Source: an uncultured Luminiphilus sp.
GTDB taxonomy: Bacteria; Pseudomonadota; Gammaproteobacteria; Pseudomonadales; Halieaceae
Direction: 5' to 3'
DNA length: 64,000 nt
Assembly (NCBI GenBank): GCA_938084055.1
Contig: CALKDK010000021.1
Coordinates: 1-64,000, forward strand
A program made the position numbers and the translations under genes. Below the pieces are notes generated by a model. That model ran no database searches. It saw nothing but the letters and a program-made list of their open reading frames with translations, and was not told the DNA's origin. Position 1 is the stretch's first letter; each line of letters opens with the position of its first letter. Below are positions 1 through 64,000 of this stretch, one piece after another.

Positions 1-1883
1 TAAGCCAGCGCACGATGGATCTCGAGGAAGCAAAATTAGCCGCAGAGGCTGCCAACGTGGCGAAATCGGAGTTTCTTGCGGTCATGAGCCATGAGATTCG
101 TACGCCCCTGCACGGCATCATCGGGATGAACGAGCTGCTGATCAAAACCGACACCACACCGCAACAAAAGCGTTTCGCAAGAGCAGCACTCAATTCAGGA
201 AAGACGTTATTACACCTCATAAGTGAAATCCTCGATCTCGCCAAGATTGAAGCGGACCGCATTGAAGTTGAATCCGTTGAGTTTGATCTGATCGGTCTGG
301 TCGATGAAATCTGTTACCTGCAGGGCGAGGCAGCGCAGCGCAAGGGCCTCAAAATCGACTTCATACCCGATACAGGGTTAGCCGGTGGCTACAGGGGTGA
401 TCCACAGAAAATCAGGCAAATAGTAACCAACCTCGTCGGTAATGCGATTAAGTTTACCGAAGTGGGCCGCATAATCATCACTGCTACTCAGGACAGGAGC
501 GGTGAGGTCAGTATCCGGGTTGAGGATACTGGCGTTGGCATTCCCAAAGAGGCGCGCGACCGGGTGTTTGACAAGTTTACCCAGGCAGACGCCAGCACAA
601 CGCGACAATTTGGTGGGACGGGGCTGGGCCTCACCATCTGCAGGAATTTCGCAGAAGTGCTGGGAGGCAGCCTATCCATCGACACGCCGGAGTCTGGCAA
701 GGGCACGCATTTGGTAGTTACCTTACCCCTGGAAATATCAGAGGCCGCGCAAACCCTGCAACGCAGCACCATTGTGTTGCTGACCGAGGATGAGGTGCTG
801 GCAAGCAGCGTAACTTCGCATGCTGCCCTGATCGGCTACAAGACCGTCGTACTAAATTCTATTCGTAATATCGACGATGCAACCTTTGACGCGCTGATCG
901 TCGATGAGGCTTTCAGCCACGAGGCCTTGAATAACCTGGAGGACAGCAGGCTTGGCGCCAGAAAGGTACTGGCCACCTCTATCCAGAGTCTGAACCCCCG
1001 ACTGCAATCCAAAGAGTGGCTGGGGCTGCACAGGCCAGTCACAACAAGCAATCTCGCCGAAGTGCTGTCGGGTAGCACCCTCGACTCTCCAGCGACCACA
1101 ACCAGCGTACAGCTCAATGCTGATGTCTTGGTCGTTGAAGACAACAAGGTCAACCAGATTCTCGTTCAGGAAATTTTGAAGGGCATGGGATTACGCTCCG
1201 TAGTTGCGGAGAACGGTCTTGAGGCCGTTGACAAGTTCAAAGAGCAGGCATTCGATCTCGTGTTGATGGATTGTCAGATGCCCGTTATGGACGGGTTTGA
1301 AGCAACCGAACGCATTCGAAGATTGGAGAGCCAGCAGGGGTTGGGTCGAACGCCCATTCTGGCATTAACTGCAGCAGCTCGCGCAGAGGAATATGATCAG
1401 GCGCTGACCTCGGGCATGGATGAATTCATGACCAAACCCTTTGATGTCGAACAGTTGGAAAAGCGCTTGGTCGCCATTCTCGCTGACAAGATACAGGCGA
1501 CTCCCACAGGAGAACCCGGTGCTTCAGCCCACGCCAGCCCCTCCCCAATCGATGAGGCGGTGATCCAGTCAATACTGGCAATTAGCCCTGATACGGGGCG
1601 GGCCGTTCTGAAGAAGGTGATTGCATCATTCAAGGAGCAGCTCCCGACACGACTCGCTGATATCCGTGCCTGCATCGACAGCAGCGAAGCGGATTTGCTT
1701 CGGCAGCGAGCGCATGCCCTCAAGTCAATGAGCGGTAACGTCGGGGCCGCCAAGCTTACAAAAGCTCTGGGTGAAATCGAGCTCGCCGCCGCCGCGGGTA
1801 CGTTTGTTCTCTCAGAGGACGATTTCGACGATATTGAGGAACTAGCCCATCACGCCGCCACGGCGCTTGATCGATGGCAGTGA
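1..1883 (+). CDS. Hybrid sensor histidine kinase, BarA-like (5' end outside window)
   Basis: This is a cytoplasmic phosphorelay protein whose N-terminus lies before the window. The frame is open from base 3, and the first visible residues are the alanine-rich coiled linker that normally precedes a kinase core, so the ATG at 15 is probably internal. Domains counted from that ATG: HisKA with the MSHEIRTP motif (phospho-His about residue 26); HATPase with N box GNAIKF and G boxes DTGVGIP and GGTGLGL; a degenerate receiver-like stretch (about 250-350); a true receiver with VVEDN and acceptor Asp about 419 in [11 protein letters not shown]; and a C-terminal Hpt domain with RAHALKS (His about 567). 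The order HK-REC-Hpt matches BarA/ArcB-type kinases. The sensor domain and partner regulator are not visible. It converges on the next gene. Confidence 0.9.
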
Positions 1884-1915
1884 TTCAATCCAGTCTGTGC
1901 TGAGGGGCGATCACC

Positions 1916-2668
1916 TCAACGTCCGCTGAAGACGGGAGACCTTCGTTCCTGCTGGGCAGCCAAGCCCTCTTGGAGGTCCTCCGACTGCATGCAAAGCGCA
2001 GCCAGCCGGCGCGCTTCCGCTTTGTCCACAGCTCCGCGCTCTGCCTCCCCTATAATATGCAGCATGGCCGTGACCGCGAGCGGCGCCCGCTGTGCCAGGG
2101 CTTCAGCAAAAATCGCGGCCTCCTCGAGGAGCCTGTGCCGGGGTGCCAGTCTGCTAACGATGCCGTGCTCGAGCATCTCACCGGCCGAGAATTCCTCTGC
2201 ACCAACCAAAATCCGCTTGGCCAAAGTGACCCCCAAACGACTCACAAAGCGCTCGATACCCTCAACCGGGTAGCACAAACCTATAACCGAGGCAGGAACC
2301 CGCATAAGAATGTCATCTGACGCCATTCTAAAGTCACAGGACAGCGCAAGTTCACAGCCACCGCCATAAACGTTGCCATTGATCGCACAAAGCGTGGGTA
2401 TTGGGAGGTCGGCCAACCGATTCGTGACATTTTGGAATTGATCGCCGTCGAGCTCGCCGGCACGAATTTGCTGTAAATCAGCGCCCGCACAAAATGTAGC
2501 GCCCTCGTGAGCGCTGATGACCAGTACCCGCGATTGCTCTTCCAGACTGTCCAGTGCCGCCGAGATGAGAGCCAGCTCCTCTTGACCCAGTGCGTTCCTC
2601 CGCTCGGGCCGATTGAAGCGCAGATGTGCTATGCCGGCGTTTTGCTCAAAAAGTATGGTCGATGTCAT
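1916..2668 (-). CDS. Enoyl-CoA hydratase/isomerase family protein
   Basis: A 250-residue crotonase-fold enzyme, expected to hydrate or isomerise an enoyl-CoA ester in the cytoplasm. The N-terminal half has the family pattern: FNRPERRNAL near the start, the oxyanion-hole segment CAGADLQQIRAG, and NGNVYGGGCELALSCDFR for the second oxyanion-hole glycine region. The start at 2668 follows a strong GGGGAGGG ribosome-binding site about 9 nt upstream; a longer frame reaching 2698 lacks this support. It is divergent from a double TetR regulator and near a TesB-type thioesterase, so it may belong to a locally regulated acyl-CoA set. The exact substrate cannot be read from the sequence. Confidence 0.85.
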   Translation of the reverse strand: MTSTILFEQNAGIAHLRFNRPERRNALGQEELALISAALDSLEEQSRVLVISAHEGATFCAGADLQQIRAGELDGDQFQNVTNRLADLPIPTLCAINGNVYGGGCELALSCDFRMASDDILMRVPASVIGLCYPVEGIERFVSRLGVTLAKRILVGAEEFSAGEMLEHGIVSRLAPRHRLLEEAAIFAEALAQRAPLAVTAMLHIIGEAERGAVDKAEARRLAALCMQSEDLQEGLAAQQERRSPVFSGR

Positions 2669-2731
2669 GGCGGTAAGCCCTCCCCTGACTTCAAACAACC
2701 GGTGACCAGCGGTGATCCTGTGGTCCTCGAA

Positions 2732-4093
2732 ATGGTTAATAACGCAGTCTTACATGGACACAGACAAAAAAAATACTTAAAGTTCAAAAAATCGAATTTT
2801 GCGAATAATCTCACTTTGAGCACAGTCACCGAAAACGGTTCTCCCTTCAATCGCGGTATCCAGCACGAAGCGAAACACTCTGCCATATTGTCTCGGGCGG
2901 CCAAGCTTTTTAATACCAAGGGCGCGCGCTCTACTACCCTCAGTGACGTCGCCCACAAGCTGGGACTGACAAAAACCAGCCTTTATTACTATGTGAAAAC
3001 CAAGGAAGACCTGATTTACCAGTGTTACGACGCAGCCATGCGCCACGCACATGCAACCCTTGATCAGGTTGAGGCAGCAACAGATAACCCCCTTGAGCGT
3101 GTTCTCATGTTCATGGAATCCCAGATCTCCACAATCTTGAAGGCGTTGACTGGGCAGGGTGACTTTTATGCGGCGCCCCTCGAGCTCGCTTCCCTGAAGG
3201 ACAAGCACCGTGAGGAACTGATAGCTGAATACCTGCGGATGTTCATTCGGTTTCGCTCCTATATCCGCGATGGTATCGAACAGTCCATCATTCGGCCCTG
3301 CCATTCCACATCGACGACGCGGGCCCTGATTGGCGCCCTGGACTGGTCGTTTTACTGGCTGTACGAAATGCCAGAGGAGGAGGCCATGCTCGCCGGCGCC
3401 GCCCTGCGAAATATAGTGACCCATGGTCTTTTCAGCCAGGACGCCGATTATCGCCCCGGCGATCACCTGCTGAATGCAGAGCTAGCCTCCCCCGCCAAAG
3501 GCTTTGACCGGGAGGCCCAGAATCGCTTGAAGCAGGAGGCTTTTTTTAAGGCCGGAACTCGGTTTTTCAATCGAAAAGGCTTCAGTGGGACATCGCTCGA
3601 TGAAATTGCAGAACACCTGCAGGTGTCAAAAGGGGCTTTTTATTACCATTTCACCAACAAGGAAGCTCTGCTTAGCCAATGTTATGACTACTCCCTGGAC
3701 CAGACAGAGGCGATTTACAGGGAGATCAATGCCAGTGACATTTCGGCAGCAGAGAAACTCGATACCGTTTGCCGGCAGGTCTTCCACATACAGAACTCTG
3801 ATTTGGGACCGTTAATCCGCTACAACACCATTACAGCATTGCCCCCCCCTATCCGACGCCGGGTACTCGCTCGGACCCAGGCAGCCAGCAACAACCTTGG
3901 GCAGTTTGTGCGTGAAGGTCAGGCAAGCGGCATGTTTCGCGATGTCGATGCCGGCATCATGCAAAATATGCTCGAAGGCGCTGTGAACGCAGCGATGGAT
4001 ATCAGCGAGTGGCGACGCTTGGAGGATATCGATGAAGCAGCTATCGATTACTTCGACGTGTTTTATTTTGGTCTGACGAAAAACACCGACTAA
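2732..4093 (+). CDS. Double TetR/AcrR-family regulator (two HTH domains in one chain)
   Basis: One polypeptide of about 453 residues carries two complete TetR-type DNA-binding units. The first HTH reads through FNTKGARSTTLSDVAHKLG and KTSLYYYVKTKEDLI. The second reads through FFNRKGFSGTSLDEIAEHLQ and KGAFYYHFTNKEALL about 215 residues later. Each is followed by an alpha-helical ligand-domain-like segment, so this is an in-frame tandem duplication or fusion about twice the usual TetR length of ~200. The start is uncertain. ATG 2732 lies after the divergent crotonase start, but no clear Shine-Dalgarno sequence precedes it, and an AT-rich tract at 2762-2815 could hold the promoter of a shorter form. 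It probably represses the divergent crotonase gene and/or the downstream thioesterase, 20 nt away. Confidence 0.8.
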   Translation: MVNNAVLHGHRQKKYLKFKKSNFANNLTLSTVTENGSPFNRGIQHEAKHSAILSRAAKLFNTKGARSTTLSDVAHKLGLTKTSLYYYVKTKEDLIYQCYDAAMRHAHATLDQVEAATDNPLERVLMFMESQISTILKALTGQGDFYAAPLELASLKDKHREELIAEYLRMFIRFRSYIRDGIEQSIIRPCHSTSTTRALIGALDWSFYWLYEMPEEEAMLAGAALRNIVTHGLFSQDADYRPGDHLLNAELASPAKGFDREAQNRLKQEAFFKAGTRFFNRKGFSGTSLDEIAEHLQVSKGAFYYHFTNKEALLSQCYDYSLDQTEAIYREINASDISAAEKLDTVCRQVFHIQNSDLGPLIRYNTITALPPPIRRRVLARTQAASNNLGQFVREGQASGMFRDVDAGIMQNMLEGAVNAAMDISEWRRLEDIDEAAIDYFDVFYFGLTKNTD

Positions 4094-4113
4094 ATCGCAA
4101 CCAGGAGGTTTTG

Positions 4114-4929
4114 TTGCCAAGCTTTCAAGACGTTATGGACCTGATCAAGCCAGAGCAGGTGGGTCGCTACTGGTTCCGGGGTAGAAGTCCCACGCCCCAA
4201 CCAAGAATTTTCGGTGGGCAGGTACTGGCACAGTGCCTCCTTGCGGCCAACGAAACTGTCGATGACGCCCTCACAGCTCACTCAATGCATGCCTACTTCC
4301 TGCGCGCAGGCGACCCCAACACCCCCATCGAGTTCGACGTGGACCCAATTCGCGACGGACGCTCCTTCGCCACTAGAAGGGTAGTGGCCAGACAACGGGG
4401 TGATGCCATATTCAACACCTCAATCAGTTACCAAATTACTGAAGCTGGATTTACCCACAGTGAGGCGATGCCCGACGTCCCCTCGCCCCGAGAGGCTGCA
4501 GAACTCGATCTGGGCCCCAAGTACCGCACTTTCAGTGATATGTACCAAATCGAGAGGATACGGATTACGGCCCGGAGCGACCAACCTCAAACAAAGCAAC
4601 AAAACTGGTTCAGGGCAAAAGGGGGACTGGAATCCGATCCGCGCCTCCATCAGGCCGCACTGGCCTTGATCTCTGATTGCGCACTGCTCGGCACCAGTTT
4701 CTACCCTCAGGGTTTGAACGACTGGGATATCAATCATGTTGTGGCAAGCCTGGATCATGCTATCTGGTTTCACGAGCCGGTGGATGTTACCGACCACCTA
4801 CTCTATGAGTGCGAGAGCCCCTGGGCAGGTAACGCGCGGGGTTTTAATAGAGGACAGTTATGGAGTAGCGATGGAACCCTGCTGGCTTCAACCACGCAGG
4901 AGGCACTGGTCAGGCCCAAAACCCATTGA
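4114..4929 (+). CDS. tesB: Acyl-CoA thioesterase II (TesB family)
   Basis: A double-hotdog thioesterase of about 271 residues that hydrolyses acyl-CoA to free acid and CoA. The N-terminal hotdog shows RIFGGQVLAQCL and HSMHAYFLRAGDPNTP, with RDGRSFATRRV after it. The C-terminal half contains the hallmark SLDHAIWFH and ends in GQLWSSDGTLLASTTQE, as in TesB. A strong AGGAGG (4103-4108) sits 5 nt before TTG 4114, which I take as the start; TTG 4111 and ATG 4135 are alternatives. It follows the double TetR gene by 20 nt in the same direction, so the two are probably cotranscribed. Confidence 0.88.
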   Translation: MPSFQDVMDLIKPEQVGRYWFRGRSPTPQPRIFGGQVLAQCLLAANETVDDALTAHSMHAYFLRAGDPNTPIEFDVDPIRDGRSFATRRVVARQRGDAIFNTSISYQITEAGFTHSEAMPDVPSPREAAELDLGPKYRTFSDMYQIERIRITARSDQPQTKQQNWFRAKGGLESDPRLHQAALALISDCALLGTSFYPQGLNDWDINHVVASLDHAIWFHEPVDVTDHLLYECESPWAGNARGFNRGQLWSSDGTLLASTTQEALVRPKTH

Positions 4930-4941
4930 GGCACGGCCGCG

Positions 4942-5493
4942 TCAGTTGACTACCGTGCGCATCTCCTGGCCCACCGTTACGAGCGACACGCCCTCGGTGC
5001 CAACCTCGAACCGATGAATGGAGCCGTTGTCAGGCCAGCATTGCAGTGTCTCACCAGCTCCTCGACAGTGCGCTACCACCGCGTTAATGACAAGAAAATG
5101 CGTGAACACCACGGTGGGTACCTGAACAGATTGCAGGGCAGCCACAATGCCGTCCCGCCACTGCCATAGCGGATCCCCCTGCTCATCCCAGGTCTGTCGC
5201 ATGAAACTGCGCAGCCATGCCTGTCGCTCGGCCAGCGGGACCGGCGCGTTGATCTCCCGATAGGCATCATCAATATCAACACCACATGCCAGACGACGGG
5301 CCAGTGGCATCGCGGTCTCCTGTGCACGCGCCTTCGGGCTGCTAACCAGTTTTACCACTGCCGGCAACATTGCCTGCAGCTGCTCCGCCGCCGCCTCTGC
5401 CTGTGCGACACCCTGCGCGCTCAGACCGGGATCGCTGTGCTCACCCCAACTTGCTGCGGCCTCGCCATGGCGAACCAGCCAAACTGCGGTCAC
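4942..5493 (-). CDS. Histidine phosphatase family protein (second of a coupled pair)
   Basis: A 183-residue member of the phosphoglycerate-mutase-like / histidine phosphatase superfamily. The phospho-acceptor RHG motif is near the N-terminus (VWLVRHGEAA), followed by DPGLSAQG, and a second catalytic His is in VVFTHFLVINAVV. It is short, comparable to SixA- or CobC-like phosphatases. Its start overlaps the stop of the upstream phosphatase by 4 nt (ATGA), so translation is probably coupled. The substrate (small phosphometabolite or phosphoprotein) is unknown. Confidence 0.82.
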   Translation of the reverse strand: MTAVWLVRHGEAAASWGEHSDPGLSAQGVAQAEAAAEQLQAMLPAVVKLVSSPKARAQETAMPLARRLACGVDIDDAYREINAPVPLAERQAWLRSFMRQTWDEQGDPLWQWRDGIVAALQSVQVPTVVFTHFLVINAVVAHCRGAGETLQCWPDNGSIHRFEVGTEGVSLVTVGQEMRTVVN

Positions 5494-6197
5494 CGGTAAG
5501 TAACCAACGCTTCATCCAGCTGTGCAGACAGCAGTTCCAAATGGGCTGCATCATTGAAATTAGACAACGAGACCCGGTTACGGCTGTAGATCAAACGGGT
5601 AATTGAGCAATTCATTACGGGCTCGTAGAACTGGTAGAAGCCCGAATGGTCGACACCAACAACCAGGCCGACAGCGGTTGCAATAGTCCCCCCGGAAGTG
5701 AAGACAGCGGTATTTTTCCCCGCGCCAACTGACTCCATTATCTGTTTCAGCGCCGCAGTTACGCCGTCACGATAGTCCGCCCAGGGTGTAATACCACAGT
5801 CGGGACAGTCAGGACTGACCCAGGCGTTGAAGACGGCATCTATAACCTTCTGGTAATCCTTGCTGCTGCTCATTCCCCGCCCTACGATCTCCGCTAAGGT
5901 CGAGCTTTTTTCCACCAGTGCCGGGAGCAGAAGCCTGACCTGCTCATCATTGTTAATTTCATTGAACCTGGCATCTGTCTGTAACTCGCAGGGGTTTCCC
6001 AGGCCAGCAAGAACCCGGGTACCCGTTTCCTGCTGGCGTGACAGGGTACCTGCCACGGCAGCGTCAATGGCAAGTCCAATCCTGGCCAGATAGTCACCGG
6101 TAACATCAGCCTGTCGCTGACCCAGCGGCGACAACTGGTCATAGTTGTCGGCACCAAAGGATGCCTGGCCATGACGAATAAGATAAATCGATGCCAT
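5490..6197 (-). CDS. Histidine phosphatase family protein (first of a coupled pair)
   Basis: A 235-residue histidine phosphatase. IYLIRHGQAS carries the phospho-accepting His, QLSPLGQRQAD follows, and AVFTSGGTIATAVG occupies the position where the second catalytic segment is expected. That segment has Ser-Gly-Gly where many relatives have a His, so activity may differ. The start overlaps the aceK stop by a single base (TGATG) and the stop overlaps the next phosphatase by 4 nt, giving a tightly coupled aceK-phosphatase-phosphatase unit. The substrate is unknown. Confidence 0.82.
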   Translation of the reverse strand: MASIYLIRHGQASFGADNYDQLSPLGQRQADVTGDYLARIGLAIDAAVAGTLSRQQETGTRVLAGLGNPCELQTDARFNEINNDEQVRLLLPALVEKSSTLAEIVGRGMSSSKDYQKVIDAVFNAWVSPDCPDCGITPWADYRDGVTAALKQIMESVGAGKNTAVFTSGGTIATAVGLVVGVDHSGFYQFYEPVMNCSITRLIYSRNRVSLSNFNDAAHLELLSAQLDEALVTYR

Positions 6198-7933
6198 CAG
6201 GCGGTACTCCTCTGTTCCCTGGGAAACCGCATGGCGCGCGGATAGGGATAAAAATCATCGACATGCCCGTCACGGATTCGCTGCTGCAGGCCCGTCCAAA
6301 AATCAGCATCATATATCTCACTATGACGCGCATCGAATGCTTTACGAGCGCGCTGGTTACCCGAAAAAAACAGCCGAAACTCCTCGGGAAACACGTCATT
6401 GGGCCCCACCGAATACCAGGGCCTGCTCGACATCTCTTCATAGTCATCCCGAGGGATGGGAATGCGTCGGAAATTGCATTCCAGCAGGGGCTGGATTTCG
6501 TCGTAGTCATAAAACACCACCCGCCCATGGCGGGTAACACCAAAGTTCTTTAGCAGCATGTCTCCCGGGAAAATATTGGCTGCTGCCAGCTCTTTGATTG
6601 ACTTGCCGTAATCGTTCATGACCTCATCGACCTCCTGGTCGCTGGCCTCCTGAAGATAGAGATTGAGTGGCGTCATGCGCCGCTCAACGTAACAGTGCTT
6701 GATAATCAGAGCGGTACCACTGATCACGAATTGGGATGGACAGGTGGCGCTCAGCTCCTCGATCGCCTCCTCAGAAAAACGCGACCGATCGAAGACGAGA
6801 TTGTTGAACTCCTGGGTATCTGCCATGCGACCCGCTCGGTCCCAGCGCTTTACCAGATTGTATTTGTCCTTTACCAACTGGTGCGTAACATCTTTGGGCG
6901 GCGTGAAGCGATCCTTGATGATCTTGAAGACAAACTCGTAGGACGGCAGGGTAAACACCGTCATTACCATGCCTTTGATTCCCGGTGCGACGATGAATTT
7001 ATCCGTAGTCGAGCGCATGTGTCGGTAGGCGGTGCGATAATAGTAAGTCTTGCCGTGTCGGTGGTGACCAATTGCGCTGTATATCTCCGAGATATCTTTC
7101 TTCGGCATGAGTTGATGCAGGAACAGCACGTACTGGGACGGTATCGAAGCGTCGACCATGAAGTAACTGCGGGTGAAACTGAACAGCAGACTGACCCGAT
7201 CGGAGCCAAACAGCACCGTATCGACGTACACAGCTGGCTTGTCCGAGCAAGCGTTATGCAGCATGGGCAAGACAAAGGGAAGCTGTATCCCAGAACTGAC
7301 GATCCGTCCGACAATATAGACCGCTTTGTTGCGATAAAAATGGTGTTCCAGGGTCTGAAACTCAAACACGCCGTCGCCCAGCGACGCCTGATTACCGAGT
7401 TCCCGCTCAATTGCAGCTACGATATAGGAGCAATCGCGTTCAGGATCCTCATAGGGCAAATGAAGTGCATAGTTATCCAACATGGCGGCTACGCTGTCGC
7501 GCAACCCGCCGCTGAACCTTACAACCACCCGGCGCACGTCCACGGGTGGCATATCGCCCTGTGGTGAAAACACAAACGCGTGCTCATCCCGGATTCGGCG
7601 GTGTGCAAACACCGCGTTATATATTGAGTTGTAGAACGTCTCGGCGATCTCAAAATTAGTCATCCCCCGAACCAACTCTGCGTAGACCCCACGGGTCTCG
7701 GTCCAGAATTCAAAATCTGAGAGCCGATCGTCGGCAATGTGAGTAACGTAGCTCAGGGTTTCCAGGACTTTCTCTTTGTAGAGGTCAATGCGCCGGGTGG
7801 AGATGGCATGCATCACACCCCACTCGGCTTTTTCAAACCGCGTACGGGCCGCTAGCGTAATATTCTCAAATTCTGCGAAATAGGCTGTAAAACCATTCAG
7901 GATGGTTCTCGCCAGGCGCGTCTGCTTATCCAC
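6197..7933 (-). CDS. aceK: Isocitrate dehydrogenase kinase/phosphatase
   Basis: A 578-residue AceK, the bifunctional cytoplasmic enzyme that phosphorylates isocitrate dehydrogenase to divert carbon into the glyoxylate shunt and can reverse this. Length and sequence fit the family throughout. The ATP-binding loop segment APGIKGMVMTVFTLPS is near residue 310, the catalytic core includes KRWDRAGRMADTQEF, and the metal-binding GRVVFYDYDEI lies near residue 475. In E. coli aceK follows aceBA, but here it leads two histidine phosphatases and no aceA or aceB is in view. Its presence implies that this organism grows on acetate or fatty acids, in line with the many acyl-CoA genes nearby. Confidence 0.96.
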   Translation of the reverse strand: MDKQTRLARTILNGFTAYFAEFENITLAARTRFEKAEWGVMHAISTRRIDLYKEKVLETLSYVTHIADDRLSDFEFWTETRGVYAELVRGMTNFEIAETFYNSIYNAVFAHRRIRDEHAFVFSPQGDMPPVDVRRVVVRFSGGLRDSVAAMLDNYALHLPYEDPERDCSYIVAAIERELGNQASLGDGVFEFQTLEHHFYRNKAVYIVGRIVSSGIQLPFVLPMLHNACSDKPAVYVDTVLFGSDRVSLLFSFTRSYFMVDASIPSQYVLFLHQLMPKKDISEIYSAIGHHRHGKTYYYRTAYRHMRSTTDKFIVAPGIKGMVMTVFTLPSYEFVFKIIKDRFTPPKDVTHQLVKDKYNLVKRWDRAGRMADTQEFNNLVFDRSRFSEEAIEELSATCPSQFVISGTALIIKHCYVERRMTPLNLYLQEASDQEVDEVMNDYGKSIKELAAANIFPGDMLLKNFGVTRHGRVVFYDYDEIQPLLECNFRRIPIPRDDYEEMSSRPWYSVGPNDVFPEEFRLFFSGNQRARKAFDARHSEIYDADFWTGLQQRIRDGHVDDFYPYPRAMRFPREQRSTA

Positions 7934-7999
7934 GATCAGATCCCTGCAGGAAGGCGGTCAGTGTAGGGTTCCCGTGGTGGCCTTGCAATTTGGCAGGGG

Positions 8000-8026
8000 A
8001 AAAAAAACCCGCCGGGCTGGCGGGTT
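8000..8026 (-). terminator. Rho-independent terminator after the acyl-CoA dehydrogenase pair
   Basis: On the minus strand an 8-bp perfect stem AACCCGCC / GGCGGGTT with a 5-nt loop is followed by a run of eight T residues. It sits about 20 nt past the stop of the acyl-CoA dehydrogenase gene that ends at 8047, and it separates that operon from aceK. Confidence 0.85.
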
Positions 8027-8046
8027 CCGATATCAAAATCTATCGC

Positions 8047-9186
8047 TCAGGCGGCGAAGGCCTTGTCCATGTACTTCGCCCGATGATACCGGGCATCACC
8101 GAAGGTCGTATTGATCATCATCAGGCGCTTGGCATAGTGACCAATATCGAGCTCGTCTGTAATCCCCATACCACCGTGCATCTGTGTGGCTTCGCTGTAG
8201 ACCAGTTTGGCATTGCGCTCCACCAGAACTTTCAGTGCGTTGATGCTCGCATCGGCACTGTCAGGATCCTGTTTGTATTCACACACTACCTTATACAACA
8301 GTGACTTAGCCTGCTCATAGGCCATCATCGTATCGACCATGCGATGTTGAAGCGACTGAAAGGAACCGATGGCAACACCAAACTGTTCGCGGGTTTTGGT
8401 GTACTCCAGAGTCTTGGCATTGAGTGTTCCCATGCAGCCAACTGCCTCAGCCATCAGGGCAATGGTCGCCTCGCGAACAACCGCCTCAACAGTCGCCATG
8501 GCCGACCCCGCCTCACCCAACAGCGCGTCAGCCCCAAGAGCCACATTGTCAAAGGTAATGTTGGCGACGCGCTGACCATCCATCATGGGATAGTCAATCC
8601 GCTTGAGGCCGTCAGCGTCCGCTGGAACAATGAACAGTGACAGACCATCGTGATCCCATTGCTCGCCAGACGTACGGGCGAGAACAACCATCTGGTTGCA
8701 GTTGGCACCGTTGAAAACGATAACTTTCTCACCACTCAAAACCCAACCGTCTCCCGAGGCTTCTGCCTTGGTGAGGCAGTCGGTCATTTCAAAACGACTC
8801 TGGCGCTCAAGGTAGGCAAAAGCACCCGATGTACTGCCATCAATCAGAGAGGGGATCCACGCACTGCGCTGACCCTCGCTGCCTGCGCCTGCTACCAAGC
8901 CGCCGAAAAGCAACACACTGGGCAGGTAGGGTTCAACGATCAGTCCCTTGCCGATCTCCTCCATGATCACCATGGTGTCGACAATAGTGCCACCAAAGCC
9001 GCCATCCTCCTCGGCAAAGGGAATCGACAACCATCCCAATTCGGCGAAGGTTTGCCAGGCTTTATCACTGATACCGGTATCCGATGCCACAATGGCGCGG
9101 CGCGTATCCCAGTCGTAGTCGTCCTGGACAAAGCGCGCGATAGAATCACGCACCATTTGCTGCTCTTCTGAAAATTCGAAATTCAC
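8047..9186 (-). CDS. Acyl-CoA dehydrogenase (second of pair)
   Basis: A 379-residue flavoprotein of the acyl-CoA dehydrogenase family. The N-terminus (FEFSEEQQMVRDSIARF) is typical of the alpha-helical domain. The middle has GGFGGTIVDTMVIMEEIGKG, and the C-terminal FAD/substrate region shows ATQMHGGMGITDELDIGHY. Expected reaction: alpha,beta-desaturation of an acyl-CoA with electrons passed to ETF. It starts 21 nt after the stop of the upstream acyl-CoA dehydrogenase. Such adjacent pairs often form heteromeric enzymes in steroid or branched side-chain degradation, which is plausible here but unproven. Confidence 0.9.
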   Translation of the reverse strand: MNFEFSEEQQMVRDSIARFVQDDYDWDTRRAIVASDTGISDKAWQTFAELGWLSIPFAEEDGGFGGTIVDTMVIMEEIGKGLIVEPYLPSVLLFGGLVAGAGSEGQRSAWIPSLIDGSTSGAFAYLERQSRFEMTDCLTKAEASGDGWVLSGEKVIVFNGANCNQMVVLARTSGEQWDHDGLSLFIVPADADGLKRIDYPMMDGQRVANITFDNVALGADALLGEAGSAMATVEAVVREATIALMAEAVGCMGTLNAKTLEYTKTREQFGVAIGSFQSLQHRMVDTMMAYEQAKSLLYKVVCEYKQDPDSADASINALKVLVERNAKLVYSEATQMHGGMGITDELDIGHYAKRLMMINTTFGDARYHRAKYMDKAFAA

Positions 9187-9207
9187 AATTCTGTCCTCCC
9201 TGACCGG

Positions 9208-10386
9208 TTACTCAAGACCCAGCACATACTTGGCGATAATGTTTTTCTGGACCTCATTGGAGCCACCGTAAATCGTGGCCGCCCGCCCATACATGTAGTT
9301 TCTGAACGCTTCATGGGTCCAGCTGTGACCCAGAACTTCAGGGTCCATACCGTTGGGTAGCACACCCTGATAGTAGGCCGCTGTTTCCATCCTGAGCTCC
9401 TGGGTGGCCTGCTGCAGCTCGGTCCCCTTGATCTTTAGCAGGGATGACTCGGGCCCCGGGAAGCCACCTGCCGACATCGCGGCAAGCGTACGCAGCTCAG
9501 TGAACTCCAACGCCATCAGTTCAATTTCAAGATCGGCCAGGCGTGCCTGGAAGCCCGGATCATCCAGAAGGCGCTTGCCACCGTTGATTTCCTCGGCGGC
9601 GGCTTGCTTGACGAGGCGGATATTGCGTTTGGACTGGGCTACATCAGCAATCCCGGTACGCTCATGGGCCAGAAGCGCTTTGGCGACCGTCCAGCCTTTA
9701 TTGATCTCGCCAACAACATTTGTAACGGGAACACGGACGTCGCTGAACTCAACCTCGTTGAGGCTGTGTTCATTGTCGATGGAAATGATGGGATTGACCT
9801 TGATGCCCTCCGACTTCATGTCCACCAAAATAAAGGTAATACCCTCCTGCTTCTTACCTTCGTTGCTGGTCCGCACAAGTACAAAAATCCAATCGGCATA
9901 CTGGGCATAGCTGGTCCATATCTTGGCGCCGTTGATCACGTAGTGATCGCCGTCGAGTTCAGCTTTGGTCTTCAGCGAGGCCAGGTCTGAACCTGAGCCG
10001 GGTTCGGAATAACCCTGGCACCACCAGGTTTCGCTATTGAGGATGCCGGGAAGGAATCTCTCCTTCTGCTCCTGAGTTCCGAATTGGTAGATCATTGGGC
10101 CTACCATGCCCACACCGAAAGGAATAACACCGGGTATACCCCGCTCGGAACGCTCCGTCTCGTAGATGTACTTTTGGGTCGGTGACCACCCGGTACCGCC
10201 GTATTCAACCGGCCAGTTCGCAGCAATCCAGCCCTTTTTGTACAAACGCTGCTGCCACTCTACGACCGCTTCCTTGAAGTCACCCGAGCGCAACCGACCC
10301 ACCAGTTCGTCATCGAACTGCTCATCAAAAAAAGCGCGAACTTCCTCTCGAAACGCCAATTCATCAGCTGAAAACGCAATATCCAT
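9208..10386 (-). CDS. Acyl-CoA dehydrogenase (first of pair)
   Basis: A 392-residue acyl-CoA dehydrogenase. Key segments: GGTGWSPTQKYIYETE, the FAD-contact motif GYSEPGSGSDLASLKT, INGAKIWTSYAQYADW, and the C-terminal YMYGRAATIYGGSNEVQKN. The last motif resembles the FadE17/FadE26-type long-chain or cholesterol side-chain enzymes rather than MCAD. It heads a two-gene operon that ends at the terminator at 8000-8026. The ~270 nt before it (10387-10658) are non-coding and should hold its promoter. Confidence 0.9.
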   Translation of the reverse strand: MDIAFSADELAFREEVRAFFDEQFDDELVGRLRSGDFKEAVVEWQQRLYKKGWIAANWPVEYGGTGWSPTQKYIYETERSERGIPGVIPFGVGMVGPMIYQFGTQEQKERFLPGILNSETWWCQGYSEPGSGSDLASLKTKAELDGDHYVINGAKIWTSYAQYADWIFVLVRTSNEGKKQEGITFILVDMKSEGIKVNPIISIDNEHSLNEVEFSDVRVPVTNVVGEINKGWTVAKALLAHERTGIADVAQSKRNIRLVKQAAAEEINGGKRLLDDPGFQARLADLEIELMALEFTELRTLAAMSAGGFPGPESSLLKIKGTELQQATQELRMETAAYYQGVLPNGMDPEVLGHSWTHEAFRNYMYGRAATIYGGSNEVQKNIIAKYVLGLE

Positions 10387-10615
10387 CTCTGCCTCTCAAT
10401 GTTTGCGAGCGCATGGAGCTGGTAGCCCCATCCGCAGTTTGAACTTGGAGTATGTTTTTCTACGCTCTGGAATGTAGGCAAGTTAACGCGGGATTGCAAG
10501 TGCTGGTAGGTCAAACCGTGCTTGCGCACAAGACAGGGGGACCTCTCGGGCTCACACGGGGAAGTGCACAGCGTCCCCAAGGGCGTGGGTCACTGGGCCT
10601 CGGACACCGGGAGAC

Positions 10616-10636
10616 GCGGCGGGAAGTAGCCGCCGC
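10616..10636 (-). other. GC-rich hairpin downstream of cnoX
   Basis: A 7-bp perfect stem (GCGGCGG / CCGCCGC) with a 7-nt loop lies about 25 nt beyond the cnoX stop on the minus strand. There is no T-run after it, so it is not a standard intrinsic terminator. It could stabilise the 3' end of the chaperone-operon transcript or assist Rho-dependent termination. The rest of 10387-10658 shows no gene I can support. Confidence 0.4.
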
Positions 10637-10658
10637 TGTACAGCTCGGGGGTTACAAC

Positions 10659-11519
10659 CTAGTAAAGTATGGAAAATAACTTGCGTTGATATTCTGCCGC
10701 CAGAGGATCCCCTTTACCAATGGTTGCCAGGGTATCCAGATAAAGGCGCTTGGCCTCGCCATTGTTCCAATCCCGATCTATCCTCAGCACCGTCAAAAGG
10801 TGCTCCAGGGCCTCTTTGTGGTGGTCTGACGCTGACAGCTGGACTGCAAGCTGAACACGAACCGCGTGATTGTCCTCGTCGGCTGCCAGCTCCGCCTCCA
10901 GTGCCTCGATTTCTGGTGACTTACCGGCCTGACGCTTCAACTCAATCTGGGCCATCAGCTGCTCATGCAGCGCATCACGATCAACCAGTCGCACGCCATC
11001 GAGGACACCCGCCGCTTCATCAAGCCTGTTCGCCTCTATCAGGGCTCCTGCATAGGCGAGCGTCACGTCCTTGAGTCCGTTTGAGTCCTCCCAGGCAGCG
11101 CGCAGCAATGCCAGAGCCGCCGCCGTATCACCAGCATCAAGAAGCTCAGTCGCCTCGGCGATTTTCGCATTCCAGGGTGAGGGTAAATGCTTCTCCAGCA
11201 TCTCACGCACGGCAGATTCAGGCTGGGCACCTGCAAAGCCATCAACCGGCTGTCCGTCTTTGATCACCATGACCGTCGGCAAACTCCGTACGCCCAACTG
11301 GCTGGCCAACATTTGCTGCTCATCAGCATTGACCTTGGCCAGCAAAAATGCGCCGGCATACTCCTGGGCAAGTTTTTCCAAAAGTGGCATAAGTTGTTTA
11401 CAGGGTTCACACCAGTCGGCCCAGAAATCCACCACAATGGGCCGCGTATGGGATTCTTCGATAAGCAGCTGCTGGGCGTTGGACTCGTCAACATCAACTA
11501 TGTAGGCGGGGGTATTCAC
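10659..11519 (-). CDS. cnoX: Thioredoxin-TPR co-chaperone CnoX (YbbN family)
   Basis: A 286-residue two-domain protein. Residues 1-110 form a thioredoxin fold with active site WCEPC in VVDFWADWCEPCKQL. The rest is TPR-like helices (for example AALALLRAAW, HALKEALEHLL-like repeats and a C-terminal FSILY). YbbN/CnoX proteins are chlorine- or heat-protective holdases that hand clients to DnaK/GroEL. The dithiol here is intact, unlike E. coli YbbN, so it may also reduce mixed disulfides. It lies 3 nt after dapB at the end of the dnaJ-dapB-cnoX string, linking it to heat-shock transcription. Confidence 0.9.
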   Translation of the reverse strand: MNTPAYIVDVDESNAQQLLIEESHTRPIVVDFWADWCEPCKQLMPLLEKLAQEYAGAFLLAKVNADEQQMLASQLGVRSLPTVMVIKDGQPVDGFAGAQPESAVREMLEKHLPSPWNAKIAEATELLDAGDTAAALALLRAAWEDSNGLKDVTLAYAGALIEANRLDEAAGVLDGVRLVDRDALHEQLMAQIELKRQAGKSPEIEALEAELAADEDNHAVRVQLAVQLSASDHHKEALEHLLTVLRIDRDWNNGEAKRLYLDTLATIGKGDPLAAEYQRKLFSILY

Positions 11520-11522
11520 AAC

Positions 11523-12338
11523 TCAATTCTCCTTTAAACCCAGGACATCCTGCATGTCATATCGGCCCGGCGCTCTATCAGCAAGCCATTGGGCGGCACG
11601 CACTGCACCCCGGGCGAAAGCCATTCGCGAACCGGCTTTGTGGCAGATCTCCAGCCGCTCGCCCTCAGTGGCAAAAGTGACGGTGTGCTCACCCACAATA
11701 TCGCCCGCCCGCAGGACTGAAAAGCCAATCGTCCCGGGTGTCCGGGAGGACGCCTTGCCGGCGCGATCAAAAACTGCAACATCGGTCAGCTTGCGCCCCC
11801 GGGCACCTGCGAGCACGTCACCCATGGCCAGCGCCGTTCCGCTTGGAGCGTCGAGCTTGTGGCGATGATGACTCTCTGCTATCTCAATATCAGCGTCTTC
11901 GCCCAGCACTGCCGCTGCCTGCGCCAGTAATGTATAGGCCAGATTGACGCCCGGAGAAAAATTGGCCGACTGACAGACGGCTATCGTCCTTGTCGCGACA
12001 TCGAATTCCAAAGCTTGCTCCGGTGAAAAACCGGTGGTGCCACTGACCAGCGCCCTGCCCTGCTCCGCACAGAGCCTGGCATTCGCCAGGGCTGCCTCAG
12101 GTGGCGTGAAGTCAATAAGTACGTCCATAGCCCGCAGCCAGCCCGCCAGATCGTCACTCAATTTAATTCCTGTGGGCTTGATACCCACCAGATCACCGCT
12201 GTCCACGCCGCATAATTCTGAACCCGGTCGCACGATAGCTGCCGCCAATGTAGCGTCTATATCAGACCCCGCCGCGACCTGCAGAAGCATGCGCCCCATG
12301 CGGCCGGCAGCTCCTGCCACACCGACCCGTACGGTCAT
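11523..12338 (-). CDS. dapB: 4-hydroxy-tetrahydrodipicolinate reductase
   Basis: A 271-residue DapB, the NAD(P)H-dependent reductase of the diaminopimelate/lysine pathway. The Rossmann GxxGxxG motif is at the start ([14 protein letters not shown]). The conserved VSGTTGF is in the middle, and the catalytic/substrate loop [14 protein letters not shown] has the His pair and Lys. Its start overlaps the dnaJ stop by 4 nt, an arrangement seen in several gammaproteobacteria. Biosynthetic dapB should therefore be partly cotranscribed with the chaperones. Confidence 0.96.
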
Positions 12339-13459
12339 TTGCTTTTTCCGTCGAAAAACGACTTCACGCCCTCAAACCAGCTCGACTGCCGGGGTGATTG
12401 CCGATTACCCCCCTCGTCGAGGGTGGAGCGCAACTCCTCCAGCAGCTGCTTTTGTCGAGAGCTCAGATTGACCGGCGTTTCCACCACGGCCCGGCACATT
12501 AAATCCCCAATAGGCCCTCCGCGGACCGGTTGGACGCCCTTTCCCCGCAGGCGGAACATTTTTCCAGTCTGGGTCTCTGACGGAATCTTCAGTTTTACCT
12601 TGCCATCAAGCGTAGGCACTTCCAGTTCGCCACCGAGTGCCGCATCCACAAAGTTAATGGGCACCTCGCAGTACAGGTGCCGCCCATCCCGTTCAAACAG
12701 ATTGTGCTGGCGCACGGCGATCTGCACAAACAAATCACCGTTGGGACCGCCTGAAGGTCCGGCCTCTCCCTCACCACTCAGGCGAATACGATCTCCAGTG
12801 TCCACACCCGGGGGAACTTTGACCGACAGCGTCTTGGTTTTTTCCAGCAGGCCCTGGCCGCGACAGTCAGTACAGGGATCCGAAATGGTCTTGCCCCGGC
12901 CCCTGCATTTGGGACAGGTCTGCTGCACCTGGAAAAATCCCTGTTGCATGCGCACCTGCCCTGAACCGCCGCAACTGCCGCATGTCACTGGAGTGGTCCC
13001 GGGCTTGGCACCACTGCCGTCACAGGTGTCGCAGTGCTGCAGGGTTGGCACTTTGATCTCACGGGTAGCTCCCCGTACCGCCTCCTCAAGGGAGACCTCC
13101 ATGGTGTAGCGCAAATCGGAACCACGCTGGGGTCCCTGGCGAGCGCCACCACCACCGCCAAAGATATCGCCGAAAACATCCCCAAAAATATCGCTGAAGC
13201 TGGAGCCACCCTGAAAACCACCGCCCATGCTCTGGTCTACCCCAGCGTGGCCAAACTGATCATAGGCCGAACGCTTCTCGGCATTCATCAGAACATCGTA
13301 GGCTTCAGTCGCTTCCTTGAACTTGGCATCGGCATCCTGGTCATCTGGATTCCGATCGGGGTGGTACTTCATGGCGATACGGCGGTAGGCTTTTTTGATT
13401 TCCTGATCCGCCACCGACCGATCGACACCGAGAACCTCGTAATAGTCACGCTTGGACAT
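12335..13459 (-). CDS. dnaJ: Chaperone protein DnaJ
   Basis: A 374-residue type I Hsp40. The J-domain has the HPD motif (YHPDRNPDD). A Gly/Phe-rich linker follows (about 75-110), then the zinc-finger domain with four CxxCxGxG motifs ([32 protein letters not shown]) and the C-terminal substrate domains. It stimulates DnaK ATPase and delivers clients. A hairpin terminator lies between dnaK and this gene, so dnaJ is likely expressed by readthrough; no separate sigma-32 site was seen just before it. Confidence 0.98.
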
Positions 13460-13499
13460 TGCTGCTCAGCCTGTAATTACCCAAAGGGAAGCACTTTCC

Positions 13500-13530
13500 C
13501 AAAAAAAGCGCGGGCCCTGGGAGCCCGCGC
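13500..13530 (-). terminator. Intrinsic terminator/attenuator between dnaK and dnaJ
   Basis: On the minus strand an 8-bp stem GCGCGGGC / GCCCGCGC with a 7-nt loop is followed by seven T residues. It sits about 75 nt after the dnaK stop and 40 nt before the dnaJ start. Partial termination here would make more dnaK than dnaJ message, which fits the usual excess of DnaK over DnaJ. Confidence 0.82.
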
Positions 13531-13602
13531 AGAACTTACCACGTTACCCCGGACCCGGGGCAGGGGTTGAGTCGACCGACAAAACCGACGCCCCCTGCTT
13601 AC

Positions 13603-15546
<1,944 letters not shown>

Positions 15547-15597
15547 TGCTCTCTCCTATCAACGGGGCTTCTGCCCGTCATCCTTGCCTTTCTGTGT

Positions 15598-15625
15598 AAA
15601 TGGGTCCGATTTGACCGATTTCAAG
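15598..15625 (-). promoter_or_regulatory. Sigma-32 (RpoH)-type promoter for dnaK
   Basis: Minus strand: a perfect -35 CTTGAAA (15619-15625), a 13-nt spacer, and -10 ACCCATTT (15598-15605), compared with the heat-shock consensus CTTGAAA-N(11-16)-CCCCATnT. The -10 lies about 50 nt before the dnaK ATG in the grpE-dnaK gap. Confidence 0.7.
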
Positions 15626-15641
15626 CGTTCGTGCGGGGTAA

Positions 15642-16205
15642 TTAATCTGCCGCTTTGCTGACCATGACCATGGCGGGTCGAACCAACCGCCCGTTCAGAC
15701 GGTAACCTTTCTGCATAACCGCAATCACGGTATTGGGCTCGACGTCAGGGTTCTCGACCATACTCATGGCCTGGGCAACCTCTGGATCAAAAGGTTCCCC
15801 CATGGGGTCCACCGTCTCAACCCCGTGTTTTTGCAGCACATCAAGCAGGGCTTTGAGTGTCAATTCAACGCCCTCTGTTATCGGCTTGACGGCCTCGTCA
15901 CCCCCCGCCGCTTCGAGGGCTCGCTCCATGTTGTCCACCACGGGCAGCAATCCGTTGACAAACCGTTCCAGGGCAAACTTTCGTGCTTTTTCAACATCCT
16001 GCTCAGCCCTTCGCTGCACGTTGATCGCATCTGCCTGTGCGCGCAATGCGGCATCCCGAGCCTCAACAAGGTCCGCTTCGAGGCTGGCCACCACTTGATC
16101 AAGACTCAGTTCAGCGGTCTCGACTTCATCGTCGGTTACGTCGATCGTGCCACCCACTGTGGGCTCTGTGGTCTCGTCAGTATATTCGGGCTTTTCATCT
16201 GCCAT
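15642..16205 (-). CDS. grpE: Nucleotide exchange factor GrpE
   Basis: A 187-residue GrpE. An acidic N-terminal tail (to about 45) is followed by a long coiled-coil ([20 protein letters not shown]) and the C-terminal beta-domain, with the family signature near [17 protein letters not shown]. It releases ADP from DnaK. Length and architecture are normal. It is preceded by a sigma-32 promoter and lies between hrcA and dnaK. Confidence 0.97.
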
Positions 16206-16269
16206 TGCCTACTCCTCGGGGGTCATTCAGGTGCGCGGCGCAGTCATACCGCGGGCCAATGGAGGCGAC

Positions 16270-16296
16270 ATGGGGATGGCACTGGAGAATTTCAAG
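16270..16296 (-). promoter_or_regulatory. Sigma-32 (RpoH)-type promoter for grpE
   Basis: Minus strand: -35 CTTGAAA (16290-16296), a 14-nt spacer, then a perfect CCCCATGT around 16268-16275. Both boxes match the RpoH consensus. The site is about 65 nt before the grpE start, in the 272-nt gap after hrcA. No CIRCE inverted repeat is visible in that gap. Confidence 0.8.
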
Positions 16297-16477
16297 GAGC
16301 ACCGGAGGTTTTGTGGGGAATTACAGGGTCCAAGCGGCGCGATCGAACGCCCACCGCATGGCCGAGCTATCGAAGCTGCAACAGTTTACGCGCACGTCGC
16401 CGGGGCGATCGGGGTGCAGTAATCCCTGAGCGACGCAGGGGCGGCTCACGGCCCAAATCGCCGGGCCCGTTCGACAC

Positions 16478-17515
16478 TCAGGATCGGGACAGCGCCGCGC
16501 TCAGCATTTTGGCCGTGACGTCCACCATGGGAATGACGCGCTCATAGGCCATTCTTGTGGGGCCAATGACACCCAAAACGCCCAGCGTGCGGCTGCCCTG
16601 CGCATAGGGAGCCGTTACCACAGAGTAGTCACCAAAAACATCGTACCCTGCCTCCTCACCGATGAAAATTTGCACACCCTGGGCGCGGTACGACCGTTCG
16701 AGCAACTCCAACAGATCGCGTTTATGCTGAAACGCGTCGAACAGCTCTCGTAACTTTTCCATGTCGTCAGGCCGCGTCTGATCAAGCAGGTAGTTTTCCC
16801 CCGCAACAACATAATCATCTGTGGGCTCATCATCGTCGAGCGCCCGGTTGGCAAGCTCGAGTGCCGATGCCATGTAATCATCGATACGACTGCGCGCCTC
16901 CGCCATTTCCTGAATCAACCGCGCCTTAACCTCAACAAGATCAACACCCGCATACCGCTGGTTAATGAGGTCTGCAGCTGCCTTTAGCTGTAATTCCGAC
17001 AATGGCTTGGGGAGTTCAATGACGCGGTTTTGCACTTCGCGTTCATTCACCACCAGAATAACCAGCACACGGTTCTCCGCAAGGGGAAGAAACTCGACCT
17101 GTCTAAGCTGACTCACCTCGGCGCGCGGCACCGTGACAATCCCGGCCTGGGAGGTGACCTGAGCCAGCAGGGAAGATGCCGTCTGAACCAGGTCTTTGGG
17201 TGTTCTGTTGGGGTTGAGTTCCTCACGGAGCGCCAGCACGGCATTCTCCTCGATGGGCTGGACCTCCAGTAATGAGTCGACAAAAAACCGGTAGCCAAGT
17301 GCTGTGGGAATCCTGCCCGCGGAGGTGTGGGGTGAGGCCAGGAAGCCCCGGTCCTCCAGATCTGACATGATATTACGCACCGTCGCAGAGCTGACCGATA
17401 GTGCGCTATGGACCTGCAGGCTCTTGGATCCCACCGGCTGCCCGTCGCGGATATGCATCTCCACCAACGTCCGCAGAAGGTCGGTCGCTCGCCCCGAGAG
17501 ATTATTGGCTGTCAT
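16478..17515 (-). CDS. hrcA: Heat-inducible transcription repressor HrcA
   Basis: A 345-residue HrcA. The N-terminal winged helix covers RATDLLRTLVEMHIRDGQPVG and SSATVRNIMSDLEDRGFL. The GAF-like dimerisation region follows, and the conserved C-terminal block is GVLGVIGPTRMAYERVIPMV. HrcA normally represses chaperone operons through the CIRCE element TTAGCACTC-N9-GAGTGCTAA. I found no such element before hrcA, grpE or dnaK. Its targets may be elsewhere (groESL is the usual one), while this block relies on sigma-32. Confidence 0.95.
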   Translation of the reverse strand: MTANNLSGRATDLLRTLVEMHIRDGQPVGSKSLQVHSALSVSSATVRNIMSDLEDRGFLASPHTSAGRIPTALGYRFFVDSLLEVQPIEENAVLALREELNPNRTPKDLVQTASSLLAQVTSQAGIVTVPRAEVSQLRQVEFLPLAENRVLVILVVNEREVQNRVIELPKPLSELQLKAAADLINQRYAGVDLVEVKARLIQEMAEARSRIDDYMASALELANRALDDDEPTDDYVVAGENYLLDQTRPDDMEKLRELFDAFQHKRDLLELLERSYRAQGVQIFIGEEAGYDVFGDYSVVTAPYAQGSRTLGVLGVIGPTRMAYERVIPMVDVTAKMLSAALSRS

Positions 17516-17641
17516 GTCTGGCGCTGAAAGGCTGCATAGCTAATTATTAACACAGCCGCTCGTCAGGACAAAGAACAGCTTTTGACCGTTCCAGCGGCGC
17601 GCCGGGTGCGCTATAAGGTAACAAAGGACCGGAAGCTCCCT

Positions 17642-19297
17642 ATGCTCAAACAAATCACCATTCAGGATTATGCCATTGTCGCGTCGCTGGATATTGATCT
17701 CGACAGCGGCATGACCGTAATCACAGGAGAAACCGGCGCGGGAAAATCAATCATGCTCGATGCACTCGGGCTGTGTGTCGGTGACCGGGCAGATGCGCGA
17801 ACCGTTCGACCGGGGGCACGTCGAGCCGATATCACCGCCATCTTTGATATCAAGGATCATAAAGAAGTGCAGGGGTGGCTGGCGCAACGCGCCCTGGACC
17901 TGCCTGGCGACGAATGCGTTTTGCGACGTGTCATCGGCGCGGATGGACGCGCCAAGGCATTTATCAACGGAACCCCAGCAACACTGGCAGATTGCGCGGC
18001 GGTCGGCTCCCTTCTGGTGGATATCCACAGTCAGCATGCCCATCAGTCCCTACTGCGCAGGGGCAACCAGCGGGCGCTCCTTGACGCGAGCGCGAATGCC
18101 GAAGACCTCGCATCGGAGGTGGGGGAAATCGCCCGCAAGTGGCATGGGCTCTCAGATCAACTGGAACGGATGACGGGTCAAAGCCAGACCGACACGGCAC
18201 GTTTAGATCTGCTCAGATACCAGGTTTCAGAACTGGATGAACTCGATCTCAGCTCCGGGGAACTCCAGCAGCTGGAGGTGGAGCAAAAACAACTGCTAAA
18301 CGCCGACTTTATCATTGATAGCGCGAGCGAGGCCCTGTCCATCTGCGCCGAGCAGGCTGGCCAGCTGGGTCGCGTACAACAGCTGATGGCAGATGAGCGT
18401 CACCAGGGTTCAGCGGTGTCAAATATCAAGGAGATGTTGGAAACGGCGGCCATCCAGTTTCAGGAAGCACAACAAGAACTGCTGGGCTACACCGACAAAC
18501 TCGAGCGGGATCCCGCTCGTCTGCAATCGATCTCAAGTCGTCTTGAACACATTTACGACCTGGCCCGGAAACATCGGGTAATGCCCGAGCAGTTGATGGA
18601 GCACCACGCTCGCCTGAGCGCCGAACTCACAGCCATCGAAGGGGGTGACCAGGACCTTGAACTGCTGCAGGCTGAACTGCAGGAATGCCACGCCGATTAT
18701 AAAACACTCGCTGGCAAGCTCAGCAGCAAGCGGGTAAAGGCAGCCAAAAAGCTCACCGTGCAGGTCTCCGCCACGCTCGCTCGTCTGGCAATGGAGCACT
18801 GTAACTTTCAGATAGTGTTAACCCAACATGCCGATACCCGCCCCGATGCAACGGGGGCAGAATCAGTAGAATTCATGATCAGCACCAACCCGGGCAGTCC
18901 CCCGGGCGCTCTGGCCAAAATCGCCTCTGGCGGCGAGCTTTCGAGGATCAGCCTGGCATTGCAGGTGGCAGCGGCCGAAAGCGCCACGGCACCGACCATG
19001 ATCTTCGATGAGGTCGATGTGGGGATCGGCGGGGGCATCGCAGAAATTGTGGGCGACCTGCTAAGCCAGCTTGGCGAGCGAGTCCAGGTCCTGTGTGTTA
19101 CGCACCTTGCCCAAGTGGCCTGCAAGGGTGCAAACCACCTGCGTGTCACGAAGTCGGGAGACGCTGCGGCGGTGTTTACCCATGTCAATCACCTCCATGA
19201 AGCGGAGCGGATCGAGGAAATTGCCCGAATGCAGGGCGGCCTGACGATTACCGAAAGTACCCGCGCCCACGCGCGGGAAATGCTCAACGCGGGGTGA
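17642..19297 (+). CDS. recN: DNA repair protein RecN
   Basis: A 551-residue SMC-like ATPase for double-strand-break repair, matching the usual RecN length. Walker A is GETGAGKSIML near residue 30. Long central coiled-coil segments follow, then the ABC signature region ASGGELSRISLAL and Walker B MIFDEVDVGIGGG; the C-terminus resembles other RecN. ATG 17642 is chosen because the RecN N-terminus LKQITIQDYAIV starts there; a longer TTG-initiated form is unlikely. I looked for a LexA box in 17516-17641 and saw no clear CTGT-N8-ACAG. It is divergent from hrcA and converges on fur. Confidence 0.97.
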   Translation: MLKQITIQDYAIVASLDIDLDSGMTVITGETGAGKSIMLDALGLCVGDRADARTVRPGARRADITAIFDIKDHKEVQGWLAQRALDLPGDECVLRRVIGADGRAKAFINGTPATLADCAAVGSLLVDIHSQHAHQSLLRRGNQRALLDASANAEDLASEVGEIARKWHGLSDQLERMTGQSQTDTARLDLLRYQVSELDELDLSSGELQQLEVEQKQLLNADFIIDSASEALSICAEQAGQLGRVQQLMADERHQGSAVSNIKEMLETAAIQFQEAQQELLGYTDKLERDPARLQSISSRLEHIYDLARKHRVMPEQLMEHHARLSAELTAIEGGDQDLELLQAELQECHADYKTLAGKLSSKRVKAAKKLTVQVSATLARLAMEHCNFQIVLTQHADTRPDATGAESVEFMISTNPGSPPGALAKIASGGELSRISLALQVAAAESATAPTMIFDEVDVGIGGGIAEIVGDLLSQLGERVQVLCVTHLAQVACKGANHLRVTKSGDAAAVFTHVNHLHEAERIEEIARMQGGLTITESTRAHAREMLNAG

Positions 19298-19311
19298 TGG
19301 CGCTCTGCAAT

Positions 19312-19725
19312 CTAGCGCTGTCGCCGGACGTATAACACCAGCGAGTGGTCGATGATTTCATAGCCATTGGCTTTGGCAATCTCGTGCTGGCGAGCCTCAA
19401 TAATCTCATCGAAGAATTCGATGACGTCGTTGCTCTCCACATCGACCATGTGATCGTGGTGATCGTCTGATGCCAACTCAAAAACCGAATGTCCGGCCTC
19501 AAAGTTAAGTCGCGTCACGAGTCCGGCCGTCTCAAATTGCGTCAGAACCCGGTAGACGGTAGCCAAGCCCACATCCTCACCCGAATCGCGAAGGCGCTGA
19601 TACACATCCTCGGCACTCAGGTGTTCTGCACTCTCGGAGGTTGATTCGAGCATCTGCAGGATTTTTATCCGGGGCAGCGTGACTTTGAGTCCCGCTTTTC
19701 GAAGCTCCACATTTTCACTGGGCAT
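19312..19725 (-). CDS. fur: Ferric uptake regulator Fur (no cysteines)
   Basis: A 137-residue Fur: winged helix (RKAGLKVTLPRIKILQML, then GLATVYRVLTQFETAGLV) and a C-terminal dimerisation/metal domain containing DDHHDHMVDV and the ending DHSLVLYVRRQR. It represses iron uptake genes when loaded with Fe(II). The chain contains no cysteine at all: the CxxC that follows HHDH in E. coli Fur is replaced by VDVES, and there is no C-terminal CxxC. Pseudomonas-type Fur proteins also lack most of these residues. Its placement between recN and bamE, divergent from bamE, is typical for gammaproteobacteria. Confidence 0.95.
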   Translation of the reverse strand: MPSENVELRKAGLKVTLPRIKILQMLESTSESAEHLSAEDVYQRLRDSGEDVGLATVYRVLTQFETAGLVTRLNFEAGHSVFELASDDHHDHMVDVESNDVIEFFDEIIEARQHEIAKANGYEIIDHSLVLYVRRQR

Positions 19726-19801
19726 GATCTATTTCCCTGACCTTTGGGACTGATTAAAGGGTATCATGCCCCACCAGATCGAAGCTTGGAACTAAAATCC
19801 G

Positions 19802-20185
19802 ATGGGATCGCACACCCACCGTCGCCTTCTCCCTGCGTTAGCCATCATGACACTGGTTATGGGCTGTGGCAGTAATTTCGGTTTCCCCGGCGCCTACCGC
19901 ATAGATGTGGAGCAGGGCAACATCGTCACCGAGGAGATGGTCGAGCAACTCAAGCCAGGCATGTCGCGGCGCCAGGTGCGTTTTGTCATGGGCACCCCCC
20001 TGGTCGAGGACACCTTCAACCCCGATCGCTGGGATTACCACTACGTGAAGCGCAACGGCACAAAAACCCTCGATGAGAACCAGCTGACGGTTTTTTTTGA
20101 AGGTGATGCCCTCGTCAATGTCACCGGCAGCGATCTTCCCGGGTGGGAAGAGGACACCACCGATGTGGCTGACGACGAAGCCTGA
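19802..20185 (+). CDS. bamE: Outer membrane protein assembly factor BamE (OmlA/SmpA lipoprotein)
   Basis: A 127-residue lipoprotein with a signal peptide and a lipobox ending in VMGC, so it is lipidated near residue 22. The SmpA/OmlA fold follows, with VEQLKPGMSRRQVRFVMGTP and WDYHYVKRNG. It stabilises the Bam complex that inserts beta-barrel proteins into the outer membrane. The C-terminus is an acidic tail. It is divergent from fur (76-nt gap holding both promoters) and stops 3 nt short of the convergent rnfH stop. Confidence 0.95.
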   Translation: MGSHTHRRLLPALAIMTLVMGCGSNFGFPGAYRIDVEQGNIVTEEMVEQLKPGMSRRQVRFVMGTPLVEDTFNPDRWDYHYVKRNGTKTLDENQLTVFFEGDALVNVTGSDLPGWEEDTTDVADDEA

Positions 20186-20188
20186 TTG

Positions 20189-20494
20189 CTAGTCACCCGC
20201 CCGGCGTTCCCTGGCCTCCGCTGCGCGGCGTTTGCGCACTTCTTTTGGATCAATAAGGAGAGGACGGTAGATTTCCACGCGCTCCCCTGCTTGCAGCACA
20301 TAGTCAGGCTTTACTGCCTTGCCAAATACCCCTAACTTGGGCTCGTCTTCAAGGGACAGCTCCTCAAACTTTGCCTCAATCCCAGAGAGACCCACGGCCT
20401 GGAAGGCGGTTGTTCCCAGCGGCACAGAAAGGGCACAGATCAGCTGCTTCTCGGGCAGCGCGTAGGCTACTTCTATATCGATCGAGTCGCTCAT
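20189..20494 (-). CDS. rnfH: RnfH/RatB family protein
   Basis: A 101-residue ubiquitin-like beta-grasp protein (RnfH, also called RatB/UPF0125). Visible: IEVAYALPEKQLI near the start and the conserved RVEIYRPLLIDPKEVRKRRA at the C-terminus. The start at 20494 overlaps the ratA stop by ATGA, so the two are coupled. The molecular role is not settled; the ratA-rnfH pairing near smpB and bamE is conserved across gammaproteobacteria. Confidence 0.93.
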   Translation of the reverse strand: MSDSIDIEVAYALPEKQLICALSVPLGTTAFQAVGLSGIEAKFEELSLEDEPKLGVFGKAVKPDYVLQAGERVEIYRPLLIDPKEVRKRRAAEARERRAGD

Positions 20495-20934
20495 AGCGCC
20501 TTGCTTCCGCAAATATTATGGGCACGCTTTACCACCGCATCAACGAGATCGTGGGCCACGCGGTCAAATAACTTCCCAGCAGCCACATTAATCAAACCAC
20601 TTTTAAGATTAAAATCTAACGTAAGGGCCACTTTGCAGGCATCTGGAGCCAACGACTTGAAGGCCCACTGGCCCGCGAAATGATTGAATGGCCCATCCAC
20701 CAGCTGCAAGGCAATCCACTCGGGTCGCAAAGACGTGTTGCGAGTCACGAAACTATGGGTAATACCCCCCCGGGACAGCGCCAACCGGGCGGTCACCAAA
20801 TCGCCGTCGCTGTCCAGAATTTCTGCACCCACACACCCCTTTAGAAACTCTGGATACCGCTCGATGTCAGCCACCAGGGAAAACAGGCTCTCAGCGGAAA
20901 AGGGAAGCAGCGCGCTGCGGTCAATGGATGTCAT
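20491..20934 (-). CDS. ratA: RatA-type START/coenzyme Q-binding protein
   Basis: A 147-residue START-domain (polyketide cyclase-like) protein. It opens with ALLPFSAESLFSLVADIERYPEFL, the family signature, and ends with LFDRVAHDLVDAVVKRAH. Relatives include E. coli RatA (reported to affect 70S ribosome association) and yeast Coq10 (ubiquinone carrier). It is translationally coupled to rnfH. In E. coli smpB lies directly next to ratA; here a transporter gene is inserted between them. Confidence 0.93.
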   Translation of the reverse strand: MTSIDRSALLPFSAESLFSLVADIERYPEFLKGCVGAEILDSDGDLVTARLALSRGGITHSFVTRNTSLRPEWIALQLVDGPFNHFAGQWAFKSLAPDACKVALTLDFNLKSGLINVAAGKLFDRVAHDLVDAVVKRAHNICGSKAL

Positions 20935-20948
20935 GGCTGAATACTAAC

Positions 20949-22274
20949 TCAGCCGCCCGAGGCCGAAACCCCCAAACGCCAAAAAAGGGTGAGCAGGAGT
21001 ACGGTTGGAGCAACGAAACGCAGGCATACCCACCAGACATGAAACAACCAACGGGGCTCGCGATACAGCTCACCCCGGGGCAGGGGTCGGGGCATACGCC
21101 AGGCCACAAATACCGACGTTACCAGCAGCGACACCAAAATTGAGAGATCAAGGCTGCTGGGCAGCAGTGTCAGATGGGTCTGGAACAGGTGGAGCGTTAA
21201 TGTCCCAATTCCGACCAGCAGGCCCACAGCAAGGGCCGCCCAGTTGCGATTCCATGCCATGTCGTGGTGAAGAAACATAACGGCAGGCTCCAGAAGGGCT
21301 AACAGTGCCGCAAGTGATGCCAGCGCTGTAAAGCCAAAAAAGACCGCACCGTAAACCTCCCCCAGAGGTAAGTTGGCAAACGCGTAAGGTACAGCCACAA
21401 AAAGAAACGCGAGGCCCTCCGCAGGCAATGTATTGACCTCTCCGAGTAACGGAATCAGGGCGAGGGCTGTGGTGAGCATAAAGGCCACATCCAATATCCC
21501 GGCGGCGATGACAGCGCGAAACAATGGCAGGTTTTTGGGCGACCGGGCGCCAAATACGCTGCCGACACCCAGGCCTGCCGCCAGTGTGAGGACCCCACTG
21601 ACCAGCCCTGCCATGGCGCCCTCCCAGCCGAAATCGTTGTAGTCCACTGCAAACAGCCAATCCGCCGCCGTATCCAGATCACCAAAGCCGATGGAAAACC
21701 GCAATACGCTGCCCAGGGCTACTGCCATGGCGGGCAATGCGACCCAGGCAATGAGCGCCATCGCCACACGGGGTCCCAGTGCAGCGAGCACGGTCGTAAC
21801 GCCCAGAATGGCAATCGGCAGGGAATACGACGGTGTGGTGAGCAACATCTCGAAACTGGCGGCCACTTCAGTGGCGCTAGCGGCCGCGAGGGAGTCCTGG
21901 TTTAAAACAATGGCTCGATCCAGCATCCAGTTGGCCATGGAGAGACTGTAAATGGCCAGCAGCAGAGCCAGCAGACACTGGATCAGGCCCAATAGACTCC
22001 AGTGTACTGATCGACCCGACTGGTCAGTCGCCCAGCGCAGGGCGCCAACCGGAGAACCTCGGCCCTGGCTACCGACCATGACCTCCGCGGTCAAAACAGG
22101 CACCGCCACCGCAAATACCGCAAACGTGTAGCCCATAAAAAACGGCGCGCCGCCATATTCACCAATGAGATAGGGCAGGCGCAGCACATTGCCGAGCCCT
22201 ATCGAGCAAGCCGCAAGGGCAAATACCAGGGTGGTTTGGCCCTGCCAGGGTTGGGGAACGTTATCATCCAGCAC
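20949..22274 (-). CDS. Sodium-dependent transporter, NSS/SNF family
   Basis: A polytopic inner-membrane symporter of about 441 residues. The first helix shows the family signature [20 protein letters not shown] and is followed by [18 protein letters not shown]. Roughly 11-12 hydrophobic segments follow. The chosen GTG start (22274) leaves 43 nt to the divergent smpB start. A longer ATG form would run through the smpB promoter and adds no homologous sequence. The substrate (amino acid or amine) cannot be told. It sits between smpB and ratA, a position where most relatives have no gene. Confidence 0.85.
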
Positions 22275-22304
22275 GCAAAGTGATTTCCAGAGCCTTCGAA
22301 CCCG

Positions 22305-22310
22305 TATAAT
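22305..22310 (+). promoter_or_regulatory. smpB: Candidate -10 box of smpB
   Basis: A perfect TATAAT ends 7 nt before the smpB ATG (22318). No good -35 box and no Shine-Dalgarno sequence are visible. If active, transcription would begin at or within a base or two of the start codon, giving a leaderless message. Confidence 0.4.
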
Positions 22311-22317
22311 GCCTGCT

Positions 22318-22800
22318 ATGGGCAAATCGAAAAAGAAAATACCGGACAATACGATCGCGCAAAACAAGCGCGCCCGCTTCGACTACCACCTGCTGGAGTC
22401 CTATGAAGCCGGGTTGTCGCTGGCCGGTTGGGAAGTCAAGGCCATGCGGGCGGGGCGGGTTCAGCTGACAGACTCCTATGTACTCATGAAAAACGGGGAG
22501 GCCTTTTTATTTGGCGCTCAAATCACCCCCATGGAGACCGTCTCCACCCACTACGTGACAGACCCAACCCGAACAAGGAAGTTGTTGCTCAACAAGCGCG
22601 AGTTGGCACAAATCAACGCAGCTCTGTCCCAGAAAGGTCAGACCTGCGTCTGCACCGCCTTGTATTGGAAGGGCCACCTGGCCAAAGCCAAAATAGCCCT
22701 GGCTGCTGGCAAAAAACAGCACGACAAACGCAACGCAGAGAAAGTCCGTGATTGGGAGCGTCAGAAAGCTAAAATCGTTCGCGATAACGTCAAGCAGTAG
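22318..22800 (+). CDS. smpB: SsrA-binding protein SmpB
   Basis: A 160-residue SmpB, the tmRNA partner in ribosome rescue. Conserved blocks: [34 protein letters not shown], the beta-barrel, and the basic C-terminal tail with [20 protein letters not shown] that folds into the decoding centre. No ssrA gene was seen in the window. The 3' end overlaps the convergent TauE/SafE gene by 11 nt. Confidence 0.97.
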
Positions 22801-23560
22801 CCCAGAGTGTGTACAGAGCCCTGAGGGTAATGGCCACTCCAACCAACAATGAAATCGCCAGAGCCACCGGCCTGTAAGCGTACCCACCGATGCGGTGAAA
22901 TAACCAGGTGCCGGCCTGATCACCAACCAACATAGCGGGCATAACGGCGACCAGAAGGTAAAACGGCACCGGCGTTACCAGCCCAACCGTGGTGAACATA
23001 ACCAGCGAAATCGCGTTGGATGCCAGGAAGAACACCATCAGGAAAGCGCGACTCCGGACTGGCTCGGGGATGCAGGCCATGGCGTAAATGATCGCGGGTG
23101 GCCCGGGAATCGCGAAGGCTCCATTCATCAGTCCTGACAGCACACCTGCGCCCGACGACAGCGCGGGGCTGTCGAGGGTTTTTCGCGGTTGAAAGCCCGC
23201 CAGGGACAGACAGACCGCGACGACGGTCAAACCGATCCAAAGCTGGAACTGCTGAGGAGAAAATTGAGCCAACAGGCTGACACCCACTGCCGTGCCCACT
23301 ATTGATCCGGCAATCATCGGCAGATAATGGCCCAGACTGACTTTTCCCCACCAGGCCTTGTAGCTCAGCAGGCTGACCGTAACGGTCAGTAATGCGGTGA
23401 GAACAACGGCGTCTCCCGGCAGAAGAAACAAAGAAAATACGGGCACGGCCATCAGTGCGAAGCCGAACCCCGAAAAAGCTCTCATCAGCGCGGCAAACAG
23501 TACACCCAGGACTACCCAGGCAAATTGATATGGCGTCAGCAGGGTCAGCAAGTCTCCCAT
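22790..23560 (-). CDS. TauE/SafE-family membrane permease
   Basis: An integral membrane protein of about 256 residues with 7-8 predicted helices, in the TauE/SafE (sulfite/organosulfonate exporter-like) family. Signs: the first-half [19 protein letters not shown], the mid loop [25 protein letters not shown], and second-half [24 protein letters not shown] 23560 is chosen; GTG 23581 would add seven residues. Members export small sulfur- or carbon-acids, but specificity cannot be inferred. No obvious functional partner is adjacent. Confidence 0.82.
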
Positions 23561-23685
23561 GCCACAGTGTAACCCGACCACGGCAAAGCCCGGAAAACGC
23601 CTTCACCCAAAGTACTACCCCACCTGTTTATAGCCGGGATGGGATGCCGGAGGGGCAGACACGGCTCCGCCGATCGGCCCCAACC

Positions 23686-24243
23686 TTATATACCCCCCTC
23701 GTGGGTAGACTCGCGCTCTTTCTGCCCACTGCCATACCCCGGGATTGCCGGCGGAGCCACGGTCCCACTGGTGGGGTCGTTGGGGCGGGGTGGCCGGGGC
23801 GGTTTGTCACCCTGACGTGGTGGGCGTTCCATACCGGCATGCAGCAATCGGCGTAACACCCGGATTCGCTGTTCCCTACTGAGCTGGGGGAGCACTTCCA
23901 GTGCCGCCGTGTGGATCTCCAGCTGGTAACGTCCACTCACATCTCGCAGCTCTGCCAGTGCCACCGTCAGCGCCGCTTCATCAAGGGATTCTGCGGTAAC
24001 CACACGCCTGATATCCGCAAATACCTTCCTGAGTTCACGGCGAATGGGTGCGACGACCGCCATTTTTTCCCGGAGCGCGGGGCGCACTTGACTGCGGATC
24101 GACTCGTCCATACCCTCCAGCGCCCACATCATGGTCGGGGGGGCGGGTCCCGTGAACCAGCGTACCGCCAACGCGCCGGCGCCCATCAGGTTAAGCCCAA
24201 TTGACACCACCAATACCATCGCTATCCAATGTCGTTTAGCCAT
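23686..24243 (-). CDS. Periplasmic heavy-metal-sensor-like protein (membrane anchored)
   Basis: A 185-residue protein with one N-terminal membrane segment (IAMVLVVSIGLNLMGAG) and a periplasmic helical region rich in Arg/Glu (SIRSQVRPALREKMAVV, QLSREQRIRVLRRLL). These resemble the LTxxQ/CnrX-Spy type periplasmic metal-sensing helical hairpins. The tail is Pro/Arg-rich. It overlaps the anti-sigma gene by 8 nt and closes a four-gene set with the ECF sigma factor. A sensory role on the anti-sigma factor is likely, by analogy with CnrX-CnrY-CnrH. The metal is unknown. Confidence 0.7.
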   Translation of the reverse strand: MAKRHWIAMVLVVSIGLNLMGAGALAVRWFTGPAPPTMMWALEGMDESIRSQVRPALREKMAVVAPIRRELRKVFADIRRVVTAESLDEAALTVALAELRDVSGRYQLEIHTAALEVLPQLSREQRIRVLRRLLHAGMERPPRQGDKPPRPPRPNDPTSGTVAPPAIPGYGSGQKERESTHEGGI

Positions 24244-24700
24244 CGACTTCGCCCCCCTCAATGGGTGCAAAAACATATTGTTCAGAAATTTTCCAGTCTT
24301 CCTCCTGGGGTAGGAGAACACCAAAACCCATACCAAGAACGAGTACTAAACCGGCCGCCAGGCCCCCACGCCAGACCGTCCCACGCCCTCCAAAACACAG
24401 CCATTCCAGGAAGCTTTCAAGAACGCTCTCTGTCGGGTTAGGTTCACGCACTGGATGCTGCCCCGAATGTCGCTGGGTATAGGCCAAGACCTCAGCGACA
24501 GACAGGGAAGACGTTATCTGGTGTTCGGCCAGTACCCTGTCCAACTCGCGCTCTGACGCGACACGTTCTCTTAAATGAGGAGTCGCCTCAATGCATCGGC
24601 GCAACGACTCGCGCAACTCCGGTGGCCAGTGTTGCGGTTCAGCGCCATAGGCCCGTATCAGTGCCTCGGCGCGACGGGGTGTCAGTGTTTCGTCAGTCAT
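24236..24700 (-). CDS. Putative anti-sigma factor (single-pass membrane)
   Basis: A 154-residue protein: about 110 cytoplasmic residues, one transmembrane helix (GGLAAGLVLVLGMGFGVLL), and a short periplasmic tail. The start overlaps the ECF sigma gene stop by 4 nt, the usual sigma/anti-sigma coupling. There is no zinc-binding HxxxCxxC (ZAS) motif, so it belongs to a non-ZAS type. Its identity comes mainly from position and topology. Confidence 0.7.
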   Translation of the reverse strand: MTDETLTPRRAEALIRAYGAEPQHWPPELRESLRRCIEATPHLRERVASERELDRVLAEHQITSSLSVAEVLAYTQRHSGQHPVREPNPTESVLESFLEWLCFGGRGTVWRGGLAAGLVLVLGMGFGVLLPQEEDWKISEQYVFAPIEGGEVDG

Positions 24701-25215
24701 GACGGAATCTCCAGTATTTTCTTCAGCGCCCCGCGGGCACGAACCAGCAGAGACTCAACGGCCCGGGTGCCAAGCCCCATGATTTGAGCGACCTCCCGAT
24801 TGGATAGCTCCTGATAGTAGGTCAGCGTCAGTGCGCTACGCTGGCGCTCGGGGAGTTGCATCAGGGCGGAGGCGATCAAGGCGGCATCATTATCTTTATC
24901 GTCCGGAGGCGCTTTATCTGCCGCCACACCCTCCAGTGACGTTTCCCGACCGTATTTGCGCAAGTGATCGATGGCCAGGTTGTGTGCCATCCGATGCAGC
25001 CATGTGGTGAGGCGAGCCCGTGTAGCGTCAAAATCACCCGCCTTTAACCAGAGGCGCAGAAACACCTCCTGGGTGACGTCCTCAGCAGACGCAGGGCTGC
25101 CCGTCATGCGCTGCACAAACGCCGTGATGGGCGGCAGGTGATTGGCTACCAGCGTGGCGTAGGCCTGACGGTCACCGTCAGCTACCCGCCGCATTGTTTC
25201 CGCCTCAGTTAACAT
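24697..25215 (-). CDS. ECF-family RNA polymerase sigma factor
   Basis: A 172-residue sigma-70 of the ECF group. Region 2 includes SAEDVTQEVFLRLWLKAGDF and TWLHRMAHNLAIDHLRKYG. Region 4 includes ALMQLPERQRSALTLTYYQELSNREVAQIMG, with the -35-binding helix following. It lies 26 nt after the EF-hand gene and overlaps the anti-sigma gene. By analogy it should autoactivate its own operon, perhaps in response to metal or calcium in the periplasm. Confidence 0.9.
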   Translation of the reverse strand: MLTEAETMRRVADGDRQAYATLVANHLPPITAFVQRMTGSPASAEDVTQEVFLRLWLKAGDFDATRARLTTWLHRMAHNLAIDHLRKYGRETSLEGVAADKAPPDDKDNDAALIASALMQLPERQRSALTLTYYQELSNREVAQIMGLGTRAVESLLVRARGALKKILEIPS

Positions 25216-25241
25216 GCTGACTTGGGGTACGACTCGCCCTG

Positions 25242-25676
25242 TTAGCCCATTCGTTCAGGCCGCCTGCCTTTGCGCATGGCGGCCAGTTCCTGCGCGTCAA
25301 TATAACCATCACCGTTGCTGTCGATTCGGTTGAATGTAGCGAGCTTGATCTCTTCCTCGGTCAACATGCCGTCGTTGTTGAGGTCGGAATTATCAAAGCG
25401 CTCCATTGCATCGGCAGCGCGTTCCTCGAGATGGGCTTCGAGTTCACCCCGGCTGACAATACCGTCCCCGTCGGTATCTGCCGCAGCCAGCGGTCCCCTC
25501 TCCCGACCCCGGTCAGGTAATTCAAATTCTTCAATCGACAGTAATTGGTCTCCATCCTGATCGAGATTGTCGATGATGCGTTGTGGGCTGGCATTGGGTT
25601 GTGCCCCTGCAGCCAGCGCTATGCAGGCCGTCACCACTGCAGGCCCCACCAGGACTGCCATACGAATCAGCTTCAT
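25242..25676 (-). CDS. Secreted EF-hand calcium-binding protein
   Basis: A 144-residue protein with a Sec signal peptide (cleavage near AAGAQP) and four EF-hand-like loops: DQDGDQLLSIEEF (~39-51), DTDGDGIVSRGEL (~68-80), DLNNDGMLTEEEI (~98-110) and DSNGDGYIDAQEL (~119-131). All four keep Asp at position 1 and Glu at position 12 or close to it, so calcium binding is likely. A GGAG box lies 7 nt before ATG 25676; longer upstream frames are ignored. It is the first gene of the sigma/anti-sigma module. Confidence 0.82.
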   Translation of the reverse strand: MKLIRMAVLVGPAVVTACIALAAGAQPNASPQRIIDNLDQDGDQLLSIEEFELPDRGRERGPLAAADTDGDGIVSRGELEAHLEERAADAMERFDNSDLNNDGMLTEEEIKLATFNRIDSNGDGYIDAQELAAMRKGRRPERMG

Positions 25677-25835
25677 TGTCGTCTCCTCTGTTGTCGATGC
25701 AATACGCTTCTGAACTGATACGAACCGGAAAGGAAAACCCGTCGCATGACCCGTCGCCCCGGACAACCCGCGGCACGAGGCATCTGTGTACCGGGCACAG
25801 TCGTATAGTGTACAGGCGGAAAAAGGCGAACGACT

Positions 25836-26543
25836 ATGCAAGACAACAAGCCCCTCGAACTGCATCCTGCGCACCTGCTCCGGGAAGTCGCCACCCTGAA
25901 AAGTGTGGCGCGTTTGGCTGCCCGTCGTCAGCGGACACAGACTGTGATGGCATGTGGCGAGCCTGTCATGGCGCTCCCGGGATTTGGCTTCGGCGACACC
26001 GCCATGCTGCATATGCGACGCGGGCTGCGCCGGGCGGGATTCACGGATCTCAAGTGGGGCCTTGGTCTCAACAGCGGCAACGTGCCCCTCCTGCTGGAGC
26101 GGCTGCTCAACCGCCTCGAGTCCGCCGCTGCTCGGCACAACCAACCACTGCGCCTCGTGGGGTGGAGCCTTGGGGGATACCTTGCCCGGGAGGCCGCCCG
26201 GGAACGCCCCGATCTGGTCCACCACGTCATCACACTCGGCAGTCCCATTAAGGGCGGGCCCAAATACACGGCGATGGCGGCGCTGTACCGGCGCTGGGGA
26301 TGGGATTTGGATGAGATTGAGGCAAAAGTGAAAGAGCGGGAGTCCGTCCCGTTACAGACACCCGTCACCTGCATTTGGAGTCGTCAGGATGGCGTCGTTG
26401 ATTGGCGGGCTACCCAGGACCATGAAGACCCGATGACCACGCACATTGAAGTGGACTGCAGCCACATGGCGATGGGTTTCGACCCTGTGGTCAGTCACAT
26501 TGTCCTGACCCAGCTCCGCCCTTCAGTGACCGCCCGGGTTTAG
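25836..26543 (+). CDS. Alpha/beta hydrolase
   Basis: A 235-residue alpha/beta-hydrolase. The nucleophile elbow is GWSLGG (Ser in G-x-S-x-G). The acid is probably Asp in SRQDGVVDW and the His is in CSHMAMG. No signal peptide is evident. Closest in style to small lipase-like or esterase proteins without a lid domain. It is divergent from the EF-hand gene and overlaps the convergent crotonase by 4 nt. Substrate unknown. Confidence 0.75.
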   Translation: MQDNKPLELHPAHLLREVATLKSVARLAARRQRTQTVMACGEPVMALPGFGFGDTAMLHMRRGLRRAGFTDLKWGLGLNSGNVPLLLERLLNRLESAAARHNQPLRLVGWSLGGYLAREAARERPDLVHHVITLGSPIKGGPKYTAMAALYRRWGWDLDEIEAKVKERESVPLQTPVTCIWSRQDGVVDWRATQDHEDPMTTHIEVDCSHMAMGFDPVVSHIVLTQLRPSVTARV

Positions 26544-27238
26544 CGATCGCGCGGCCATATTTTGACCTGTTTGTAGGGGTCATCGGGAGCGTCAGAGAGC
26601 ATCAGGTCTATCAACTCATGGTGCAAGCCATATTTGAGCCCCGAGAGCAGTTCACGGGGTTTGCCCACCATGGGTACCGACACCTGTAGCGCCAGTGCCT
26701 CCAGCTCGGATTCATCCCCCACCGCATCAACAATTCCCAGTGACCGTGCCTGCTCACCGGTGAGGCGACCACCCGTCAGCAGCGTTTCACGAATGGCGCG
26801 GGCGGACAATCGGGCCTTGACCAAAGCATTCATTCGTACCGTCAGCGTCATGCCAATATCAATCTCAGGAAGGCAAAAGAATCCTCGATCACCCCGCATC
26901 ACGGCATAATCCGAGGCCAACACCAGCATGGCACCCAGACCAAAGGCATGGCCATTGATCAGGGAAACCACGGGCACGGGAAACGTCAACAGGCGCGCAG
27001 CCAGATGCATGGTATCGGTGACAAAAGAACTGAAGATGTCGGGATGGGCCATCAGGTACTCGAGATCCAGCCCCTGGGAGAAGTTCTTTCCCTCCCCGCG
27101 CATGAAAACGGCCTGGGTAGCGTTGTCGGCCTCCACGCCGTCCAGTTGCCGGTGGGTATCGGCCAGCACATCGGGATTGAAGACACCACTGCCATTGAAC
27201 TGCAGGGTGTGGACTTTAATTGGTTCATTAGTCATCAC
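26540..27238 (-). CDS. Enoyl-CoA hydratase/isomerase-like protein (short)
   Basis: A 232-residue crotonase-family protein, slightly shorter than usual. It contains FMRGEGKNFSQGLDLEYL (first oxyanion-hole segment) and INGHAFGLGAMLVLASDYAVM (second). The catalytic Glu pair of hydratases is not clearly in place, so isomerase or another crotonase activity is possible. The start is one of two adjacent ATGs (27238 or 27235). It overlaps the MOSC gene by 8-11 nt and probably belongs to the serine hydrolase-MOSC-crotonase transcript. Confidence 0.78.
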   Translation of the reverse strand: MMTNEPIKVHTLQFNGSGVFNPDVLADTHRQLDGVEADNATQAVFMRGEGKNFSQGLDLEYLMAHPDIFSSFVTDTMHLAARLLTFPVPVVSLINGHAFGLGAMLVLASDYAVMRGDRGFFCLPEIDIGMTLTVRMNALVKARLSARAIRETLLTGGRLTGEQARSLGIVDAVGDESELEALALQVSVPMVGKPRELLSGLKYGLHHELIDLMLSDAPDDPYKQVKIWPRDR

Positions 27239-27734
27239 TAAACTCCATTACGCTCACAGCATCGCCCAAGCGAATGACTCCGCTTACAATAATTTTTGCG
27301 CACAAACCACCATGGCCCAGCATGGCTGCAACCCCACCAGCGCCCAACGCCTCCTCCATACGCGCACAGGGGTGGCAGAGCTGAGTGGCCTCAAATACCG
27401 CCTCACCCACGCGAAACCGTTGGCGACGCAACGCATTGAGGTTAATCCCTGACACCACAATATTACGCCGCAGCGTGGTGGGCTCGATGGGCTCCAAGCC
27501 GGTGAAATGCTCTATCTGAGCAATGAATTCCCGGGAAATAAGCGTCACCTGACGACCCGATCCGGGCGTCTTTCCCGTTCGGTGGTCCCCCTCCAAACCC
27601 AACTCTGCCAGCGCCCTGGCTTCAGAAACTGACTGCAATGGCTCCCGTCGGCGCGGCCGCAGGCCTATCCACTCTACGCTCCCGGGGGCGAGGTTTGCGG
27701 CGTAACGATCCAATGGATTCGGCCTTTTGTTCAA
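27228..27734 (-). CDS. MOSC domain-containing protein
   Basis: A 168-residue MOSC (molybdenum-cofactor sulfurase C-terminal) domain protein. The expected invariant Cys is in CHPCARMEE, with GHGGLCAKIIVSG nearby and TLRRNIVVSGINLN upstream. Such small MOSC proteins handle sulfur for molybdenum enzymes or reduce N-hydroxylated compounds. The start overlaps the serine hydrolase stop by 4 nt. The real substrate is unknown. Confidence 0.82.
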   Translation of the reverse strand: MNKRPNPLDRYAANLAPGSVEWIGLRPRRREPLQSVSEARALAELGLEGDHRTGKTPGSGRQVTLISREFIAQIEHFTGLEPIEPTTLRRNIVVSGINLNALRRQRFRVGEAVFEATQLCHPCARMEEALGAGGVAAMLGHGGLCAKIIVSGVIRLGDAVSVMEFSDD

Positions 27735-28942
27735 AGTTTGCTCCTCATGGCATCGGATACTGCCATCAATACTGCCTCGAGGTGCTGGGCGTAGCGACTG
27801 CCAGTGGCGGTCTCTGCATTGCTGTGCACGGCAATGACAGTCTTTGTTTGGGGATCGATGAATATTTTTTGGCCGAAAATGCCGCTCGCGCTAAATCGCC
27901 CTTCGGGATAGCGCCACCACATATAACCATACTCAGGCGCAGCACTTGAGGGTGCCGCGCTGGCGGTGATCCAGCCCTCTGGCAAAACTCGACGGCCGTC
28001 TGCCAGGGCACCATCCGCAAGAACAAACAGACCCAGTCGTGCATAGTCGCGCAGAGTCGCACTGATACAGCAGCCGCCAGCCTCACCACCCTGGGGAGCA
28101 TCCGTGGGCCAGATGGCGTCATGCTCCATGCCAAATGGGTCCCAGATTTTTTGAGTGAGGTAGCTGGAGGCATTATTGCCAACGGCGGCTCGGAGCAACT
28201 CCCCCGTGAGGTTGGCCTCACCCGTGTTGTAGTTAAAGTGACTGCCCGGTGGCTCGACCCTGGGCAGACTTTTTAGGTAGTCGGTGAGTGCTACCCCCCC
28301 GAGCACCCCGGCGCGGGACACATCTGATTCCGGATCGCGGTAATCTTCGTTCCAGGCCACCCCCGAGGCCATTTGCAACAGGTGCTCCACCGTCACTGTA
28401 TCGTAGGCGCTGCCGCGAAGCCGGGGTAGATAATCGGTCACCGCATCATCAAGGCTCGAGATAAAACCATCGGCCAACGCCGCTCCAACGAGTAACGACG
28501 TGACCGACTTGGTGACGGAAAAAGAGATCCAACGGGTATCCTCGGCGTGATCCGGGGCATAATGTTCGAGCAGGCGTGCAGCGTCCCGGACAACCAGAAA
28601 ACCCAGCAACGACTGCTGTGCGAGGAAATCCTCCAGAGTAAATTCTTCCCCATTGACCTCGTAGGCGATGCCACGCAGGTCCTGCGGGTCCTTTGCCATG
28701 GGGTAGGCGTTGCCTGAAGGCACAATACCCCGCACCGGGGCAAAATATTCGGTATTGGCGAACACCACCCGGCGCTCTGCCCCCGGAAGAAACAGGGGAC
28801 TCTCCGAGAGCTCGCCCGACTTCATTCGCGCCGTGATTCCCTGTATGGAAAGGTCCGGTTTCCCGGCAGCAACAGCGAAGCCGGAGACCAGTAACACGCT
28901 CGTCACAACAGCGCGCAGAATCGATAGTCTGGGTAACCCCAT
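27731..28942 (-). CDS. Secreted serine hydrolase of the beta-lactamase/PBP-like family
   Basis: A 403-residue protein with a Sec signal peptide and a serine beta-lactamase/DD-peptidase fold. The SxxK nucleophile is SVTK in WISFSVTKSVTSLLVG. Tyr-x-Asn is represented by YNTGEAN, and the C-terminal region has FGQKIFIDPQTKTVIAVH. Such class C-like proteins are mostly esterases or D-amino-acid hydrolases rather than antibiotic-resistance enzymes. A good AAAGGAG box precedes ATG 28942. It heads a three-gene coupled unit. Confidence 0.85.
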   Translation of the reverse strand: MGLPRLSILRAVVTSVLLVSGFAVAAGKPDLSIQGITARMKSGELSESPLFLPGAERRVVFANTEYFAPVRGIVPSGNAYPMAKDPQDLRGIAYEVNGEEFTLEDFLAQQSLLGFLVVRDAARLLEHYAPDHAEDTRWISFSVTKSVTSLLVGAALADGFISSLDDAVTDYLPRLRGSAYDTVTVEHLLQMASGVAWNEDYRDPESDVSRAGVLGGVALTDYLKSLPRVEPPGSHFNYNTGEANLTGELLRAAVGNNASSYLTQKIWDPFGMEHDAIWPTDAPQGGEAGGCCISATLRDYARLGLFVLADGALADGRRVLPEGWITASAAPSSAAPEYGYMWWRYPEGRFSASGIFGQKIFIDPQTKTVIAVHSNAETATGSRYAQHLEAVLMAVSDAMRSKL

Positions 28943-29070
28943 GGGAACTCCTTTATTACTGAGGATAGCTTCCTGAGGGCGCCTACAGTAGGGCCCCTCG
29001 CGGGGAAGCGCAAATCCTGAAGTCCCCAGCCTCGGGTATACTTTCCTCTCTTTTATTGCGGAGCTTACCC

Positions 29071-29640
29071 ATGGGCAACCGATCCGGCCTGATTTTCAGC
29101 CTCCTGATGAGCGCGGCTTTTTTACCACACGCCAATGCCGAAGAGGTATCCGATGCGACATTTCGCTGCCTCAATGATATGACCGCCGTCAGGCACTTTT
29201 ATGTCGACAACCTGCTGGGCAATATTGAGGAAACCGTGGCCGTGGCCAACAACCCCAAGGGCGGTCGCTATCCGGAGGGAGCGGTTGTGCAACTCGTGCC
29301 TTCCGAAGCCATGGTCAAGCGTGAGCCGGGTTTTAACCCGGCCACCAACGACTGGGAATTCTTTGAGCTCGCGGTCTCCCCAGAGGGCACAGCCATCGAC
29401 AAGCGCGGCTTTGCCGAAGTCGTCAACAAGTTCGGTGGTAACTGCTTCGCCTGTCATGTCCAGGCCGAACCCCAATGGGATCTGATCTGTGACAACAACC
29501 ACGGCTGTGCCCCCATACCACTGACCCGCGGTATGATCACGGCCATACAGAAGACTGATCCCCGTTGCGAACCCGTAGAGCTCACCGATGAAGACAAGGC
29601 CAACCTCAAGGCACTGCAGGCCGCCCTCGCTGCCGGCTGA
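29071..29640 (+). CDS. Secreted protein with one c-type haem motif
   Basis: A 189-residue protein with a Sec signal peptide (LIFSLLMSAAFLPHANA). One possible haem-binding motif is CFACH in FGGNCFACHVQAEPQWD, and four more Cys residues lie nearby (LICDNNHGC, DPRC and an early CLND). GGAG about 7 nt upstream supports ATG 29071. No function is known. The next gene, which also has a CxxCH motif, overlaps its 3' end, so they may work together in periplasmic electron transfer. Confidence 0.65.
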   Translation: MGNRSGLIFSLLMSAAFLPHANAEEVSDATFRCLNDMTAVRHFYVDNLLGNIEETVAVANNPKGGRYPEGAVVQLVPSEAMVKREPGFNPATNDWEFFELAVSPEGTAIDKRGFAEVVNKFGGNCFACHVQAEPQWDLICDNNHGCAPIPLTRGMITAIQKTDPRCEPVELTDEDKANLKALQAALAAG

Positions 29641-30847
29641 CAGCGCCCGCAGGCCCACGTGGGCCGGATTGGCCCAGGGCGTCCTACTGCTGCTTGCCAG
29701 TGTCGGCGCCCAGGGCACAGAACTCCCTGCTGGTCAGGGTCGGGAACTGGTTGCTGCCATCTGCAGCGAATGCCACAGCCTCACCTACCTCGAGCGGGCC
29801 CAGGGATATGACACGCCGGCAGAATGGCGGCATGTCATGGCCTCCATGGTTGAGCTCCCAGAGGCCCAGGCGGGCACCATCAGTGCTTATCTGGCACAGC
29901 ACTACCCTGCGAAGCCCGAAAAGGCACCGACCCTCGTGGCGGGGGACTTCGATATTGAGATAACCGAATGGCTTGTGCCAACACTGGGCCAGCGCTCCCG
30001 GGATCCGGTCGAGGCACCCGATGGCTCTATCTGGTGGACCGGCATGTGGGCTTCACTGGCAGGCCGACTTGATCCCGTGACCGGACAAATGGAGGAATTC
30101 CAACTCCCCCGGGCAGCGCGCCCCCACTCGATACTGCCGGACTCTGACGGCGATATCTGGTACATGGGCAATAGCAATGCCACGGTGGGCAGGCTGGATC
30201 CGGTCACTGGTGTGATCTCCGAATACCCCACAAAGTCCCGGGACCCCCACACCGGGGTCTTCCATCCCAACGGCAAGCTCTACTTTACTGCGCAGCACAG
30301 CGGTATGTTGGGACGGCTCGATCCAGCGACGGGCGCATTGACTGAAATCGAGGTTCGAACGCGACCCTACGGTATCAAAGTCGGCAGCAACGGTAGCTTG
30401 TATATCGCCTTCAACGGCACCAACGCCATTGGTGAGTTGAACCCGGACACCATGGCCATCCGGTACTTTGAAATCCCCGATGACCGCACCCGCATCCGGC
30501 GCCTGGATATAGCCAGCGATGGATCCGTCTGGTTCGTCAATTCCTCGCTGGGCAAGATAGGGCATCTTGACCCCCGTACCGGTGAAGTTCGCCAATGGGA
30601 TTCGCCCAGCGGCCCCGCCTCTCATCCTTACGCTATTGCCGTCATTGATGATGTGGTCTGGTACAACGAATCGGGCATGCGCCCGGATACCCTGGTGCGC
30701 TTTGAGCCCGGGTCAGAAAGCTTTCAAAGCTGGGCGGTTCCCTCAGGGGTGGGCATCGTGCGTCATGTCTGGGTGACCAGGGACAAAAACCTGCTGATTC
30801 ACCAGAGCAGTTCCAATCGAATAGGCCTGGTACGTATACCTCGCTGA
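29588..30847 (+). CDS. Monohaem cytochrome / virginiamycin-B-lyase-like beta-propeller
   Basis: A 419-residue exported protein. A hydrophobic signal segment (GLAQGVLLLLASVGAQG) is followed by a haem motif CSECH at about residue 58 and then a seven-bladed-propeller region with repeated LDPVTG / LDPATG / LDPRTG turns and WYMGNSN, WFVNSS and VWYNES. The repeat style matches Vgb-type lyases and SMP-30-like propellers, but the lyase catalytic His/Lys set was not verified. ATG 29588 overlaps the previous gene by 53 nt; TTG 29669 is a shorter alternative. It may be a periplasmic dehydrogenase or binding module. Confidence 0.65.
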   Translation: MKTRPTSRHCRPPSLPADSARRPTWAGLAQGVLLLLASVGAQGTELPAGQGRELVAAICSECHSLTYLERAQGYDTPAEWRHVMASMVELPEAQAGTISAYLAQHYPAKPEKAPTLVAGDFDIEITEWLVPTLGQRSRDPVEAPDGSIWWTGMWASLAGRLDPVTGQMEEFQLPRAARPHSILPDSDGDIWYMGNSNATVGRLDPVTGVISEYPTKSRDPHTGVFHPNGKLYFTAQHSGMLGRLDPATGALTEIEVRTRPYGIKVGSNGSLYIAFNGTNAIGELNPDTMAIRYFEIPDDRTRIRRLDIASDGSVWFVNSSLGKIGHLDPRTGEVRQWDSPSGPASHPYAIAVIDDVVWYNESGMRPDTLVRFEPGSESFQSWAVPSGVGIVRHVWVTRDKNLLIHQSSSNRIGLVRIPR

Positions 30848-30929
30848 CCCTTGGGTCAGGCAACGCGGTGAGTGCAGGGTAAAACGCCTGAAAGGGCGCG
30901 AGCCATGACACCTTCGAGGCTGAGGGTAG

Positions 30930-31574
30930 CTAACGGCCATAATTACTGGGCGTCATGAATTCGAAGGGGGAGCTTTCTGAACCGCGCTCAACGGGAGTTT
31001 CTATAACCACGGGACCGCGCTCGAATTCATCAAGGGGCTGTCCCAGCAGCGATCTAAAATGGTCCGGCGACCTTTATTTGTAACCCCTGGCTTTGACGCT
31101 GTGGGCAAGGGCCATAAAGTCGGGAGTGCACAATTCCGAGCCATGTATTCGCCCTATGAAGCAATTAATCTGGCCACGGCGAACATTGCCAAAAGCGCCA
31201 TTATTGAAGACCAGTAAAATCCTGCCGATGTTGTACTGAACAACCGTGGCGAGTTCCTCAGGCAGTGCCCCATGGGCAGTAAAGGGCGGTGGCATGACGA
31301 CCAGGGCTGCACCTCCGTTCGCAGCACTGGGGTGGGTGGTGACTGTGCTGATCGCCACCTCCCGCTCGCCACGAAAATCCTTATTGATAAGGGACCCGGA
31401 TGCCAACACGTCCTTAAGTGCGCGCCTGTCACGGCGCCAGAATCCTATAGAATGACCTTGCTCGGAGAGATCCACTGCGTCGGCATAACAGCCATGTCCG
31501 CCTCCAAAAACTGCGATCTCTATACTTCCTTCATCCTTAACCCTGCTTGGTTCTGAACCGCGATTGACGATCAT
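30930..31574 (-). pseudogene. Chimeric remnant: opine-dehydrogenase head fused to TPP-enzyme tail, with internal stop
   Basis: The minus-strand frame begins with a Rossmann start IAVFGGGHGCYADAVDL and FRGEREVAISTVTTHP, typical of NAD/NADP octopine/nopaline dehydrogenases. After about residue 104 it switches to VFNNGAFGNVRRGQ, GSELCTPDFMALA and ARGYK, which are the C-terminal TPP-binding part of acetolactate-synthase-like enzymes. A TAA at 31074-31076 stops the frame. The same frame continues beyond it with RGPVVIETPVERGSE and a final TAG at 30930-30932, the normal end of a TPP enzyme. So two genes were fused, probably by deletion, and the tail gained a nonsense codon. Neither half is complete, so I call it non-functional. 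Confidence 0.75.
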
Positions 31575-31605
31575 GAGCTGGCGATCAACCCACCGTTGCG
31601 ATAGA

Positions 31606-31962
31606 TCAATTCACCAGAGGGCAGTACGCAGTTGCTTCGATTTCAACCAAGGCGCCGGGCACCATCAGGACCGAACCCACCGTCGCTCTCGCCGGAGGCG
31701 CGTTAACAAAGTGTTGTGCATAGGTCTCATTGAATTTTGCAAAATCTGCTGGGTCGGACAGCCAAACCGTTGTCTTGACGACGCTGTCCAGATCGGCGCC
31801 CACGCTGGCCAGAATCCTGGTCAGATGCTCGATCACCACCGTGGTTTGTTGGGCAATGTCACCGGGCACGATTTTCATATTGGCGTCAAACGGCAGCTGA
31901 CCCGACACGAAAATAAAGTCGCCAGCACGCACGGCGGGTGAAAAGTGGGGTTTTGAGGTCAT
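31606..31962 (-). CDS. RidA-family reactive-intermediate deaminase
   Basis: A 118-residue protein of the RidA/YER057c/UK114 family, which hydrolyses reactive enamine/imine intermediates (such as 2-aminoacrylate) made by PLP enzymes. Family features: FIFVSGQLPFD, VIEHLTRILASVGADLDSVVK and ARATVGSVLMVPGALVEIEA, where the Arg that binds the substrate carboxylate lies in ARATVG. A PLP-dependent Ser/Thr dehydratase is encoded nearby, a natural source of enamine substrate. Confidence 0.88.
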   Translation of the reverse strand: MTSKPHFSPAVRAGDFIFVSGQLPFDANMKIVPGDIAQQTTVVIEHLTRILASVGADLDSVVKTTVWLSDPADFAKFNETYAQHFVNAPPARATVGSVLMVPGALVEIEATAYCPLVN

Positions 31963-31998
31963 GACTCGACTCCTGCTGGCTTAGCTGACTACGGTGCG

Positions 31999-32619
31999 TT
32001 ATTCGTTGGCGAAGTACCGGGCGATATCCATCAACACCTGGTCTGACAAGAATGAATCGACAACACCCGCCATGGGATCTGGGGCTTCGCCCGGGGGCGC
32101 CCCGCCGCGGTCCCCCTGCCGGTACGCGACCAGCTGCCGAAACAGGTAGTCACTGGACAGCCCCCACAATATGGGGGCAGTCGAAGTGACCCAGCCAGCG
32201 CGGTCTTTCGAATGACAGCCAAGGCAGGGTAGCGCCGCTTTGGGCGCTGGCTTTGCATTGGGTATGGCACCCGGCCACAGGGGTTGCTCTGCCAGGTGGT
32301 AAGCGAGCTGCGCGACATCATCATCGCTCAAGGGCTGCGCCATCAGGGCCATTTGAGCGCCCCATTTATCGCCCTTTTGGCTTCCCCGCACCCCCGACCG
32401 ATAGTCAAGCAGCTGCTTTTTCACATAGCTCGAAGATTGTCCGGCTATCGCAGGCACCCGTGTTGCCGGGCTGCCCCATCCATCCAGACCGTGGCAACTC
32501 ATGCAAGCCAAGTAGTGTGAAGGTGCACCACCCGCATCTGCCTCGGCGAGCTCCATCACCCCGCAGGTCAAGACTACCCAGGCAATAAATAGAGATACTT
32601 TAGTGCACGGCATCGTCAT
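31999..32619 (-). CDS. Dihaem cytochrome c, periplasmic
   Basis: A ~206-residue c-type cytochrome with a Sec signal peptide and two haem-attachment motifs, CMSCH (about residue 38) and CLGCH (about residue 133). This two-domain arrangement resembles cytochrome c4/c553-like electron carriers. The start (32619 or the next ATG at 32613) lies inside the 3' end of the nitrilase gene by up to 20 nt, implying a coupled operon. It may accept electrons from a periplasmic dehydrogenase of this catabolic cluster; the partner is unknown. Confidence 0.82.
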   Translation of the reverse strand: MTMPCTKVSLFIAWVVLTCGVMELAEADAGGAPSHYLACMSCHGLDGWGSPATRVPAIAGQSSSYVKKQLLDYRSGVRGSQKGDKWGAQMALMAQPLSDDDVAQLAYHLAEQPLWPGAIPNAKPAPKAALPCLGCHSKDRAGWVTSTAPILWGLSSDYLFRQLVAYRQGDRGGAPPGEAPDPMAGVVDSFLSDQVLMDIARYFANE

Positions 32620-33550
32620 CTTCGACTGGGCTGATTACGGTGGGTTTGGCGCGCCGGTCCCAATACAGTTGAAAGACATCGGGACGGGTGTAGTGACCCG
32701 CCCCATCAAAAAACCATTTATTGACTGCGATGTTCGCCAGATCAATCTCAGCAGTAATGATCGTTTCTTCGTCAAGGACCGGCTCAACCAGGTAAGCTCC
32801 ACCCGGTGCAACGATGGAACTGCCGCCTTGGGTCTGCCAATGCCCCCGGGACTGTTCGCTCAGCGGCAATTCCCCGGGGAGGCGATCTGGCGACATAATT
32901 TCTCGCGCAACCACAACGAAGCAGGCGTTCTCATGTGCGAGATGACGCATGGACGCATCGACAATAGGATTCAGAAATGCATGGCCAGGCCAAAGAGCCG
33001 CATGAACCTGAATATCCAGTGAACAGAGTGCCAGTCGCGCAGGCGCCATCTGGTGCTCAAAACAGTTCAGTCCGCCGAGCCTGCCTACCGGTGTCTCATA
33101 AACCGACATATCAGAACCATCGCCGCGCCCCCATATGAGCCTTTCCGCCTGAGTTGGAATCAATTTCCGTTGGCTGCCCAGGACTGTTCCGTCCGGACCG
33201 ATGAACAAAATCGTACAAAACAGAGTGCCACCTACCCGCTCCTGAAACCCGATGACGACCGTGCATTGTTCACTGGCTGCCGCTGCTAAAACAGGCGCCA
33301 GTAGCGGCGAATCTCTCTCTATCGAAGCTTCAAAACTCAATTGGCGGAAGGCCTGGTATTCCGCACTGCTCGGCGCGAGGCCCGACCAGTAGGGGTAACC
33401 CTGAAGCCAGCACTCCGGAAACACCACAAGACGGGCACCCCGCGATGCTGCCTCTCTCACTGCAGCGGCAGCTTTTTCAGCGCCCGCGGTTGGGTTCAGT
33501 ACCTCTGGCGCCCACTGAATGGCTGCAACAATTTTTGGTTCTGATGACAT
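32600..33550 (-). CDS. Carbon-nitrogen hydrolase (nitrilase family)
   Basis: A 316-residue nitrilase-superfamily enzyme. The Glu-Lys-Cys triad is visible: Glu in VFPECWLQGYP, Lys in GSQRKLIPTQAE, and Cys in LGGLNCFEHQ. The overall length and the spacing of these residues fit branch-1 nitrilases (R-CN to acid plus ammonia). A strict identification would need experiment, since aliphatic amidases share the triad. It lies between a dehydratase and a cytochrome in the same direction. Confidence 0.87.
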   Translation of the reverse strand: MSSEPKIVAAIQWAPEVLNPTAGAEKAAAAVREAASRGARLVVFPECWLQGYPYWSGLAPSSAEYQAFRQLSFEASIERDSPLLAPVLAAAASEQCTVVIGFQERVGGTLFCTILFIGPDGTVLGSQRKLIPTQAERLIWGRGDGSDMSVYETPVGRLGGLNCFEHQMAPARLALCSLDIQVHAALWPGHAFLNPIVDASMRHLAHENACFVVVAREIMSPDRLPGELPLSEQSRGHWQTQGGSSIVAPGGAYLVEPVLDEETIITAEIDLANIAVNKWFFDGAGHYTRPDVFQLYWDRRAKPTVISPVEDDDAVH

Positions 33551-33647
33551 GTTGATACCCTGTCGTTACCCACTTCGATGCCCAAACCCTAATTCAAGCG
33601 ACGAAGGATTATTTATTACGGAACCCCGATCGCTTATGTCATATCCA

Positions 33648-34649
33648 CTATTTATTGACCACTGACATGATGTCCAGATAATCAGTGAAAGCCATGTTGG
33701 TTCCACAGCAAATAACGCCGACCCGCATGCCGGCCAGGGATTCACGCAGCGGACCCAACAAGGCGGCGATGGTCGCGGCAGCGGCGGGCTCCACCACAAG
33801 TTGGGTATCACTGAGAATCAAGTTCATTGCCGCCCGCAACGCCGCATCGTCTACAAGCACAATGCCATCCAGCACGGCGCGGCAGACCGAGAAGCTGAAC
33901 GGCTCACTCTTGGGCGGACACAGGCTGTCGGCAATGGAACTGACCGACTCGCGCTGCACCGTAGCGCCGCGCTCAAAACTCATGGCCATGGTGTTGGCAC
34001 CCTCAGGCTCGACGCCATAAATCCGGACCTCCGGCCACAGTTGCCTGAGCGCCGCTCCCACGCCCCCAGCCAATCCACCACCGCCTACGGGCAACAGCAT
34101 GGCATCCAGCTTGGGCATCTGCTCACTGATCTCCAAACCCACGCCTGCGGTTCCCTGTAAAGTCCGGGGACCCTCGAAGGGATGTATGAATGTTCTACCT
34201 TCCTTTGCCTGCAACGCCTCTGCCCGTTCAAACATCTCCGACTGGGTTTCGCATAAGATCACACGGGCACCGAGGGCCTGAGCCTTGGCCACCCGGTGTG
34301 CCCTGGCAAACTTGGGCATGAAAACCTGAGCGTCCACTCCGAGCCGGGCCGCGCAGTAGGCGGTTGCTATCGCGTGATTCCCTGCACTCACCGCTGTAAC
34401 CCCCCGCTGAAGTGATTCCGGCTCCAGGTTCATCATCACATTCATGGCCCCGCGCGGCTTGAAGGTCCCCGCCTGCTGGAAAAGCTCCAGTTTTGACCAG
34501 ACCTCGGTGTCAGCGGGCAGGGAATCCAAAAGAGCGCCCTGCGGCCAACGAATGCTCGGTGTCGTAACGACGTGGGGGGCAACACGCTGCCGTGCCGCAA
34601 TGAGCTCAGGTAATTGCAGGGCCGCAGGCAGTCCTTGGCATTCAGTCAT
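33648..34649 (-). CDS. Threonine/serine dehydratase-like PLP enzyme (fold type II)
   Basis: A 333-residue beta-family PLP enzyme. The Lys that carries PLP is in QQAGTFKPRGAMN. SAGNHAIATAYCA, the phosphate loop GGGGLAGGVGAAL and GVEPEGANTMAMS follow, and the C-terminus SDTQLVVEPAAAATIAALLG completes the dehydratase pattern. Expected reaction: deamination of Ser/Thr or a hydroxy-amino-acid analogue through an enamine, which the neighbouring RidA would hydrolyse. It overlaps the upstream DUF2817 gene by 8 nt. Confidence 0.9.
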   Translation of the reverse strand: MTECQGLPAALQLPELIAARQRVAPHVVTTPSIRWPQGALLDSLPADTEVWSKLELFQQAGTFKPRGAMNVMMNLEPESLQRGVTAVSAGNHAIATAYCAARLGVDAQVFMPKFARAHRVAKAQALGARVILCETQSEMFERAEALQAKEGRTFIHPFEGPRTLQGTAGVGLEISEQMPKLDAMLLPVGGGGLAGGVGAALRQLWPEVRIYGVEPEGANTMAMSFERGATVQRESVSSIADSLCPPKSEPFSFSVCRAVLDGIVLVDDAALRAAMNLILSDTQLVVEPAAAATIAALLGPLRESLAGMRVGVICCGTNMAFTDYLDIMSVVNK

Positions 34650-35754
34650 GTGTCAAACCTCGCATCGCCTGCTGGATGACCTGCCAACCTCGGCACCAGT
34701 TGGCAACACGCCAGTCGGGGTCTACCGGAAAATGATACTCCTGAATCAACGCCCGAAGGGCGTCGAGCTTGCCTGTGGGCGCATTGTCTCCAGCGCAGTA
34801 CAGGACGTGCTCCTCGAGCAACAAGGCAAGAGATGCCCCGGGGGGATAGGTTCCCATCTCCAGCGTAACAGGGGTGACCTCAGCGCCAGGGAAGAACCCA
34901 ATAAACCCGTCCGTGCTATGTCCTGGCACTTCCCGATAACCGGCTTCCCCAGGTTGCTTATCGGCGCGAGGATTAAATACCCACTGGCCAAACCAGCGGC
35001 GCGTCCGTTCCAGAGTCGAGCCGAGTTGCAGCGAAATGAGTTGTCCATAGCCATAGGGGCCCAGGCCCGAATGTATTTCCAGGTAACACACTCGCTCGCG
35101 ACCCGGTGAATAAGTCGCCATGAGCTGCGCCAATGAGCGATTCGACCATGCAGCCTCCTGTCCACCGTAACCAAAGCCACGGGGGAACTGGTGCTGACCA
35201 GCCATCAGCAGGTCTATCACGGAGTCGATGCCCTCCCCGGATACCAGTTCTCCAAGAAAATCACCACTACGTTCGCCGAAGTCACCCAACCTGGTTCCAG
35301 GTTTCAGCTGATCATGAATGGCGGGGTACCTATCATTTAGGGGCAGGGGTAAGGAGAAATCCAGAAAATTCCTGTTCAGATCGATATTGTCCTCATTGAA
35401 GCGGCGTCGATACGCACAGCCCCAGGGGTTGGCCTGATGTACCATCAATACGGCTGTATCCCGAGGCAGTAGCTCGGCACCACCCGACTCGATCCAACCC
35501 ACCTGAATTGCGGCCCCCGGCAACGACTCGACACCGTGCATACCCGAGACAACCACCAACAACCGCGATGCGCTGGGCTCGCCAAAAAAACCGACATCCA
35601 TGGAAATGGGGCGACCTTCAGAATCTGGGAGGGGATGAATGAGGGATGTACCGGTAACTCCCCAACGCTCACAGGCCCGTATAAATCGCCGGGTCGCTTG
35701 CGCAGCCGTTTCACAATGCCAGTCGGCATTGGGCTGAATTGCAACACGACTCAC
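34642..35754 (-). CDS. DUF2817/M14-like metallopeptidase family protein
   Basis: A protein of about 370 residues of the DUF2817 group, related to zinc carboxypeptidases. Zinc-site-like segments: VVSGMHGVES (His and Glu of an HxxE pair), the NRNF motif in EDNIDLNRNFLDF, and a C-terminal LEIHSGLGPYGYGQ with a third His. It should release an amino acid or amine from an amide or peptide bond. The start is uncertain: GTG 35754 lies just after the MFS stop, while an ATG at 35799 would overlap MFS coding sequence. It is part of the TonB-MFS-peptidase-dehydratase-nitrilase string. Confidence 0.75.
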   Translation of the reverse strand: MSRVAIQPNADWHCETAAQATRRFIRACERWGVTGTSLIHPLPDSEGRPISMDVGFFGEPSASRLLVVVSGMHGVESLPGAAIQVGWIESGGAELLPRDTAVLMVHQANPWGCAYRRRFNEDNIDLNRNFLDFSLPLPLNDRYPAIHDQLKPGTRLGDFGERSGDFLGELVSGEGIDSVIDLLMAGQHQFPRGFGYGGQEAAWSNRSLAQLMATYSPGRERVCYLEIHSGLGPYGYGQLISLQLGSTLERTRRWFGQWVFNPRADKQPGEAGYREVPGHSTDGFIGFFPGAEVTPVTLEMGTYPPGASLALLLEEHVLYCAGDNAPTGKLDALRALIQEYHFPVDPDWRVANWCRGWQVIQQAMRGLTHD

Positions 35755-35764
35755 GACACCATTC

Positions 35765-37138
35765 TCACGAAGGCCGGCCGGGCTTCCCGCCGCGCCCAAT
35801 ACCCCGCGCCGTCAATTCGCTCTGGATCGCTTTGTGCCGCGCTTCATCAATGGGGTAATTCAGCAGCAAGAAGATAGCGGGAAACGCCAGTAGCGTGGGC
35901 AGCATGGTCGCCACAAACCGTATGCCGAAGGTATCGCCCGAGAGGTCACTCGCCTGGGGATCAAAGCCCATCGACGCGGCCAGTGGCAAAGCCACCCCCA
36001 CACCCACAGCGGCGGCAAGCTTTTGAATAAAAAAGTAAATCGACATGTACAGCGCGGTATCGTCTCCCACATCCTCCAGAAGCCCATGCTCTACGGTGTC
36101 CGCGACCATGGCCGGGGGCATGACCCAAATGGCGGAGGTGACCAGGCCCTTCAGTGCATACACGATGACGACCTCAGCCACATTGCCAGGTTCAACAAAA
36201 TTATACAGCCAGAGAACAGGGAAGAACGCGAGCCCAATGAATAACAGTGCCCGATGCTTACCCATTCGAGCGCCAAAACGCATTACTACCGGCATGAATG
36301 CCAGCGCCATCACATACTGTACAACCATGAACCACAAAAACAGGCTGGGCGAAAAACCGAGAGCATCTTTAACCAGGAATAGCGACGAGGCGTTGTAGAT
36401 GTGCCCACCCACCCAGATAAACAGGGATGCCAACATCAAGCGCAGGAATGGGCGATTACGCCGCAATGCGTAGAGGGCCCTGTGCAGATTCAACCTCGGC
36501 GTGTCGATAAATGTGCCTTTGGGGGCGTACAACAGTGAGGGGATGACCGCCAGTGGTAACAGGATCAAAACAACCACCGTAAAGACCCCGATAATGTCGG
36601 CGACCGTCGGATCAGTGCCCCTGAGGAAAAATAAAGGAATGGACGCGACCAGCAAGATACCAACCATGGTCGCGGTCTCACGATAGCCATTGATTCGTAT
36701 CCGTTCGAGATAGTCACGGGACAATTCTGCACCCCAAGACAGGTAGGGAATCTGTACGACGGTCATCGCGAGATAAAACCCCACTGCCACGATCATCAAA
36801 TAGGGCATTCCCACATTTTCAGGTGGCTGTAAAAAAAGGTAGGTAGTCACCAACAAAAACGGGAGCCCGGCCGCAATCCAGGGCTTACGCCGCCCGAACC
36901 GGCTTCGGGTCTGGTCGGATAGATTACCCACCACTGGATCAATAACAGCATCCCAGATTCGTGCCATGGCAAATACGGCACCCACGGCAGCAAGCTCCAT
37001 GCCCATCTCGGCGGCATAATAGGGTGCCAGATACACAATCAGCATCATCATCAACATGGATGTGGGTGCGGAAGGCAACGCGTAGGCTACCAGGTCAAAG
37101 CGACTGGGACGCTGCCCTATGGTGTCCTGGTCAGTCAT
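35765..37138 (-). CDS. MFS transporter, GPH/melibiose-symporter type
   Basis: A 457-residue integral membrane protein with about 12 helices. The GPH signature region is seen in DAVIDPVVGNLSDQTRSRFGRRKPWI, followed by FIQKLAAAVGVGVALPLAA, the latter recalling MelB-type helix X-XI. It is a cation-coupled symporter, probably taking up a breakdown product of the compound imported by the TonB receptor upstream. It is codirectional with the peptidase and dehydratase downstream. Confidence 0.88.
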   Translation of the reverse strand: MTDQDTIGQRPSRFDLVAYALPSAPTSMLMMMLIVYLAPYYAAEMGMELAAVGAVFAMARIWDAVIDPVVGNLSDQTRSRFGRRKPWIAAGLPFLLVTTYLFLQPPENVGMPYLMIVAVGFYLAMTVVQIPYLSWGAELSRDYLERIRINGYRETATMVGILLVASIPLFFLRGTDPTVADIIGVFTVVVLILLPLAVIPSLLYAPKGTFIDTPRLNLHRALYALRRNRPFLRLMLASLFIWVGGHIYNASSLFLVKDALGFSPSLFLWFMVVQYVMALAFMPVVMRFGARMGKHRALLFIGLAFFPVLWLYNFVEPGNVAEVVIVYALKGLVTSAIWVMPPAMVADTVEHGLLEDVGDDTALYMSIYFFIQKLAAAVGVGVALPLAASMGFDPQASDLSGDTFGIRFVATMLPTLLAFPAIFLLLNYPIDEARHKAIQSELTARGIGRGGKPGRPS

Positions 37139-37265
37139 AACTAAACGTATCCATAAGGCAACGCGTTCTCCCGCGACAGGTTGTAGGCGGTGGCAGATGC
37201 CGTCCTTCCACCCGGCAAATTCCTCTTGAATAGCCGCAAGACCAGTATCCTGCCAGAGGACAAGA

Positions 37266-37298
37266 AAGCAAAACGCAAACCGCCGCGAATAACGCGGC
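37266..37298 (-). terminator. Candidate intrinsic terminator after the TonB receptor
   Basis: Minus strand: 6-bp stem GCCGCG / CGCGGC with a 5-nt loop, then a T-rich but interrupted tract (GGTTTGCGTTTTGC). It lies about 55 nt after the TonB receptor stop, so MFS transcription probably starts in or after 37139-37265. The rest of 37139-37350 shows no credible gene. Confidence 0.5.
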
Positions 37299-37350
37299 AG
37301 TCAGGGCGTGCCAGCTTCGGGGCACTTCGAACAACCCAGCGCCTAAAGCC

Positions 37351-39639
37351 TCAGAAACGGTAGGTACCCGTCACACCCCATATCCGCGGGGTATTAATGT
37401 GAGACCAGGAGGTCGCAGGGAAGAAGATGGCACCGTCAAAGGGAATCTGGAACCGACTCTGGATCGCCTGTTCATCACCGCAGTTCTTGCACCAGACAGC
37501 CACATCCCAGCCGTTATCCGCGCCACCAATGCCGGCTCGCGCACTGTATTGCGTGAAACCGTCAGCAACAAAGCCGAAGGCGGTATCCGCATTGGCCTCA
37601 TAATCAGAGCGATAGAACAGGTTACCCGAGAGGAAGAGGCGAAGATTCTTTCCCACCGGCGCGTCATAACTGAAGCCGAGATTACCGGTCACGTCAGAAA
37701 CGTAGGGTAGATCGGTACCGCCAACCGGAATGGGCGTTGTCAGCCCGCCCACATCATCGTCGTAGGTAGCATCAACATACTGCAGTGCGCCGGTGAACCG
37801 TAGCCGGTCAGTTACCGCAAATTCTCCTTCAAATTCAACGCCCGTGGATTCCGCACCCGCAACGTTGGTTACAATGAAGTTTCCGGCAGGGTTCAGCACC
37901 TGCACCTGCAGATCGTCGAAGCTGGTCATCCAAGCCGCTGCGTTGAAGCGTAGCGCTCCGTCCAGCAACATAGACTTGAAGCCCACCTCAAAACTGTCCG
38001 CAGTCTCTTTCCCGAAGGTGGGATCCGTCGGCGGAAACGGGCCGATTGGACCAAACGGTGTAAAGGCCAAAAACGGCCCCGCTGCATCGCGCGTCAGGCT
38101 GATGCCCCCAGACTTGAACCCGGTGCTGTAGGAGGCATAGGCCATCACATCGTCCGCAAAATCATACTGCAGGCTGAGCGTTCCCGTAGTGGCGCTATCA
38201 CTGGTGCTGGCACTGAAATCGTGAACTACCGGCAACGGGAACACAGAGGGAATAGCAAACGGTGGGAACGGCACCTCCACCAGAGGATGATCATTTACCA
38301 GCGTGGCATCTTTCTCATCCTTGGTGTAGCGCAGTCCTCCTGTCAGTGACAGTTGCTCCGTAAGCCTCAGGGTACCGTGGGCAAACACCGCGCTGGTATC
38401 TCCGGAGTGATCAAATGAGGCGGAATAGGCTTTGACGTTGGATGAAATAACGCCCTGTGACCCCCAGATAAACTCATTAAGGAGTTTGATGTCCTCGCTC
38501 GCGTAGTACACCCCGACTGTCCAATCGAATCCATTCATAACGGCATCCGCAGAGCCGGCTAGCCGAAGTTCCTGGGAAACCATAGACACCTCGGGGAGGT
38601 CCTGATTGCTGTAGAGCACATCAACACCCGTAAAGTCGTTGTCCTTGTAGTTTTGGTCCTCGTATTCCCGCCATGCGGAAATGGATGTCAGGGTCACGCC
38701 GCCAAACGACCAGTTGATCTCTGCAGAGAGTCCCTGATCCGTTGCCGAGAGCATGGGATCTGTATTGAGCGCAACCCTGAGATCATCGATGTTGGCCGGG
38801 TCAATGATTGAAGAACCAATCGATGCGGCAATGGGAGCGTTAACCGCCGCAGTATTTGGATCGTTCTCGTAACGCAACGGCGTACAGCAGGTCTCATCCA
38901 GCTCGGCATAATCACCAATGATGCGCAGGCTGAAATCGTCGCTGGGTTCAAAAAGCAATTGCCCGCGGACGTACCAACGATCCCGATCATGAATATCATT
39001 GCCAGAAACCACGTTCTCCAGCCAACCGTCACCGTCGGCGTAAGAGCCGGCAATACGGATAGCGGTACTGTCCCCAAGAGGCAGGTTGATAAATCCACGC
39101 GCCCTGATGGTGTCGTATTCCTCGTAGCTCAGGCTGATTTCACCGCTGGTTTCATCCAGCTCCGGTCGATTGGTATGAAACGCAACAACGCCCCCCGTGG
39201 AGTTTTTACCAAACAGGGAACCCTGGGGGCCCTTCAGCACCTCTATCCGGGAGATATCCACGAGGTCTGATCCTGTGATAATTCCAGACCTGGCGCGATA
39301 TACCCCGTCAATAAAGGTAGCCACAGTGGGCTCAAAGCCCATATTGAAAACGGATGTGCCCAGGCCCCTTATAGCGAATGAGGTGCCCTGAGAGGGCGGA
39401 TCGACGGCCCGAATTTCAAGGGAGGGCACCACGCTTCTCAGATCAAAAACATCGATGACGACGCTGCTTGTCAATTGCTCACCCGAAATTGCAGTCACAG
39501 AAATAGGAACGTCCTGCATGGATTCGACCCGTTTCTGCGCCGTCACCATGACCTCTTCCAACTGCGCTGCCCCAGCAGATAGCGCCACTACTAACGCTGC
39601 AGCTGCCACCATGAGGAATTGAGAAATCTTATATTTCAT
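37351..39639 (-). CDS. TonB-dependent outer membrane receptor
   Basis: A 762-residue receptor. Signal peptide to about SAGAAQ; plug start LEEVMVTAQKRVESMQDVPISVTAISGEQL; FAIRGLGTS, RIEVLKGPQGSLFGKNSTGG (plug core); then a long beta-barrel ending in WGVTGTYRF with a terminal aromatic residue. This 'AQKRVESMQDVPISV' type is common in marine and sphingomonad receptors for steroids, aromatics and other organics rather than siderophores. It lies upstream of the MFS-peptidase-dehydratase-nitrilase string. Substrate unknown. Confidence 0.93.
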   Translation of the reverse strand: MKYKISQFLMVAAAALVVALSAGAAQLEEVMVTAQKRVESMQDVPISVTAISGEQLTSSVVIDVFDLRSVVPSLEIRAVDPPSQGTSFAIRGLGTSVFNMGFEPTVATFIDGVYRARSGIITGSDLVDISRIEVLKGPQGSLFGKNSTGGVVAFHTNRPELDETSGEISLSYEEYDTIRARGFINLPLGDSTAIRIAGSYADGDGWLENVVSGNDIHDRDRWYVRGQLLFEPSDDFSLRIIGDYAELDETCCTPLRYENDPNTAAVNAPIAASIGSSIIDPANIDDLRVALNTDPMLSATDQGLSAEINWSFGGVTLTSISAWREYEDQNYKDNDFTGVDVLYSNQDLPEVSMVSQELRLAGSADAVMNGFDWTVGVYYASEDIKLLNEFIWGSQGVISSNVKAYSASFDHSGDTSAVFAHGTLRLTEQLSLTGGLRYTKDEKDATLVNDHPLVEVPFPPFAIPSVFPLPVVHDFSASTSDSATTGTLSLQYDFADDVMAYASYSTGFKSGGISLTRDAAGPFLAFTPFGPIGPFPPTDPTFGKETADSFEVGFKSMLLDGALRFNAAAWMTSFDDLQVQVLNPAGNFIVTNVAGAESTGVEFEGEFAVTDRLRFTGALQYVDATYDDDVGGLTTPIPVGGTDLPYVSDVTGNLGFSYDAPVGKNLRLFLSGNLFYRSDYEANADTAFGFVADGFTQYSARAGIGGADNGWDVAVWCKNCGDEQAIQSRFQIPFDGAIFFPATSWSHINTPRIWGVTGTYRF

Positions 39640-39791
39640 ATAGCCCCCGACCCATTAACAAACTGAACGAATACCATGGGTACGACTGATACCCAGAACA
39701 AAACCCAGCAACCCTGAGTACAAATTAGATGAGAGCGGGCCAAGAAGATTATCCAATCCCCTGCTTCTCTTATGCGAATGCAGCAAATGAT

Positions 39792-40295
39792 CTATTCACT
39801 GCTGTTTCCCATATCCAAAGCAATCAGCCAATGTCCATTTTCCGCCTGCTCCCACAGCAGAACAAATTTGCCCCGCTGAAGACCGAAGGGCTCAGTACCA
39901 TCCAGCTTGCTGACCAGTAAACTTGTGTAAGTACCGACCGTGTAGGCCCACCTGCCCCGCTGACGCACATCAGTCACCTGTACCTCATAGCGGTCAAGGA
40001 AAAATAACTCATGAACGACCTCACCAAATGCACGAATAGCGTCGCGACCCCGATCGGCATCACGAAAGTTGTGCAGGGCGACGGCATCCTCGGCAAAGGC
40101 GCTGCTCCAACGTTCGATGTCTCCCGCTTTAAACGGCTCGACATAACGTGTTTGAACCTGCTGGATGAAGAACTGATCATCCAGAGCCTCATCGGACAGG
40201 GCCACTGCCGCCGTCAGTAAAGCGGCCATCAACAGAGCGGCATAACCCGCTTGCCATTGCAGCCAAGCAACACTTCGGACTGGACTGACTCGCAT
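39792..40295 (-). CDS. Secreted NTF2-like (SnoaL/DUF4440) protein
   Basis: A 167-residue protein with an N-terminal hydrophobic signal (YAALLMAALLTAAVALS) and an NTF2-like cone fold: YVEPFKAGDIERWSSAFAEDAVAL, GRDAIRAFGEVV, and WEQAENGHWLIALDMG at the end. Members include isomerases and ligand-binding proteins; no catalytic residue can be assigned. It is divergent from the FAD oxidase gene by about 200 nt and lies 150 nt upstream of the TonB receptor start, same direction. Confidence 0.72.
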   Translation of the reverse strand: MRVSPVRSVAWLQWQAGYAALLMAALLTAAVALSDEALDDQFFIQQVQTRYVEPFKAGDIERWSSAFAEDAVALHNFRDADRGRDAIRAFGEVVHELFFLDRYEVQVTDVRQRGRWAYTVGTYTSLLVSKLDGTEPFGLQRGKFVLLWEQAENGHWLIALDMGNSSE

Positions 40296-40495
40296 AACAC
40301 CTCACCGAGGGTCAGGGGACTGGTAAAAGTGTACTGATCCCCCCCAGTCCCACACTTATGCAAAAACAATCGAGTTCTTTGAATATCGGTATCTTTATCA
40401 GCATAAGCTTGGCCCGCCTCCAAAAAAGCGTTACATACAAGAGTGCTGCCGGGGCCGATCCCGGCGTGCACAGCGTAGTGCCTGAGGAAGCTGCC

Positions 40496-41983
40496 ATGGA
40501 CCATCTGGAAAACAACCGGCAAAGTCTCCAAATATGGAGCAGGCGTGGTTTTCTGTCTGCCGCAACGGTACTGCTGGGTGCGGGCGCGTCCGGGATCTTG
40601 GCCCCGCCGGTGCCCGCAGCGACACCCCCCAGCTACCCGGGTCGCTACGTCACTAAAGATGACCCGCACTATGAGCGCTGGCGAGTAGCAATGCCCTGGC
40701 AGCTTTACAAGGCTCCGCGTTACCCAGACGTCATCGTGCGCCCAAATCACGCCGGCGAGGTAGCTGAGATCGTCAGGTCGGCTCAGCGAGAGCGACGCAG
40801 GCTTGCCATTAAATCTGGTGGGCACAATGTCAGCGAAGCATTCCTGCGCGATGGCGGTCTCCTGCTCGACCTGGGCGAACTGCAGGCACTGGAGATCAGC
40901 AGAGACCATAGCAGCGCCTGGGTCGAACCTGCACTGTGGAGTCATGGTTTGCTCCGCGGCTTGGCGGCCCATGAAAAAGCGTTCCCCGTATCCCATTGCG
41001 CCACCGTGCCCATGGGTGGCTTTCTGATCGGAGGCGGTATTGGGTATAACCACGATAACTGGGGTGCACTGGGCTGCCATAGCATCCTTGCCGCCGAGGT
41101 CGTCACCCCCTCGGGCGAGCAGATCACCGTCTCACCTGAGGAACACGCAGAGCTGCTCTGGGCGCTAAAAGGCGGTGGTATGGGTTTTCCTGGAATCGCG
41201 ACACGTCTCCAACTTGCGCTCTACCCTGCTCCGGGCTCAGTCATGGAATCCGCGATCATCTTCCCGATCGGGGAACTGCAGGCCGCTCTGAAAATGCTGT
41301 CTGACTGGATGGCAATGAAACCCGCAGATACCGAGCTTATGATGCTGGTAGCACACAACCCATCAGCGACCGACCAAACCCCCGCAGCGGCACGCAAGCT
41401 GGCTATTGTGCGAGCGGTGACCTATGCCGCCTCGGAGGAAAAGTCGCGACATACCCTTACTGCACTGACCAACCACCCCCTGGTCGATAAGGCCATCATG
41501 ACCGCACCCCCCAAATCGACCAGCCTTGAACAGATGTCGGTGGAAAGCATCAATCCGGCACTGGGTTTGGGTTTTGGCCGCTTTGCCGTTGATACCGTCT
41601 GGACAGACCAGGTGGAAGCAATGGCAGAGACCCTACAGCAACAAATCTCACGGGCGCCCTCGACAAAAACCCATTTTGTTGTGTCACCAAAGATGAATCG
41701 AACACTGACCAAAGACGCCGCCTTCTCAGTCGTTGGCGACACCTTTGTGGGAGCCTACACAGTATGGGATGAAGCCACTGATGACGGGGTCAACTTCTCC
41801 TGGCTGGAGCAGACCAGCCATCGCCTCAGGGCCATGACCTGCGGCCAGTATATTAACGAGGTCGATGCATTTCGGGATCCCCTCGCCCCGGCACGCTGCT
41901 TCTCCCCCGAGGCCTGGCGGAAACTCGCCCGAATCCGGAAGCAGCATGATCCAACAGGCGTTCTGCATGGCTGGCCGACATAA
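40496..41983 (+). CDS. Tat-exported FAD-binding oxidoreductase (BBE/PCMH family)
   Basis: A 495-residue flavoprotein with a twin-arginine signal (SRRGFLSAATVLLGAG). The PCMH FAD-binding domain includes IKSGGHNVSEAF, where the His is the usual 8-alpha FAD attachment site, and GGFLIGGGIGYNHDNWG. The LGCHSILAAEVV segment supplies a Cys near the position of the second covalent link in bicovalent berberine-bridge-like enzymes. The C-terminus (RKLARIRKQHDPTGVL) is the BBE tail. ATG 40496 has GAGGAAG upstream; a longer frame is dismissed. Likely an alcohol or sugar oxidase in the periplasm, probably working with the downstream enzymes. Confidence 0.85.
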   Translation: MDHLENNRQSLQIWSRRGFLSAATVLLGAGASGILAPPVPAATPPSYPGRYVTKDDPHYERWRVAMPWQLYKAPRYPDVIVRPNHAGEVAEIVRSAQRERRRLAIKSGGHNVSEAFLRDGGLLLDLGELQALEISRDHSSAWVEPALWSHGLLRGLAAHEKAFPVSHCATVPMGGFLIGGGIGYNHDNWGALGCHSILAAEVVTPSGEQITVSPEEHAELLWALKGGGMGFPGIATRLQLALYPAPGSVMESAIIFPIGELQAALKMLSDWMAMKPADTELMMLVAHNPSATDQTPAAARKLAIVRAVTYAASEEKSRHTLTALTNHPLVDKAIMTAPPKSTSLEQMSVESINPALGLGFGRFAVDTVWTDQVEAMAETLQQQISRAPSTKTHFVVSPKMNRTLTKDAAFSVVGDTFVGAYTVWDEATDDGVNFSWLEQTSHRLRAMTCGQYINEVDAFRDPLAPARCFSPEAWRKLARIRKQHDPTGVLHGWPT

Positions 41984-41989
41984 AGCCAC

Positions 41990-43495
41990 TTACCCGTAGA
42001 TGTGCTCCACAGATTGACGCCGAAGATAGCTGCGCATCCCCTCCAAACCGCCCTCGACACCGAAGCCTGATTGTCCACAGGGTTCAGCTGAATGGTTGAA
42101 TCCCGCCGGTTCGGCACCAGCGGCTGTACTGACCAGACGAATTTTTCCCGCATTGATATGGCGTGCCATCCGCTGGCTTTTGGCCAGGTCCCGGGTCCAT
42201 ACGGTTGCCGCCAGGCCGTAGTCCGTATCGTTGGCAAGTGCCAGCGCCTCAGCTTCATCGCTGAAAGGCATCAGAACAATGACGGGGCCAAAGATTTCGT
42301 CCTGGGCCAGGCAACCATGCGGATCCACACCACCAAATATTGTGGGCCCGATAAAATAACCCGCGTCAAAACCCTCGGGGGACCGACCATCCAACAGCAG
42401 CTCGGCGCCCTCTTCGACACCTCGATCGATGTACTCAATAACCCTCGCATACTGAGACGCACAGGCCATCGGGCCAAATGTGGTGTTCTTGTCTTGTGGG
42501 TGCCCGGGCTGGATTTTCTGTGCTTCGGCGACAATGGCCTCACGCAGCTGCAGATACAGGCTTTCCTGAACCAGAATTCGACTGCGGGCTACACAAACCT
42601 GCCCCTGGTTCCAGAACGCGCCCGCGACCAGGCCCGCTGCAATAGCGGGTATCCCAATATTCACAGCATCTTCAAAAATAATCTCGGGGGATTTACCCCC
42701 ACACTCGAGGAGCAGGGGTTTTATGGTGGTCGCACCCAGTTGCGTGAGTACCTTCTTCCCGGTGGCGGTAGATCCAGTAAACGTGACCATATCCACCCCC
42801 GGGTGTCCCACCAACTCGCTGCCGGTGGTGGCATCGCCCGCCAGCACATTGAATGCGCCGGGAGGGAGTCCGGCTTCACAGGCTATTTTCGCCAGCAATA
42901 AAGCGGAGCGGGGAGATATCTCAGCAGGCTTCACAATACAGGTGTTCCCCGCGGCCAGTGCGGGGCCCAGCTTGAGGCAGGCATTGATCAAAGGAAAATT
43001 CCAGGGCACCACCGCAGCCACCACACCACGTGGTCGCAGGTGCTGAATCTCCGTCATACCCGCACCTGTTGCCGGTACTTCACCCATATTAATTTTGTCT
43101 ATTGCCTCAGCGTAGTAACGGATGAAGCCCGCTGCGACAGAAACTTCCCCCAGCGCCATAGCGATCGGCTTCCCGGTATCGCAGGAATCAAATGCTGCCA
43201 ACAGATCTCCATTATCGAGGATGGCACTGGCGAAATTGCCAAGCTGTCTTTTACGCAACCCCGGTGAAGTCTCCGACCAAGCTTCATCGAACGCCCGTCT
43301 CGCTGCGGAGACCGCCTTTTCCACGTCTTCAGCCGTAGCAGCGGGATAGGAGAACCCCTCACTGCCGTCGGCCGGATTACTGCCAGCGATAAGGTCACCC
43401 TCAGCAACGGCAAACGCCCCATCAATAAAGAGGGACCCCTCGGGATTCTCTGGCGCACCAGAAAAACCCAAACCAGTATCTGCAACGCTGTTCAC
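41990..43495 (-). CDS. Aldehyde dehydrogenase (NAD(P)-dependent)
   Basis: A 501-residue aldehyde dehydrogenase. VPWNFPLINACLKLGPALAAGN (coenzyme fold), the general-base Glu in LLECGGKSPE, and the nucleophile Cys in WNQGQVCVARSRI are all present, and the dimerisation/tail segment is normal. GTG 43495 overlaps the GMC oxidoreductase stop as GTGA, so the two are coupled. It would oxidise the aldehyde made by that alcohol oxidase-like enzyme to the acid. It converges on the Tat oxidase gene with a 6-nt gap. Confidence 0.93.
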   Translation of the reverse strand: MNSVADTGLGFSGAPENPEGSLFIDGAFAVAEGDLIAGSNPADGSEGFSYPAATAEDVEKAVSAARRAFDEAWSETSPGLRKRQLGNFASAILDNGDLLAAFDSCDTGKPIAMALGEVSVAAGFIRYYAEAIDKINMGEVPATGAGMTEIQHLRPRGVVAAVVPWNFPLINACLKLGPALAAGNTCIVKPAEISPRSALLLAKIACEAGLPPGAFNVLAGDATTGSELVGHPGVDMVTFTGSTATGKKVLTQLGATTIKPLLLECGGKSPEIIFEDAVNIGIPAIAAGLVAGAFWNQGQVCVARSRILVQESLYLQLREAIVAEAQKIQPGHPQDKNTTFGPMACASQYARVIEYIDRGVEEGAELLLDGRSPEGFDAGYFIGPTIFGGVDPHGCLAQDEIFGPVIVLMPFSDEAEALALANDTDYGLAATVWTRDLAKSQRMARHINAGKIRLVSTAAGAEPAGFNHSAEPCGQSGFGVEGGLEGMRSYLRRQSVEHIYG

Positions 43496-45105
43496 AGTTG
43501 TTTTGTCTCCCTTCGAATCAGGTCGGCCGCCTTCTCTGCCACCGCGATGCAACTGGCGTTGATATTGCCCGCAGGGATGGTCGGGAAAATCGCGGCGTCA
43601 GCCACCCACAGGCGATCGACCCCCTTAACCCGCAAACTCGGATCGACCACTGCCTGGTCATCGACACCCATCTTGCAGGTGCCACAGGCGTGGTACATCA
43701 ATCGCGAATTCGCCCTGATGTAGTCATCGATTTCTGCGTCCTGAATCAGCTCTGCGCCCGGACTGCGTTCATCCAGAAAATAGGGTGCCAGGGCCGGTGC
43801 GGCAAAAATGGCTCGTGTCATCGTCGCTGCCTCACGCAGCTGGATGACATCCTCCTCCTCGGACAGCAGCTCTAATTCAATAATTGGAGGGTCATCAGGG
43901 GACGCAGAGCGCAGACGAATCTGGCCTCTGGACTTAGTCCTGCACAATCCCACGCCAACGCCCACTGCCGGGCGTCGGTAGGGCTTTGGGCCCTGCTCCG
44001 TCAGCTCGTAAGACAGCGGCGCAAAAATAATTTGCGCATTGGGGGCCTCGATACCCTCTCGCGTGCGCACCAGGGCCTGGGCATGACCAATACAGGTCGC
44101 AAGCGCGCCTCGACCGGTGAACAGGTAATTGAGGCCATGCACAAGTGACCTGAAGGGATTATTGAGGTCGCTGGTCAGGGTCCTCGAGTTTTGCACATGA
44201 AAACTCATACCCAATACGGGGTGCTCCTGCAGATTTTTACCCACGCCCACCAAAGGATGCCGCAGTTCGATGCCCTGCGCAGCCAACTGCTCTGGGTCAC
44301 CAACACCAGACAGCATCAATAACTTGGGACTGGCTATGGCGCCTGCGCATACCACTACACCCCGCCGCGCCCGCACCTCATATCGCTCACCTTTTACTGT
44401 GTACCGAGCACCTACCGCCCGGCCCTCCTCGATCAGTACCTGGCTGACCTGGGCACCCAGTTGAACCCTCAGGTTTTTTCGGCGAACTCCCTGAAGGTAG
44501 GCCACAGCTGTGCTGCATCGCCATCCCCAGCGCTGGCTCGCCTGACAGTAGCCAACGCCTTCCTGACTCGAGCCATTCAAGTCAGGATTGAAAGGAACAC
44601 CCACCTCAGTAGCGGCTTTGATAAACGCATCGGTGAGTGGATGATCAATACGAACGCGGGATACAGACTGTGGCCCCTGTTTACCTCTGAATTCAGGGTC
44701 ACCCACATCGCTGTTTTCGCTTTTTTTAAAATAGTGTAGAAGGTCCCGATAGGACCAGCCGTCATTGCCCAGGGCCGCCCAGCCGTCATAGTCTGAGGCA
44801 TGCCCCCGCACAAACATCATGCCGTTGATCGCGCTACCACCGCCAATAACCTTTCCCGCGGGCCAAATATCAGACCTGTTATCGCGAGAGCTATCCGGTT
44901 CCGACATGTAAAGCCAATTCATGTCGCGACGAGGAAAGGCCTTCATCTGTCCCGCGGGGACGCGGGTAAAAAGATGCTTGTCGTCCCGTCCCGCATCCAG
45001 AAGCAGTACCCCATACCGGCCACATTCGGAAAGTCGACTTGCTATCACGCAGCCCGCAGTCCCGCCGCCGACAACAATGAAATCAGGATCTTCCGAAAAT
45101 GACAT
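43492..45105 (-). CDS. GMC-family choline dehydrogenase-like oxidoreductase
   Basis: A 537-residue FAD enzyme. The N-terminal ADP-binding motif is VVGGGTAGCVIASRL, with the GMC signature GGGSAINGMMFVRGHASDYD. The C-terminal catalytic His region is MYHACGTCKMGVDDQAVVDP and ends in TIPAGNINASCIAVAEKAADL. It oxidises an alcohol to an aldehyde. Coupling to the aldehyde dehydrogenase makes an alcohol-to-acid pair. It is divergent from an AraC regulator that probably controls it. Confidence 0.92.
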   Translation of the reverse strand: MSFSEDPDFIVVGGGTAGCVIASRLSECGRYGVLLLDAGRDDKHLFTRVPAGQMKAFPRRDMNWLYMSEPDSSRDNRSDIWPAGKVIGGGSAINGMMFVRGHASDYDGWAALGNDGWSYRDLLHYFKKSENSDVGDPEFRGKQGPQSVSRVRIDHPLTDAFIKAATEVGVPFNPDLNGSSQEGVGYCQASQRWGWRCSTAVAYLQGVRRKNLRVQLGAQVSQVLIEEGRAVGARYTVKGERYEVRARRGVVVCAGAIASPKLLMLSGVGDPEQLAAQGIELRHPLVGVGKNLQEHPVLGMSFHVQNSRTLTSDLNNPFRSLVHGLNYLFTGRGALATCIGHAQALVRTREGIEAPNAQIIFAPLSYELTEQGPKPYRRPAVGVGVGLCRTKSRGQIRLRSASPDDPPIIELELLSEEEDVIQLREAATMTRAIFAAPALAPYFLDERSPGAELIQDAEIDDYIRANSRLMYHACGTCKMGVDDQAVVDPSLRVKGVDRLWVADAAIFPTIPAGNINASCIAVAEKAADLIRRETKQL

Positions 45106-45290
45106 TTATCAGTTCCAATGCCTACAGACCATAGACTCTAACCCCAATTACGTTGATCGCTTATGCAATGCGGGGAAAATAGCTTTGAGAACTGGTGCAT
45201 ACCGAGGCAGCTTGCGCGAGCCAATTTCAAGAATCGCTGGAACTCTATAGCTATTTATGCAAATACTCGGGAAGCACTGGCCAACACAGG

Positions 45291-46316
45291 ATGAAAAAAT
45301 ATCCCATGGCTGAAACCGAACAGCCAAACTGGCACATCGACCCTCAGGCACTTAAAGCCTATTACGAACTCAGTGGCATTCAGCCGATATCTGAAGAGGG
45401 CGCGATTAGAGTTCAGCCTACGTTCGGTGAAGCCGAGGGGTACAGGGAGGTTTTTGAACTCTACAGGGGCTTCCAACTGGTCACCGGAGACCTAACCTGC
45501 CACAAAGAAGCGGTGCTGACCATGAAGTCGGATGGCTCCCTGAAATTCCATTACCGACTGGAGGGCTTCAGTGGCCTCGAACTCTCTGACCAGGCGGAAA
45601 ACCACATTACCCGGTACTCCATGGGGGTTCTATTGTCCCCAGTGGGAGTCCGTAAGGCAGAGCATTATCTGGAGGGTGAACACGAACGCTCGGTTACTCT
45701 GATCTGTGAAGCGGGGTTCCTTCGAGATCGATTTGGCTGCCAACTATCGGACCTTCCCGCGGCACTCGAGAACTACATTATCACGGGCAAGGTTGCGCCC
45801 TACAACCACCGGGTTGCTATGAATACCGAAGCAATAAACGCCGCACGTATGATTCTCGATACGCCATTACGCGGGAGCCTGCGCAGGCAATATATTGAGG
45901 CACGAGCCCTTGAATTACTGGTACTGAGCCTGAACGCCTGCTCGGAGCACGAGCGTAATGCCGGTAATCCGTACTACGGCATAAATGCCAGGGACATCGA
46001 GAGAATGCAGAAGGCACGTCTTCTTCTCGAACAGCAATATGACTGCCCCCCTACGATCACTGCCCTGGCCCGGGAAATCGGCTTGAACGAAGCCAAGCTA
46101 ATGCATGACTTCAAACAGCTGTTTGGCCAGACCATCTTTGATTTTACGCAGAACATAAGAATGGACGAGGCCAAACGATTACTCGAAAACACCAACAAAA
46201 GCATCACTGAAATAGCATTCGACGTAGGCTATGAGTATTCCAGCAACTTCACCACGGCCTTCAAAAGACGCTTTGGCGTTCCGCCCTCCGTGGCCAGGGA
46301 AGCATTTAAAAAATAA
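45291..46316 (+). CDS. AraC-family transcriptional regulator
   Basis: A regulator of about 341 residues (ATG 45291 assumed; GTG 45195 and ATG 45306 are other choices, none with a good ribosome-binding site). The N-terminal half is a variable ligand domain. The C-terminal double HTH is clear: CPPTITALAREIGLNEAKLMHDFKQLFGQTI, then RLLENTNKSITEIAFDVGYEYSSNFTTAFKRRFGVPPS. It is divergent from the GMC-ALDH pair and upstream of the acyl-CoA operon starting at 46422, so either may be its target. Confidence 0.87.
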   Translation: MKKYPMAETEQPNWHIDPQALKAYYELSGIQPISEEGAIRVQPTFGEAEGYREVFELYRGFQLVTGDLTCHKEAVLTMKSDGSLKFHYRLEGFSGLELSDQAENHITRYSMGVLLSPVGVRKAEHYLEGEHERSVTLICEAGFLRDRFGCQLSDLPAALENYIITGKVAPYNHRVAMNTEAINAARMILDTPLRGSLRRQYIEARALELLVLSLNACSEHERNAGNPYYGINARDIERMQKARLLLEQQYDCPPTITALAREIGLNEAKLMHDFKQLFGQTIFDFTQNIRMDEAKRLLENTNKSITEIAFDVGYEYSSNFTTAFKRRFGVPPSVAREAFKK

Positions 46317-46421
46317 ACCCTCCTGCAATCTCAACAGATTTACTCGTTATTCAATAAGCCCTTGTCTCGCCAGAGGTCTAATGTGGGTGGGGGATCAGGG
46401 AGACATTCGTCAGGGTTACCC

Positions 46422-47417
46422 ATGCAAAACACCTTCAATGCCATCGTCGCGGAAGAATCCGAGGGCAAGACCCTCATCGGGCTCAAAGAGCTCGGGTTAT
46501 CTGACCTACCGGACGAGCCCGTGCTTGTGGCCGTAAAGTACTCCACGCTGAACTACAAAGATGGGCTGGCGATTTCAGGGCGTGGTCGTATTTGTCGAGC
46601 CTTGCCCATGATTTGCGGCATTGATTTGGCCGGCGTGGTCGAATCTTCATCGGATTCGCGCTGGCAACCCGGTGATGAGATTGTGATAAACGGCTACGGC
46701 CTGTCGGAAACCTTCAATGGCGGTTATAGCCAATACCAGCGGGTCAAGGCTGACTGGCCCGTCAGGCTGCCCAAGGGACTGACCCTCAAACAGTCAATGG
46801 CAATAGGTACCGCTGGGTATACCGCAATGCTCTGTGTCCAGGCCCTTGAAGACCACGGACTCAAACCAGCCGATGGCCCCGTACTGGTAACGGGCGCCGC
46901 TGGAGGAGTGGGTAGCGTGGCGGTGTCACTGCTATCCGGCCTAGGTTACGAGGTTCATGCCAGCACCGGACGAATGGCATCTCAAGAACAGTTTCTAAAA
47001 TCTCTGGGGGCCGCAAAACTGATCGCTCGTGAAGCGCTGGCGCGGAAAGCGAAACCCCTAGAAAAGGAATCCTGGGCCGGTGTTGTCGATACCGTTGGGT
47101 CCAACACGCTGGTCGCAGCTCTTGCGCAAACACGCCACGAGGGCGTCGTCGCGGCCTGTGGCTTGGCAGGGGGCATGGATTTGCCTGGCTCCGTCGCACC
47201 CTTCATTCTTCGCGGGGTAACGCTGCGCGGTATTGACTCGGTGATGGCGAGTCAGCCACGCCGCGAGGCCGCATGGCACCGACTCGCTGAGACGCTTGAT
47301 CTCGATCATCTCGAGGCGATTTCGAACACGATAGCCATGACCGCACTGCTTGAAATGGGACATAAAATTGTGGATGGCGAGATACGCGGCCGCGTAGTCG
47401 TCGATGTCAACCGATGA
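46422..47417 (+). CDS. Acryloyl-CoA reductase-like MDR oxidoreductase (AcuI/YhdH family)
   Basis: A 331-residue medium-chain reductase of the AcuI/YhdH group, which reduces acryloyl-CoA to propionyl-CoA with NADPH. Family traits: VKYSTLNYKDGLAI, GTAGYTAMLCVQALEDHG, VTGAAGGVGSVAVSLLSGLGY, SLGAAKLI, and near the end RGVTLRGIDSVMASQPRREAAW, as in YhdH. AcuI is linked to DMSP catabolism in marine bacteria, although no dmd or ddd gene is visible here. Its stop overlaps the ligase start by 4 nt. Confidence 0.85.
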   Translation: MQNTFNAIVAEESEGKTLIGLKELGLSDLPDEPVLVAVKYSTLNYKDGLAISGRGRICRALPMICGIDLAGVVESSSDSRWQPGDEIVINGYGLSETFNGGYSQYQRVKADWPVRLPKGLTLKQSMAIGTAGYTAMLCVQALEDHGLKPADGPVLVTGAAGGVGSVAVSLLSGLGYEVHASTGRMASQEQFLKSLGAAKLIAREALARKAKPLEKESWAGVVDTVGSNTLVAALAQTRHEGVVAACGLAGGMDLPGSVAPFILRGVTLRGIDSVMASQPRREAAWHRLAETLDLDHLEAISNTIAMTALLEMGHKIVDGEIRGRVVVDVNR

Positions 47418-48988
47418 GCCTGCACTCTGTCTCTGCGAAGGGTGACGACGCGCGTTTGTCCGGGATCGTCAGTGGCGACCGCTACCTGGGGCCACGCGCC
47501 CTCGAAGCCAATGCTGCCCGGGCCGCCAGCGCACTGCACGGCGTCGGTGTGTGGCAGGGAGATACCGTCGCGTTACTCATGAGGAATGACTTCGCATGCT
47601 TTGAGGCAACACGTGGTGCCGGACTTCTTGGCGCAGCGACCGTGCCATTAAATTGGCACATGACTGCCTCAGAAATCAGCTACGTGCTGGAAGACTGCGA
47701 CGCAAAAGTGTTGATTGGACACGCAGACCTCTTAACCGAGTCCGTTCTGGCAGTGTGCAGCGGACGCGACGTAATTGCTGTGGAGACCCCGGAAGAAATA
47801 GCGGAGGCCTACGGTATAGCCAACGAAAGCTGTCAAATACCCGGTGCGATCCCCGAGTGGTACGGCTGGCTGGACGCCCATGAAAAATGGATCAAGCCGG
47901 CAGTGGCGCCATCAAACCCGATGTTTTACACCTCGGGCACGTCGGGGATGCCCAAGGGTGTACGCCGTCAACCGGTAGCGCCGGAAGTCGCTCAACGGGC
48001 CGCGGCGCGATCAGCAAAGGCATGGGGTCTGGATACCGAGGGGGTGATTTCTGTTATGACGGGGCCCCTGTACCACTCTGCACCCAACGCCTATGGAATG
48101 AGCGTGGTGCGCGGCGGAGGGCTGCTCATACTGCAGCCAAGGTTTGATGCCGAACACATGCTGAAGCTTGTCAGCAGATATTCTGTAACGCACCTGCATA
48201 TGGTGCCAACCATGTTCGTGCGTCTACTCGCAGTGGATGCTGACGTCAGAGAGGCGGCTGACTTACGGAGCCTCGCGTTCGTCGCCCATGGGGCCGCCCC
48301 CTGCCCTCCGGACATCAAAAGGCAAATGATTGAATGGTGGGGACCCGTGATCCACGAATACTATGCCATGACCGAGACGGGCATCATTACGACCTGCGAT
48401 AGCACCAGCTGGCTGGATCACCCGGGCACCGTGGGCTGCCCGGTAGACGGCATCGATATACAAATCCTAGGTGAAGATGGCCCCGTCGATAGGCCCGCCG
48501 ATATTGGGCAAATTTGTGTACGTTCGGAAACGACTCCCTTTGTCTCCTATCACCGCGCTACGGACCAGACAGAGGCCCTGCGACGTGGCGATTACATTCT
48601 AACCGGTGACGTGGGATATCTCGATGCCGACGGGTTTCTGTTTATCAACGACCGGATGTCCGACATGGTCATTTCAGGAGGGGTCAACATCTACCCCGTG
48701 GAGATTGAAAAGGTATTGATCGCAATGAGTGGCGTCAGCGATTGCGCTGTATTTGGAGTGCCCGACGCAGAATTTGGCGAACGCCTCGTGGCCTGTATTG
48801 AATCTCGTGGCCCCGTAAATCTCGATGCTATCAGGGACCTTCTTGGTCAGCAGCTGGCCAGTTACAAGATACCCCGTGAATTTCATTTTGATGTGACCCT
48901 GCCTCGGGAAGACAGTGGAAAAATAAAGAAACGCTTACTACGCAATGCTTTTGTCGCTGCGGAGCACAGAGACGCCCATGCCGGCTGA
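47414..48988 (+). CDS. Acyl-CoA synthetase (AMP-forming)
   Basis: A 524-residue adenylate-forming ligase. The P-loop-like motif is YTSGTSGMPKGVRR, the A5 motif lies near EYYAMTETG, the A7/A8 motifs are LTGDVGYLDADGF and NDRMSDMVISGGVNIYPVEIE, and the A10 Lys is in EDSGKIKKRLLR. It activates a carboxylic acid to its acyl-CoA. The position between an acryloyl-CoA reductase-like enzyme and a thiolase-like protein fits side-chain or fatty-acid catabolism. Confidence 0.92.
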   Translation: MSLHSVSAKGDDARLSGIVSGDRYLGPRALEANAARAASALHGVGVWQGDTVALLMRNDFACFEATRGAGLLGAATVPLNWHMTASEISYVLEDCDAKVLIGHADLLTESVLAVCSGRDVIAVETPEEIAEAYGIANESCQIPGAIPEWYGWLDAHEKWIKPAVAPSNPMFYTSGTSGMPKGVRRQPVAPEVAQRAAARSAKAWGLDTEGVISVMTGPLYHSAPNAYGMSVVRGGGLLILQPRFDAEHMLKLVSRYSVTHLHMVPTMFVRLLAVDADVREAADLRSLAFVAHGAAPCPPDIKRQMIEWWGPVIHEYYAMTETGIITTCDSTSWLDHPGTVGCPVDGIDIQILGEDGPVDRPADIGQICVRSETTPFVSYHRATDQTEALRRGDYILTGDVGYLDADGFLFINDRMSDMVISGGVNIYPVEIEKVLIAMSGVSDCAVFGVPDAEFGERLVACIESRGPVNLDAIRDLLGQQLASYKIPREFHFDVTLPREDSGKIKKRLLRNAFVAAEHRDAHAG

Positions 48989-50180
48989 AACCTCTCGTGT
49001 CGCGATCATTGGCGCCAGCGCGCTACCAATAGGGAAACTGACCGCAACATCTACTGGAACCAACGAAGGGCTGGAGCATGATTTTTTGGCAGAGGTGGCC
49101 GCCAGGGCCCTGTCAGACGCGGGCATCAGTGGCCAGGATGTGGATGCGGCGATCTTCACGCAGAATCCTCCCACGACAAAGCAACTGGGTTTCGCCACAT
49201 TCATGATGGCCCAATTAGGCATTTCCTGTCGTGGCCTGGTTACCGAGGTCGGACAACTGGGACTGACCGGGGGAGTGGCGTTTGACATAGCAGCGACTCA
49301 GGTCAGTTCTGGGCAGGCCGACTTCGCACTCGCTCTAGGGGTAGTCCGACAGAGTTCCGGCGACCCCAACATAGCGCTGGATTTTGGTATTCGCGCCGTT
49401 GGCGATGTCAATTTTCAAGCACCCTTTGGTATTCCTCCCATAGGTTGGTATGCCCTGGATTGTGTCCGTTATATGGAGGATTACAGTGTGTCACGGGCTG
49501 AGATAGCTCAGGTCGCTGTAAAGAGCCGGGACAACGCCGCCTTGAATCCGCTGGCACAGTTTCGACATCCGATCACTCTCGATGAGGTCCTGGCCCAACG
49601 TCCCATTGTCGAACCGTTGGGCCTGCTCGAAGTGCCCTCCAGGGCAGACGGGGCGATCTGTCTGGTACTGAGCAGGGAGGAGACAGCGCGTGAGTTGGGT
49701 GGGGCCAGCGTGGTAGTTGAAGGTCGCGGTTTTTTCCATGAGGGTCACCATCAAATTGCTGACCATCCCCATGACATGACGGCGTTTCCATCGGCACAGA
49801 TCGCGACCGGGACGGCGCTGGACATGGCGGGCCTGTCGCTTCAGCAAATTGATTTATTCGAGCTTTATGCCCCCTGCACCATAACCGAGATTCTGGTGAC
49901 TGAGGCCATTGGCATGTTCCCCCGGGGCGAGGGTCACCGTGCCCTATCAGAAGGGACAACCACACTTCGGGGTCAGCACCCCGTCAATACCTCTGGGGGC
50001 TGCCTGTCCCGGGGGCATCCTCCCCAGCTCACAGGGCTTTACGGGCTATATGAAATCCGCGAGCAATTACTCGGTAAAGCGGGACCCAGACAGGTACAAA
50101 CCGCTCGGTATGGGTTACACACCTGCGAGTTGGGGAACTACAATGCAACCCTCGCCCATGTTATCGGGGTCTGTGAATGA
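48978..50180 (+). CDS. Thiolase-like lipid-transfer-protein (SCP-x/Ltp type)
   Basis: A 400-residue thiolase-fold protein. The N-terminal domain reads VAIIGASALPIGKL with the long helix HDFLAEVAARALSDAGI. The C-terminal signatures are PCTITEILVTEAIGMFPRGEG, NTSGGCLSRGHP and GLHTCELGNYNATL. At the spot where thiolases have the nucleophilic Cys (about residues 88-99) this protein reads VTEVGQLGLTGG with no Cys. It therefore may be an Ltp2-like retro-aldolase rather than a thiolase. The gene overlaps the ligase by 11 nt and the DUF35 gene by 4 nt. Confidence 0.85.
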   Translation: MPAETSRVAIIGASALPIGKLTATSTGTNEGLEHDFLAEVAARALSDAGISGQDVDAAIFTQNPPTTKQLGFATFMMAQLGISCRGLVTEVGQLGLTGGVAFDIAATQVSSGQADFALALGVVRQSSGDPNIALDFGIRAVGDVNFQAPFGIPPIGWYALDCVRYMEDYSVSRAEIAQVAVKSRDNAALNPLAQFRHPITLDEVLAQRPIVEPLGLLEVPSRADGAICLVLSREETARELGGASVVVEGRGFFHEGHHQIADHPHDMTAFPSAQIATGTALDMAGLSLQQIDLFELYAPCTITEILVTEAIGMFPRGEGHRALSEGTTTLRGQHPVNTSGGCLSRGHPPQLTGLYGLYEIREQLLGKAGPRQVQTARYGLHTCELGNYNATLAHVIGVCE

Positions 50181-50605
50181 CCTTGCCCGTGGTCACACTG
50201 GGTCTCAAACGGCCCCTTGATATCGAGGTAACCGGGGTCACCCAGACCTTTTGGAGCGGACTGGCTGAGGGCCAGTTTTTGTTACCTCGCTGCAGTCAGT
50301 GCTCGCGACTCAGCTTTCCACCGCGCAAAGTATGTCCGGGTTGCCACCATCGGGATTTCACATGGGTAAAGGCCTCGGGTCGAGCCACTCTGTACAGCCT
50401 GACCCGAATTCATAACAGCCCCCCCCGCTACAACCTGCTAAGTCCGACGTCTGTCGCTATCATCGACCTCGACGAAGGCATCAGGCTGTTGACGCGTCTT
50501 TTGCCCGACGACCGCCCCCCGGTGATTGGCGCGGCCTGTGAACTGGTCATTACCCGGCATCCCGATGGCATGCACTACGCGGCGAGGCCCGCTGCTCGTC
50601 TGTAG
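50177..50605 (+). CDS. DUF35 (rubredoxin-like Zn ribbon + OB-fold) protein
   Basis: A 142-residue protein with a zinc ribbon CSQC...CPGC (two CxxC pairs about 16 residues apart) and a C-terminal OB-fold with SLTRIHNSPPRYNLLSPTSVAIIDLDEG. DUF35 proteins commonly pair with thiolase-like partners; in steroid-degrading bacteria a DUF35 domain supports the Ltp2 aldolase. The ATGA overlap with the thiolase-like gene strengthens that pairing. It ends the four-gene operon. Confidence 0.85.
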   Translation: MTLPVVTLGLKRPLDIEVTGVTQTFWSGLAEGQFLLPRCSQCSRLSFPPRKVCPGCHHRDFTWVKASGRATLYSLTRIHNSPPRYNLLSPTSVAIIDLDEGIRLLTRLLPDDRPPVIGAACELVITRHPDGMHYAARPAARL

Positions 50606-50633
50606 GCGAGGCCGCGCAGCAGCGGTTACTAGG

Positions 50634-51710
50634 CTAAGCCGCCAGGGACGAAGAGCGTGCCACCTGCAGTACACGTTCAATATCTTGGGGATCCGTTGCA
50701 AAACTTGTCACCAGGCGCACCATGCCCTCCATGACCGGCCACTCGTAATAATCAAAACCAGCCCCCTTGAGCGCGGCGTCAGTGGCTGCACTGAGTACAG
50801 GAAAGACTTCATTGGACTGGGTAGGCCACGGCAACTCGATTCCGGGTATAGCGGACAACCCCCTGGCTAGCCGCGTTGCCAATTCATTGGCATGCCGCGC
50901 ATTTTTCAGCCAGAGGTCATCGCCCAGAAAGGCGTCAAACTGGGCAGCGAGGAAGCGATGCTTTGACCAAAGGTGCCCCGCGCGCTTGCGTCGAAAAGCA
51001 AACTCCTCGCTGAATTTCTTGTTGAAGAACACCACCGCCTCTGCGGCTATCGCACCATTCTTGGTGGCGCCAAAGGTGAGTGCATCGACGCCAGCCCGCC
51101 AGGTGAGATCGGCCGGTGACGCACCGGTGCTGACCACAGCGTTTGAAAACCTGGCTCCGTCGATATGCAGTGCAAGATCCAGTTCCGTCGCCGCTTGAGC
51201 GTACTGGGCAATTTCATCGGGATTCAGCACGGTGCCGCGCTCGGTAGAATTGGTAAGACTGATAACCGCAGGTTTGGCATTGTGGACCCCATTGGCCCGG
51301 GATGCTGCCACTCGGCCCCTGATTTCATCAATCGATGGTCGACCCAAATCACCCGGCAAACCAATCTGCCGCGCACCGCCGGTGAAAAATTCGGGGGCCG
51401 TATTTTCGTCGCAATGGATATGTGCTTCCTGATGACAAAGGATGGCACCCCAGGGTGGGCACATTGCGCTCAGTACCAGAGCGTTAGCTGCTGTACCTGT
51501 CGCAACCAAGAACACCTCACACTCTGTCTCAAATACCTCATTCAATCGGTGCTTCACGTTTGCAGTGAGGCTGTCCTCACCATAGGCAGAGTCTGATCCC
51601 GTTGAAGCCGATGCCAGCGCTTCAAGAATTTTAGGGTGTGCACCCGCCTGATTATCGGATCCCATAAACGTGACAGCCGGGGGGCCGCCCGCTTTCTGCT
51701 CGTCTGACAC
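50634..51710 (-). CDS. Low-specificity L-threonine aldolase / beta-eliminating lyase family
   Basis: A 358-residue PLP enzyme of the threonine-aldolase family. GSDNQAGAHPKILEAL and YGEDSLTANVKHRL are near the N-terminus, the PLP Lys is in DALTFGATKNGAIAAEA, and HIDGARFSNAVVSTG precedes it. Expected reaction: threonine to glycine plus acetaldehyde, with broad beta-hydroxy-amino-acid activity. The GTG start at 51710 has GGAG 6 nt before it. It converges on the DUF35 gene (28-nt gap). Confidence 0.92.
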   Translation of the reverse strand: MSDEQKAGGPPAVTFMGSDNQAGAHPKILEALASASTGSDSAYGEDSLTANVKHRLNEVFETECEVFLVATGTAANALVLSAMCPPWGAILCHQEAHIHCDENTAPEFFTGGARQIGLPGDLGRPSIDEIRGRVAASRANGVHNAKPAVISLTNSTERGTVLNPDEIAQYAQAATELDLALHIDGARFSNAVVSTGASPADLTWRAGVDALTFGATKNGAIAAEAVVFFNKKFSEEFAFRRKRAGHLWSKHRFLAAQFDAFLGDDLWLKNARHANELATRLARGLSAIPGIELPWPTQSNEVFPVLSAATDAALKGAGFDYYEWPVMEGMVRLVTSFATDPQDIERVLQVARSSSLAA

Positions 51711-52262
51711 TCGTTACTCCAATCACTGACCAAGAGATACAGCCCAACACTCTATACCCATTTATTGTTTGGGGGACACCAGAGTCCTGACTCCGCAATC
51801 AGGCACGTCGAGTCCGCTTGGCATGAGGCCAGACAGGCCTCCAACGAGGAAGTCCCGATGGATCCAGCGTCGCTTCGGTATTGTTTGTGTTGGTGCCGGG
51901 TAAGGCTTATGAAGCCAGCAGCCGGCTGCAATGCGAAAGCATGGATCCCGCAATAAAGCTGGCTGCCAGCTTTTTTGGTGCTGGGGCTTCCTATTTACCA
52001 TCAGCAACCATACAACCCAATCCGAACACCTCGCTGACACGACCCAACGCCGTCATCGTTGGCGCGACGATCATCGCGGTCGCGCTGGATACCGAGGTGC
52101 CACACTCAGGCAAACGCCGGTTTACGCAACGTATCTGGCTGGGGGTTTTGAGACTACCAGGGGGATAAATACTGCCTCAGCAATACAACACCGGAAGGCG
52201 CCAATGAATCCAGGAACGGCGCCTGGCAAAAAATCCATGTGATCCCATCCACCAAAAAACCA
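51711..52262 (+). other. Non-coding interval of about 550 nt
   Basis: This is the only gap over 300 nt in the window. Short frames exist on both strands (for example 51762-52040 minus and 51881-52168 plus), but none has a recognisable domain or a clear ribosome-binding site. A perfect hairpin followed by a T-run lies inside at 51955-51976. I see no other feature. Confidence 0.5.
51955..51976 (+). terminator. Hairpin with T-run inside the non-coding interval
   Basis: Plus strand: 8-bp perfect stem AAAGCTGG / CCAGCTTT with loop CTG, followed by a T-run ending at 51976. It looks like an intrinsic terminator, but no plus-strand gene ends here. It could end a short transcript starting after 51711, which would make a small RNA candidate. 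Confidence 0.45.
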
Positions 52263-52784
52263 TCAATCTGTTGTCGGCAAGCCCAGCGCCGCCAGGGCCT
52301 CAGGGGGTAACAGCTCGGCAAAGGGCTCTGTTGCCCAACCCTCGGCAGCATCACAACAAAAATGTACCCAAGCAGTCACGCGCTGGAACCGCCAAACTCC
52401 ATTTTCCTTGACGTAATCCTCCTCGTAACCCCCAACCGCCAGGTGAGCTCGATCGCCTTCAGGATGTATCGTTGTCATGTATTGAATCAAGCGCCATCGG
52501 CCCGTGGCTTTATCACCGTCAACGTGGATCAATGGATTCATCACGAAATGCTGGTTAAGGCGCAGGTAAGGCCACAGATCTCGATACATTTTGGCAATCG
52601 CCACGCGACCCTCAAACACACCGTCCTCCCCTTCATCCAGAACGGCGTCTTCGGTAAAAAGATTGGCAAACTCGTCGGCGTTCTGGCCGCTGTCGGCATA
52701 AAGGCAGTAGTAAGCTTTCAATCGCTTGATGGCTTCAATATTTTGTAATTCCTGAAGGTCAGGCACGATCCCAGCTGCTGTCAT
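52263..52784 (-). CDS. NTF2-like/SnoaL-fold protein
   Basis: A 173-residue NTF2-like protein: IEAIKRLKAYYCLYADSGQNADEFANLF, GRVAIAKMYRDLWPYL and GRWRLIQYMTTIHPEG. Related fold members act as small-substrate dehydratases or isomerases in aromatic and steroid catabolism. The start at 52784 overlaps the amidase stop as ATGA, so it belongs to the decarboxylase-amidase-NTF2 operon. Function unassigned. Confidence 0.82.
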   Translation of the reverse strand: MTAAGIVPDLQELQNIEAIKRLKAYYCLYADSGQNADEFANLFTEDAVLDEGEDGVFEGRVAIAKMYRDLWPYLRLNQHFVMNPLIHVDGDKATGRWRLIQYMTTIHPEGDRAHLAVGGYEEDYVKENGVWRFQRVTAWVHFCCDAAEGWATEPFAELLPPEALAALGLPTTD

Positions 52785-54265
52785 GTAGAGGGCTCCGCAG
52801 TGATCACGTTGAGTGGGGGGAGTTGGGAAAAGTACTGGGGCATTTCTCGTTCCATGGTAGCTGCGATCCAGATCAAATCGGCTTCGCCACACCAGGGGGC
52901 ATAGAACTGTATTCCCAGTGGGCAATCATTGCTATCAAGCCCCGCCGGCAAACTGATGGCGGGCAAGCCGGCATCATTGGCAGGCAATGTGTAACGACAT
53001 AAATCCAGACTGTGATCGAAGAATTCGTCGAAGGGTGATTGGCTCGAGAGCGCATAGCGGCTTTCTACTTCAGGGCAGATATCCCCCAGCGCCGGTGTCA
53101 GCAACAAGTCAAATCCCTGCCCCCAGAAATTGCCCCACTGCAGTGTTGTAGCAGCGTTCGTCTCCATTGCCGCCAAAAAGTCATTTAGTGAAATGTTTTT
53201 GGCCGCCTCTATCAACTGTAACGTTTGATGGCTGGTATTTTCGGGCGTCAACGTCACGCCGCAAGCAGCCGCCATTTCGGGTATCCAGCGTCCAAGGGGT
53301 GCCACCCAGTTAGCGATTTTATAGGAGGAGAAAACCTGTTCAAAATCACAAATCTGCTGATCTTCGACCCAAACCACCTCATGACCTTTATCGGCCAGCC
53401 AGTCCGCAATGCCTAGCACGGCTTCGCGTCCATCGGCGGGCATGCTGTCGGCCCTCGACCAGTTGCCGGTGGATACCGCTATGCGAAGCCTGCGATGAGT
53501 CGTCAATAAACTTGGGGACAGCGATGGCGGTTTGGGATAGGGCATAAACCCAATGCCCCTATCGCGGTGACACAGTAATTCATGAACGCGCGCTGTATCC
53601 CTAACACTGCGTGTCACAATGCCCTCAGACGCAGAGGGTAGGGTCGCTTCGTTGGCTCCTGTAGGCAGCGGCAGCCGACCCCGCGTTGTTTTCAGACCAA
53701 TCAAACCCGTCCACGCCGCAGGTAGGCGTATTGATCCCGCACCATCGGAAGCACTGCACACAGATAAAGCGCCTGCCGCAACCAGCGCAGCAGAGCCCCC
53801 CGAGGACCCACCCGGTGACCGGCGGAGATCCCAGGGATTGCGGGTGATACCAAAACCAAGGGTCTCCGTAACAGCCGCCATACCGTCTTCTGGCGTTGTG
53901 GTACGCCCTATTAAATTGAAGCCCGCGGATCGAAAATTGAGGGTTAGCGGATCATCTTCACCGGCAATCATTCCTTTTAGCCAACCGTAGCCCGCCTCCT
54001 GGGCCCTACCCTTCATTTTCGACCCCAAGTCCTTGAGCATCATGGGAACGCCACTGAACGGCCCATTCGTCACATCAGGCGCAGCAATGGCGTCCTCAAA
54101 CAACTCAACCACGGCATTAACATGGGGGTCGATTTTTGCCACTGCCAAACCCGCCTGGTGGGCCAACTCCGCGGCCGACACATCGCCCGAGCTCACCAGT
54201 TCGGCAAGTCCCGTCGCGTCTCGTTGGGCGTATTCCTGCCAGGACAGTGCGGTACCCTGAGTCAT
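52781..54265 (-). CDS. Amidase (amidase-signature family)
   Basis: A 494-residue amidase-signature hydrolase. The catalytic Lys is likely in PMMLKDLGSKMKG. The Gly/Ser-rich motif RRSPGGSSGGSAALVAAG contains the Ser nucleophile and cis-Ser, and DGAGSIRLPAAWTGLIGLK follows. It hydrolyses an amide to acid plus amine or ammonia. The start overlaps the decarboxylase stop by one base (TAATG), and the stop overlaps the NTF2-like start by 4 nt. Substrate unknown; see the regional finding. Confidence 0.92.
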   Translation of the reverse strand: MTQGTALSWQEYAQRDATGLAELVSSGDVSAAELAHQAGLAVAKIDPHVNAVVELFEDAIAAPDVTNGPFSGVPMMLKDLGSKMKGRAQEAGYGWLKGMIAGEDDPLTLNFRSAGFNLIGRTTTPEDGMAAVTETLGFGITRNPWDLRRSPGGSSGGSAALVAAGALSVCSASDGAGSIRLPAAWTGLIGLKTTRGRLPLPTGANEATLPSASEGIVTRSVRDTARVHELLCHRDRGIGFMPYPKPPSLSPSLLTTHRRLRIAVSTGNWSRADSMPADGREAVLGIADWLADKGHEVVWVEDQQICDFEQVFSSYKIANWVAPLGRWIPEMAAACGVTLTPENTSHQTLQLIEAAKNISLNDFLAAMETNAATTLQWGNFWGQGFDLLLTPALGDICPEVESRYALSSQSPFDEFFDHSLDLCRYTLPANDAGLPAISLPAGLDSNDCPLGIQFYAPWCGEADLIWIAATMEREMPQYFSQLPPLNVITAEPST

Positions 54266-55671
54266 TACTTTGCCTCCATTACAAAGGTAGGCACCTGATC
54301 ACGGGCAAATACCTCATCGACTGATTCCGGCCGCTTGGCCCAATCTGCCTGATCACCACTGACCAACACCGTTCCCGGGCGAGGTAAGGAATTAAAATTC
54401 GCCGCCATGGGTTCGATATAGGCACCGGTGTTAAGGAGCGCAACAACGTCGCCCACCTCAACTTTCGGTGTCGCAACCTGTTGAAACAAAATTTCGGCGT
54501 TGCAGCTCATGCCCACCAGATCACCGCAGTCGGTCTTTGTCTCACTTGCCTTATTGGCGATTATAAAATCGAAGGGTGGCTCATCGTTGAGCCCACCCAC
54601 ACCCAAAAACACCTCGGACGTGTCCATTTCTGACCATTTTCTTGGGCGGTGAATGGTTTCTTCCTTAACATTTCTGATCGTTGCAAGGTGTATGCCAGTA
54701 TCCGTGTGCAGTCCCCTACCCGGCTCCACCTCCAGGGTAACTCCCGTCGGATCAAAACCACTTTTCAGCAATTCACTGTGCAGCGTTGTGGCAATGACCT
54801 CAGCGAATACATCAAGCGATGCTCCCTCATAGCCCTGCACGGCAACATCGGTGTCTCTGTCTGATTCACTTGGAAAGCCGCCACCCAAATCAATCTCCCT
54901 CGGCGACCAATCAGGCAGCTGATCTCGAATCAGCGCAATAATCTCAACGCAATGACGAGTCCATGCCTGCCACACTTCAGAAAACTTACTGTGGCGCCCC
55001 ATATGAGCGTGAACCCCCACCAAGTCGAGACAGGTTGATTTCGCAATAAATGACACCAACTCGTGCAGCTCTGCTGTAGGGACACCGTATTTAATAATTT
55101 GCGTCAGCTCTCTGATCTCAGCGCCAGGCAGAAAATCCGACTCCAGGGTGAGGTCTTTCAAAAAAGGTTTTACGCGAATCATGACTCTTGCGGAAAGCTT
55201 TAACTCGGTCGCAACCTCCTCGCAGAGTAAGAGCTCTCGCGTGCTGTCGACGACAACGCGAGCGCCATGAGCTACCGCACGCTGAATCATGGACCGGTCT
55301 TTGATAGATCCATTAACTGAAATCAGTTCTGGAGCCACACCGCCACGAATAGCCCCTTCGAGTTCGCCCGGACCAAAAATGTCACAGCCACTACCTTCAT
55401 CACTGAGTATGCGGCGAAGAGCCAGGAGCGGCGCGGCTTTGAAGGCACACATAATCCGCACGGGTCCCCACGGCCAATGCTGGGCAAAGGCCTGTTTAAA
55501 CCGGCGCAGGTTTGCCCTCACGTGACGCTCGGAGACCACAAAAATGGGCGTCCCGAAGGTTTCTGCCAGATACGCCGCATCGCACTCCTCAATCTGCAGC
55601 CGCCCGCCAACAATGCTGAGGCTACGATTAAGCACTGCTTCGGTCTGCCGCGCCAACGGAGCTTTTGTCAT
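54265..55671 (-). CDS. Fold-type III PLP enzyme, diaminopimelate/ornithine decarboxylase-like
   Basis: A 468-residue alanine-racemase-fold PLP enzyme. The PLP Lys is in RIMCAFKAAPLLALRRIL, in place of the usual YAxKAN. GSGCDIFGPGELEGAIRGG follows, then a substrate-domain segment HAHMGRH and EIDLGGGFPSE. EPGRGLHTD binds the phosphate, GMSCNAEILFQ supplies the likely catalytic Cys, and NTGAYIEPMAANFN closes the active site. It is closest in style to decarboxylases of basic amino acids (DAP, ornithine, arginine, carboxynorspermidine) or related racemases. It is divergent from the TonB receptor and probably shares the operator at 55763-55782. Confidence 0.85.
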   Translation of the reverse strand: MTKAPLARQTEAVLNRSLSIVGGRLQIEECDAAYLAETFGTPIFVVSERHVRANLRRFKQAFAQHWPWGPVRIMCAFKAAPLLALRRILSDEGSGCDIFGPGELEGAIRGGVAPELISVNGSIKDRSMIQRAVAHGARVVVDSTRELLLCEEVATELKLSARVMIRVKPFLKDLTLESDFLPGAEIRELTQIIKYGVPTAELHELVSFIAKSTCLDLVGVHAHMGRHSKFSEVWQAWTRHCVEIIALIRDQLPDWSPREIDLGGGFPSESDRDTDVAVQGYEGASLDVFAEVIATTLHSELLKSGFDPTGVTLEVEPGRGLHTDTGIHLATIRNVKEETIHRPRKWSEMDTSEVFLGVGGLNDEPPFDFIIANKASETKTDCGDLVGMSCNAEILFQQVATPKVEVGDVVALLNTGAYIEPMAANFNSLPRPGTVLVSGDQADWAKRPESVDEVFARDQVPTFVMEAK

Positions 55672-55762
55672 GGTGGTATCACCCCTTTTATCTCAAAAAG
55701 ATTTGAAATAGCCAGTCCCTATTTTTCATTTTTTGCCGATATCTGACTAATCAAACCCTATT

Positions 55763-55782
55763 AACTCAAATTTTTTCGAGTT
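55763..55782. promoter_or_regulatory. Candidate TetR operator upstream of the TonB receptor
   Basis: The 20-bp site AACTCAAATTTTTTCGAGTT has perfect 5-bp dyad arms AACTC...GAGTT with a 10-nt centre. It shares 18 of 20 bases with the site at 62013-62032. It lies between the divergent decarboxylase and TonB genes, next to a possible -10 TATAGT (55782-55787). An additional inverted repeat TCAAA-AAGA-TTTGA lies at 55693-55706, close to the decarboxylase start. Confidence 0.65.
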
Positions 55783-55911
55783 ATAGTCCGGGGAGTTTGC
55801 CATAATTCGTCCCGTAAGAAACCCTCGGGTTGTACCACTTTAAGGGCATTCCACCCAGGGGCCGTACCAGCGCAATCTATGAATACAAAAATTACTTTAG
55901 GGAGCCACCCC

Positions 55912-58422
55912 ATGAAGCTATACAGAAAACCGGTCGCAGTCGCTGTTGCACTCGCCAGCGCAGCTTGTATGGAATCGACACTTGCCCAGGAGTCATCTCT
56001 TGCCCTGGAAGAGGTTGTGGTCACGGCAACGCGCAGAAGCCAAAGCGTTGTTGAGGTTCCCTACAACATAACGGCTTTGAGTGCAGACGAGCTGGCAAGG
56101 GCGGGGATCACCAATCTTGCAGGGGTTATGAACAGCGTTGCCGGAGTCGTTTTCTCCGATCAGGGCCCCCGCGGCAATGCCATAAACAACGGCATCGTTA
56201 TGCGTGGTCTAAATATTCGGGCCCAAGCCACCAATGGCATCTTCAGCAATCTGGCGGTTCCCACCGTATCGACGTACATTGACAACACCCCAGCCTTTTT
56301 TAATCTCCAGCTGGTGGACCTGAATCGAGTTGAAGTGCTGCGCGGCCCCCAGGGAACCCTCTATGGATCGGGCTCACTCGCCGGAACCGTCCGCTTTATC
56401 CATAACAAACCCAGCATGGAAGCTGTAGAAGGTTACTTATCCGGAGGAACCGAATGGCTTGGTGAGTCCTCGGATGCCACCTATCAGGCAGAAGGCGCGA
56501 TTAATATCCCACTGAGCGAAAACGCTGCTCTGCGAATTGCTGGCGCCTATGAGGATCGAGGGGGCGTCATCGACTATACCGCGATCTACCAGCGCCAGAG
56601 CGGACAAACCGTACTGGAAAACCCCAACGACATTTTAGGAAGTCCCGCCGCAACACAGGTCATAGAAGATGGCGATACGGCCAAAAGCTACAGTCTGCGA
56701 GCCAGCTTGCTTTGGGAGCCCACCGACAACCTCAGTGCGCAATTGAATTTTCACCACCAAACCGTCGACGCCGACGGAGAGAACTATCGGGAGCTGGGAT
56801 CTGATGCATACGAGTCTTTCGATGCCTCCCGCAGTACTTTCGAGCAAGATGTAGATTTGCTCAGTCTCGAAGTAGAGGCTGATTTGGGCTTTGCCACCTT
56901 GACCTCAAGCACCGCCTATACCAAAAACGAGATCGACACCGTACGCGACCTTGGCTACCTGCCCGTCTATCTAGACTCGGTACCACTGTACTATCTCTTT
57001 GGTGTGGGCTCCGCCACTCGACCAGGCTGCGCATTTTATGGCTGTTATCCTCGATCCAACCTCTTTCCGGCGATAGAGCCCCAGGATCGCGATGACTTTA
57101 CGCAGGAATTCCGGCTGGGCTCCAATGGCGACGACAATAAAATTGACTGGTTGTTGGGTGCTTATTACAACGATCAGGAAACTGATCTTGTCTCTGATGA
57201 AGAAATTCCGGGTTACGCCGAGTGGGCATCGCTTGACGGATCTGCCGATGCCGCCGTTTCGGCATACTATAATGCAGACATCAATCTGCCCCCGGGCTAT
57301 AACTTTGCCAATACCTGGTTAAATCCACTCCTGTATGCGCTAACCCCACAGCCGGGAATTCCCCAGCTGTACATAGCGAGGCAGTCCGAATTCAAAGATA
57401 TGGCTGTCTACGGCGAGGTCACTTTTAACGTGACAGATAACTGGCAGATTACGGGCGGAGCCCGCTATTTTGACCAGGAATACGAAATCGCACTGCAGCA
57501 GATCTTTACCAACTGTGGCGCTGCCTGCACTACCGCTGACCAGGCGTTCATGGATCAGCTGGGAGCACAACTCGGCTACGAACTCAATGCGCTCTGGGGT
57601 GTCTCGGGCAGCACCAATAAGCAGGACGAGTCTGATGTCATCTTTAAGCTGAACACGTCTCTTGCTGTCGGCGAACACAATCTCTACTTCACATGGGCTG
57701 AGGGCTTCCGCCACGGTGGTGCCAATGCCCTGCCGATTGGTTTCGACATCATTACCCAGGAACTCATTGGCTATGACGCGGACGAGACCCAAAACTGGGA
57801 GGTGGGCGCAAAAGGCTATTTATTGGGCGGTCAGTTACAGTATTCAGCGACCGGTTTTTACACGCAGTGGGACAAATCACAAATAGAAGCCTTCGTAAGC
57901 ATCGCCGCATTGCCAGCTGTAATTAATGCCAATGAAGCCGAGAGCAAGGGCTTAGAGGTGTCCATCACAGGCAATCTAACCGAGCGGCTTTCGTTTTTCG
58001 CCGGATATACTTATACCGACGCCGAGTTAACAAAGGGTTTTTCAGCAGCGGCCGGAACAGTTGTGGGCATCGCCGGCTCCCCACTACCCAATATCTCTGA
58101 GCATATGGCCAATGTGTCAGTTGACTATCAAATCCCGTCCCTCATAGGCGGGTTTGACCTAATACTTCATGCTGACGGGCGTTACCGAAGTGATGCCCAG
58201 AATGACCTTGCCGGTGGCTTTAATGACTACCTACTGAAGTCCTTCAGTATCTGGAATGCCAGTGTCAATCTTGTTGATGAAAAGTGGACCTTGACCGCTT
58301 TCGCCAACAATCTGACCGATGAAACGAATGCTGTAACCACCGTGGCTGTTCAAGCTGGAACCAACTACGAAGCGGCCGAACGACCTCGTAGCCTGGGGGT
58401 CAGGCTTCGCTACGATTTCTAA
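55912..58422 (+). CDS. TonB-dependent outer membrane receptor
   Basis: An 836-residue receptor. Signal peptide (VAVAVALASAACMESTLAQ), plug start LEEVVVTATRRSQSVVEVPYN, RVEVLRGPQGTLYGSGSLAGT, barrel strands to the end, and the terminal aromatic in RLRYDF. The chosen start has AGGGAG about 7 nt upstream. It probably imports the compound that the decarboxylase, amidase and P450 genes process; no siderophore genes are near. A candidate TetR operator and -10 box lie in its 5' region. Confidence 0.94.
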   Translation: MKLYRKPVAVAVALASAACMESTLAQESSLALEEVVVTATRRSQSVVEVPYNITALSADELARAGITNLAGVMNSVAGVVFSDQGPRGNAINNGIVMRGLNIRAQATNGIFSNLAVPTVSTYIDNTPAFFNLQLVDLNRVEVLRGPQGTLYGSGSLAGTVRFIHNKPSMEAVEGYLSGGTEWLGESSDATYQAEGAINIPLSENAALRIAGAYEDRGGVIDYTAIYQRQSGQTVLENPNDILGSPAATQVIEDGDTAKSYSLRASLLWEPTDNLSAQLNFHHQTVDADGENYRELGSDAYESFDASRSTFEQDVDLLSLEVEADLGFATLTSSTAYTKNEIDTVRDLGYLPVYLDSVPLYYLFGVGSATRPGCAFYGCYPRSNLFPAIEPQDRDDFTQEFRLGSNGDDNKIDWLLGAYYNDQETDLVSDEEIPGYAEWASLDGSADAAVSAYYNADINLPPGYNFANTWLNPLLYALTPQPGIPQLYIARQSEFKDMAVYGEVTFNVTDNWQITGGARYFDQEYEIALQQIFTNCGAACTTADQAFMDQLGAQLGYELNALWGVSGSTNKQDESDVIFKLNTSLAVGEHNLYFTWAEGFRHGGANALPIGFDIITQELIGYDADETQNWEVGAKGYLLGGQLQYSATGFYTQWDKSQIEAFVSIAALPAVINANEAESKGLEVSITGNLTERLSFFAGYTYTDAELTKGFSAAAGTVVGIAGSPLPNISEHMANVSVDYQIPSLIGGFDLILHADGRYRSDAQNDLAGGFNDYLLKSFSIWNASVNLVDEKWTLTAFANNLTDETNAVTTVAVQAGTNYEAAERPRSLGVRLRYDF

Positions 58423-58441
58423 TAGCTGCATTGACTCAAAA

Positions 58442-58480
58442 GGAGTGACCGACCACCGGCCACTCCGGATTATTTCGGAG
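58442..58480 (+). other. Overlapping hairpins after the TonB receptor
   Basis: A 9-bp stem with one mismatch, GGAGTGACC / GGCCACTCC (58442-58466), overlaps a second stem CTCCG-GATTATTT-CGGAG (58463-58480). They begin 20 nt after the receptor stop. There is no strong T-run, so it is either a weak terminator or an RNA-processing structure that sets the expression of the genes after the receptor. Confidence 0.35.
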
Positions 58481-58537
58481 CACCCGGCATTGTGATATAG
58501 GTGTCAGTACTCTCATGCCTGTACCGGACAGAACGTA

Positions 58538-60127
58538 ATGAAGCATAAAAGTCTGTCGGCCGTTTTATCCCAGGGACGAACAGCACTGCGGCAGAAAAAT
58601 TTACCTCTGGCCGAGCAATGTGCCCTGCAGCTCCTTAAAGCCAACAGTGATGAAACTCAATTCCTGTCATTTGCCGGCCAGGTTTTTCTCGCCGCCGAGA
58701 GCTGGGAAAAAGCCGAGCGCTGCTACCGAAGGGCCCATGAACTGGTTCCAGAGCATCTACCTTTCATGATCACCCTGGCGGAGACACTCTGTCGACTGCG
58801 GGGCCGTCAGGACGAGGCCGTTCGTCTGGCAGAGCAGGTATTGGACAGCCATCCAACCGATGCTCGCATCCTAATGTCCATGGGCTCTGTCTACAGTCAA
58901 GCGGAACGCTATGAGCGTGCTTATGCGCTGTTCACCAAGGGCCTTTCCTTCGAACCAGATAACCCGGAACTGTGCTACATGGCTGCCACTACGGCGCGAT
59001 TTCTTGGCCACCTGGCCGACGCAGAGGCGCATGCAGACCGCTGCGTGAGGCTGGATCCTGATAACTACGAAGGATTATTCCTACGGTCAGATGTGCGCAA
59101 ACAGACACCCGAGCACAATCACATTGCAGAATTGGAGGCACGAATTGCAGCCGGTTTTACAGACCGGAGGAACCAGTACCATCATTACTTTACCCTGGCC
59201 AAGGAGTATGAGGATCTGGGTCACTACGATGCCTCATTTGCCGCATTGAAGAGCGGGGCTGTAATACGGCGCGGTGGTATGGCCTATAAAGTCGAACACG
59301 ATGTTGAGGTGATGACGGCACTCAAGGAAACTTTTAGCGAAAGCTTTTTCGCACAGGAACGCGCAGCCGGCTGCGGTGACGAAGGCCCAATTTTTATCGT
59401 TGGTATGCCTCGGACTGGCACTACGCTCCTGGAGAGGGTCATTGCGAGTCAGGGTGAAGCAACGGCCGCTGGGGAGCTCAATGAGCTCAGCCTCATGATA
59501 AGTCATATTGTTAGAAGCCTCTCCGGCAAAGAAAAACTGAGCAAACTGGAATTGGTGCGGGGCTCAAGCAAACTCGACTTTTTCAAACTTGGACAAACCT
59601 ACCTGCATGCGACAAAAAAATATGCGCGGGGTAAATCACTCTGGATTGACAAGATGCATATCAATTTTCTGTACTGCGGGCTCATTCACTTGTCCATGCC
59701 CAATGCGAAAATGATCAATCTGGTTCGCCACCCCATGGACACCTGCTACTCCAACTTTAAAATGCTGTTCAACGCCGGCGCGCCCTATTCCTATGCACTG
59801 GAAGATCTCGGACACTATTACGTCAGCTACCATCAATTGATGGAGCATTGGCAGGCCGTTCTACCCAGCGGGATTCACCAGGTCGAATACGAATCCCTAA
59901 CAACAAACTTCGAAGCGACCGCCAGGCGGGCGTTGGATTTCTGTGGCCTACCCTGGAACAACGATGTGCTTGATTTCCACAAAAATGCAGCAGCCTCAAC
60001 GACCGCCAGCGCATCTCAGGTAAGACAACCCCTATATCAATCGTCGGTAGCCCGGTGGCGAAATTATGAAAAGCAGCTAGAGCCATTGCGCGCAATTCTG
60101 GAAGCGGGAGGTGTGCCCATTGGCTAA
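58538..60127 (+). CDS. TPR-repeat sulfotransferase-family protein
   Basis: A 529-residue protein. The N-terminal half has TPR-like helical repeats (LAAESWEKAERCYRRAHEL, AERYERAYALFTKGLSFEPDN). The C-terminal half is a PAPS-dependent sulfotransferase: 5'-phosphosulfate loop FIVGMPRTGTTLLERVIAS, then the 3'-phosphate region LVRHPMDTCYSNFK. No signal peptide is seen. This two-domain family is often found near TonB receptors in marine bacteria. It may sulfate a metabolite or peptide; the acceptor is unknown. Confidence 0.85.
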   Translation: MKHKSLSAVLSQGRTALRQKNLPLAEQCALQLLKANSDETQFLSFAGQVFLAAESWEKAERCYRRAHELVPEHLPFMITLAETLCRLRGRQDEAVRLAEQVLDSHPTDARILMSMGSVYSQAERYERAYALFTKGLSFEPDNPELCYMAATTARFLGHLADAEAHADRCVRLDPDNYEGLFLRSDVRKQTPEHNHIAELEARIAAGFTDRRNQYHHYFTLAKEYEDLGHYDASFAALKSGAVIRRGGMAYKVEHDVEVMTALKETFSESFFAQERAAGCGDEGPIFIVGMPRTGTTLLERVIASQGEATAAGELNELSLMISHIVRSLSGKEKLSKLELVRGSSKLDFFKLGQTYLHATKKYARGKSLWIDKMHINFLYCGLIHLSMPNAKMINLVRHPMDTCYSNFKMLFNAGAPYSYALEDLGHYYVSYHQLMEHWQAVLPSGIHQVEYESLTTNFEATARRALDFCGLPWNNDVLDFHKNAAASTTASASQVRQPLYQSSVARWRNYEKQLEPLRAILEAGGVPIG

Positions 60128-60166
60128 CGTTCAGGTTGAGCGTCCAAAAAAGGAAAGGCATCTGCC

Positions 60167-61150
60167 ATGACTAATTTTTATGAGCGAAATTCGACGCTCT
60201 CCACTGATCAGAACAACCCTATGAAAGAACCCCGATTCGTTGGCATACCTACGTTCATGCGTACCCCCTTGGTAACCGACTTGAATGAACTCGACATTGC
60301 CCTCGTGGGTGTGCCCTATGATGGGGCTGTCACCAACCGCCCTGGCGCACGCCACGGACCACAGGCCATACGAGCCGCATCGGCACTGATGCGCTCCATC
60401 CATCATGTTCACAAATTCAGCCCCTATGATCTTTGCCGAGTCGGCGATGTGGGCGACATAAAGCTCTCCCGAATGTATGAGCATGAGGAGGTGGTGAAAG
60501 AAATCGAGCAGCAATACCAATGCCTGATTCGGGCCAACATCACACCGCTGAGCGCCGGGGGAGATCATTCGGTCACCTATCCAATCCTCAAGGCGGTAGC
60601 CGCTGAGCGGCCCGTTGCGTTGATCCATATTGACGCACATACCGATACCTGGGATGAATTTTCAGGATCAAAATTCATGCATGGCTCACCTTTTCGACGC
60701 GCCTGCGAAGAGGGGTTAATCGATCCCAATCGAACCATACAGATAGGCATCAGAGGCGCCCAGGAAACGTCTGAAGGCTGGGACTATTCGCTGCAACAGG
60801 GCATGCGTGTTGTGTTCATGGAGGAATTCACCAAGCTGGGTGTTGCACACGTTATTGACGAAGCCAGACGGCTGGTGGGCGATCAACCGACCTACATCTC
60901 TTTCGATGTCGACGGCCTGGACCCCGTCTATGCGCCCGGGACAGGAACTCCGGAAATTGGAGGAATTACCACCATAGAAGCACTTGAACTACTGCGCGGC
61001 CTGCGGGGTTTGAATCTCATCGGTGGGGATGTCGTTGAGGTCGCACCGCCTTTTGATCCCAGCGGTAACACGGCACTCGTTGGCGCCACCCTCATGTATG
61101 AGATTCTTTGCTTACTGGCCGAGGCGAGAGTCGGCTTTAAAAACCAATAG
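60167..61150 (+). CDS. Ureohydrolase, agmatinase/SpeB family
   Basis: A 327-residue arginase-superfamily enzyme. Binuclear Mn ligands are visible: GGDHSVTYPIL, IHIDAHTDTWDEF and SFDVDGLDPVYAPGTGTPE. MHGSPFRRACEEG also fits agmatinases or guanidino-acid hydrolases. It hydrolyses a guanidino group to urea plus amine. A clear GGAAAGG box precedes ATG 60167. Together with the nearby decarboxylase it suggests use of an arginine-type or guanidino compound. Confidence 0.9.
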   Translation: MTNFYERNSTLSTDQNNPMKEPRFVGIPTFMRTPLVTDLNELDIALVGVPYDGAVTNRPGARHGPQAIRAASALMRSIHHVHKFSPYDLCRVGDVGDIKLSRMYEHEEVVKEIEQQYQCLIRANITPLSAGGDHSVTYPILKAVAAERPVALIHIDAHTDTWDEFSGSKFMHGSPFRRACEEGLIDPNRTIQIGIRGAQETSEGWDYSLQQGMRVVFMEEFTKLGVAHVIDEARRLVGDQPTYISFDVDGLDPVYAPGTGTPEIGGITTIEALELLRGLRGLNLIGGDVVEVAPPFDPSGNTALVGATLMYEILCLLAEARVGFKNQ

Positions 61151-61249
61151 CGCCAAGGCCCTGTATCCCCCGGACTATTTTATACTCAATCACTGAAGTC
61201 AGTTGCCGGCCCAACTCCCAATAGATTTGTTAACTGCTCATCGGATGCG

Positions 61250-61909
61250 TCAGGGGCCCTCCGCTGACGGTGACGTCGCTCGAGGTGTCAATATGCTCGG
61301 GAAATACGTCAGCAGGTACGCCTTTGATGCGCGTCCAGCCTCAACGGTCATGTGTGGTGTAATTTCATCGACACGCAGTACAGACAGGGTAAAAAACAAG
61401 TCAATAATTTCCACGACATGAAAAAATATTTCGTTTGCCCGGGGTACATCCGGCAAATAAAAGTGCTGGCTTATCGCCTCTATCAAAATACGGCCAATGA
61501 CTTCATCATTTAGACGATCTGACATTTTGATGTCAGAAGGCACCCGTGCTCCCAAAATAAGCTGTCTGTAAGCCGCACTGGCATCATAAAAATCGCGAGC
61601 TCGTTCGATTGCATCATCGATAATCTTAAGCCAACTATCCTCCGGCAAAATTTGGTAAGGCTTCGCTAATTCTCGATCAAGCTCGTCAGAAAAAAGTTCA
61701 CCCAGCGCTTGATAAACCGCCATCACGTTAGGAAAGAAATGGTAAGCCGATCCAGTAGGAATCCCTGCATGGGTCGCGATGTCAGCCAGTGACAATTCCT
61801 CCATGCTGCGTGACTCCAACAAATCGCGGGCAGACTCAATCAGCCGCTGCCGGCGTTCACGGCCGCGAGCCTGGGTCGCTGATTTTTCTTTTTCACCCGT
61901 CCTCATCAC
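61250..61909 (-). CDS. TetR/AcrR-family repressor
   Basis: A 219-residue regulator. The N-terminal HTH is RRQRLIESARDLLESRSMEELSLADIA and GIPTGSAYHFFPNVMAVYQALG. The C-terminal domain is ligand-binding. It is divergent from the P450 gene, and the 232-nt gap between them holds the 20-bp site also found before the TonB receptor. A possible TATTAT -10 on the minus strand sits at 61987-61992. It is the best candidate repressor for this whole catabolic set. Confidence 0.88.
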   Translation of the reverse strand: MMRTGEKEKSATQARGRERRQRLIESARDLLESRSMEELSLADIATHAGIPTGSAYHFFPNVMAVYQALGELFSDELDRELAKPYQILPEDSWLKIIDDAIERARDFYDASAAYRQLILGARVPSDIKMSDRLNDEVIGRILIEAISQHFYLPDVPRANEIFFHVVEIIDLFFTLSVLRVDEITPHMTVEAGRASKAYLLTYFPSILTPRATSPSAEGP

Positions 61910-62012
61910 AAGCTTTCTTTCCAGAAGTTATAGATTACATCCCCCTTAAAAATCGAAGTTATTTGGAATTTTACCGCTAATGAGTGATAATATCCGCAAA
62001 TATTCGCATAAA

Positions 62013-62032
62013 AACCCAAATTTATTCGAGTT
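62013..62032. promoter_or_regulatory. Candidate TetR operator between tetR and the P450 gene
   Basis: AACCCAAATTTATTCGAGTT differs from the site at 55763-55782 at only two positions. The dyad arms AACCC/GAGTT are slightly imperfect. Its position favours a P450 start downstream (62142), since a start at 61980 would put it inside coding sequence. Confidence 0.65.
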
Positions 62033-62141
62033 GAGGCTGACATCCTGTCTGGATGGCTACAGTAACACAAAGGGTAAACCCGGCCTGCCTGAGCCTAGCA
62101 GCCCATCAAGCCGCCGAGACCGGAGAGCACTATCCACCATC

Positions 62142-63377
62142 ATGACTCACGACGTTAATACCTTACCCAAGCACGAACCTGCATTTAATGCCTTCAGCGA
62201 GGCCTTTATCAGCGACCCCTTACCCTTTATGCACAAAGGGTTACGCCACCAGGGTGTCCTCAAGCACGAGACTACCCTCGATCCAATCTACAGCCTGTTC
62301 CGCTACGAGGATGTGAAACACGTGCTCCTTGATTGGGAAACATTTTCCAGCGCCCCCATAAATACAGACCTCGATGCCTTGAATCTGGGCAGGGCTACCG
62401 AAAATTTTATATTAATGGACCCTCCTCGCCACAATCGATTGAGAGCGCTGGCACAGCAGGGGTTCTTTCCAAAAGTTATCGAGCGGTTTCTACCGCGTGC
62501 CCAACGAATTGCCAATGAACGCTTCGACTACGCCCTTGAAGCGGATCGGTTTGACCTGGTCAACGACGTTTCAGCACAGCTCACCATTGGCATGATCACG
62601 GGAATTCTTGGCTTACCATCGGAGGACTGGCCCGTTATACGTGACTGGACCAACGTTATGCAGCGGAACACCATGGCATCTTTTTGGCTCACTGAATGGG
62701 ATCATGAGCGGTCTGAAGGGGTTGAAAGAGTCACCGGAGAGATGGCCGATTACTTCCACGACCACCTACAGTTCCTGAAGAAGCACCCTACCGACGACAA
62801 CATCCTATCCATATTGATGACAACCGAGCTTGATGGAGAGCGCTTCACTGATGAAGAAATAGAATCTACAGCGATGCTACTGTTACTGGCCGGGAACGAG
62901 ACCACCACCAATTTGATTACCAATTTTGTGCGCTGCATGGCACGTTATCCCACACAATTTGATTTGCTGAAAAGAGATCACTCCCTACGTAACGCCGCTA
63001 TTGAAGAGACGCTTCGTCTGGAGCCCTCTTTAAGAATGACCGTGCGTAGTGTCTGCCAAGATGTGGAATTTCACGGCGTATCGATTCCTGCCGGAAATTC
63101 AGTCGCACTGTGGTTAATGGCTGCCAACCGCGACCCCGATGTCTTTGATAATCCTGACCAATTTGATCTGACAAACAAACGACCACGACACCTCAGTTTT
63201 GCTGCAGGGCCGCACTTCTGCCTGGGAGCTCCCCTGGCGAGAATGGAGGCCGATGTTGCCGCCCATACCTTACTTCAACGCGTGCAGCACATTGAGCTAT
63301 TGAGCCCTCCCCAGATGTCCGACAACGGGAATCTGAACAATATTCTATCCCTTGAAGCGCGCTTTGAAGGGTATTAA
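62142..63377 (+). CDS. Cytochrome P450
   Basis: A 411-residue soluble P450. I-helix LLLLAGNETTTN, ExxR in EETLRLEPS, and the haem-Cys loop FAAGPHFCLGAPLARME are all present and in order. Length and lack of a membrane anchor fit bacterial class I enzymes, which need a ferredoxin and reductase not seen here. ATG 62142 is chosen because an upstream frame from 61980 would overlap the operator. The stop is directly followed by the ATG of the dimethylformamidase-like gene, so P450 hydroxylation (for example N-dealkylation) and amide hydrolysis may be linked. Confidence 0.93.
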   Translation: MTHDVNTLPKHEPAFNAFSEAFISDPLPFMHKGLRHQGVLKHETTLDPIYSLFRYEDVKHVLLDWETFSSAPINTDLDALNLGRATENFILMDPPRHNRLRALAQQGFFPKVIERFLPRAQRIANERFDYALEADRFDLVNDVSAQLTIGMITGILGLPSEDWPVIRDWTNVMQRNTMASFWLTEWDHERSEGVERVTGEMADYFHDHLQFLKKHPTDDNILSILMTTELDGERFTDEEIESTAMLLLLAGNETTTNLITNFVRCMARYPTQFDLLKRDHSLRNAAIEETLRLEPSLRMTVRSVCQDVEFHGVSIPAGNSVALWLMAANRDPDVFDNPDQFDLTNKRPRHLSFAAGPHFCLGAPLARMEADVAAHTLLQRVQHIELLSPPQMSDNGNLNNILSLEARFEGY

Positions 63378-64000
63378 ATGACACATGAACGAACGGTAAT
63401 CGGGTACTGCGACCCACTGACGGCACGGCCCGGGGATACCGTAGCATTCAAGGTCAGTGCGACAACCACGACGCCTTACCAGGCCGACCTTGTACGACTC
63501 AGAAACGCCGACACCCTGACTCCTGCCAATCGCTTTTGTGAGCTACCCGTAGAGTCAGCCTTTGCGGGTGACTATATAGGCTCGAATCAACCCATTTACA
63601 CGGGTTCATATGTCGAAGTAACCGACACGACCCTAGCAGAACTCCAGGGCAGCTTTTCTATTTCATTATTTTTTAAGCCGACCACAGCGCACAAGGGGCG
63701 ACAATTCCTCATGTCTCGCTGGAATGAAGCCACGGGGCAAGGCTGGGCTATATGTCTCAATGAACGGGGGCATCCCGAACTCTTACTGGGTGACGATCGG
63801 GGACGTCGCTTTGAGCTATCGACCATGATGTTGGCGTTAGATGGTGTCTGGACGTATATCGCTGCAAGTTTCGATGCTGATAAAAGCGAGTTTCAAATTT
63901 TCACAACGCGCACCAGTAAAACAGGTAATACGTTGCTGGACTGGCCGCTGCGCAGATCGCGAAGCCTTCCGGAAGATTTTCAGCCGACGCAGAGCGGGCC
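63378..64000 (+). CDS. N,N-dimethylformamidase-like large subunit (3' end outside window)
   Basis: An open frame from ATG 63378 to the window end (207+ residues, no stop). It begins VIGYCDPLTARPGDTVAFKV and QADLVRLRNAD, as in N,N-dimethylformamidase large-subunit proteins. A lectin/LamG-like beta-sandwich follows: SFSISLFFKPTTAHKGRQFL and GWAICLNERGHPELLLG. The catalytic half lies beyond the edge, so the reaction cannot be confirmed. Translation is probably coupled to the P450 (TAAATG). The family hydrolyses N-alkylated formamides, but many members have no tested substrate. Confidence 0.6.
   Translation, partial: MTHERTVIGYCDPLTARPGDTVAFKVSATTTTPYQADLVRLRNADTLTPANRFCELPVESAFAGDYIGSNQPIYTGSYVEVTDTTLAELQGSFSISLFFKPTTAHKGRQFLMSRWNEATGQGWAICLNERGHPELLLGDDRGRRFELSTMMLALDGVWTYIAASFDADKSEFQIFTTRTSKTGNTLLDWPLRRSRSLPEDFQPTQSG

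Follow-up and report, generated by a model that had tools for sequence, protein, structure and literature searches.

Probable shared operators in the ten-gene block

The TetR-family protein encoded in this window (the whole 64,000-nucleotide stretch of uncultured Luminiphilus DNA analysed here) is very probably an autoregulated repressor of a ten-gene block, which it would control through shared 20-bp palindromes. The original prediction of such a shared-operator TetR regulon is supported in silico by a genome scan, by the occurrence of the sites with the gene set and by similar sites beside TetR relatives. The architecture, placement and conservation of the sites, and their co-occurrence with this TetR lineage, were computed directly.

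Two nearly identical 20-bp sites had been proposed, one in the divergent gap between a decarboxylase and a TonB gene and the other between tetR and a P450 gene. Their positions in the window, their 18/20 identity and their placement relative to the gene coordinates were all borne out (Table 1, O1 and O2). The match by itself is not unusual because the window contains ten distinct direct 20-mer pairs of at least 18/20 identity, and identity taken alone was therefore ruled out as evidence. Both sites are also imperfect palindromes, each 14/20 self-complementary; among the ten pairs, O1/O2 alone has both copies at this value, the next highest being 10. The half-site pattern occurred twice in the window compared with 0.01 expected from shuffles, a circular comparison in that the pattern was derived from these same sites.

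Table 1. Candidate regulatory sites and genes of the block (percentages refer to the counterpart in G049, a genome of the same genus)
Feature	Position	Strand	Basis and remarks
SnoaL-like protein	52263..52925	-	PF13577; 64% in G049
Amidase	52781..54265	-	PF01425, 226 bits; 68% in G049
LysA-like PLP decarboxylase, first gene left of O1	54265..55671	-	PF02784; 70% in G049
Weaker second site O1'	55690..55709	+	73 bp from O1; score 13.3, third best in the window
Operator O1 (candidate), AACTCAAATTTTTTCGAGTT	55763..55782	+	LysA-like/TonB divergent gap
-10-like TATAGT	55782..55787	+	Directly at the O1 edge, kept in G049; read from sequence and alignment
TonB-dependent receptor, first gene right of O1	55879..58422	+	PF00593, PF07715; 86% in G049
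TPR-sulfotransferase	58538..60127	+	PF13469 and TPR families; 70% in G049
Agmatinase-type ureohydrolase	60167..61150	+	NCBIfam agmatinase TIGR01230, 217.4 bits (cut-off 174.3); 78% in G049
TetR-family regulator, proposed owner of the sites	61250..61909	-	PF00440, 32 bits (cut-off 24); 56% identical in G049
Weaker second site O2'	61950..61969	+	63 bp from O2; score 12.8, fourth best in the window
Promoter-like TTGGAA-17-GATAAT	61963..61991	+	Between O2' and O2, towards P450; consensus scan, weak
Operator O2 (candidate), AACCCAAATTTATTCGAGTT	62013..62032	+	tetR/P450 divergent gap
Cytochrome P450, first gene right of O2	62142..63377	+	PF00067; start codon inferred; 70% in G049
N,N-dimethylformamidase (DMFase) large-subunit-like protein	63378..64000, extends past the window; 730 aa on the contig	+	PF20254, 262.4 bits; 65% in G049
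APH-type kinase gene	After the DMFase-like gene, past the window		PF01636, 77.5 bits; 59% in G049

The block comprises SnoaL-like, amidase and LysA-like genes, then TonB receptor, TPR-sulfotransferase and agmatinase genes, then tetR, and finally P450, DMFase-like and APH-type kinase genes. The LysA-like decarboxylase scored 208.9 bits against the NCBIfam lysA model, under its cut-off of 297.9. As mechanically listed, the P450 reading frame starts at 61980 and would cover O2; the ATG at 62142 is the likelier start, since the sister-genome alignment shows long unmatched gaps there.

Distribution in the genome and genus

The genome of origin is a draft of 2,920,084 bases in 79 contigs (82.75% complete). 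Within it, only O1 and O2 matched AACYCNAATTTWTTNGAGTT within one mismatch, and the next-closest match, with two mismatches, lies inside a 350-aa reading frame (C74:2613). The genome-wide scan that had been proposed thus returned no unrelated close copies in the 2.92-Mb draft. Among the 57 genomes of the genus, a site within one mismatch was present in two and a DMFase-like protein in two, and a family search including the genus placed the TetR in two. These are the same two genomes, that of the window and G049, as expected if the sites travel with the gene set.

G049 carries the same ten genes in the same order, which fits the "about ten genes" first suggested, and both of the matching gaps contain sites. 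Within its 20 kb, the three highest-scoring places fall in these two gaps. Across the whole G049 genome there were eight matches within three mismatches, two of them in the gaps of the block, and the single match within two mismatches is one of the two gap sites. Identity between the species was concentrated in the operator columns: 15/20 for O1 (against L055:4012; 85/181 in the rest of the aligned gap), 16/20 for O2 (69/147 in the rest) and 17/20 for O2', compared with 47% across the remaining gap columns. Further regulon sites elsewhere were sought with a looser symmetric pattern and rejected; apart from the block, the 17 occurrences in the window's genome and 28 in G049 are at background (21 and 21 for the reversed control).

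The TetR protein and its relatives

The regulator has the N-terminal TetR_N helix-turn-helix domain of its family. Sequences of 28 solved chains matched it, mostly over the N-terminal part; its C-terminal match to TetR_C_22 was 21.1 bits, under the cut-off of 26.4, and no NCBIfam model reached its cut-off. The palindromes at its own divergent promoter (O2 and O2'), kept in G049, are likewise as expected of the family and would serve there as operators.

AguR of Pseudomonas aeruginosa, also a TetR-family protein, is reported as a repressor of aguBA whose binding site on that promoter falls between -35 and -10 and which agmatine releases (PMC4287709). TetR relatives at about 30% identity were found beside aguA in five of the six loci of family f21 (L065, L179, L180, L181 and L187, not L178), in genomes taken to be Pseudomonas, with aguB also matched in two of the five. 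Four of the six have a palindrome in the gap after tetR, 20 bp long and carrying YCGA at the corresponding positions, e.g. TAATCGATTTTTATCGAATA, whereas the window sites have A at position 8. In the tree, the midpoint root separates the window TetR from these relatives (branch support 88/90; the root itself was not inferred). It also differs from AguR in its neighbours: these are agmatinase, TonB, P450 and DMFase-like genes, and neither aguA nor aguB was matched in the window or in L054. The same genome does have a match to the agmatine deiminase family, on another contig (C28).

Nearer relatives (33-38% identity) are the TetRs that end aguB-aguA-tetR runs (L076, L077, L080, L082, L083 and L085). 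All six runs have a 20-bp palindrome of the AAGTCGAGTTAACTTGAGTT type 40-56 bp before aguB, recovered de novo. Unlike the window, these have Glu as TetR residue 52, and their operator position 8 is mostly G; the runs sit with agmatine deiminase, the window block with agmatinase. At title level, and in the available parts of PMC4287709, PMC4211729 and PMC8041468, no published description of the regulon or its operator was recognised in the open literature.

Second sites, promoter elements and direction of control

Each of the two gaps also holds a weaker site, O1' and O2', absent from the original prediction. The O1' score was reached by none of 500 shuffles of its gap, its G049 counterpart being poor (score 4.6; 97/500 shuffles), and that of O2' by five of 500. 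The strong and weaker sites are 73 bp (O1/O1') and 63 bp (O2/O2') apart, near seven and six helical turns, and so would share one face of the DNA; the spacing in locus L069, 27 bp or 2.57 turns, breaks this pattern. The promoter scan reported no promoter at O1, so the -10 reading there rests on the two-species alignment; the consensus scan behind the promoter-like match near O2 found two such matches in the region compared with 1.4 expected.

These positions bear on whether the TetR represses. Activators exist within the TetR family; one of them, FasR, matches the window TetR weakly in NCBIfam. The single promoter-like match in the tetR/P450 gap has O2 on its downstream side, and the positions of O1' and O2' are of an upstream type, all of which could suit an activator, or a repressor at one gap that activates at the other. 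Such a role is nevertheless unlikely, given that O1 abuts the conserved -10-like element, a position that fits blocking, and that the best-studied relative encountered, AguR, reportedly represses (PMC4287709).

As a repressor, the TetR, probably dimeric, would bind the 20-bp palindromes and repress both divergent promoter pairs, its own promoter included. The weaker and the strong site of each gap would be occupied on the same DNA face, and protein on O1 would block RNA polymerase because O1 abuts the -10-like element kept in G049. A pathway compound, possibly an agmatine-like amine, would release the repressor and switch on the ten genes together. Such an inducer is plausible because the block has a decarboxylase and an agmatinase, and because relatives of the TetR include the aguB-aguA operon and, more distantly, AguR-type regulators. 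The predicted pathway would comprise uptake by the TonB receptor, hydrolysis by the amidase and DMFase-like protein, oxidation by the P450, decarboxylation, ureohydrolysis by the agmatinase and phosphorylation by the APH-type kinase. Binding, repression, inducer and substrate are what we infer from the comparisons; the type of regulation is an ordinary kind of gene control. For a marine lineage represented here by draft genomes, a repeat first seen by eye has thereby grown into a testable regulon, with its operator and regulator, a likely class of inducer and the limits of a ten-gene pathway.

Sites beside related tetR genes

A three-row alignment search of genome contigs gave 114 TetR relatives, of which the best 80 were kept; the window TetR as a single query over the contigs gave none. 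A matrix made from the window only was scored on all 24 foreign loci (L068-L091) against symmetric column permutations. The mean best score was 13.06 compared with 7.87 ± 0.87 for permuted matrices (1/1000 as high), and within 400 bp upstream of tetR it was 5.49 compared with 1.07 ± 0.91 (0/1000). Without L068 and L072, the contigs that first gave the idea, 0 and 1 of 1000 permutations were as high. An earlier test on 20 loci had taken in L089 once its site was known but did not cover L087, L088, L090 and L091, and was redone on all 24 loci and on subsets; locus by locus over the whole locus, seven of those 20 reached at most 8/1000 permutations and 13 did not. No convincing site was found in the relatives L071, L078, L084 (which ends shortly after tetR) and L086 or in the G049 paralogue. 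Psychrobacter TetRs were rejected as further members: across 52 loci with distant TetRs, used as a negative control, 225 of 300 permutations scored as well. TCGA-N6-TCGA was likewise rejected as a general signature of the whole TetR group, since in whole loci this spacing did not stand out from the others.

De novo palindromic motifs from the six aguB upstream stretches, containing no window letters, gave 55763 and 62013 a shared first rank among the 63,981 positions of the window. Those from four tetR/kinase gaps (L069, L070, L072 and L081), chosen because the window matrix had matched them, ranked 62013 first, 55763 second, 61950 third and 55690 eighth. This search was used in place of an earlier reciprocal test that was circular, its matrices having come from sites picked with the window matrix. 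What makes the shared-operator reading a well-supported one is that distant bacteria carry similar sites next to related repressors.

The TetR might instead be a bystander to sites owned by another regulator, such as the AraC-type (45195-46316) or LuxR-type protein (past the window, L054:8916-9752) or a global factor. Both genes are on the same contig as the sites, and the G049 contig ends about 0.5 kb left of the SnoaL-like gene, leaving room for a neighbouring AraC gene. Yet neither protein has a match in that 21.8-kb contig, where the sites are kept, and the common factor of the sites in L069, L070, L072 and L081 is a nearby TetR relative, the other identified neighbours in L070 being GlmS, GlmU and AtpD. 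A global factor should give many copies, but the draft genome has two close ones, and ownership by another regulator appears quite improbable. Chance likeness or a functionless remnant repeat, which the ten direct 18/20 pairs of the window might suggest, can be dismissed almost entirely given the palindromy, the conservation in G049 and the cross-lineage tests.

Residue 52 and operator position 8

Beyond repression of the block by its TetR, a wider reading is possible though doubtful: that a TetR related to agmatine-sensing ones was taken over for a complete marine route (TonB uptake, amide cleavage, P450, decarboxylase, agmatinase, kinase) of an arginine-derived compound, with a code linking residue 52 (T/V, E, P) to base pair 8 (A, G, T) and helically phased paired operators in which one whole turn was gained or lost between species (63 versus 73 bp). 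Should the residue-52/base-8 pattern hold, the operators of TetRs in this group would be predictable from protein sequence in many genomes; the pattern rests on few changes because the aguB-operon TetRs form one clade. In favour of the TetR as owner of the sites, residue 52 of the recognition helix was T or V at all five loci with A/A at positions 8/13 of their best site. At the loci with G/G sites it was E (10 of the 16 E loci), and an A/A site was present in one of the four loci with K.

Operator-like sites and the flanking genes

The 20-bp sites in the LysA-like/TonB gap (O1) and the tetR/P450 gap (O2) agree at 18 of 20 bases, as the original prediction had claimed. Such identity is not rare by itself, because ten distinct direct 20-mer pairs with at least 18/20 identity were counted in the window in an all-against-all comparison. 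What distinguishes this pair from the others is that each site is 14/20 self-complementary and occupies a gap between two divergent genes. In the draft genome, which comprises 2.92 Mb on 79 contigs and is 82.75% complete, a scan yielded no third site with one mismatch or fewer; the next-best match has two mismatches and is located within an ORF. The original observation was right, and its interpretation as a TetR-controlled regulon, with binding of the TetR predicted, is well supported by the sequence comparisons. The predicted mechanism is of an already known kind.

Ten genes in total are transcribed outward from the two gaps (Table). The agmatinase scored above its NCBIfam cut-off (217.4 vs 174.3 bits), and the DMFase large-subunit-like and APH-type kinase genes extend or lie beyond the window end. 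The P450 ORF as listed would overlap O2. Since the alignment with the sister genome G049 has long gaps over the listed start region, the downstream ATG would be the better start, and the mechanical ORF probably carries a false 54-codon extension over O2. The G049 contig, whose end is close to the SnoaL-like gene, held no match to the PLP aldolase located left of the block.

Table. Coordinates of the sites, genes and neighbouring features
Feature	Position	Remarks
O1	55763-55782	Left, minus strand: LysA-like decarboxylase, amidase, SnoaL-like protein; right: TonB receptor, TPR-sulfotransferase, agmatinase
O1'	55690-55709	Weaker second site, O1 gap
O2	62013-62032	Left: tetR; right: P450, DMFase large-subunit-like protein, APH-type kinase
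O2'	61950-61969	Weaker second site, O2 gap
tetR	61250-61909 (-)	Proposed owner of the sites
P450 start, as listed	61980	Probable false extension 61980-62141
P450 start, inferred	62142	ATG
PLP aldolase	50634-51710	Weak GntG model match (85 bits, cut-off 230)
G049 site	L055:4012	Score 24.6; lysA/TonB gap
G049 site	L055:10172	Score 19.2; tetR/P450 gap
G049 site	L055:10245	Score 16.8; tetR/P450 gap
G049 palindrome	L055:10220-10237 (= L068:7882-7899)	Perfect 18-bp A/T palindrome TTATTTTTTAAAAAATAA, between the two tetR/P450 sites
Second G049 TetR	L055:18520-19206	43% identical to window TetR; two stops in matched range
Second gene set	L054:9777-13067	Beyond window end; GAD-like decarboxylase, SDR, agmatinase-like ureohydrolase

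Conservation in the sister genome

G049 (of the same genus, probably Luminiphilus sp. SW22112_bin_6) carries the ten genes in identical order on a 21,825-base contig, at 56-86% identity. With a matrix built from O1 and O2 alone, the top three scores on the first 20 kb of this contig all fell in the two corresponding gaps, the fourth-best being 9.6. Eight matches with up to three mismatches were found in the whole G049 genome, and the site in the lysA/TonB gap is the sole one with two or fewer. The operator columns are identical between the two genomes at 15/20 (O1), 16/20 (O2) and 17/20 (O2') positions, and the remaining columns of the two gaps at 85/181 and 69/147; for O1', 14 columns could be aligned, nine of them identical. 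Both sites of the tetR/P450 gap are retained while their spacing shifts from 63 to 73 bp. The expectation that the site travels with the gene set was borne out among 57 genomes of the genus: a site with at most one mismatch, the DMFase-like protein and the TetR were all found in the same two (2/57 each). The second G049 TetR adjoins an aminotransferase and another ureohydrolase, and no convincing site was found around it.

Sites at other TetR loci

A three-row TetR alignment served as the query for collecting TetR relatives, and the best 80 of 114 were taken as named loci. Across the first 24 of these (L068-L091), best scores with the window-only matrix averaged 13.06 per locus vs 7.87 ± 0.87 for symmetric column permutations of the matrix (1/1000 as high), and within 400 bp upstream of tetR the average was 5.49 vs 1.07 ± 0.91 (0/1000). 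With L068 (G049) and L072 (G107), the two contigs from which the idea originated, removed, the counts were 0/1000 and 1/1000, respectively. An earlier 20-locus version gave 0/1000 in both tests, but its loci were not cleanly chosen; in that set the whole-locus test reached 8/1000 or less at seven loci (L068, L069, L070, L072, L076, L081 and L085) and failed to do so at 13. Clear cases are L069 (Thermoanaerobaculia, Acidobacteriota), with scores of 24.6 and 17.4 in the 65-bp gap that separates tetR from a run of amidohydrolase, kinase and aminotransferase genes; L081 (Vibrio hannami), with 26.4 and 20.5 ahead of a fused kinase-aminotransferase gene; and L072 (Halieaceae SI047), with 20.5 between tetR and a kinase gene. 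No enrichment was seen in the negative control, which comprised 52 loci from Psychrobacter whose TetRs are distant (225/300 permutations as good).

For the reverse direction, a first reciprocal test was rejected as circular, being built on sites chosen by the window matrix. It was replaced by a de novo search for 20-bp motifs without window letters, in which palindromic form was assumed. The 120 bases before aguB at six loci with an aguB-aguA-tetR run yielded AAGTCGAGTTAACTTGAGTT-type sites, and this motif ranked O1 and O2 joint first among 63,981 window positions, with the weaker sites 95th and 26th. A motif from the gaps of L069, L070, L072 and L081, which were selected owing to window-matrix matches, ranked O2 first, O1 second, O2' third and O1' eighth; that from L069 and L081 only placed O1 and O2 first and second, O2' fourth and O1' fifth.

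O1' and O2' are the third and fourth best places in the 64 kb, and shuffles of the remaining gap sequence equalled their scores in 0/500 and 5/500 cases. The corresponding counts for second sites elsewhere were 0/500 (L069), 0/500 (L081), 1/500 (G049 tetR gap), 15/500 (G107) and 97/500 (G049 lysA gap). Seven of the eight site spacings (73, 63, 73, 32, 63, 27, 95 and 22 bp) deviate by no more than roughly 0.1 turn from an integral number of turns at 10.5 bp per turn, the exception being L069 (27 bp); this pattern was spotted post hoc, several sites are weak, the spacings are partly non-independent and the shuffle counts cover all of the second sites except that of L070.

Residue 52 and the relation to AguR

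The best site per locus, chosen by a matrix with operator positions 8 and 13 omitted, was compared with residue 52 in the recognition helix of the TetR; five rows had no readable motif. Threonine or valine accompanies A/A in all five loci concerned (the window, L068, L069, L070 and L072), and glutamate accompanies G/G in 10 of 16. The glutamate exceptions are L077 (A/G), L082 (G/G merely as the second match), L073-L075 (loci that start within aguA and so have no aguB promoter) and L125 (truncated TetR). Lysine was found with A/A in 1/4, arginine with G/G in 1/2 and alanine (L071) with C/G, and in the three Pseudomonas-like TetRs for which a helix was read, proline occurs with T/T sites. As the glutamate rows belong largely to one clade, their G/G pattern may represent a single event. 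The residue-52 pattern would link the operator letters to those of the window TetR itself.

The window and G049 TetRs form a pair (100/98) in a 41-row tree, within a 26-row side that also holds aguB-operon TetRs, while three Pseudomonas-like TetRs beside aguB/aguA fall on the opposite side of the midpoint root (88/90). For AguR, itself of the TetR family, binding to the aguBA promoter between -35 and -10 and release by agmatine have been described (PMC4287709). A TATAGT abuts O1 and is retained in G049, an arrangement that would resemble this placement of AguR; the promoter scan detected no promoter at O1/TATAGT. The window TetR would thus act like AguR in kind, yet is not an AguR member because its neighbours and clade differ.

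Predicted pathway

The decarboxylase and agmatinase suggest an arginine-like compound processed via an agmatine-like amine, and the amidase, DMFase-like protein, P450 and TonB receptor point to its entry as a larger amide. Routes with a kinase and a phospho-lyase exist for hydroxylated amines. Of the PRK06148-type fusions, the kinase part is weakly matched by the block kinase and the other part by an aminotransferase located farther along on G049's contig, an arrangement that may be analogous to such routes; the nearest such aminotransferase in the window genome is 47% identical and lies on a different contig. The second gene set beyond the window end adjoins a LuxR-type gene, and parts of such a set adjoin Glu52-type TetRs in L058, L089, L125 and L137.
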